Source: a virus. From it: 26,820 bases of DNA. The notes beneath the pieces are model-generated. The model worked only from the letters and a program-made list of their open reading frames with translations, was not told the DNA's origin and searched no databases. A program made the translations under genes and the position numbers. The DNA lies in IMG/VR virus record IMGVR_UViG_3300028557_001218, positions 1-26,820 of that record; one strand, written 5' to 3'. This document shows, piece by piece, positions 1 to 26,820 of this stretch; position 1 is the first letter of the stretch; the number at the start of each line of letters is the position of its first letter.

Positions 1-650
1 ACGCTTCCGCACAATATTCAACGGTAAGTGGTGGATATAATAACGGAGCAACACAATATGGTGCAACCGTTGGTGGTGGTGTATCCAATTTTGCTACCAG
101 TACTAATGATACCGTTGCTGGTGGTTTGTCCAATTTTGCACAAGGACAATATTCATTTATTGGTGGTGGTTATAGTAACCAAACACAAGGATATATGTCA
201 TCAATATCTGGTGGTTGGGCAAATAGAACTACTGGACAACAATCTTCTATCGGGGGTGGTTGTTATAATACATCAGGGGGATTCCAAAGTTTTGTTGGTG
301 GAGGACAGTTTAATACAACTGTTGGATCACATTCATCAATTAATGGTGGTTATTTTAATAAGACAGGTCAATGTAATGGATCAACAATCGGTGGTGGTGG
401 TACAAACACATCTTGTGGTGTATCAACAACAGTTGGTGGTGGATATAGAAACGTTGCCTCAATATGGAATTCAACAATCGGTGGTGGAGCATGTAACACA
501 TCATTACCAACCGCTTGTGGTTCAGTAATTTCTGGAGGTAGATTAAATACAACATCTGGATTATATTCAATGATTCTTGGAGGATTTCAAAATACTGCGG
601 TTGGAACTAGAAGTGCGGTTGTTGGAGGACAAAATATTATATCAACAAAT
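1..650 (+). repeat. Solenoid repeat array A of the first fibre gene
   Basis: Degenerate in-frame repeats of about 45-54 nt encode units like GGGxxNTSSGxxSxIxGG. The DNA copies have diverged but keep the GGTGGT (Gly-Gly) core, so these are protein repeats and not a CRISPR array or satellite. Confidence 0.75.
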
Positions 651-2288
651 AACGACACTGTTTACGTACCATATTTAAACATTCAAACGGTCGGATTAAC
701 AACACCAGTTTCAAACTTGGCGGTTGACGCTTCAGGTAATGTTGTTGTTGGTTCGTCAACAACAGATTATTTCTTAACTGGATTAACTTTTGATACTAGT
801 GGATTCACATTAACGGCATCTGTTAACGACGGGAATGATTATACAGTAAATTTAGGAATTTTAGCAACTGACTTAGGTTTAACTGGTGGTACATATAATT
901 CTAGTACAGGTGTTGTAACATTTACAAACACATCTGGACAAACAGTTAATGTGTCAGGCTTTACAACAGGTTATACGGATGTTTTCTTAACTGGAGGTAC
1001 TTTTACTAACGGAGATTTAACTTTAACAAATACTGACGGTTCATCTGTTTTAGTGACAGGATTCACAGATTATTATGTGACTGGTGGAACATATGATTCT
1101 AATACTGGAGATATAACCTTAGATAGACAAAACGGTCAAGTAACAATATCTGGTATATTTGATACCGATACTTATTTAACCGGAGCTACATATAGTGCAT
1201 CAACCGGAGTATTAACATTATCTCAAAATAATGGACAACCAGACGTTAGTGTCTTAGGATTCCAAACATTAAATAATTTTGTAACAGGAGCAACATATTC
1301 TAACGGAACTTTAGATTTATCGTTAAATAATGGAAACGTTGTAACCGCAACTGGTTTCTTAAATAATGATTATTATGTAACTGGTGGTACATTTGATAAT
1401 AATACTGGTATATTAAACTTAGAAAGACAAAACGGAACAGTTTCTATTGGTGGAATTACATTTACTGGATTAACTGGTGTTATAGTTACAGGAAGTGGGA
1501 TACAGTCAGCGGTTAGAACCGGAACAGGAAGTATTGCAACCGCACCTAATTCATACTCGTTTGGGTGTCTTAATTATAGTTGTGGGGACGGATCTTCAAT
1601 ATTAGGAGGATATACTAATGTTATTTCCACATCTGCGTCCTCATCGGTCATTGCTGGAGGTATGAATAATAGATCTTTTGGTCAAAATTCGTTTATAGGT
1701 TCAGGTAACTTAAACACAACGTCTGGATTATATTCAATCGTTGGTGGTGGTAGGTCAAATACCGCAAACAACACTTACTCAACAATTATCGGAGGTCAAT
1801 CTAACATATCCTTAACTAATTGTTCGTCAATAGGTGGAGGTCAATCAAATCAAATTTTATCTCCAGCATCTTTTGGTAGTATATTTGGTGGTTGTGGAAA
1901 TAAAGTTTGTGGTCAGTATGGTTATATTGGTGGTGGTAGATCTAACGTTGTTAGTACACCATCAACAAATGGTACCGTATCTGGAGGTTTCTCTAACACA
2001 TCAGTAGGTTTAAACGCTACTGTTGGTGGAGGAACTCTTAACACATCGGCAGGAGATTTCACATCAATTATCGGAGGATGTTCAAACAAAGCGACTTGTA
2101 TTCACTCACATATTGTTGGTTGTAATATAACTTCTGATAGACCATATCACACATATGTTAATAACTTTACTGTAAGTGGAGGTGGACAACCGACTACTGA
2201 AGTAAGAATGGCTGGTTTACCAACTACTGATCCTGGGATAACCGGATACGTATGGAATGATAGTGGTACATTAAAAATATCTCTTTAA
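1..2288 (+). CDS. Solenoid tail-fibre/adhesin, 5' partial
   Basis: The frame is open from base 3, so the gene starts left of the window; the visible 761 residues are only the C-terminal part. Order seen: a solenoid block to about position 650 built of 15-18-residue repeats of the type NTTSGxxSxIxGGxxN; a stem block (about 770-1470) of roughly 32-residue repeats beginning TGGTYxxxTG; a second solenoid block (about 1490-2150); and a short C-terminal end with LPTTDPGITGYVWNDSG, a type of ending I associate with phage tail-fibre proteins. The repeats recall the YadA-head/Hep_Hag style of trimeric beta-solenoid. No signal peptide can be judged. Likely a virion-surface fibre that contacts host or environmental glycans. 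The Ser/Thr/Asn-rich turns make it a plausible acceptor for the glycosyltransferases that follow. A trimeric fold is inference. It ends just before a strong terminator. Confidence 0.8.
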   Translation, partial: ASAQYSTVSGGYNNGATQYGATVGGGVSNFATSTNDTVAGGLSNFAQGQYSFIGGGYSNQTQGYMSSISGGWANRTTGQQSSIGGGCYNTSGGFQSFVGGGQFNTTVGSHSSINGGYFNKTGQCNGSTIGGGGTNTSCGVSTTVGGGYRNVASIWNSTIGGGACNTSLPTACGSVISGGRLNTTSGLYSMILGGFQNTAVGTRSAVVGGQNIISTNNDTVYVPYLNIQTVGLTTPVSNLAVDASGNVVVGSSTTDYFLTGLTFDTSGFTLTASVNDGNDYTVNLGILATDLGLTGGTYNSSTGVVTFTNTSGQTVNVSGFTTGYTDVFLTGGTFTNGDLTLTNTDGSSVLVTGFTDYYVTGGTYDSNTGDITLDRQNGQVTISGIFDTDTYLTGATYSASTGVLTLSQNNGQPDVSVLGFQTLNNFVTGATYSNGTLDLSLNNGNVVTATGFLNNDYYVTGGTFDNNTGILNLERQNGTVSIGGITFTGLTGVIVTGSGIQSAVRTGTGSIATAPNSYSFGCLNYSCGDGSSILGGYTNVISTSASSSVIAGGMNNRSFGQNSFIGSGNLNTTSGLYSIVGGGRSNTANNTYSTIIGGQSNISLTNCSSIGGGQSNQILSPASFGSIFGGCGNKVCGQYGYIGGGRSNVVSTPSTNGTVSGGFSNTSVGLNATVGGGTLNTSAGDFTSIIGGCSNKATCIHSHIVGCNITSDRPYHTYVNNFTVSGGGQPTTEVRMAGLPTTDPGITGYVWNDSGTLKISL
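770..1470 (+). repeat. Stem repeats (TGGTY type) of the first fibre gene
   Basis: Six or seven degenerate units of roughly 32 residues, each with a core such as YVTGGTYDxxTGxxTL followed by a NGxxVxVxGF strand. The pattern suggests a beta-rich triple-stranded stalk between the two solenoid blocks. The trimeric stalk is inference from the pattern. Confidence 0.65.
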
Positions 2289-2294
2289 CAAAAT

Positions 2295-2321
2295 AACCCC
2301 CAGGGAAACTTGGGGGTTTTT
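2295..2321 (+). terminator. Rho-independent terminator after fibre gene 1
   Basis: An eight-pair stem, AACCCCCA against TGGGGGTT, with an eight-base loop, followed directly by a T run (GTTTTTAAAA). It begins 6 nt after the stop codon at 2286-2288. It is GC-rich against a very AT-rich background, which makes it stand out. Confidence 0.9.
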
Positions 2322-2350
2322 AAAAATAAAAAATTAATAAAAAAATAAAA

Positions 2351-4777
2351 ATGGCATATGTTATTATAAACGATCCTACTGGTGGTTTAACATCAACAGT
2401 AAGATGTGATAATCAAAACACCGCAACTAAACAATATGCAACAGTAACCGGTGGTTATCAAAATACATCATCAGGAAAATATTCATTTGTTGGTGGTGGA
2501 CAAAATAACACATCATCTTGTTATAACTCAGTTGTTGGCGGAGGGTTTTCAAATACATCTTCAGGGTTTTGTTCAGGAATTCTTGGTGGTTCATTAAATG
2601 TTGCCAATGGTGAGTTTTCATTTATTGGTGGTGGAAAAAATAATACCGCCTCAGATTCTTTATCAGTTGTTGCGGGTGGGACATTTAATGTTTCTTCTTG
2701 TGAATGTACTGTAGTTGGTGGTGGTGAAAATAACACGGTTAATTCTTATTATGGGATTATAGGTGGTGGTTTAAACAATACATCTATTGCTGACTTCTCA
2801 ATTGTTGGTGGTGGTTGTAATAACGCAAACTTAGGAAGTTCTTCTGTTGTTGGTGGAGGTAACTCAAACACATCGGTATCAAACTTTTCTGTTGTTGCTG
2901 GTGGTACAAGAAATCAAAACTACGGAACTTACGCCACAATATCTGGAGGTATTTGTAATAAAGCCTATTTAGATGGTGTAACAATTGGTGGTGGTTCATT
3001 TAACACCGCATTAAAATATAATTCAGTTATCGCGGGAGGTTATGGAAATACTGTATCAGGATATGGGTCAACCGTATCTGGGGGATATACAAATACCGTA
3101 ATTGGTGATTACTCAGTGGTTACTGGAGGTGAAGGTAATTTTACTGGTGTTATTGGTGGAATTGATATTCTTAATAATCCTGTTGTGTCAAGTGCAAATA
3201 CAATTAGTGGATACTTTAATGATATTACACCATCATCTACTCTTTCTGGTTTTGGATTTGGTGGTCAAGTGAATTTTAATTTTACGTCTCCTGGAACTTT
3301 AAGTAGTTATTATTTAGTAAGTAAAGGTAGTGATTATGTAAATAATGATACATTAACTTTTTTAGGGTCTAAATTTGGTGGTACATCCCCATCGGATGAT
3401 GTTACTCTTGAGATAACAACAGACAACTACGGTGATTTTGTTGCTATTGGTGGGGGTAGTGTCAATTCATCTAGAAAAAATCATAGTACAATAAGTGGTG
3501 GTTATAGTAATACAATTGACGGAAACTGTTCTACAATTGGTGGTGGATGTTGTAATACAATAACAAGATGTTCTCAATACTCAACAATAAGTGGTGGTAG
3601 GAGAAACTGTACTTACGGTAATTATTCTACAATTTCAGGTGGACGATGTAACAACGCTGGATCTTATGGTACGGTAAGTAGAACTTATAACTCAGTATAT
3701 ACTGGAGGAACATTAAACGGAACGTTTCTTTCTATAAACCCAACATCAACCAATTCATTGTATGGTTCAGGTGGACAGTTCGATTTTGGTTTCATCACAG
3801 GATTATTAGTTAATATAAGGATACCATACGGAGGACAACTTTACCAAGGAGGAGATAGATTATTTTTTGATGGTTCTTTGTTTGGAGGTGTGACTGGTAC
3901 TGATGATGTTACATTCCAGGTAAATACTAGTAATTTAGATTATGCGACTGTTGGTGGTGGATGTCGTAATACCGCCTCATCAGAGTACTCAACAGTAAGT
4001 GGTGGTTATGAAAATACCATATCAACTATATCTAATTACTCAACTATTGCCGGTGGTGCAGACAACACTATAAGTGGTTATTACTCAACTGTTGGCGGGG
4101 GTGAATTTAATATTATAGATGGTAATAATTCAACAATTAGTGGCGGGTATTATAACACAGTAAGTTCATCCTGTTCAACAATTAGTGGAGGTATTTGTAA
4201 TACTGCAAGTTCTTTATACTCAACAATTGGTGGAGGTCGTAATAACATAACATTGTGTAATGGATCAACCGTAAGTGGTGGATATCAAAATACTGCCGTT
4301 TCAGTTTATTCTTTTATTGGAGGTGGAAAAACAAATACGGTTTATGGTGATTGTTCTTTTATTTTATCTGATAATTCTATATTAAGTGGAAATAGGTCCG
4401 CAATTATTGGGGGTTCTGGAATTACAGGGACAACCGATAATACGGTTTATGTTCCTAACTTATCAATAGGAGGTAGTTTAAGTAAAAATTCAATTACTGT
4501 TGATGCGTTTTCCGATCCAGGATTAACATCTACAGATAATATTGTTTTCTTTAACGCATCTACCGGTGGTGGTACAATTTATTTACCGTTACCTGTTTTA
4601 GGAAAAGAAATTATATTAATTAGATATTCAACCACTAATACCGCAATTTTAGGTACAACCGGAGGGGCAACAATTAATGGTTCATCTACTAAAGGATTAA
4701 GCACACCGTTATATACTATAACCAGAGTTATTAGTAATGGGTTTGATTGGTTTGCAAACGAAGGTATTCCATTATAA
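2351..4777 (+). CDS. Second solenoid tail-fibre/adhesin
   Basis: An 808-residue protein, complete. It starts at an ATG after an A-rich leader with no Shine-Dalgarno. Most of it is tandem solenoid units of the type NTxSGxYSxVxGGGxxNT, the same family as the preceding gene. Two related non-solenoid insertions interrupt the array at about residues 271-365 and 446-535; both carry a GGQ-aromatic core, then FGG and DDVTxxxxT. The C-terminus (from about residue 720) leaves the repeats and ends in a beta-rich domain with a NGFDWFANEG strand, similar to knob domains at the end of phage fibres. Cysteine is unusually frequent (about twenty), usually at turn positions such as GGxCN. Likely an exposed virion adhesin; trimerisation and ligand are unknown. 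It is the nearest candidate substrate for the TibC-like transferase encoded at 5602. Confidence 0.8.
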   Translation: MAYVIINDPTGGLTSTVRCDNQNTATKQYATVTGGYQNTSSGKYSFVGGGQNNTSSCYNSVVGGGFSNTSSGFCSGILGGSLNVANGEFSFIGGGKNNTASDSLSVVAGGTFNVSSCECTVVGGGENNTVNSYYGIIGGGLNNTSIADFSIVGGGCNNANLGSSSVVGGGNSNTSVSNFSVVAGGTRNQNYGTYATISGGICNKAYLDGVTIGGGSFNTALKYNSVIAGGYGNTVSGYGSTVSGGYTNTVIGDYSVVTGGEGNFTGVIGGIDILNNPVVSSANTISGYFNDITPSSTLSGFGFGGQVNFNFTSPGTLSSYYLVSKGSDYVNNDTLTFLGSKFGGTSPSDDVTLEITTDNYGDFVAIGGGSVNSSRKNHSTISGGYSNTIDGNCSTIGGGCCNTITRCSQYSTISGGRRNCTYGNYSTISGGRCNNAGSYGTVSRTYNSVYTGGTLNGTFLSINPTSTNSLYGSGGQFDFGFITGLLVNIRIPYGGQLYQGGDRLFFDGSLFGGVTGTDDVTFQVNTSNLDYATVGGGCRNTASSEYSTVSGGYENTISTISNYSTIAGGADNTISGYYSTVGGGEFNIIDGNNSTISGGYYNTVSSSCSTISGGICNTASSLYSTIGGGRNNITLCNGSTVSGGYQNTAVSVYSFIGGGKTNTVYGDCSFILSDNSILSGNRSAIIGGSGITGTTDNTVYVPNLSIGGSLSKNSITVDAFSDPGLTSTDNIVFFNASTGGGTIYLPLPVLGKEIILIRYSTTNTAILGTTGGATINGSSTKGLSTPLYTITRVISNGFDWFANEGIPL
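2400..4400 (+). repeat. Solenoid repeat array of the second fibre gene
   Basis: About forty diverged in-frame units keep Gly-Gly or Gly-Gly-Gly and an NT/NN turn. They are interrupted only by the two homologous insert modules (about 3163-3455 and 3688-3960). The DNA is not identical from unit to unit, so this is an old expansion under protein-level constraint. Confidence 0.75.
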
Positions 4778-4798
4778 TAAAAAATTAAAAATATAATT

Positions 4799-4825
4799 AA
4801 CCCCTCCCACAAAGAGGGGTTTTTT
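4799..4825 (+). terminator. Rho-independent terminator after fibre gene 2
   Basis: Stem AACCCCTC against GAGGGGTT around the loop CCACAAA, followed by a run of T (TTTTTTATTTA). It separates the fibre transcript from the glycosyltransferase operon that starts at 4866. Confidence 0.9.
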
Positions 4826-4865
4826 ATTTAATACACTTTTATATTTGATTTTTTATATTTAAGGT

Positions 4866-5609
4866 ATGTTTGTAAGTGTTTGTAATAAAGATTATTTAAT
4901 TGGGTTTGAGGTAATGTTAAAATCATTAATTGATAATAACCCAAGAGTTGTAAATGAAAATATCCCATTTGTTATAATTAGTAACGATTTAAACCCTGAA
5001 GATTTAATTACCTCAAGAAAAATATACAACAATATTCATATAAAAAGGTTTGATACTGAAAAATATTCTGAGATAGAAAAATTAAAAGACCAACAAAGAA
5101 TGTTTGGTGATTATACAAAATATGAAATTTTTTCATTAACCGAATTTAAAAAGATTATTTTTTTAGATTGTGACATTGTAGTGTTAGGTAACATAGATTA
5201 TCTGATTGATTATGAAAAACCATTTGGTGCGGTAAGAGAACTTTATATTGACCAATATAACACTGGAGTTATGGTAATTAGTAAAGAATTTTTAAATGAA
5301 AAAATAACAAATGATTTAATTCATTTAACAACCATTTATGGAATTACAGAACATTTAGATCAAGATATTATTGACCACTACTTTAGTGATATTATCACCC
5401 CAATTTCAATCGAATACAATTATTTAAAAACATATTCAAAAGAAATATTTAAAAATTCTGGATTACCAAAATATATTAAAATATTACATTTTATCGCAAA
5501 AAAACCTTGGCAAAACAAACCATTGGTCTTTTTAGAAGAAGGAACAATTTGGCAAGAAAAATATTGGTTTGATTACTATTCTAAAATTCTTAAATTAAAA
5601 AATGGTTAA
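4866..5609 (+). CDS. GT8-like glycosyltransferase
   Basis: A 247-residue GT-A fold enzyme, probably retaining and metal-dependent, that would move a sugar from a nucleotide-sugar to an acceptor in the cytoplasm. Family marks: FLDCDIVVLGNID at residues 99-111 with the DxD pair D101/D103, then YNTGVMVIS, then LDQDIIDHYF, and near the C-terminus LHFIAKKPWQ, which matches the HxxGxxKPW metal/UDP motif of GT8 except that Gly is Ala. The length is near the minimal GT8 catalytic core, with no membrane segment. It opens the decoration operon, 45 nt after the terminator, and overlaps the next gene by 8 nt. The donor and acceptor cannot be read from sequence; a fibre protein or a previously added sugar is likely from context. 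Confidence 0.8.
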   Translation: MFVSVCNKDYLIGFEVMLKSLIDNNPRVVNENIPFVIISNDLNPEDLITSRKIYNNIHIKRFDTEKYSEIEKLKDQQRMFGDYTKYEIFSLTEFKKIIFLDCDIVVLGNIDYLIDYEKPFGAVRELYIDQYNTGVMVISKEFLNEKITNDLIHLTTIYGITEHLDQDIIDHYFSDIITPISIEYNYLKTYSKEIFKNSGLPKYIKILHFIAKKPWQNKPLVFLEEGTIWQEKYWFDYYSKILKLKNG

Positions 5610-6510
5610 AAGACATTACGATAATACAGAACTATTAAAATATACTGAAAGGGATCCTAATTTATCTAATTTTAAAGATAAAGAACTTTTATTACATTTT
5701 GATTCTTTTTGTTTGGGGGATACAATATGTTTTTCATCCCTTATGGATCCGTTTATGGAATATCATAAACCAAAAAAAGTTTATGTTTCCACATTCTTTC
5801 CTCATTTATTAAAATCAACAAACCCAAAGTATGAATTCATTAATGCAAATGAATCTAAATCTATTAATGTAGATAAATTAATTGATGTTGGTTATCATAA
5901 AGATAATATGTCTCACACTCTTGGTGGGATGTTTTATGCCGCAAAAGACACAATGTTTTTACCACAAGACACAAAACCAGGTAAATGTCCTGTTATACCT
6001 AAACAAAGAATTATAAATAAAAATAAAATAACGATGGGTCCTGAAACAATAAAGGATATATCAAAATGGGAATATGATGGTGGTTGGCAAACAGTCATAA
6101 ATGAATTGGTTAATAATAATTTTGATGTTTATAATGTTTCATATGAGAATACATTAAATTTACAAAACGCAAAAGGATTTCACGGAAACAACGATATAAA
6201 TGTTTCATTAAATCATATTTTAGAATCAAGATTTTTTATTGGATTATCTTCTGGGTTATCTTGGTTGGCGTGGGCGTATGGGGTTCCTGTTGTTATGATA
6301 TCAAACTTTACTAAAAAACAAAACGAGTTTGAATGTTTTAGAGTTGAGAATCCTTACGTATGTAATGGGTGTTTTAATATGTTCCCAAATATTAAAAGTA
6401 GATGTCCAATATTTTTAAATACTGAAAGAGAAAATGAATGTCATAGAAGTATAACCCCAGAGATGGTTATCAATAAAATAAACGAGGCTATTATCTTTAC
6501 TAATAGCTAA
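5602..6510 (+). CDS. TibC/BAHT-like O-glycosyltransferase
   Basis: A 302-residue GT-B enzyme resembling the autotransporter strand-loop-strand O-heptosyltransferases (TibC/Aah family, related to GT9), which glycosylate Ser in beta-solenoid passenger domains. Seen: FCLGDTICFSSLMDPF (residues 36-51), the family's N-terminal loop; MGPETIKDISKWEYDGGW (145-162); FFIGLSSGLSWLAWAYGVPV (211-230), the donor-site helix; and a C-terminal cysteine set C254-x2-C257-x10-C268-x11-C280, corresponding to the four-Cys iron finger of TibC. It overlaps the GT8-like gene by 8 nt. The two genes immediately upstream encode Ser/Thr-rich beta-solenoids, the type of acceptor this family uses. The donor (ADP-heptose in bacteria) is not proven here. 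Confidence is high for the family and moderate for the acceptor. Confidence 0.85.
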   Translation: MVKRHYDNTELLKYTERDPNLSNFKDKELLLHFDSFCLGDTICFSSLMDPFMEYHKPKKVYVSTFFPHLLKSTNPKYEFINANESKSINVDKLIDVGYHKDNMSHTLGGMFYAAKDTMFLPQDTKPGKCPVIPKQRIINKNKITMGPETIKDISKWEYDGGWQTVINELVNNNFDVYNVSYENTLNLQNAKGFHGNNDINVSLNHILESRFFIGLSSGLSWLAWAYGVPVVMISNFTKKQNEFECFRVENPYVCNGCFNMFPNIKSRCPIFLNTERENECHRSITPEMVINKINEAIIFTNS

Positions 6511-6530
6511 TTAACTTTTATAATAAAATT

Positions 6531-7415
6531 ATGGAAAAAGAATATTCAATATTTCACATTGAGGGTGGATTAGGGAAGCATGTTTTGGCAACTGCGGTTG
6601 CTAAATGTATAAAAAATAATCATCCTAATAGAGAACTAATCATAGTTTGTGCCTATCCGGAAGTGTTTTTAAATTTAGATTACGTTGATAGGGTTTATCG
6701 TATTGGTATGACGCCTTATTTTTATGATGATTACATCAAAGATAAGGAAAGTTTAATTTTTAAACACGAACCATATTTTACATCAGACCATATTAATAAA
6801 AAATTACCATTAATTGTTAACTGGTGTAAGTTACTTGGATTAGAATACAATGGAGAACAACCATTTCTTTCGTTTAATTTAAGACAACAACAAATAGCTC
6901 ACGCTAAGTGGACAAGAGATAAACCAGTAATGGTTATCCAAACAAACGGAGGACCACTACAAGAACAACCATATCCTTATTCCTGGACTAGAGATATTCC
7001 TTATGATGTTGCCCAGAAATTAGTTGACCATTTCTCAAAATATTATCATATTATACAAATATGTAGAGATAAATCAAATGTATTAAATAATGTGGAAGCG
7101 TTTTTTGAACCGATGTCAAATATGGAATTATTTTCCTTACTTGCTTATTCTCAAAAAAGAATATTAATTGATTCTTGTTTACAACACGCATCAGCCGCAA
7201 TGGGATTAAAATCAACTATTTTATGGGTAGGAACATCACCTATAGTATTTGGTTATAACCTACATAACAATATAATTGCAACATTACCAACAACCGTTAA
7301 ATTACCAGATAGTTATTTATTTGATTATAATTTTAATGGTACGGTGCACGAATGTCCTATGTTTGACACAAACATTTTTGATATAAACGAAATAATTGAA
7401 ACATTAAAACAATAA
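6531..7415 (+). CDS. GT9-like (heptosyltransferase-type) glycosyltransferase
   Basis: A 294-residue protein with GT-B/GT9 features. The N-terminal glycine-rich loop HIEGGLGKHVLATAVAKCI (residues 9-27) is the acceptor-side loop of ADP-heptose:LPS transferases. The C-terminal half has LIDSCLQHASAAMGLKSTIL, equivalent to the donor-site segment IxxDSGxxHxAAAxGxP of the family, with Cys in place of Gly. It lacks the four-cysteine finger of the neighbouring TibC-like enzyme. It sits 20 nt after that gene and 2 nt before the sulfotransferase, clearly co-transcribed. It probably adds another sugar to the same glycan. It could also act on host lipopolysaccharide; the sequence does not decide this. Confidence 0.65.
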   Translation: MEKEYSIFHIEGGLGKHVLATAVAKCIKNNHPNRELIIVCAYPEVFLNLDYVDRVYRIGMTPYFYDDYIKDKESLIFKHEPYFTSDHINKKLPLIVNWCKLLGLEYNGEQPFLSFNLRQQQIAHAKWTRDKPVMVIQTNGGPLQEQPYPYSWTRDIPYDVAQKLVDHFSKYYHIIQICRDKSNVLNNVEAFFEPMSNMELFSLLAYSQKRILIDSCLQHASAAMGLKSTILWVGTSPIVFGYNLHNNIIATLPTTVKLPDSYLFDYNFNGTVHECPMFDTNIFDINEIIETLKQ

Positions 7416-7417
7416 CT

Positions 7418-8236
7418 ATGGTACAAAAAATATTTTTCCAAAGCTCATTACCAAGAGCAGGTTCTACATTACTACAAAACGTAATGGGACAGAACCCAGA
7501 TTTTTACGTAACACCAACATCGGGTGTTTTAGAATTAGTTTACGCATCAAGAGCGAACTATACCTCATCTCCGGAATTTAAAGCCCAAGACACTGAATTA
7601 ATGAAGAGTGGGTTTTTAAATTTCTGTAATCAAGGTATGGTAGGGTTTTTTAATGGTGTAACAGATAAACCTTATGTTTTAGATAAAAGTAGAGGATGGG
7701 GAGTCCACTATGGATTCTTAAATTCATTTTATCCTAACCCTAAAATTATTTGTATGGTTAGAGATTTAAGAGGGATATTCTCATCAATGGAAAAAAACTT
7801 TAGAAAAAATCAACATAAAGATTCTGGGTTAGTTAATCACGCTCAAATGAAAGGAACCACCACAGAAAAAAGAATTGACGTGTGGTCGCAATCTCAACCC
7901 GTTGGTATGTCATTAGAAAGATTATACCAAATGTTTAAAGAAGGTATTAGTCAAAATGTTTTGTTTGTAAAATTCGAGGACTTCACATCAAACCCTAAAA
8001 AGGAAATGCAAAGAATTTATAATTATTTAGAACTTCCGTATTTTGAACACGACTTCAATAACGTGGAACAAATAACTCAAGAAGACGATGAGGTTTATGG
8101 TATATATGGTGACCACACAATAAAAAGTAAGATAGAACCTGTTAAAAGTGATTATAAAGAAGTTTTGGGTGTTAACGCATCAAACTGGATTAAAACTAAC
8201 TATCAATGGTTTTATGACCAATTTGGATATTTTTGA
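7418..8236 (+). CDS. PAPS-dependent sulfotransferase
   Basis: A 272-residue sulfotransferase-family protein that would transfer sulfate from PAPS to a hydroxyl group. The 5'-phosphosulfate-binding loop is SLPRAGSTLLQNVM (from residue 10). The 3'-phosphate-binding motif is ICMVRDLRGIFSSMEK, with R115 and Ser 122/123. Between them LDKSRGWGVHY fits the substrate-side segment of bacterial members. The C-terminal FEDFTSNPKKEMQRIYNYLEL is the usual sulfotransferase helix-loop after the core. No membrane segment is visible, so it should act in the cytoplasm, unlike most Golgi-type relatives. The gene starts 2 nt after the preceding stop, and APS kinase follows directly, which together suggest the phage makes its own sulfate donor. 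The acceptor could be a virion glycan, a fibre residue (Tyr/Ser) or a host metabolite. Confidence 0.85.
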   Translation: MVQKIFFQSSLPRAGSTLLQNVMGQNPDFYVTPTSGVLELVYASRANYTSSPEFKAQDTELMKSGFLNFCNQGMVGFFNGVTDKPYVLDKSRGWGVHYGFLNSFYPNPKIICMVRDLRGIFSSMEKNFRKNQHKDSGLVNHAQMKGTTTEKRIDVWSQSQPVGMSLERLYQMFKEGISQNVLFVKFEDFTSNPKKEMQRIYNYLELPYFEHDFNNVEQITQEDDEVYGIYGDHTIKSKIEPVKSDYKEVLGVNASNWIKTNYQWFYDQFGYF

Positions 8237-8238
8237 TT

Positions 8239-8694
8239 ATGAGGGAAAATAAAATATATTGGTTTACTGGTCAACCTGGGGCAGGAAAGACAGTTTTGTC
8301 TTTAATGTTAAAAACAGTTTTAGAAACGAAACACAACGGTAAAATTTTTCATATTGATGGTGATGAACTTAGAACGTTATTTAACAATCAAAAATATGGA
8401 AGAGAAGGTCGTGAGGAAAATATTAAAAGAGCTCAAGACATTGCTAAGTTTATTTTGGTTCAGGGTAATAGTGTTATTGTTAGTTTAGTTGCTCCATATA
8501 AAGAACTTAGAGAAAGTTTTAAGTACGATTTAGGTGATTTACTTGTGGAGTTTTATGTTCATACAACAGACATTAGAGGTAGAGAACATTTTCATACTGA
8601 CGAATATGAACAACCAACAGAAAACTTTATTGACATTGATACCACAAATGTTAATCCTCAAATATCTTTAAACAAAATAATTGAAAATTTATGA
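8239..8694 (+). CDS. cysC: Adenylylsulfate (APS) kinase
   Basis: APS kinase phosphorylates adenylylsulfate to PAPS. The 151-residue protein has Walker A GQPGAGKT (residues 11-18), FHIDGDELR (38-45), the helix GREGREENIKRAQDIAKF that binds APS, VAPYKELRE, and a terminal YEQPTENFIDIDT segment like the YExPxxPExxIDT of CysC. The lid before that segment is slightly reduced, and the Ser that is phosphorylated in the E. coli enzyme (ISPH motif) is Ala here, as in many APS kinases. An in-frame TTG at 8233 is possible, but the ATG at 8239, 2 nt past the sulfotransferase stop, is the better start. It shares an ATGA overlap with the next gene. Role: donor supply for the adjacent sulfotransferase. Confidence 0.88.
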   Translation: MRENKIYWFTGQPGAGKTVLSLMLKTVLETKHNGKIFHIDGDELRTLFNNQKYGREGREENIKRAQDIAKFILVQGNSVIVSLVAPYKELRESFKYDLGDLLVEFYVHTTDIRGREHFHTDEYEQPTENFIDIDTTNVNPQISLNKIIENL

Positions 8695-9155
8695 TCTGGG
8701 AAGTTAAAAACCACGGGGGAGAACCCACATCAAATGAAAGTAAAAAGTATTCTATTTTTATTGGTAGATACCAACCATATCATTATGGTCATATAGAGTT
8801 AATACAACAAAAATTAAATCAAGGTATTCCGGCTCTTATTATGGTTAGAGATATTAATCCTGACGATAAAAATCCATTTACAACAGAACAAACGGTTGCA
8901 ATGATTGAGAAATATCACAAATCAAAAGGTGATGATGTTAAGGTTATTATTATTCCAGATATTGAATCTGTTAACTACGGTAGAGGAGTTGGGTATGAAA
9001 TAAACGAATTTACTCCTCCAGATAATATTGGTTTTATTTCTGCAACAGGAATTAGAAACTCAATATCAAAAGGTGATGATAAATGGAGGTTTATGGTTGA
9101 CGAATCAATACAAGAAGATATTATTAATTTTTTACAAGATGAAAACAAAAAGTAA
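8691..9155 (+). CDS. HxGH nucleotidyltransferase, possibly APS-forming
   Basis: A 154-residue adenylyl/cytidylyltransferase-like protein. The phosphate-binding motif is FIGRYQPYHYGH (residues 23-34, HxGH at 31-34), and the second nucleotide motif is ISATGIRNSI (116-125). GRYQPYHYGH is closest to NMN adenylyltransferases, but ATP sulfurylases use the same fold with an HxGH and an ISGTxxR motif. The placement, overlapping APS kinase by 4 nt and next to a sulfotransferase, suggests it makes APS from ATP and sulfate or otherwise serves this pathway. It also has VNYGRGVGYEI (residues 94-104), which I cannot assign to a canonical NadM or sulfurylase motif. An NAD-related function remains a real alternative. 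Confidence 0.65.
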   Translation: MIWEVKNHGGEPTSNESKKYSIFIGRYQPYHYGHIELIQQKLNQGIPALIMVRDINPDDKNPFTTEQTVAMIEKYHKSKGDDVKVIIIPDIESVNYGRGVGYEINEFTPPDNIGFISATGIRNSISKGDDKWRFMVDESIQEDIINFLQDENKK

Positions 9156-9579
9156 AATTTATCAAATTAGATTTAATACAGTTTCAAAAACTGAAGATGA
9201 GAGATGGAGATTAATTGAAAACGGGAATGAAACATTTGTTTCGGACATTATTATTGACGGTAATACATATACTACAAAGGATTGGTTACCGGAAATAAAT
9301 GACTATAAATGGCATATTAGTTGTGTTGGTCATTGCAAAATTAAAAATAATATCGCCTATATTAAAACAATTAAAGAAGAATCTGTTTTAGTTAGACATA
9401 TTCTTAAAACAATTACATACAGATTTTTAGGAACTTTAACTACCGTTGGGGTTGCCTATTCATTGGGGACCTCAATAGAGGTTTCGGCTTTACTTGGTGT
9501 TAGTGAGTTGGTATTAAAACCATTCATATATTTTGGTCACGAAAGATTATGGTATAATTTTATTAAGGTGAAAAAATGA
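9139..9579 (+). CDS. DUF2061 membrane protein
   Basis: A 146-residue protein that overlaps the previous gene by 17 nt. I choose the ATG at 9139 because upstream codons in this frame lie inside the nucleotidyltransferase and read as unnatural sequence. Residues 1-80 are polar and unassigned (a [12 protein letters not shown] strand is visible). Residues 83-146 match the DUF2061 pattern: [20 protein letters not shown], a second hydrophobic stretch ([18 protein letters not shown]) and the closing GHERLWYNF. Two membrane segments are likely. DUF2061 has no known biochemical role; I recall it occurring near sulfate-activation genes in bacteria, which would fit this place at the end of the sulfation operon, but that association should be checked. 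Confidence 0.75.
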
Positions 9580-9589
9580 CCTGTTCATT

Positions 9590-9609
9590 GTATTTATAGA
9601 AATAAATAC
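9590..9609 (+). promoter_or_regulatory. ATTTATA motif within a perfect hairpin before the stalk gene
   Basis: GTATTTAT and ATAAATAC form a perfect 8-pair inverted repeat around AGAA, ending one base before the ATG at 9611. The left arm includes TATTTATA, the recurrent element found 12-14 nt before other starts in the window. It could be a promoter element, an operator or an RNA hairpin covering the start. Confidence 0.4.
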
Positions 9610-9610
9610 G

Positions 9611-10276
9611 ATGAGTCAAATAATAACAATACAGAGTATAAATTTTGACGGTGAAATAGCAAATGTTTTATTTAAACCGGATAATGATAACATTACCATT
9701 AATTTGGATGATGTGACATTACCGTTTGTTTTTCAACCAGGATTACTAGTTCCCCAAAGAGAAGTTTATGGTACATATACTATTTTAGTATTAGGTGCCG
9801 ATTGTCCAAACATTTTAAATGTTCCAAGACCTACTCCCACACCAACTCCTACACCTACACCTACAAGAACTCCTACACCTACTCCTACAGTCACACCAAC
9901 TAATACCCCAACTAATACTCCCACTAATACACCTACACCTACGACCACACCAACTCCTACTGCAACAACAACCGCAACACCGACTCCTACACCAACTCCT
10001 ACTTGGAATTTGTGTGTGACTCCATTACCTCCAAACTTCACTAATACACCTACACCAACAAATACACCAACACCAACAAATACTCCGACAAACACACCTA
10101 CTCCTACCCCTACTCCTACTTGGAATGTCTGTATAACTCCGGTTCCTTTTGGGATTTCCCCAACACCAACCCCTTCTCTAACGTCAACAATGACCCCAAC
10201 ACCAACAAATACTTTAACACCAACACCAACACCAACTTGGAATATTTGTATAACTCCACTACCAACAACACCATAA
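9611..10276 (+). CDS. Pro/Thr-rich virion stalk protein
   Basis: A 221-residue protein. Residues 1-62 form a beta-rich module ([14 protein letters not shown], then VYGTYTILV) that is clearly related to the N-terminus of the protein encoded at 16910. The rest is low complexity: PT, TPTN and TTT runs interrupted three times by a TWNxCxTPxP motif at residues 131-140, 170-179 and 209-218, exactly 39 residues apart. The extended Pro/Thr runs resemble mucin-like or hydroxyproline-type O-glycosylated stalks. No signal peptide is visible, consistent with a virion component carried by the shared N-terminal module. A GT60-like GlcNAc-transferase gene lies 273 nt downstream. Function is inferred; a linker or fibre stalk is the best guess. 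Confidence 0.65.
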
Positions 10277-10277
10277 T

Positions 10278-10499
10278 ATGCCACATCAAATATCAATATC
10301 TGGAACAACAGGGACATCACCGTATGATGTATATGTTTGTGATACAACAAATACCTATTGTTATTTAGTGTCCGGTTCAACCTCAATCCCCCCAACATTT
10401 ATTTTTGATGTCCCATCACCATTAAATGATACAAACTCACTTTTATTAAAACTTATTGATTCAAATTTATGTGAGATATTTCATTATTATGAATGTTAA
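10278..10499 (+). CDS. Small Cys-containing putative virion protein
   Basis: A 73-residue protein that starts one base after the preceding stop, so it is probably translationally coupled to the Pro/Thr stalk gene. It has SPYDVYVCD, TYCYLV, PPTFIFDVP, SLLLKLIDSNLCEIF and a terminal YYEC, giving four cysteines and an alternating beta pattern. I recall similar small SGTxPYDVYVCD proteins in phages but cannot name a family. It is likely a small beta-sandwich cap or partner for the stalk protein. No catalytic motif is visible. Confidence 0.6.
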   Translation: MPHQISISGTTGTSPYDVYVCDTTNTYCYLVSGSTSIPPTFIFDVPSPLNDTNSLLLKLIDSNLCEIFHYYEC

Positions 10500-10549
10500 A
10501 TTTACCTTTATTTTCCCATATTAGTTTTTATTTTTAAAATAAAAATTAT

Positions 10550-11797
10550 ATGAGAATATTTGTTCAGATTGCGTCCTATAGAGACCCTCAATTAATACCA
10601 ACAATAAAAGATATGATAGGTAATGCAAAATTACCTGAGAACCTAAGAATAGGTATTGCAAGACAGTTTCACCCAGAAGACAAGTTTGATGATTTAACGG
10701 AATATAAAAACGATAATAGATTTAGGGTTTTAAATATACCACACGAAGAATCAACAGGAGTGTGTTGGGCAAGAAACCAAGTTCAACAACTTTACGAAAA
10801 CGAAGAATATACCCTACAAATTGATTCCCATATGCGTTTTGAAAAAAACTGGGATGAAACTTTAATTAATATGATTAAAGAATTACAAGAAAAGGGTTAT
10901 AAAAAACCATTATTGACTGGGTATGTTTCATCTTTTGACCCGGAAAACGAACCAGAAGGTAGAGTTACAGAACCTTGGCGTATGGCTTTTGATAGATTTA
11001 CCCCTGAAGGAGTTGTATTCTTTTTACCTGAAGTTATACCTGGATGGAAAGAACTAACAGAACCAATTCCATCAAGATTTTATTCTGCCCATTTTTGTTT
11101 TACATTAGGTGAGTTCTCAAAAGAAGTTCAACACGACCCAGAATATTATTTTCACGGAGAAGAAATTTCAGTAGGAGTAAGGGCTTATACTCACGGATAT
11201 GATTTATTTCATCCACATAAAGTTATTATTTGGCATGAATACACTCGTAAGGGTAGAACAAAACAATGGGATGATGATAAGGAATGGTATCTAAAAAATA
11301 ACTCATCCCACTCCAAGAATAGAAAAATTTTGGGTATTGATGGAGAAACTTTTGATGGTGACTTAGGTAAATACGGATTTGGTACTGAAAGGACTTTAAA
11401 AGATTATGAAAAATACGCTGGGGTTATGTTTTCAAAAAGATCGGTACAACAATATACCATAGATAAAAAATACCCACCAAACCCATACGATTATAATAAC
11501 GATGAAGAGTGGGAAAAAAGTTTTTTACAAATATTCAAACATTGCATTGATTTACCTTTAAATAAAGTACCAGAAAATGATTATGAATTTTTTGTGGTTG
11601 CGTTTCACAATAAATCAGATGAAACTTTATTTAGACAAGATGCGGATGTTAACGAAATAACTAGAATAAAAAATGATTCCGATGGTTACGGGAAAATATG
11701 GAGAGAATTCAACACCCAAGAAAAACCAAGTTATTGGGTTGTCTGGCCTTTTTCTAAATCAAAAGGATGGTGTGAAAGAATAACAGGAAATTTATGA
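10550..11797 (+). CDS. GT60-like polypeptide GlcNAc-transferase
   Basis: A 415-residue protein of the GlcNAc (PF11397-type) family. Seen: MRIFVQIASYRDPQL at the N-terminus, IPHEESTGVCWARN, LQIDSHMRF at residues 89-97 with the metal-binding DxH (D92, H94), FHGEEISVGVRAYTHGYDLF (201-220), and the histidine-rich HPHKVIIWHEYTR after it. Characterised GT60 enzymes add alpha-GlcNAc to hydroxyproline of Skp1 in Dictyostelium or to Thr of mucin-like proteins in Trypanosoma cruzi. Residues from about 320 onward are an extra C-terminal domain (ending WVVWPFSKSKGWCERITG) that I do not recognise. The gene lies between two Pro/Thr-rich virion genes, which fit both known acceptor types. The ATGA overlap with the next gene shows co-expression. 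Family call strong, acceptor inferred. Confidence 0.82.
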   Translation: MRIFVQIASYRDPQLIPTIKDMIGNAKLPENLRIGIARQFHPEDKFDDLTEYKNDNRFRVLNIPHEESTGVCWARNQVQQLYENEEYTLQIDSHMRFEKNWDETLINMIKELQEKGYKKPLLTGYVSSFDPENEPEGRVTEPWRMAFDRFTPEGVVFFLPEVIPGWKELTEPIPSRFYSAHFCFTLGEFSKEVQHDPEYYFHGEEISVGVRAYTHGYDLFHPHKVIIWHEYTRKGRTKQWDDDKEWYLKNNSSHSKNRKILGIDGETFDGDLGKYGFGTERTLKDYEKYAGVMFSKRSVQQYTIDKKYPPNPYDYNNDEEWEKSFLQIFKHCIDLPLNKVPENDYEFFVVAFHNKSDETLFRQDADVNEITRIKNDSDGYGKIWREFNTQEKPSYWVVWPFSKSKGWCERITGNL

Positions 11798-13479
11798 TAA
11801 CATTAGTAACAGGATTATGGGATTTAGGTAGGGATAACTTAACCGAAGGTTGGTCCAGATCTTACAAAGACCACTATTTAAAAAAATTAGATGAACTACT
11901 AAAGATTAAATGTAATCTTATCATTTTTGGTGATAAGGAATTAAATAAATTTGTTTCTGAAAGAAGACAGGTAGAGGACACTCAATTTATTTTACGAGAT
12001 TTAGAATGGTTTAAAAATAATGAATTTTATAGTGACATTCAAAAAATTAGAACTAACCCTAATTGGTATAATCAATCTGGTTGGTTAAAAGAATCAACAC
12101 AAGGTAGTTTAGAAATGTACAACCCTATTGTAATGTCCAAAATGTTTTTATTAAATGATGCTAGGATTTTAGATAAATTTAATTCGGAAAAATTATACTG
12201 GATTGATGCAGGAATAACTAATACGGTTAGTGTTGGGTATTTTACTAATGATAATGTATTAGAAAAAATAGATTCCAAATTTAACAACTTTACCTTTATA
12301 TGTTTCCCATATGATGCGGTAAATGAAGTTCACGGATTTTCTTATGATAAAATGAGTGAGTATTGTAAAACTAATTCAGATATGGTTGCAAGAGGAGGTT
12401 TTTTTGGTGGAACAAAAGAAATGATATCCGAAATGAATGTACTATACTACGGATTACTTAAAGATACCTTAAGTAAGGGATATATGGGAACCGAAGAAAG
12501 TATATTCACCATAATGACTTATATATATCCATCATTAATTGATTATGTCAAAATAGAATCAAATGGATTAATCTATAAGTTTTTTGAGGATGTAAAAAAT
12601 AATTCGGTTAAACTTGAGAGTTTTAGAAAACCTTTAAAACCGTTTATCCAAACAGATAGAAAAACATTAGATACGGTTGGTCTATATGTTATAACATTTA
12701 ATTCACCGTCCCAGTTTGAAACTCTCATTGAATCGATGTTAGATTATGACCCTTCTTTTTTAACTAAAACTAAAAAGTACTTACTCAATAACTCAACTGA
12801 TTTATCAACAACAAAAAGATATAATCAACTATGTGAACAATATGGTTTTGAACACATTAAAAAAGATAATATTGGTATTACAGGTGGGAGACAATTTATT
12901 GCTGAACATTTTAATGACCAAGAAGACCTGGGATATTATTACTTTTTTGAGGACGATATGTTTTTTTACAATGGTTCTGAGAATAGTTGTAAAAACGGAT
13001 TTCAAAGAAGAGTCGATGGACTATTTAATAAAACTTTAAATATTTTAAAAAAAGAAAACTTTGATTTTTTAAAATTAAATTATACCGAATTTTTTGGTTC
13101 CCATCAAACACAATGGTCTTGGTATAATGTACCCCAAGAATTTAGAGAAAGTCACTGGACAGAAAAACCTAACCTACCAACTCAGGGGTATGATCCGGAC
13201 GCTCCTTGTCTTGAATTTAAACATATCAAATCTTTAGGTGGTATACCTTATTCCAGTGGAGAAATATATTTATCAAATTGGCCTATCCTAATGTCAAAAG
13301 AAGGTAATTATAAATGTTATATTAAGAAAAAATTTAATTCTCCTTATGAACAAACAATAATGTCCCATAATTACCAAGAAATGGTAAAAGGTAATATAAA
13401 TCCTGGCTTACTGTTGTTAACACCAACAGAACACAACCGTTTTGATTTTTATCCCCCAGAATTAAGAAAAGAATGTTAA
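11794..13479 (+). CDS. Two-domain glycosyltransferase (HtrL/WlaTC-like plus GT-A)
   Basis: A 561-residue fusion. Residues 1 to about 275 resemble the HtrL/YibB (WlaTC) family: VTGLWDLGRDNL at the start, then a conserved R/D-rich segment, YWIDAGITN with D138, and ARGGFFGGTKEMI. Residues from about 288 onward begin a second GT-A domain, VGLYVITFNSPSQFETLIES, with NNSTD and the acidic FFEDDMFFY (E386-D388), a likely metal/nucleotide-sugar site. The C-terminal 150 residues, rich in aromatic residues, are typical of acceptor-side regions. It overlaps the GT60-like gene by 4 nt. Two linkages could be formed by one polypeptide, so this enzyme may extend the first sugar added by the GT60-like protein. 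Donors cannot be inferred. Confidence 0.7.
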   Translation: MITLVTGLWDLGRDNLTEGWSRSYKDHYLKKLDELLKIKCNLIIFGDKELNKFVSERRQVEDTQFILRDLEWFKNNEFYSDIQKIRTNPNWYNQSGWLKESTQGSLEMYNPIVMSKMFLLNDARILDKFNSEKLYWIDAGITNTVSVGYFTNDNVLEKIDSKFNNFTFICFPYDAVNEVHGFSYDKMSEYCKTNSDMVARGGFFGGTKEMISEMNVLYYGLLKDTLSKGYMGTEESIFTIMTYIYPSLIDYVKIESNGLIYKFFEDVKNNSVKLESFRKPLKPFIQTDRKTLDTVGLYVITFNSPSQFETLIESMLDYDPSFLTKTKKYLLNNSTDLSTTKRYNQLCEQYGFEHIKKDNIGITGGRQFIAEHFNDQEDLGYYYFFEDDMFFYNGSENSCKNGFQRRVDGLFNKTLNILKKENFDFLKLNYTEFFGSHQTQWSWYNVPQEFRESHWTEKPNLPTQGYDPDAPCLEFKHIKSLGGIPYSSGEIYLSNWPILMSKEGNYKCYIKKKFNSPYEQTIMSHNYQEMVKGNINPGLLLLTPTEHNRFDFYPPELRKEC

Positions 13480-13484
13480 TTGAT

Positions 13485-13508
13485 ATATTTATAGTAAAAA
13501 CTATAAAT
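13485..13508 (+). promoter_or_regulatory. ATATTTATA motif and 9-bp hairpin at the start of the second Pro/Thr gene
   Basis: ATATTTATA at 13485-13493 lies 13 nt before the ATG at 13507. ATTTATAGT (13487-13495) and ACTATAAAT (13500-13508) form a perfect 9-pair stem around AAAA, and the right arm covers the first two bases of the start codon. No Shine-Dalgarno is visible. Confidence 0.45.
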
Positions 13509-14508
13509 GGAATTTTTTATTAAAAAAAACGCAACACTTCCTTTATTGAAAATGCAAGTAGTTAAGGACGGAAGAAGCGACTTTAACTTAATGATGGACA
13601 CTATTGAGGAATCCGCAATATTTTTTTCAATGGTTGATACCGCAACAGGGATTCCAAGAATAAATACAAGACCCGCAGGATTTGTTAATAAGGTATTATT
13701 AGACCCAAACGCCGAACCAGAATATTATGTTTATTACCAATTTACAGGAAATGACACAAGAAAAGAGGGTAGATACGAGGGCCAATTTTTATTTAGAAAT
13801 GACCAGGGAGTTTTAATTTTACCCATTAGAGATAAGTTATATATTAACGTTCAAGAAAGTTTTATTGCGGATGATTTGGAATATAGTAGTTGTTATGTTA
13901 CTGAATTCCCTTGTTGTGTTACAACACCGGTTTATCCGTTAACCACAACTACAACAACTCAATGTTATATTCCTCCAACACCAAGTCCAACATCAACACC
14001 AAGTCCAACACCATCACCATTATCTGTAATACTTGAGGCGACCATAGTATCGGGTTCTGTTGTTATTGACTATGTTTTAACGTCAAATAAAATTGTTGAC
14101 CAAGACATTGCGATGTCCTTTAATCACATTCTTGGTGTTTATAGTGGGAATCCAATTTCTATAAATTCTGGGGTAATAATTCCTGGTGGAAGTTTAACCG
14201 GGTTAACTCAAGTTATAATTGATGAGGATTTTAATAATTTAAATAGAAACGACCAATTTGGAAGTATATTTGTTGTTCCTGGTAATTTAGAGTGGGAGAT
14301 AATTGAATATTACCCACAGACACCTACCCCAACCCCAACACAGACACCAACACCAACCCCAACACAGACACCAACACCAACCCCAACACAGACACCAACC
14401 CCAACCCCAACCCCAACGACAAGTCCAGATATTTTAAATAACGCAATTATTACTAATAATAATGAATATATTTCTATTGGCAATGAAGAATATTTAAAAT
14501 ACCAATAA
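13507..14508 (+). CDS. Pro/Thr-rich virion protein with BppU-like N-terminus
   Basis: A 333-residue protein. Residues 1-140 form a beta domain with FIKKNATLPLLKMQVVKDG, SAIFFSMVDTATG, YYVYYQFTGNDTRKEGRYEG and ILPIRDKLYINVQESF, like N-terminal baseplate/receptor-binding-protein modules (BppU type). Then a six-Thr run (T146-T151) and a PTPSPTSTPSPTPSP linker, a second beta domain (about 175-268), four 8-residue QTPTPTPT-type repeats (271-306) and a short polar tail. Both linkers look extended and are suitable for O-glycosylation. The gene follows the two glycosyltransferases directly and shares the upstream motif. It probably attaches or spaces receptor-binding parts on the virion; the partner is unknown. 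Confidence 0.65.
   Translation: MEFFIKKNATLPLLKMQVVKDGRSDFNLMMDTIEESAIFFSMVDTATGIPRINTRPAGFVNKVLLDPNAEPEYYVYYQFTGNDTRKEGRYEGQFLFRNDQGVLILPIRDKLYINVQESFIADDLEYSSCYVTEFPCCVTTPVYPLTTTTTTQCYIPPTPSPTSTPSPTPSPLSVILEATIVSGSVVIDYVLTSNKIVDQDIAMSFNHILGVYSGNPISINSGVIIPGGSLTGLTQVIIDEDFNNLNRNDQFGSIFVVPGNLEWEIIEYYPQTPTPTPTQTPTPTPTQTPTPTPTQTPTPTPTPTTSPDILNNAIITNNNEYISIGNEEYLKYQ
14317..14412 (+). repeat. 24-bp tandem repeat encoding QTPTPTPT
   Basis: Units start at 14317, 14341, 14365 and 14389. The second and third are identical (CAGACACCAACACCAACCCC plus AACA) and the outer two differ slightly. In-frame, so unit number can change by slippage without a frameshift. Confidence 0.85.
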
Positions 14509-14525
14509 TAAACTAAAATTAAAAG

Positions 14526-14534
14526 ATATTTATA
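14526..14534 (+). promoter_or_regulatory. ATATTTATA element before the beta-helix gene
   Basis: Exact copy of the recurrent element, 13 nt before the ATG at 14548, in the 39-nt gap after the previous gene. Candidate phage promoter core. Confidence 0.4.
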
Positions 14535-14547
14535 AAATAAAAAGATT

Positions 14548-16881
14548 ATGGCATTAACAGGAAAAACAATCGGTGAATTAACATATTTGGAAACACCAAC
14601 ACCAAATACTTTAATACCCGTAGAATTAAGCGGTTCCACATATCATATTGATTTCTCGGCAATTACCGGAAATGGTGGTGGAGTTATAGAAACAACTTAC
14701 TCAGAACTTGTAAATAACATTACGGGCGAAACATTAACCCCAGACAGATTTTATCTGATGACTGACTTTCAAAGTTGTTATGATCAACCAAACTACGATA
14801 ATTTTAAAAACCCTATTTTTACAGGTAACTATATGACGGGTAATACCGAACCAATTTTATTATTGGCAATATCAACGACAGGGTTTTCACCTACCGTATA
14901 TTCTACATTATACACTAATGATAAAATAACATACGACATAACTTGGAATACCACTGAAATCACGAGTAGTCCTGCAAAAGGTAGAATCACTGAAAGAATT
15001 GATAACTTTAATAATAGAACTGATTATGATAACAGAAATATTTTATTTAAAAGATATATTGGTTATTCATATGAAGAAGACCAACCATACAGTGGTCTTG
15101 TAGGTATAAGTGGTTTAACAGGAACTACAGGAGTATTATATGGTAATACCGGAACAACATTTAATTCAAATTTTGGGTCGGGGTCTATTGTCTCAATAAA
15201 AAATTTAAATCCTTTGTTTTTTGAAATTCTTTCTGTTGAGAGTGATTCTTTGGCCATCATATCAGGGGTTACAATAAGTGAAACAACTGATTCTCCTTAT
15301 TATTTTGGGAGTAATGATGGTATAATGAGTTATTACCAACCAAATGTAAGACAGGATGAAGTTTTTGAATACACAACATTTGGTTATGTTATTGATAATA
15401 GTGATGCACTTAACAACTATATTGGTAACCAAGCTAATTTATTTATCAAACAAGGCACTGGAGATTTTCTTTTGGCGAACAATGTTTTTCTTGACGGCCC
15501 AATCGTAAACAATACCATTGGTAATGGTTCTTATAATAACACATTTAACGATGATTGTGATAATAATCAAATAGGTGATAGGTTTTATAACAACTCAACA
15601 AATGATGATTTTGACGGTAATATAATTGGGGAAAACTTTAATAACAACTATATCACCTCTAATTTTAATAATAATAGAATTGGTAGTGATTTTGATTTTA
15701 ATATTTTACTTGGTGGTTCTTTTTATAGAAATAATATTGGGAACGACTTTAACAATAATGTTTGGACTAATAGTGACTTTCAAAATAATGAAATAGGAAA
15801 TTACTTTAATAATAATGAAATTTATGGTGACTTCTATAATAATGATATTGGTAATGGATATAATAACAATGAAAGTTATTCAACTTATAATCGTAATTTA
15901 ATTGGTAACGGATATAATGGTAATACGGTATATTCACAATTTTACGAAAATAATATTGAACACGTTTTTCAAAATAATACTATTGGAACCAATTTAACTA
16001 TTGGGGTAGATAATTTTAGGACTAATAGAGTTGGAAGCAACTTTGAAGATAATATAATTAAAGTTAATTTTCAATACAACAACATTTTAAATAATTTTAA
16101 TAATAATACCATATATTGGGAGTTTAGAAAAAATTCAATATTAAATGATTTTAATAATAATACCATATATTGGGAGTTTAGAAAAAATTCAATATTAAAT
16201 GATTTCAACCTAAACACAATTGGTGGAGTTGATAATTTAGGTCTTCTTTTTGAGAACAACCAAATAATGAATAACTTTAAAGGAAATGATATTCAAGGGA
16301 ATTTTTGGAGTAACCAAATTAAAACAGATTTTAAGGGTAATTATATATTTGAGGAGTTTGGATATAATAATATAGGATATGGGTGTTCGCCTAATACTTT
16401 TAGTGGTACCACAACATTTAACAATATTGGGGATTATTTTCAGTTTAATAATTGTTATGGTTCATTTCGATACAACACAATAGGTACCGATTTCAACAAT
16501 AATGAGGTACAAGACGGATTTGGTTTTGGTGGGGTATCTTATCAGGGGAATAGAATTGGGAATAATTTTAATGATAATACTATTGGTGAATACTTCTACA
16601 ATAATACGATACCTGATAACTTTACCGAGAATACAGTTGGGGATTATTTCCAATGGAATATTGTTAATACCGCAGTTAATGGTGTTTGTTTAAGTACAGG
16701 TATGTTATATGATATAACAACAGTTAATGTATTCAAAAATAAAAATGGTGATGATAGATTATCATATTACGATGAATTAGATGTTCTAACAATAGAAACA
16801 TTAACTGAAGCACCTTGTTTAGGTGGATTAAATGTGTTAGACATACCAGAAAATGATTTGAATTTCGGATTAATATTATAA
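14548..16881 (+). CDS. Beta-helix virion/tail-fibre protein
   Basis: A 777-residue protein. The N-terminus, LTGKTIGELTYLETPTPNTL then PVELSGSTYHIDF, looks like a virion-attachment leader of phage structural proteins. Residues about 50-300 form mixed beta domains. From about residue 310 to 700 there is a long array of short units such as FNNNxIGxxFxNNxIY, alternating Asn-rich turns with Ile and Phe at fixed spacing, as expected for a parallel beta-helix with an Asn ladder. The C-terminal about 70 residues leave the repeat (TVNVFKNKNGDDRLSYYDEL). Polysaccharide-binding or depolymerase activity is possible for such helices, but no catalytic residues can be identified. It follows the second Pro/Thr gene closely. 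Confidence 0.7.
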   Translation: MALTGKTIGELTYLETPTPNTLIPVELSGSTYHIDFSAITGNGGGVIETTYSELVNNITGETLTPDRFYLMTDFQSCYDQPNYDNFKNPIFTGNYMTGNTEPILLLAISTTGFSPTVYSTLYTNDKITYDITWNTTEITSSPAKGRITERIDNFNNRTDYDNRNILFKRYIGYSYEEDQPYSGLVGISGLTGTTGVLYGNTGTTFNSNFGSGSIVSIKNLNPLFFEILSVESDSLAIISGVTISETTDSPYYFGSNDGIMSYYQPNVRQDEVFEYTTFGYVIDNSDALNNYIGNQANLFIKQGTGDFLLANNVFLDGPIVNNTIGNGSYNNTFNDDCDNNQIGDRFYNNSTNDDFDGNIIGENFNNNYITSNFNNNRIGSDFDFNILLGGSFYRNNIGNDFNNNVWTNSDFQNNEIGNYFNNNEIYGDFYNNDIGNGYNNNESYSTYNRNLIGNGYNGNTVYSQFYENNIEHVFQNNTIGTNLTIGVDNFRTNRVGSNFEDNIIKVNFQYNNILNNFNNNTIYWEFRKNSILNDFNNNTIYWEFRKNSILNDFNLNTIGGVDNLGLLFENNQIMNNFKGNDIQGNFWSNQIKTDFKGNYIFEEFGYNNIGYGCSPNTFSGTTTFNNIGDYFQFNNCYGSFRYNTIGTDFNNNEVQDGFGFGGVSYQGNRIGNNFNDNTIGEYFYNNTIPDNFTENTVGDYFQWNIVNTAVNGVCLSTGMLYDITTVNVFKNKNGDDRLSYYDELDVLTIETLTEAPCLGGLNVLDIPENDLNFGLIL
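15500..16650 (+). repeat. Asn-rich beta-helix repeat region
   Basis: About 35 short units with NN and IG/IY alternations, roughly 9-12 residues each, encoded by AATAAT-rich DNA. Most units differ at the DNA level; one 18-residue unit is freshly duplicated (listed separately). Confidence 0.7.
16094..16205 (+). repeat. 54-bp perfect tandem duplication in the beta-helix gene
   Basis: 16094-16151 is identical to 16148-16205, with offset 54 nt, encoding NNNTIYWEFRKNSILNDF twice. The identity at silent positions indicates a recent duplication of one 18-residue coil. Confidence 0.95.
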
Positions 16882-16909
16882 ATAAATAAAAAATAAAAAA
16901 ACAAAAAAA

Positions 16910-17986
16910 ATGATACAAGGAATTAGAATAACAAGCACAAATTTATCAGGACTAACGGCAAACGTTACTTTTTTACCCACAACTGGTGGAACCATTAATT
17001 TAGGTACCGAAGTAATACCATTTAATAATATTTCGGTTTATCCTTATGGGACATACGAATTAGAGGTTCCTTTATATGATAGAACATATGAAATAATTGT
17101 ACCAGCACCATTAACAGGTCAGAGTGCATATACTCAAACGGTAAGAACTGTTACTGTTGATGGAGGATATCAACCATTCTCAGGAGCGGTATTATCTGAA
17201 GTATGGGGGACATACACAACACAATATATTACAGATGAAGGAATACCATCAACTGACATTGTTTTAGCGGAAGGTATTTGTTCTGATGATGTTGATGCGG
17301 CATATTTACCAGGAAATATCGGTGGATGGCCAACAAGTATTAATTCATTTTTAGGTCCGTTTATGTCCGGTGGATTGGCAGGTTATCCGTTTGTTGGTAG
17401 TGTTGGATTTGGGGCATTTGCAAGTCACGTAGCAACAACTCTTGGTGGAACCTTGTTTGTAACAAGTACTCCACACATTGGTGTTACTGAAGATGGTCGT
17501 TCAGGTAGAATGTTAAGAAGAGGTAAAGCAAATAGTTTAACTGATAATACCTGTGGAGCGGTTGCGGGAGCGATTAGCCAAGTCGTGGATTTTTTAATCG
17601 CACCTCCAAGTCAAGACAATCCACCTTTTAATAATGAAAATTATTCTTTTTGGAAATTGACTGATATTTTATGGCCGTTTAAATCGACTTTAAGTGGATT
17701 CACAGGAACTACTGAAGAGATATATAATAAACAAATGATATTTGCCACAGAAACTATCAGGGATTCTGCTTATGATTATATTATTGCAAATTTACCAAGT
17801 CAAGTAAGCGCTAATACCACAAATGATGTGTATTTTTTAAGTGGTATTTTTATTAATAGTGATGTTAGTTCCGGTACAACACAATTTGAGTCATACGTTG
17901 TTGTTGATAAAGTTATGAAATACGAATTTGGTATAGGGTGGAGTGATATAACTGTTGATTATAAATCAGGATTACCAATTGACTAA
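16910..17986 (+). CDS. LCIB-like carbonic anhydrase domain on a virion module
   Basis: A 358-residue protein. Residues 1-65 (IRITSTNLSGLTANVTFLP, then YPYGTYELEVP) are related to the first 60 residues of the Pro/Thr stalk protein at 9611, suggesting a shared docking module. Residues about 95-345 resemble the LCIB/LCIC family of beta-type carbonic anhydrases: GYPFVGSVGFGAFASHV (158-174), TSTPHIGVTEDGRSGRMLRR (185-204) and NTCGAVAGAIS (213-223), preceded by EGICSDDVDA (121-130). C124, H173 and C215 are plausible zinc ligands, and an Asp of the CSDD motif with an Arg from residues 197-204 could form the catalytic pair. If active, it would interconvert CO2 and bicarbonate. The possibility of a dead, purely structural homologue remains. 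The leader is A-rich with no Shine-Dalgarno. Confidence 0.62.
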   Translation: MIQGIRITSTNLSGLTANVTFLPTTGGTINLGTEVIPFNNISVYPYGTYELEVPLYDRTYEIIVPAPLTGQSAYTQTVRTVTVDGGYQPFSGAVLSEVWGTYTTQYITDEGIPSTDIVLAEGICSDDVDAAYLPGNIGGWPTSINSFLGPFMSGGLAGYPFVGSVGFGAFASHVATTLGGTLFVTSTPHIGVTEDGRSGRMLRRGKANSLTDNTCGAVAGAISQVVDFLIAPPSQDNPPFNNENYSFWKLTDILWPFKSTLSGFTGTTEEIYNKQMIFATETIRDSAYDYIIANLPSQVSANTTNDVYFLSGIFINSDVSSGTTQFESYVVVDKVMKYEFGIGWSDITVDYKSGLPID

Positions 17987-18007
17987 ATAAATTAAAAAAT
18001 AAATAAT

Positions 18008-18256
18008 ATGAGAATTTGTATTTTAACAGAAAACGATAAGGTAGAACAAGTAAGAGAAGTTTGGGTAAATAAAAATGTTATGAAAATACCTTGTTCATCA
18101 ACAGGAGAAGAACCTGCAACACATTGGTTTTGTACAATGGCAGGATCTGAGGAAAAAATGAACTCTATTTACGCAAAGAAAAACTTATCTATTATGGAAT
18201 TAGAAATTGGTCCAAAAGAATTTCTTAATAAATGGAATCTGAAAATCATAAGATAG
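18008..18256 (+). CDS. Hypothetical protein
   Basis: An 82-residue soluble protein. MRICILTENDKVEQVREVWV opens as a beta-alpha element; PCSSTGEEPATHWFCTMAG contains two Cys and a His, and KNLSIMELEI forms a further strand. No family recognised. The ATG at 18008 follows AAATAAT with no Shine-Dalgarno. The gene overlaps the 2OG oxygenase gene by 25 nt, so the two are probably translated together. Confidence 0.6.
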   Translation: MRICILTENDKVEQVREVWVNKNVMKIPCSSTGEEPATHWFCTMAGSEEKMNSIYAKKNLSIMELEIGPKEFLNKWNLKIIR

Positions 18257-18867
18257 TAAAAAATTTCATCAGTGATGATGAAGTTAATCTAATTGTTGAT
18301 TGGGTGGATTCATTAAACCCAGAAGACGGGGATCCTAATTACCACTTAAGTGAAATCTCAAAAACACTGAAGGGAAAATCTTGTATTATTGACATTTCCA
18401 AAACGGAATTAACTAACTACATTACAAATTTTCAATCAGTTTCTAAAGTTTCAAAACAAGAGATACCCCAAATTATCAAAACTATTTTTAAAAGAATATC
18501 TGAAGAGAATAATCTACCCCTTGATAATATCTTTATACAAGCGGTTGATATGAATAAGGGTGGTAAGATACAACCTCACTATGACGCTTCTATTGATGGT
18601 TACATAAATTATAAGTGTAACATTAGTGTATTATCAGAAGATTATAAAATTTTTATAGACGACTCATCACCAATTATATCACAAAAAGATTTATATTGTT
18701 TTGAGGCTTCGTTATACAAACATTGGACAAATGAATTTAACTCAAGAAGAGTGTTTTTAAGTTTTGGATTCTTATTACCTTATGAAATTTTAAATAGGGA
18801 TAAAAATGACCCAAGAGTTAGATTAAGTAAAAGAATTGAGAAATTTTTTCAAAATAAAAATAAATAA
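18232..18867 (+). CDS. 2OG-Fe(II) oxygenase (prolyl hydroxylase-like)
   Basis: A 211-residue protein with the double-stranded beta-helix oxygenase signature: QPHYDASIDG with the HxD pair H116/D118, then after the expected spacing YKHWTNEFNSRRVFLSFGF, where H164 is the distal iron ligand and R172 or R173 would bind 2-oxoglutarate. These enzymes hydroxylate proteins, nucleic-acid bases or small molecules using O2 and 2-oxoglutarate. The overall length fits single-domain phage members. It overlaps the small upstream gene by 25 nt. Possible substrates include prolines in the Pro/Thr stalks (which would supply acceptors for the GT60-like enzyme), DNA bases (AlkB-like) or host protein. The proline idea comes only from gene context. 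Confidence 0.78.
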   Translation: MESENHKIVKNFISDDEVNLIVDWVDSLNPEDGDPNYHLSEISKTLKGKSCIIDISKTELTNYITNFQSVSKVSKQEIPQIIKTIFKRISEENNLPLDNIFIQAVDMNKGGKIQPHYDASIDGYINYKCNISVLSEDYKIFIDDSSPIISQKDLYCFEASLYKHWTNEFNSRRVFLSFGFLLPYEILNRDKNDPRVRLSKRIEKFFQNKNK

Positions 18868-18868
18868 C

Positions 18869-18877
18869 ATATTTATA
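18869..18877 (+). promoter_or_regulatory. ATATTTATA element before the 78-residue gene
   Basis: Exact copy of the recurrent element in the 24-nt gap after the oxygenase gene, 14 nt before the ATG at 18892. The sequence between is A-rich with no Shine-Dalgarno. Confidence 0.45.
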
Positions 18878-18891
18878 TAAAAAACAAAAAG

Positions 18892-19128
18892 ATGAAAGTA
18901 GAAATTACAAATCCTAAAACAATTGTTGTTACGGAACAACAAACAAAAACTTACAATGAGTTAACGGTTAAAAGGTTGGTTGATTTTCCTGAAAAAAAGA
19001 AAGTTGTTGCCTTTATTAAAGAAGTTAACAATCCTGTTGTTTTATGGGAAGGTGTTGCGTACGATACTATTGGTGACTGGACAAGTGCTAATGTTTCTGA
19101 AAGGTTAACAGAACTTTATTCGGCATAA
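18892..19128 (+). CDS. Small conserved-looking phage protein
   Basis: A 78-residue protein: VEITNPKTIVVTEQQTKTYNELTVKRLVDFP, with a KKVVAFIKEV strand, then PVVLWEGVAYDTIGDWTSANVSERLTELY. The second half (WEGxAYxxIGxWTxxxVxxRLxEL) is a pattern I associate with small phage proteins of unknown role. No membrane segment or catalytic motif is visible. It could be a small virion or accessory protein. (The first-half string is quoted in pieces of the N-terminal 31 residues only to mark the beta-rich start.). Confidence 0.65.
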   Translation: MKVEITNPKTIVVTEQQTKTYNELTVKRLVDFPEKKKVVAFIKEVNNPVVLWEGVAYDTIGDWTSANVSERLTELYSA

Positions 19129-19166
19129 TTAAGTCAATCCATTTGACTAAGTTAGGTTGATTAAAT

Positions 19167-19175
19167 ATATTTATA
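19167..19175 (+). promoter_or_regulatory. ATATTTATA element upstream of DNA polymerase
   Basis: Exact copy of the recurrent element, 12 nt before the ATG of the mini-ORF at 19188 and 60 nt before the polymerase start. A near copy, ATATTTATG, overlaps the polymerase ATG itself (19230-19238). Confidence 0.4.
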
Positions 19176-19187
19176 CAGGTAAGGTAA

Positions 19188-19214
19188 ATGCTGATATTAT
19201 TCGGTAGCAAATAA
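19188..19214 (+). CDS. Possible 8-residue leader peptide before DNA polymerase
   Basis: ATG to TAA encoding MLILFGSK, 21 nt before the polymerase ATG. It has the same 12-nt spacing from ATATTTATA as annotated genes and an AAGG Shine-Dalgarno-like sequence at 19181-19184, better than most genes here. It may be a translated leader that tunes polymerase expression, or a chance frame. Confidence 0.25.
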   Translation: MLILFGSK

Positions 19215-19235
19215 ACCAACTTAAAAAATATATTT

Positions 19236-22166
19236 ATGATATCACAAGAAGAAATTAAATCATTTCTAGAAGGGAATGATTCGGAAGAGCACATCGTTGC
19301 TATTGAGTTTGACTACGTGTCAGACCACATTTATAAAATCAAAGAAATACCTGGAAAAGGAAAATCTATCGTTAGAGATAGTTTAATTGCGTTTGCTTGG
19401 GTCGGTGATTTAAAAGGATTAAATTTTTATCAAGGATCCAAAGCATTACAAAAAGAAGCAATGTCCAAATATGGAATTGTAATAGATAAATTACGAACTG
19501 ACGGTAATGAAAGATTAGAAAACGGTCTAACATTTATGGTTAAGTCAATGAAAGGTTATAGGTCCTTAACCCAGTTTTTCCGTGATGGGGGTATTGATCC
19601 GTGGGCAGAAAAAGTTAGAGATAGATTTCTAATGTTACCTCCTGTAGAACAATACCTCATCTCAAAAGAAAAAAGATTGTTTAAAGGGTTTGAGGAATAT
19701 AACGACATTACCAGATTCGGATTTGACCTTGAGACGACCTCATTAGAACCAAAAGACGGTCGTATTTTTATGATTGGAATGAAAACCAATAAAGGATTCC
19801 TAAAAGTTATTGAATGTAAAGATGAAGATGATGAAAGAAGAGGTCTTGTTGAGTTCTTCAGAACAATAGACGAACTTAAACCATCAATTATTTCAGGATA
19901 CAATTCTGCAAATTTTGACTGGTTTTGGATTTTTGAAAGATGTAAGGCTTTAAATCTTGATATTAAAAAAATAGCAAAGTCCCTTAACCCAAAAAGAACA
20001 ATATCCCAAAAGGAATCAATGTTAAAACTGGCAAATGAGGTTGAGAAATTTAACCAGGTTCAGTTGTGGGGATATAATGTAATTGATATTATTCACTCAG
20101 TTCGTAGATCACAAGCAATCAATTCAAATATTAAAGAGGCAGGACTAAAGTACATCACCAAATTTATTGATGGTGAAGCTAAAGACCGTATATATATTGA
20201 CCATACAAAGATTGGTCCTATGTATGCCGAAAAAGATGAGTATTGGTTAAACATTGAAAATGGTAAATATAAAAAAGTTGGTGTTGACTCTAAAGTTGAT
20301 GATGTTTGTTTTAGACGAGGAGACATTTATATAAAAACAACTGGGGACAACATAGTTGAGCGTTATCTCGATGATGACCTTGAGGAAACCTTGATAGTGG
20401 ATGACGAATTTAATCAAGGAACTTTCCTATTAGCTTCTTTAGTTCCAACAACCTATGAAAGAGTTTCAACAATGGGAACGGCAACTCTTTGGAAGATGGT
20501 AATGCTTGCTTGGTCATATAAACATGGGTTAGCCATTCCAGAGAAAAAAGAACGGAGAAATTTTGTTGGTGGTCTATCAAGATTATTAAAAGTAGGATAC
20601 TCTAAGGACGTTTTAAAACTTGACTACTCTTCACTATACCCATCCATTCAGTTAGTTCACGACGTGTTCCCTGAGTGTGATATAACAGGAGCAATGAAAG
20701 GATTGTTAACGTTTTTCCGTAACTCTCGTATTATGTATAAGAATTTGGCGTCCGAGTATAAAGGTATTGATAAAAAGAAATCTTTGTCATACGATAGAAA
20801 ACAATTACCAATTAAGATATTTATTAACGCATTCTTTGGATCGTTATCGGCACCACAGGTATTTCCGTGGGGAGATATTGATATGGGGGAACAGATTACC
20901 TGTACTGGTAGACAATACCTCAGACAGATGGTTAAATTTTTTACAAAACGAGGTTACACCGCATCAGTATTAGATACTGATGGTGTAAATTTTTCATTAC
21001 CGGAAGGTGGTGTTGATGGACGTGTTTATATTGGTAAAGGAAATAACTCTTTAATAGTGAAAGGTAAAACATATACCGGTTATGATGCTGATGTTGCAGA
21101 GTTTAACGATATTTTTATGAAAGGGGAGATGTTTTTAGATTGTGATGGGACTTGGGATTCTTGTATTAACTTAGCTCGTAAGAATTACGCAACAATTGAG
21201 CACAATGGTAAAGTTAAACTAACGGGTAACAGTATTAAGTCCAAAAAAATGCCAAAGTACATTGAGAAATTTTTGGATAAGGGAGTTAAACAATTACTTA
21301 GAGGTGAGGGAAAAGAATTTATTGAGTGGTACTATGAGTACATCCAAAAAATATTTGACCAAAGGGTACCATTGGCTGAAATAGCATCTAAATCAAGGGT
21401 TAAATTAAGTGTTGAGGATTACATTAAACGTAGTAAACAAACCACTAAGGCGGGGTCATTGATGTCTAGACAAGCACATATGGAACTTGTTATTAGAGAT
21501 GGTATTCAATCAAATCTTGGTGATACGATTCTTTATGTGAATAACGGAACAAAGGCGTCTCATGGTGATGTTCAGAAAGTTAATAAACCAAAGAAGGGTT
21601 GGACTCAAGAACAATTAGATATATTTTTCCAAACTAATGAAAGTCATAAGGAAAAAGTAAAATTCCTACTTAAAAACGGATGGGAACAATCTTGGTCTGA
21701 TGATAACTGGGTAAGAAGTGATTCACCAAATAAAGAGGCAAACACAGGTATACCAACAGAGGGTGCATATCAAAAAGCATTTTCCGACATTGTTGGGTCA
21801 GTTGTTCAATTAAATTGTTATCGTATTGAACCCTCCGATTTAGAAAATAATCCTGAAATGTTGGGTGAATATAATATCCAAAGAGCAATTACAACTTTTA
21901 ACAAACGAGTTGAGCCATTATTGATTGTTTTTGATGATGAGGTTAGAGATACATTATTAGTTAAGGATCCTGAAGATAGAAGTTTCTATACAACAGACCA
22001 GTGTAAATTAATTAATGGTAAACCATTTAACCCTGAAGACCAAGATGATTTAGATGATTTATTAACTATAACCACCGAAGAATTGGATTTTTGGAATCGT
22101 GTTGGTATTGACCCTAATTACATTTATGAATTTGCTGAAGAAGGGTGGGAACAACACATCAATTAA
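19236..22166 (+). CDS. 43: Family B DNA polymerase, T4 gp43-like
   Basis: A 976-residue replicative polymerase with proofreading exonuclease. Exo I is FDLETT (D164, E166), Exo II is GYNSANFDWFW and Exo III probably RYLDDDLEET. Polymerase motif A is LKLDYSSLYPSI with D463. Motif B is KIFINAFFGSLSAP with K527 and N531, Phe replacing the usual Tyr. Motif C is VLDTDGVNF with D580 and D582, where the usual Ser after DTD is Gly. Only about 64 residues separate motif A Asp from motif B Lys, far fewer than the roughly 150 in RB69/T4, so the fingers are short. The exonuclease-polymerase junction has NFVGGLSR, matching the YxGG region. All catalytic carboxylates are present, so it should be active. It would copy the phage genome with a clamp encoded elsewhere. 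Confidence 0.93.
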   Translation: MISQEEIKSFLEGNDSEEHIVAIEFDYVSDHIYKIKEIPGKGKSIVRDSLIAFAWVGDLKGLNFYQGSKALQKEAMSKYGIVIDKLRTDGNERLENGLTFMVKSMKGYRSLTQFFRDGGIDPWAEKVRDRFLMLPPVEQYLISKEKRLFKGFEEYNDITRFGFDLETTSLEPKDGRIFMIGMKTNKGFLKVIECKDEDDERRGLVEFFRTIDELKPSIISGYNSANFDWFWIFERCKALNLDIKKIAKSLNPKRTISQKESMLKLANEVEKFNQVQLWGYNVIDIIHSVRRSQAINSNIKEAGLKYITKFIDGEAKDRIYIDHTKIGPMYAEKDEYWLNIENGKYKKVGVDSKVDDVCFRRGDIYIKTTGDNIVERYLDDDLEETLIVDDEFNQGTFLLASLVPTTYERVSTMGTATLWKMVMLAWSYKHGLAIPEKKERRNFVGGLSRLLKVGYSKDVLKLDYSSLYPSIQLVHDVFPECDITGAMKGLLTFFRNSRIMYKNLASEYKGIDKKKSLSYDRKQLPIKIFINAFFGSLSAPQVFPWGDIDMGEQITCTGRQYLRQMVKFFTKRGYTASVLDTDGVNFSLPEGGVDGRVYIGKGNNSLIVKGKTYTGYDADVAEFNDIFMKGEMFLDCDGTWDSCINLARKNYATIEHNGKVKLTGNSIKSKKMPKYIEKFLDKGVKQLLRGEGKEFIEWYYEYIQKIFDQRVPLAEIASKSRVKLSVEDYIKRSKQTTKAGSLMSRQAHMELVIRDGIQSNLGDTILYVNNGTKASHGDVQKVNKPKKGWTQEQLDIFFQTNESHKEKVKFLLKNGWEQSWSDDNWVRSDSPNKEANTGIPTEGAYQKAFSDIVGSVVQLNCYRIEPSDLENNPEMLGEYNIQRAITTFNKRVEPLLIVFDDEVRDTLLVKDPEDRSFYTTDQCKLINGKPFNPEDQDDLDDLLTITTEELDFWNRVGIDPNYIYEFAEEGWEQHIN

Positions 22167-22205
22167 AAATTGATAATAAAAGTTTGAATTTTACTAAAAA
22201 CCAAA

Positions 22206-22214
22206 ATATTTATA
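22206..22214 (+). promoter_or_regulatory. ATATTTATA element before the RHH-like gene
   Basis: Exact copy of the recurrent element, but only 3 nt before the ATG at 22218, in a TATATATA stretch, so its role here is less certain than at other sites. Confidence 0.3.
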
Positions 22215-22217
22215 TAT

Positions 22218-22373
22218 ATGGGACGACCTAAAAAAAAAGAAAAGGATAAAAAAATTAAAGTTGGGATTTGTATGGATAGACAACTTTATAAAAAAGTTAT
22301 GGAAAATGGTGGTAAAGTGTCTCAAATAATTGAAAATATAATTAGGGGATATTATGGGGACAAAAATTTGTAG
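22218..22373 (+). CDS. Small ribbon-helix-helix-like DNA-binding protein
   Basis: A 51-residue protein starting MGRPKKKEKDKKIKVGICMD. The layout is a basic N-terminal arm, one beta strand (IKVGICMD), helix RQLYKKVMENGG and helix KVSQIIENIIRGYYG, as in CopG/Arc-type repressors, which bind DNA as dimers through the strand. It lies 51 nt after the polymerase stop and overlaps the HNH gene by 20 nt in another frame. It may regulate these genes or the polymerase. The assignment rests on pattern and size only. Confidence 0.6.
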   Translation: MGRPKKKEKDKKIKVGICMDRQLYKKVMENGGKVSQIIENIIRGYYGDKNL

Positions 22374-22998
22374 TAACTGTAAGGTGGAAAAAGATATTTG
22401 TTTTTTTGGGGTAAATAAACAAACAAAAAGTGGGTTTAGATCAACTTGTAATGATTGCAGGAAGATTGAAAGTAGAAAATATAGGGAAATAAATCCCGAT
22501 AAAAGAAAAGAAACTTTAAAAAAGTATTACAAAAACAATAAAGAGTCGGAATTATTAAGGTTTAAAACCTATAGAGAAATAAACCCTGATAAAAGAAAAG
22601 AAACCGTAAAAAAATACTACGAAACTAACAAAACAATTATTAATAAAAAACAAACAATTTTAAATAAAAAATATTACAATAACGATTATTATTATAAACT
22701 AAAACATTTATGTAGAAGTAGAATTACCGATTTTTTAAAAATTAAAAATCTTACAAAAAAAAATAAAACATTTGATATTGTTGGTTGTTCCCCCCAATTC
22801 CTAAAAGAATATCTTGAGAACAAATTTATAGATGGAATGACTTGGGAAAATTATGGGTTTTATAGTTGGCATATTGACCATATAATTCCATTATCTTCAG
22901 CAAAAACAGAAGAAGAAATTTATAAATTATGTCATTACAGTAACTTACAACCTTTATGGGTTAAAGAAAATTTAAGTAAAGGATCTAAATTAGTTTAA
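22354..22998 (+). CDS. HNH endonuclease with N-terminal zinc finger
   Basis: A 214-residue protein. CSNC (6-9) and CNDC (32-35) make a zinc ribbon. Residues 43-59 and 73-89 are two copies of YREINPDKRKETxKKYY, 30 residues apart, a basic DNA-binding repeat. The HNH core is SWHIDHIIPLSSA (H173, D175, H176) followed by CHYSNLQPLW (N197) and KENLSKGSK. This is the architecture of free-standing phage HNH/homing endonucleases that cut DNA lacking the gene and spread by repair. It sits just beyond DNA polymerase, a common neighbourhood for such genes, and ends where convergent minus-strand genes begin (3-nt overlap). The ATG at 22354 overlaps the RHH-like gene. Confidence 0.85.
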   Translation: MGTKICSNCKVEKDICFFGVNKQTKSGFRSTCNDCRKIESRKYREINPDKRKETLKKYYKNNKESELLRFKTYREINPDKRKETVKKYYETNKTIINKKQTILNKKYYNNDYYYKLKHLCRSRITDFLKIKNLTKKNKTFDIVGCSPQFLKEYLENKFIDGMTWENYGFYSWHIDHIIPLSSAKTEEEIYKLCHYSNLQPLWVKENLSKGSKLV

Positions 22999-23366
22999 GT
23001 TATTTTTAACCCATCGGATGAGGTAATATACCAATTACCATCAACAAACTGAAACTGAACACAAGCTCCTTTTTCTAAAAGGAGTTCATCCCAATCTTCA
23101 TCAATTTGACCAACATCTGATTTAACAAGAACCGTAGTTAATGATTTAATAACGATTTTATTATTTTTTTTAGAATTAAGTGTAATTTCACATTCCCCAA
23201 CATTTTTAACAATTAAGATAGTTTCTTCGTCTGTTATGTAGTTTGGGGTTGTTATTACTTTTGAAATTTCTTTACTGGGATCAACAATAACCTTTGGTTC
23301 AATAACAGTTTGTGTTTGATATTTCACAACATTTTTTCTTGGTGTTATATTTTCTATTCTTATCAT
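22995..23366 (-). CDS. Small beta-rich putative virion protein
   Basis: A 123-residue protein. After a polar N-terminal stretch (to about residue 45) comes a regular beta pattern: ETILIVKNVGECEITLNS, KIVIKSLTTVLVKSD, and a closing CVQFQFVDGNWYITSSDG. The closing GxxVxFxxxDGNWYI motif is common at the end of phage fibre or decoration domains, where it packs the last strands. It overlaps the upstream virion gene by 4 nt (ATGA), so both are made from one message. No catalytic residues are visible. Likely a decoration or small tail component; not recognised by name. Confidence 0.6.
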   Translation of the reverse strand: MIRIENITPRKNVVKYQTQTVIEPKVIVDPSKEISKVITTPNYITDEETILIVKNVGECEITLNSKKNNKIVIKSLTTVLVKSDVGQIDEDWDELLLEKGACVQFQFVDGNWYITSSDGLKIT

Positions 23367-24490
23367 ATTACATAAATTTGTCTTGGCATTGCTCTAAACT
23401 TAAGCGACTTATTTAAATTTTCGGCGATTAATGCTTCACGTTCCATTACCTTTTCAGGTTTTAATCTGGTTAGACGGCCTTCAGCCCCTATAAGTTCATC
23501 AATAAGTTTTGTTTTTTCATCTTTTGCTTCAGTCGCTAAAGATGCGTAATCCATTGTTAAATCACCACCTTCACCGGTTTTTAAATTACCACTAAATTTA
23601 CCACGAACTCTTGATAGAGTTTCTTTACAATACGCAATAAACCATCTTCTAACCCAAACTTGTGCTGGATTATTTAAATCAGTCCAACTAATCTTATCAA
23701 AAGGTACATCAGAAGGTAACTTAATTATATCTGGATTATCAGCTAAACATTGGTCTCTATCATCATTTGTATCATAATACCAATACCAAACACGACCTCT
23801 TGTTAAGGTTCCATTACCAAAATCAAATTTACCTCCAGGAGTGTTCATTAAGTGAATTGCTTTTTTACCTCCAGGTAATGCGGTTACTCTGTATGTTAAA
23901 TCACCAGCAATCATTCTTCTTTGTATATTAATTTCTTGCATTCTAAGTAACATATCAAAAGCCGGCATCATAAAGTAACTACCTGCCATATTACCCATTT
24001 GTGCTAGACCACCACCTCCTCCGAGACCACCACCAGCACCTAATGACCCAAAAGACCAAGGATCAAACATTGTGTTATTCAATGTTGTGGGAGTAAACCA
24101 AAGTAATTCGTTAAGTTCCCTACCCGCAGGAATTTCATATATTTGTTGATTAGGAACCAATTGAATGTAATCTTTTTTTAAAACCCAGTCACCACCAGCT
24201 TGTAAACCAACAATCTTAGAATAAGCATATGTATACCTTGTTTCATAATCTAAACTTCTTGTTGTAAAAGCTTTAGTTAAAGATTGTGTATCAAGATTAA
24301 GGTTATTAAGAGCGGTCCATTGAGATTCAATTAACCAATCCTGCACGTATTGGGAATACTCATCGATTGAAAATTCAAGTAGGGTATCCATTTGTTCATC
24401 CTCAAGTTCAATACTTCTTAAAGGAGCTCCAAGTACGTGTTTAACTTTAGTATAAAGTTTACTTCTTTCTGGTTCGCTTATAATTGCCAT
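23363..24490 (-). CDS. Putative neck/connector virion protein
   Basis: A 375-residue protein. The N-terminal helix pair YTKVKHVLGAPLRSIELED then LLEFSIDEYSQYVQDWLIES resembles the start of phage neck/head-completion proteins (the gp13-like group in marine T4-type phages), where an LGAPxxxIELxDEQ motif is followed by an amphipathic helix. A KDYIQLVPNQQIYEIPAG strand pair follows. A Gly-rich loop (LGAGGGLGGGGG) lies mid-protein (about 150-165), and the C-terminal third is helical and charged. It is next to another probable virion gene. The neck role is inferred from memory of the motif, so a generic virion structural label is safer. Confidence 0.55.
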   Translation of the reverse strand: MAIISEPERSKLYTKVKHVLGAPLRSIELEDEQMDTLLEFSIDEYSQYVQDWLIESQWTALNNLNLDTQSLTKAFTTRSLDYETRYTYAYSKIVGLQAGGDWVLKKDYIQLVPNQQIYEIPAGRELNELLWFTPTTLNNTMFDPWSFGSLGAGGGLGGGGGLAQMGNMAGSYFMMPAFDMLLRMQEINIQRRMIAGDLTYRVTALPGGKKAIHLMNTPGGKFDFGNGTLTRGRVWYWYYDTNDDRDQCLADNPDIIKLPSDVPFDKISWTDLNNPAQVWVRRWFIAYCKETLSRVRGKFSGNLKTGEGGDLTMDYASLATEAKDEKTKLIDELIGAEGRLTRLKPEKVMEREALIAENLNKSLKFRAMPRQIYVI

Positions 24491-24502
24491 AGGTATTTTT
24501 AT

Positions 24503-24511
24503 TATAAATAT
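24503..24511 (-). promoter_or_regulatory. ATATTTATA element before the neck-like gene (minus strand)
   Basis: Read on the minus strand it is ATATTTATA, 12 nt before the ATG at 24490-24488, the same spacing as at plus-strand genes. It overlaps the end region of the upstream polyprotein gene by a few bases short of its stop. Confidence 0.45.
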
Positions 24512-24512
24512 C

Positions 24513-26627
24513 TTAATCTAATAAATAAGATAACCTTTTACCTAAACTATGAACTCTTTCTGTTAATTTTTGATTCCCACCAAGTTTATCAATTAGTTCT
24601 TGGTAGTATTGAATTCTTTCTTTATAATACTCTATTTCATTTTCTTTATTCCTTGCAAGTTTTGGTTTAATACTAACCTTTTCTTCTTCCGGATGTACCT
24701 CAAACTCCATATTTGTATGTCTTGGATTTTCATAATAATATACAAAAAACTTAGGGAATGTTGACGGATTTACAACAGTTTGTATTCTTGAGTAATCGTT
24801 TCTAAACATTATGTATTTATCTTTATTTCTATCAACGTAAAGAATAATATCAACATTAGATTCTTTATATTTATTGTGATTATGCCAAGAAGGAACTTTA
24901 TAATAATATCCTCTTTCAGATCCAATTTTTTCAATCAACGAATAGTCAACTGGTTTAACTTGTACAAAATAAGAAGTCCCATCAATTACCACATCAAAAT
25001 CTTGACCTAATTTTCTATCTCTAATATCTCCAGCACATCTTTCAATTATATTCCAGGAAATGCCTTCATCATCAGGGTTTAATTTAAAGGTGTTTATTAT
25101 AACCGTTTTTGCGTAACTCTCATTTTCTCTACCGGTTAAAATAGTGTTTTTATTTATATCAACCAACCTTTTAGTGTATTTACCACTATTACCAACTAAT
25201 TCATTTAGATTGTTTAGTATCCAAGATTTAAAATCATCTAACCCATCAGTTTCCTCAACCCAAATTTTTCCAATCTCTTTATGAACAACACTATTTGTAT
25301 CAAACCTATTAATGATTGACCAATTACCATTCCCACCATATTTTTTTTCAGAAAAATTACCACCAAGAATCCCACGTTCTGTGGTGCAGTTTTTTGTTTC
25401 AATAATACCAAGACACCCGGTTCTGTATTTGCCAACACTACATTCTGAGTAAGAAGAGTTAATTAACTTTTTGAAAGTTCTGGGAGCCAAAGGAAAAACT
25501 TGTTTTGATTCAGTTAACGGTTTTTTATTGTTTATAGATTCGTTTAATTTTTTTGTGGTTGCAATCTCTAATAACTCATTAACAAACTCCCAATTAATAG
25601 AATTCCAGAATTTTTTAATATATTCGTCTCTTTTATTCCTATATCTTAAATAATAAGCGTGTTCCCACAAATCAAGACCTAATAATGGTTTTCCACCATC
25701 AATAACATTCATAAGTGGGTTATCTTGGTTTGCGGTTGACATTACTTTTAGTTTGTTTGATTTTGTTAAAACTATCCATACCCATCCGGACCCAAATCTT
25801 TCTGATGCAATCTTATTAAATTCGTCTTTTAATTTTTTTATATTTCCATATTGATTATTTATCCTTCTTAAAATTTCACCTTTTGGTAATTGTTTTTTTG
25901 GGGATAACATTTTCCAGAACAATGCATGGTTAAAAGCCCCACCAGCATTATTTCTAACTTTGGTGTCGTACTTACTTATATTTTTAATAATATCTTCTAA
26001 TTCTACCTCACCTTTTTTATTTGACAAAGCATCGTTCAACTTTTTAACATACCCTTTATAATGTTTATTATAGTGGATATCCATAGTTTCCGCATTAACA
26101 AATTGATTCATTGCAGAATAAGCGTAAGGTAATTTTTCAATACCTATTTTTTTCATTTCAGTTAAAAAATTATCTCTAATATTTAACTTTTCGGTTAAAA
26201 GAATGGATTCATTTAATAATTTTATTTTATTATTAATTCCTTCATACATCATTTCTTCTTCTTTTGGGTTTGACTTTTCAAACTTTTTTATGATTGACCC
26301 GGCTTCAGCATTTGCCTCATCTTCATTTTCCCCACCAATGTCTGGACCTCTTTTTTTTCCTTTTGTTATTCTTTGCCACTCGTGTACCCATTCGTGTGCT
26401 AGGGTTCTTGAAATGTCCCTGTTTAATCTATTCTTTGTTAGGATTTTTAATTCCGAATTACTTGTTCTACTACCAGTAGTCATATCACCGAATCTTTCTC
26501 CGGTAAAAATAACTGTAATATCGTTTTTTAATGGATAATGTTTTTGTAAGAATTTCATAAATTTATTCATCAATTCTTTATCCTTTGTGTTCATATCACA
26601 CTTAATATGTTTTACATTAACCTTCAT
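24513..26627 (-). CDS. Peptidase - Mn-type SOD - PD-(D/E)XK polyprotein
   Basis: A 704-residue protein with three domains. (1) Residues 1-125: zinc peptidase-like, HEWVH at 78-82 and a Glu-rich ENEDEANAEAG (100-110) that could give the third ligand. (2) Residues about 155-357: superoxide dismutase, with LPYAYSAMNQF, metal ligands H185, H234 (AFNHALFW), D319 and H323 (LDLWEHAYYLRYRNKR). G230 and Q301 (STANQD) are the Mn-type discriminating residues. (3) Residues about 495-565: PD-(D/E)XK-like core, ENESYAK, GQDFDVVID with D545, and QVK at 556-558. Linkers at 138-146 (LNESILLTE) and 361-373 (LNES to LTE) separate the domains. A coiled C-terminus ends in QKLTER. It is probably packaged with the virion. 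Expression starts near the minus-strand motif at 26633. Confidence 0.78.
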   Translation of the reverse strand: MKVNVKHIKCDMNTKDKELMNKFMKFLQKHYPLKNDITVIFTGERFGDMTTGSRTSNSELKILTKNRLNRDISRTLAHEWVHEWQRITKGKKRGPDIGGENEDEANAEAGSIIKKFEKSNPKEEEMMYEGINNKIKLLNESILLTEKLNIRDNFLTEMKKIGIEKLPYAYSAMNQFVNAETMDIHYNKHYKGYVKKLNDALSNKKGEVELEDIIKNISKYDTKVRNNAGGAFNHALFWKMLSPKKQLPKGEILRRINNQYGNIKKLKDEFNKIASERFGSGWVWIVLTKSNKLKVMSTANQDNPLMNVIDGGKPLLGLDLWEHAYYLRYRNKRDEYIKKFWNSINWEFVNELLEIATTKKLNESINNKKPLTESKQVFPLAPRTFKKLINSSYSECSVGKYRTGCLGIIETKNCTTERGILGGNFSEKKYGGNGNWSIINRFDTNSVVHKEIGKIWVEETDGLDDFKSWILNNLNELVGNSGKYTKRLVDINKNTILTGRENESYAKTVIINTFKLNPDDEGISWNIIERCAGDIRDRKLGQDFDVVIDGTSYFVQVKPVDYSLIEKIGSERGYYYKVPSWHNHNKYKESNVDIILYVDRNKDKYIMFRNDYSRIQTVVNPSTFPKFFVYYYENPRHTNMEFEVHPEEEKVSIKPKLARNKENEIEYYKERIQYYQELIDKLGGNQKLTERVHSLGKRLSYLLD

Positions 26628-26632
26628 TAATC

Positions 26633-26640
26633 ATAAATAT
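26633..26640 (-). promoter_or_regulatory. ATATTTAT element before the polyprotein gene (minus strand)
   Basis: Read on the minus strand, GATATTTATGATT lies 5 nt before the ATG at 26627-26625. It differs from the consensus at the last base and in spacing, so it is a weak member of the set. Confidence 0.3.
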
Positions 26641-26644
26641 CATA

Positions 26645-26675
26645 GAAAACAAAAAACCCCACTTTTAGGGTGGGG
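26645..26675 (-). terminator. Rho-independent terminator of the right-edge gene
   Basis: On the minus strand: stem CCCCAC against GTGGGG around CCTAAAA, followed by GTTTTTTGTTTTC. It ends transcription of the gene at 26698-26820 just before the polyprotein gene begins, so the latter needs its own promoter. The plus-strand side has no T run. Confidence 0.88.
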
Positions 26676-26697
26676 ATTATTATATGTTAAATATTTT

Positions 26698-26820
26698 TTA
26701 GTATCTTCTTCTTCTTGATTCCATAGTATTCATAACTGGTGTTGTATTACCTATTTTTCCTAAAACACACTGCATAAATTTCATACCGTCCTCTGGAGTT
26801 TTATCTAACTTTGATAACTC
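26698..26820 (-). CDS. 3' end of an unidentified minus-strand gene
   Basis: The last 40 codons and a TAA stop are visible, running off the right edge in frame. The segment contains LDKTPEDGMKFMQCVLGKIG and a basic end, MESRRRRY. No family can be recognised from this piece. The terminator 22 nt after the stop supports a real gene end. Confidence 0.7.
   Translation of the reverse strand, partial: ELSKLDKTPEDGMKFMQCVLGKIGNTTPVMNTMESRRRRY

Follow-up and report, generated by a model that had tools for sequence, protein, structure and literature searches.

The 704-residue protein encoded on the minus strand of a 26,820-nucleotide viral stretch (IMG/VR record IMGVR_UViG_3300028557_001218; the whole stretch analysed is referred to as the window) is composed of a zincin-like domain, an iron/manganese superoxide dismutase (SOD) and a nuclease-like C-terminal module, connected by two linkers that carry L/I-x-E motifs of the type recognized by the T4 prohead protease. 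The protein is best read as a cargo polyprotein that a T4-like myovirus would target to its head, process with the prohead protease and eject together with the DNA, an interpretation to which we assign a probability of about 0.7. For the wider proposal the odds appear slightly better than even: a jumbo T4-like lineage would carry a packaged, prohead-protease-cut magazine of effectors, in which a zincin–SOD chassis receives a nuclease cartridge that is swapped exactly at the protease-site codons and differs from phage to phage, each ejecting its own DNA-cutting enzyme along with an antioxidant one.

Domain organization of the 704-residue protein

The open reading frame extends from an ATG at position 26627 to a stop codon at 24513–24515, and the three domains of the original prediction are all located within this single frame (Table 1). 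The L/I-x-E junctions, the stand-alone forms, the swapping of the C-terminal module and the conserved neck-gene neighbour go beyond that prediction. Its full-length relatives include L002/L003 (92% identity) and L004, L005, L006 and L009 (58–65%). A chance origin of the domain matches is rejected by their E-values.

Table 1 Features of the polyprotein gene and its downstream neighbour in the window.
Feature	Residues	Coordinates	Strand	Basis
Whole open reading frame: zincin, linker 1, SOD, linker 2, nuclease-like module (cassette type A)	1–704	24513..26627	-	Open reading frame and full-length relatives
Zincin-fold metallopeptidase-like domain	1–129	26241..26627	-	Conservation, AlphaFold model, fold matches, stand-alone 129-residue gene in G017
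HEWVH, putative zinc site	78–82	26382..26396	-	H78, E79 and H82 invariant in 32 relatives
E102-D103-E104, candidate third zinc ligand (E102 or E104)	102–104	26316..26324	-	Both glutamates invariant
Linker 1 with LNE140, LTE146 and LTE157, predicted prohead-protease sites	130–157	26157..26240	-	L/I-x-E conservation
Fe/Mn superoxide dismutase	158–357	25557..26156	-	Pfam, PDB match, H185, H234, D319, H323, G230, Q301
Linker 2 with LNE363 and LTE373, predicted prohead-protease sites	358–373	25509..25556	-	L/I-x-E conservation
Exchangeable C-terminal module type A, also containing LTE690	374–704	24516..25508	-	Model, conservation, exchange
PD-(D/E)XK-like core with E503, D543 and Q556-V-K558	491–640	24708..25157	-	Fold matches, invariance
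Downstream gene, 375 residues, putative neck/head–tail adaptor		23363..24490	-	PHROG 211 (E 1.2e-8), synteny

The N-terminal domain is probably a zinc peptidase, as judged from its AlphaFold model (pLDDT 84). In this model the HExxH motif is predicted to lie on a helix that follows a mixed β-sheet, with a glutamate on the next helix, which is the layout of the zincin superfamily. Zincins rank first among the fold matches (Z up to 9.8, with an rmsd of 2.8 over 108 aligned residues), the top ones being YbeY, M1 aminopeptidases and Wss1. In a library of viral models the domain matches a 127-residue phage protein, A0A6J5L9U4 (E 4e-14), and models of IrrE-like and SprT-like phage proteins also resemble it structurally. 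Pfam gave sub-threshold matches only, the best being M78 (IrrE) at 0.0086 and SprT at 0.058, and a sequence profile of the domain found nothing above noise in the PDB. The HExxH peptidase-like domain of the original prediction is borne out by the resemblance of the model to zincins and by the invariance, in 32 relatives, of H78, E79 and H82 of HEWVH and likewise of E102 and E104.

The central domain matches both SOD families far past the cut-off and in the expected order, Sod_Fe_N (PF00081) over residues 164–242 (E 6.7e-21) and Sod_Fe_C (PF02777) over residues 248–351 (E 4.3e-38), and its top PDB match in a phmmer search is a superoxide dismutase (E 5e-59, residues 165–354). The four metal ligands are invariant across 26 relatives together with G230 and Q301, two residues that by sequence point to the manganese type, and the earlier description of a complete Mn-type SOD thus stands. 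In the SOD tree the IMG/VR sequences form a single clade (support 96/93) whose sister is a Fluviicola SOD and which is surrounded by SODs of Bacteroidota; this grouping rules out a contaminating bacterial gene. The zincin-fused SODs sampled form one supported subclade (99/96), as if the zincin–SOD fusion had arisen once.

The C-terminal module begins with a Cys/Gly-rich segment (residues 374 to about 490). Its model, over residues 374–704, is of moderate confidence, with a mean pLDDT of 65 and a core at about 75–90. The PDB matches of the α/β region, approximately residues 491–640, are almost all PD-(D/E)XK nucleases (Z 5–7), among them SPARDA, I-Ssp6803I, Hjc and DpnI. All 36 non-redundant type A modules retain the candidate active-site residues E503, D543 and Q556-V-K558, in which glutamine takes the place of the glutamate in (E/Q)xK. 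Fold matches and invariant residues together support the PD-(D/E)XK-like assignment of the original prediction for this region, and module A is probably a DNA-cutting enzyme.

Relatives of the protein carry other C-terminal modules, B and C, which are unrelated to A and to each other in profile–profile comparison (probabilities under 1%). Sequence profiles of A, B and C found nothing above noise in the PDB, and Pfam searches with A and C were uninformative. Residue sets of the PD-(D/E)XK kind can be picked out in B (E..PYD..SCK) and C (E..KADL..ExK), and a further module, D, contains ..GVD..QVK; a nuclease function for B, C and D can be taken as a lead only. An extra domain of approximately 120 residues lies between linker 2 and module A in the zincin–SOD proteins of L176 (position 2308, plus strand, 958 residues), L196, L198 and L245; it is duplicated in L176, and every copy is preceded by an L/I-x-E motif.

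L/I-x-E motifs at the domain junctions

The prohead protease of T4, gp21, cuts after the glutamate of L/I-X-E, and the peptides it removes are capsid-targeting sequences; aspartate at the cut position stops processing and leaves targeting intact (PMC9026906). Motifs of this form are present at the domain boundaries of the window protein, as required of a gp21 substrate. The only L/I-x-E columns kept in at least half of 29 non-redundant relatives are those of E140, E146, E157, E363, E373 and E690, the last of which is weaker than the junction sites. Conservation at site 373 is just 67%, and at site 146 aspartate replaces glutamate in some relatives. In the same 29 sequences the motif reaches a density of 105 per 1,000 residues in linker 1 and 71 in linker 2, compared with 9.5 elsewhere, and exceeds what composition explains, with 98 occurrences in linker 1 against 38 ± 5 in shuffled sequences and 34 in linker 2 against 9 ± 3.

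The motif immediately precedes the (M/A)KKIGI start of the SOD in 77 of 78 non-redundant SODs, in the form of 17 different triplets. All 75 junctions between the SOD and a following module contain at least one L/I-x-E, and 63 contain at least two, compared with 6% of background windows, these being counts from kin sequences and so not independent of one another. A stronger argument than the counts is that the middle residue has drifted between a constant L/I and a constant E.

Related records show similar tags on other proteins. In G005, an N-terminal double L/I-x-E tag occurs on 29 of 117 open reading frames, where 10.5 are expected; genome-wide, the enrichment stands out in two of the four records searched and is weak in the other two, and for this reason it is not claimed across the whole lineage. 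Tagged frames within approximately the first 41 kb of G005 (1–41 kb; the record of L016, with loci L084 and L085) are candidate packaged proteins, and include an L,D-transpeptidase-like protein (22095–22964) and large proteins within 30114–35447. A 370-residue protein in the head gene region of the same record (69129–70241) has tag-like motifs at both ends, the C-terminal one being LTENDLTRIVKRVLNE, so tags may also be C-terminal.

Cassette exchange and genomic context

About 150 distinct related proteins, all from IMG/VR metagenome contigs, were sorted by domain. Zincin–SOD occurs alone or is followed by one C-terminal module, which belongs to one of three unrelated types (A, B or C). Proteins that do not include the zincin have the orders sod-A-C, sod-A-B, sod-A and sod-C, and there are also SODs joined to module D, SODs alone, and A, C or the zincin alone. 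On a tree of 61 zincin–SOD cores the C-terminal type switches at least 21 times. The exchange is seen most closely in L244 (type A) and L279 (type C), which are 98.1% identical in DNA across the 3,963 nt that end at the LKE codons just behind the SOD, have nothing in common for the next 1.05 kb or so, and return to 97.8% identity 7 nt past the stop codon; three more pairs repeat the pattern at lower identity. The C-terminal module is thus a cassette recombined at the LKE codons, with linker 2 as its left edge. Such frequent swapping of the nuclease-like module fits a role in conflict, and the exchange itself does not tell whether host, rival phage or plasmid DNA is the target.

The modules also occur as separate genes with leaders resembling the linkers. 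SODs that lack the zincin start with an N-terminal leader of about 30 residues, the counterpart of linker 1, whose last residues before MKKIGI or AKKIGI are L/I-x-E. Short N-terminal leaders such as MKIIITEEQYRILNE are found on modules A and C when these stand alone. Linker 2 is missing where the SOD is the last module. The zincin has no leader of its own, either in the fusions or in the 322-kb record G017, in which it is encoded by a separate 129-residue gene that stops at the point corresponding to the start of linker 1, with a leader-bearing SOD gene 146 kb away. Linker 1 is therefore the SOD leader, internalized by fusion.

A protease of the S77 family, to which T4 gp21 belongs, was found in 8 of 26 large related records (G005, G007, G013, G014, G016, G017, G021 and G022), and the records without it are likely to be fragments. 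Gp23 was searched for in 15 of the 26 large records and in G005; S77 accompanies Gp23 in every record where Gp23 was found, apart from G023, in which the contig breaks off next to gp23. G007 combines the S77 protease with the same architecture as the window protein, and G021 gave no SOD match and contains a stand-alone module C. The window itself, a 26.8-kb fragment, includes neither S77 nor gp23, and the protease is assumed from its relatives. Given the L/I-x-E junctions, the separate genes with similar leaders and the S77 protease of related records, the term polyprotein used in the original prediction is better supported than the sequence alone could show.

The related capsid proteins retain the sequence (H/F/Y)LINE|A(T/S)S, which resembles the end of the T4 gp23 propeptide. 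Their nearest isolate counterparts belong to Flavobacterium and Microcystis phages; one of these, Flavobacterium phage immuto, gave no SOD match. The host is likely to be a member of Bacteroidota. In 107 of 111 zincin–SOD loci with sequence beyond the gene, the putative neck gene lies directly 3′, usually after a gap of 20–45 nt, which leaves no room for an immunity gene between the two.

Elsewhere in the window, the plus-strand region 4866–10398 encodes a GT8 glycosyltransferase, a sulfotransferase (PF13469, E 1e-21), an APS kinase (PF01583, E 6e-18), a cytidylyltransferase-like protein and a DUF2061 membrane protein, and looks like a phage-borne set for sulfation and glycan modification. An 808-residue protein upstream of it (2351–4777, plus strand) has a sub-threshold match to an ice-binding β-roll (PF21300, E 8e-6) and is perhaps a fibre or adhesin.

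Proposed route, alternatives and related systems

From these features we infer a route that covers the time of expression, targeting, S77 cutting, retention, ejection, and the activities and targets of the released enzymes. The polyprotein gene would be expressed together with the late head and neck genes, a timing suggested by its neighbourhood, and the junction peptides would act as T4-like capsid-targeting propeptides that bring the precursor into the prohead core. There, a gp21-type (S77) protease would cut after L/I-x-E, chiefly at E140/E146 to free a zincin of about 16 kDa, at E157 to free the SOD of about 24 kDa, and at E363/E373 to free a nuclease of about 37–39 kDa. The enzymes would remain inside the capsid until they pass into the cell alongside the DNA; injection of the protein is suggested by the analogy to T4 capsid-targeting propeptides and by the late-gene context. 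Once in the cell, the SOD would take away superoxide, the zincin would cleave one or more host proteins and the exchangeable nuclease would cut host or competitor DNA, these activities being read from the conserved residues of the modules. The roles originally suggested, with the SOD countering oxidative defence and the nuclease attacking host DNA, are plausible in this setting.

Polyvalent proteins offer a different account of the processing. Zincins are their commonest domain and are thought to process them (PMC5512222), so the window protein might be cut by its own zincin, the mode suggested for DdrB of phage P1, with L/I-x-E serving only in helical linkers or as scaffold-binding signals; the AlphaFold model does predict linker 1 to be helical. 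This explanation is unlikely and is weakened by the persistence of the junctions in proteins that have no zincin (sod-A-C, sod-A, sod-C and SOD alone). The zincin of G017, moreover, is encoded far from the SOD gene, and T4 gp21 recognizes just such a pattern, in which L/I and E are constant and the middle residue varies. We regard as similarly improbable an intracellular metabolic fusion, in which the SOD would protect the infected cell and never be packaged. Plain stand-alone SODs do occur in phages, and in lake phages SOD has been interpreted as an auxiliary metabolic gene (PMC12542629), but the SODs of other phages lack the leader or the fused modules. A cytosolic enzyme would be expected to have neither conserved L/I-x-E junctions nor leaders resembling T4 propeptides, nor a fixed position next to a putative neck gene. 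The tight linkage with the putative neck gene would also suit a structural or scaffold-like component of the head or neck whose enzyme folds are kept for binding and not for catalysis. The catalytic residues of the SOD and zincin and the nuclease E...D...QxK set are, however, all invariant, and the C-terminal part is exchanged freely, which makes a structural role very improbable.

The head-targeted cargo polyprotein preferred here shares features with several known systems. Like the polyvalent proteins, for example DdrB of phage P1, it has several effector-like domains in one late polypeptide, with a zincin as a frequent partner, and those proteins are likewise probably packaged and injected (PMC5512222). 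With three domains and a putative neck gene as neighbour, it has the two or more effector-type domains and the late context that characterize the group. It differs in that its C-terminal module is a cleanly exchanged cassette and in that its junctions bear T4 gp21-type sites, whereas processing of polyvalent proteins is credited to the zincin (PMC5512222). The T4 internal proteins IPI–IPIII and Alt are similar in their L/I-x-E motif, gp21-family protease, gp23-type capsid and diverse cargo behind a conserved leader. They have an N-terminal propeptide and one cargo each, whereas in the window family the signals are internal and repeated between two to four modules, and the cargo is enzymatic. 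An N-terminal propeptide of 10–20 residues of the T4 type is absent from the window protein, which starts with the zincin; N-terminal signals are found only in stand-alone SOD and nuclease relatives. Strictly speaking, the protein therefore does not belong to the T4 internal proteins. Polymorphic toxins resemble the family in having a conserved N-terminal part and recombinational exchange of C-terminal nuclease-like modules, but here the putative neck gene comes next, in place of an immunity gene, and processing would occur via L/I-x-E. With no immunity gene, the protein is not a polymorphic toxin.

Phage SODs as such are already known. Those of Pseudomonas phage PA5oct (gp223) and Vibrio phage 2.275.O share the Fe/Mn SOD fold but consist of one domain of about 185 residues that is 26–28% identical to the window SOD. 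PA5oct gp223 (L114), a plain Fe/Mn SOD with relatives in phages that include Paride and Callisto, is annotated as hypothetical, yet noted as detected by ESI-MS/MS. Searches of the open-licence literature found neither a paper describing the present architecture nor, in the literature searched, superoxide dismutase as packaged cargo, and the word superoxide is absent from both the polyvalent-protein paper (PMC5512222) and a jumbo-phage survey.

If the proposed route is correct, T4-like phages deliver several enzymes from one precursor by reusing their capsid maturation protease, and the L/I-x-E signature would provide a way to list head-packed proteins by sequence only. It would also make it possible to test whether reactive oxygen plays a part during the first minutes of an infection, and what drives the rapid diversification of the packaged nucleases.
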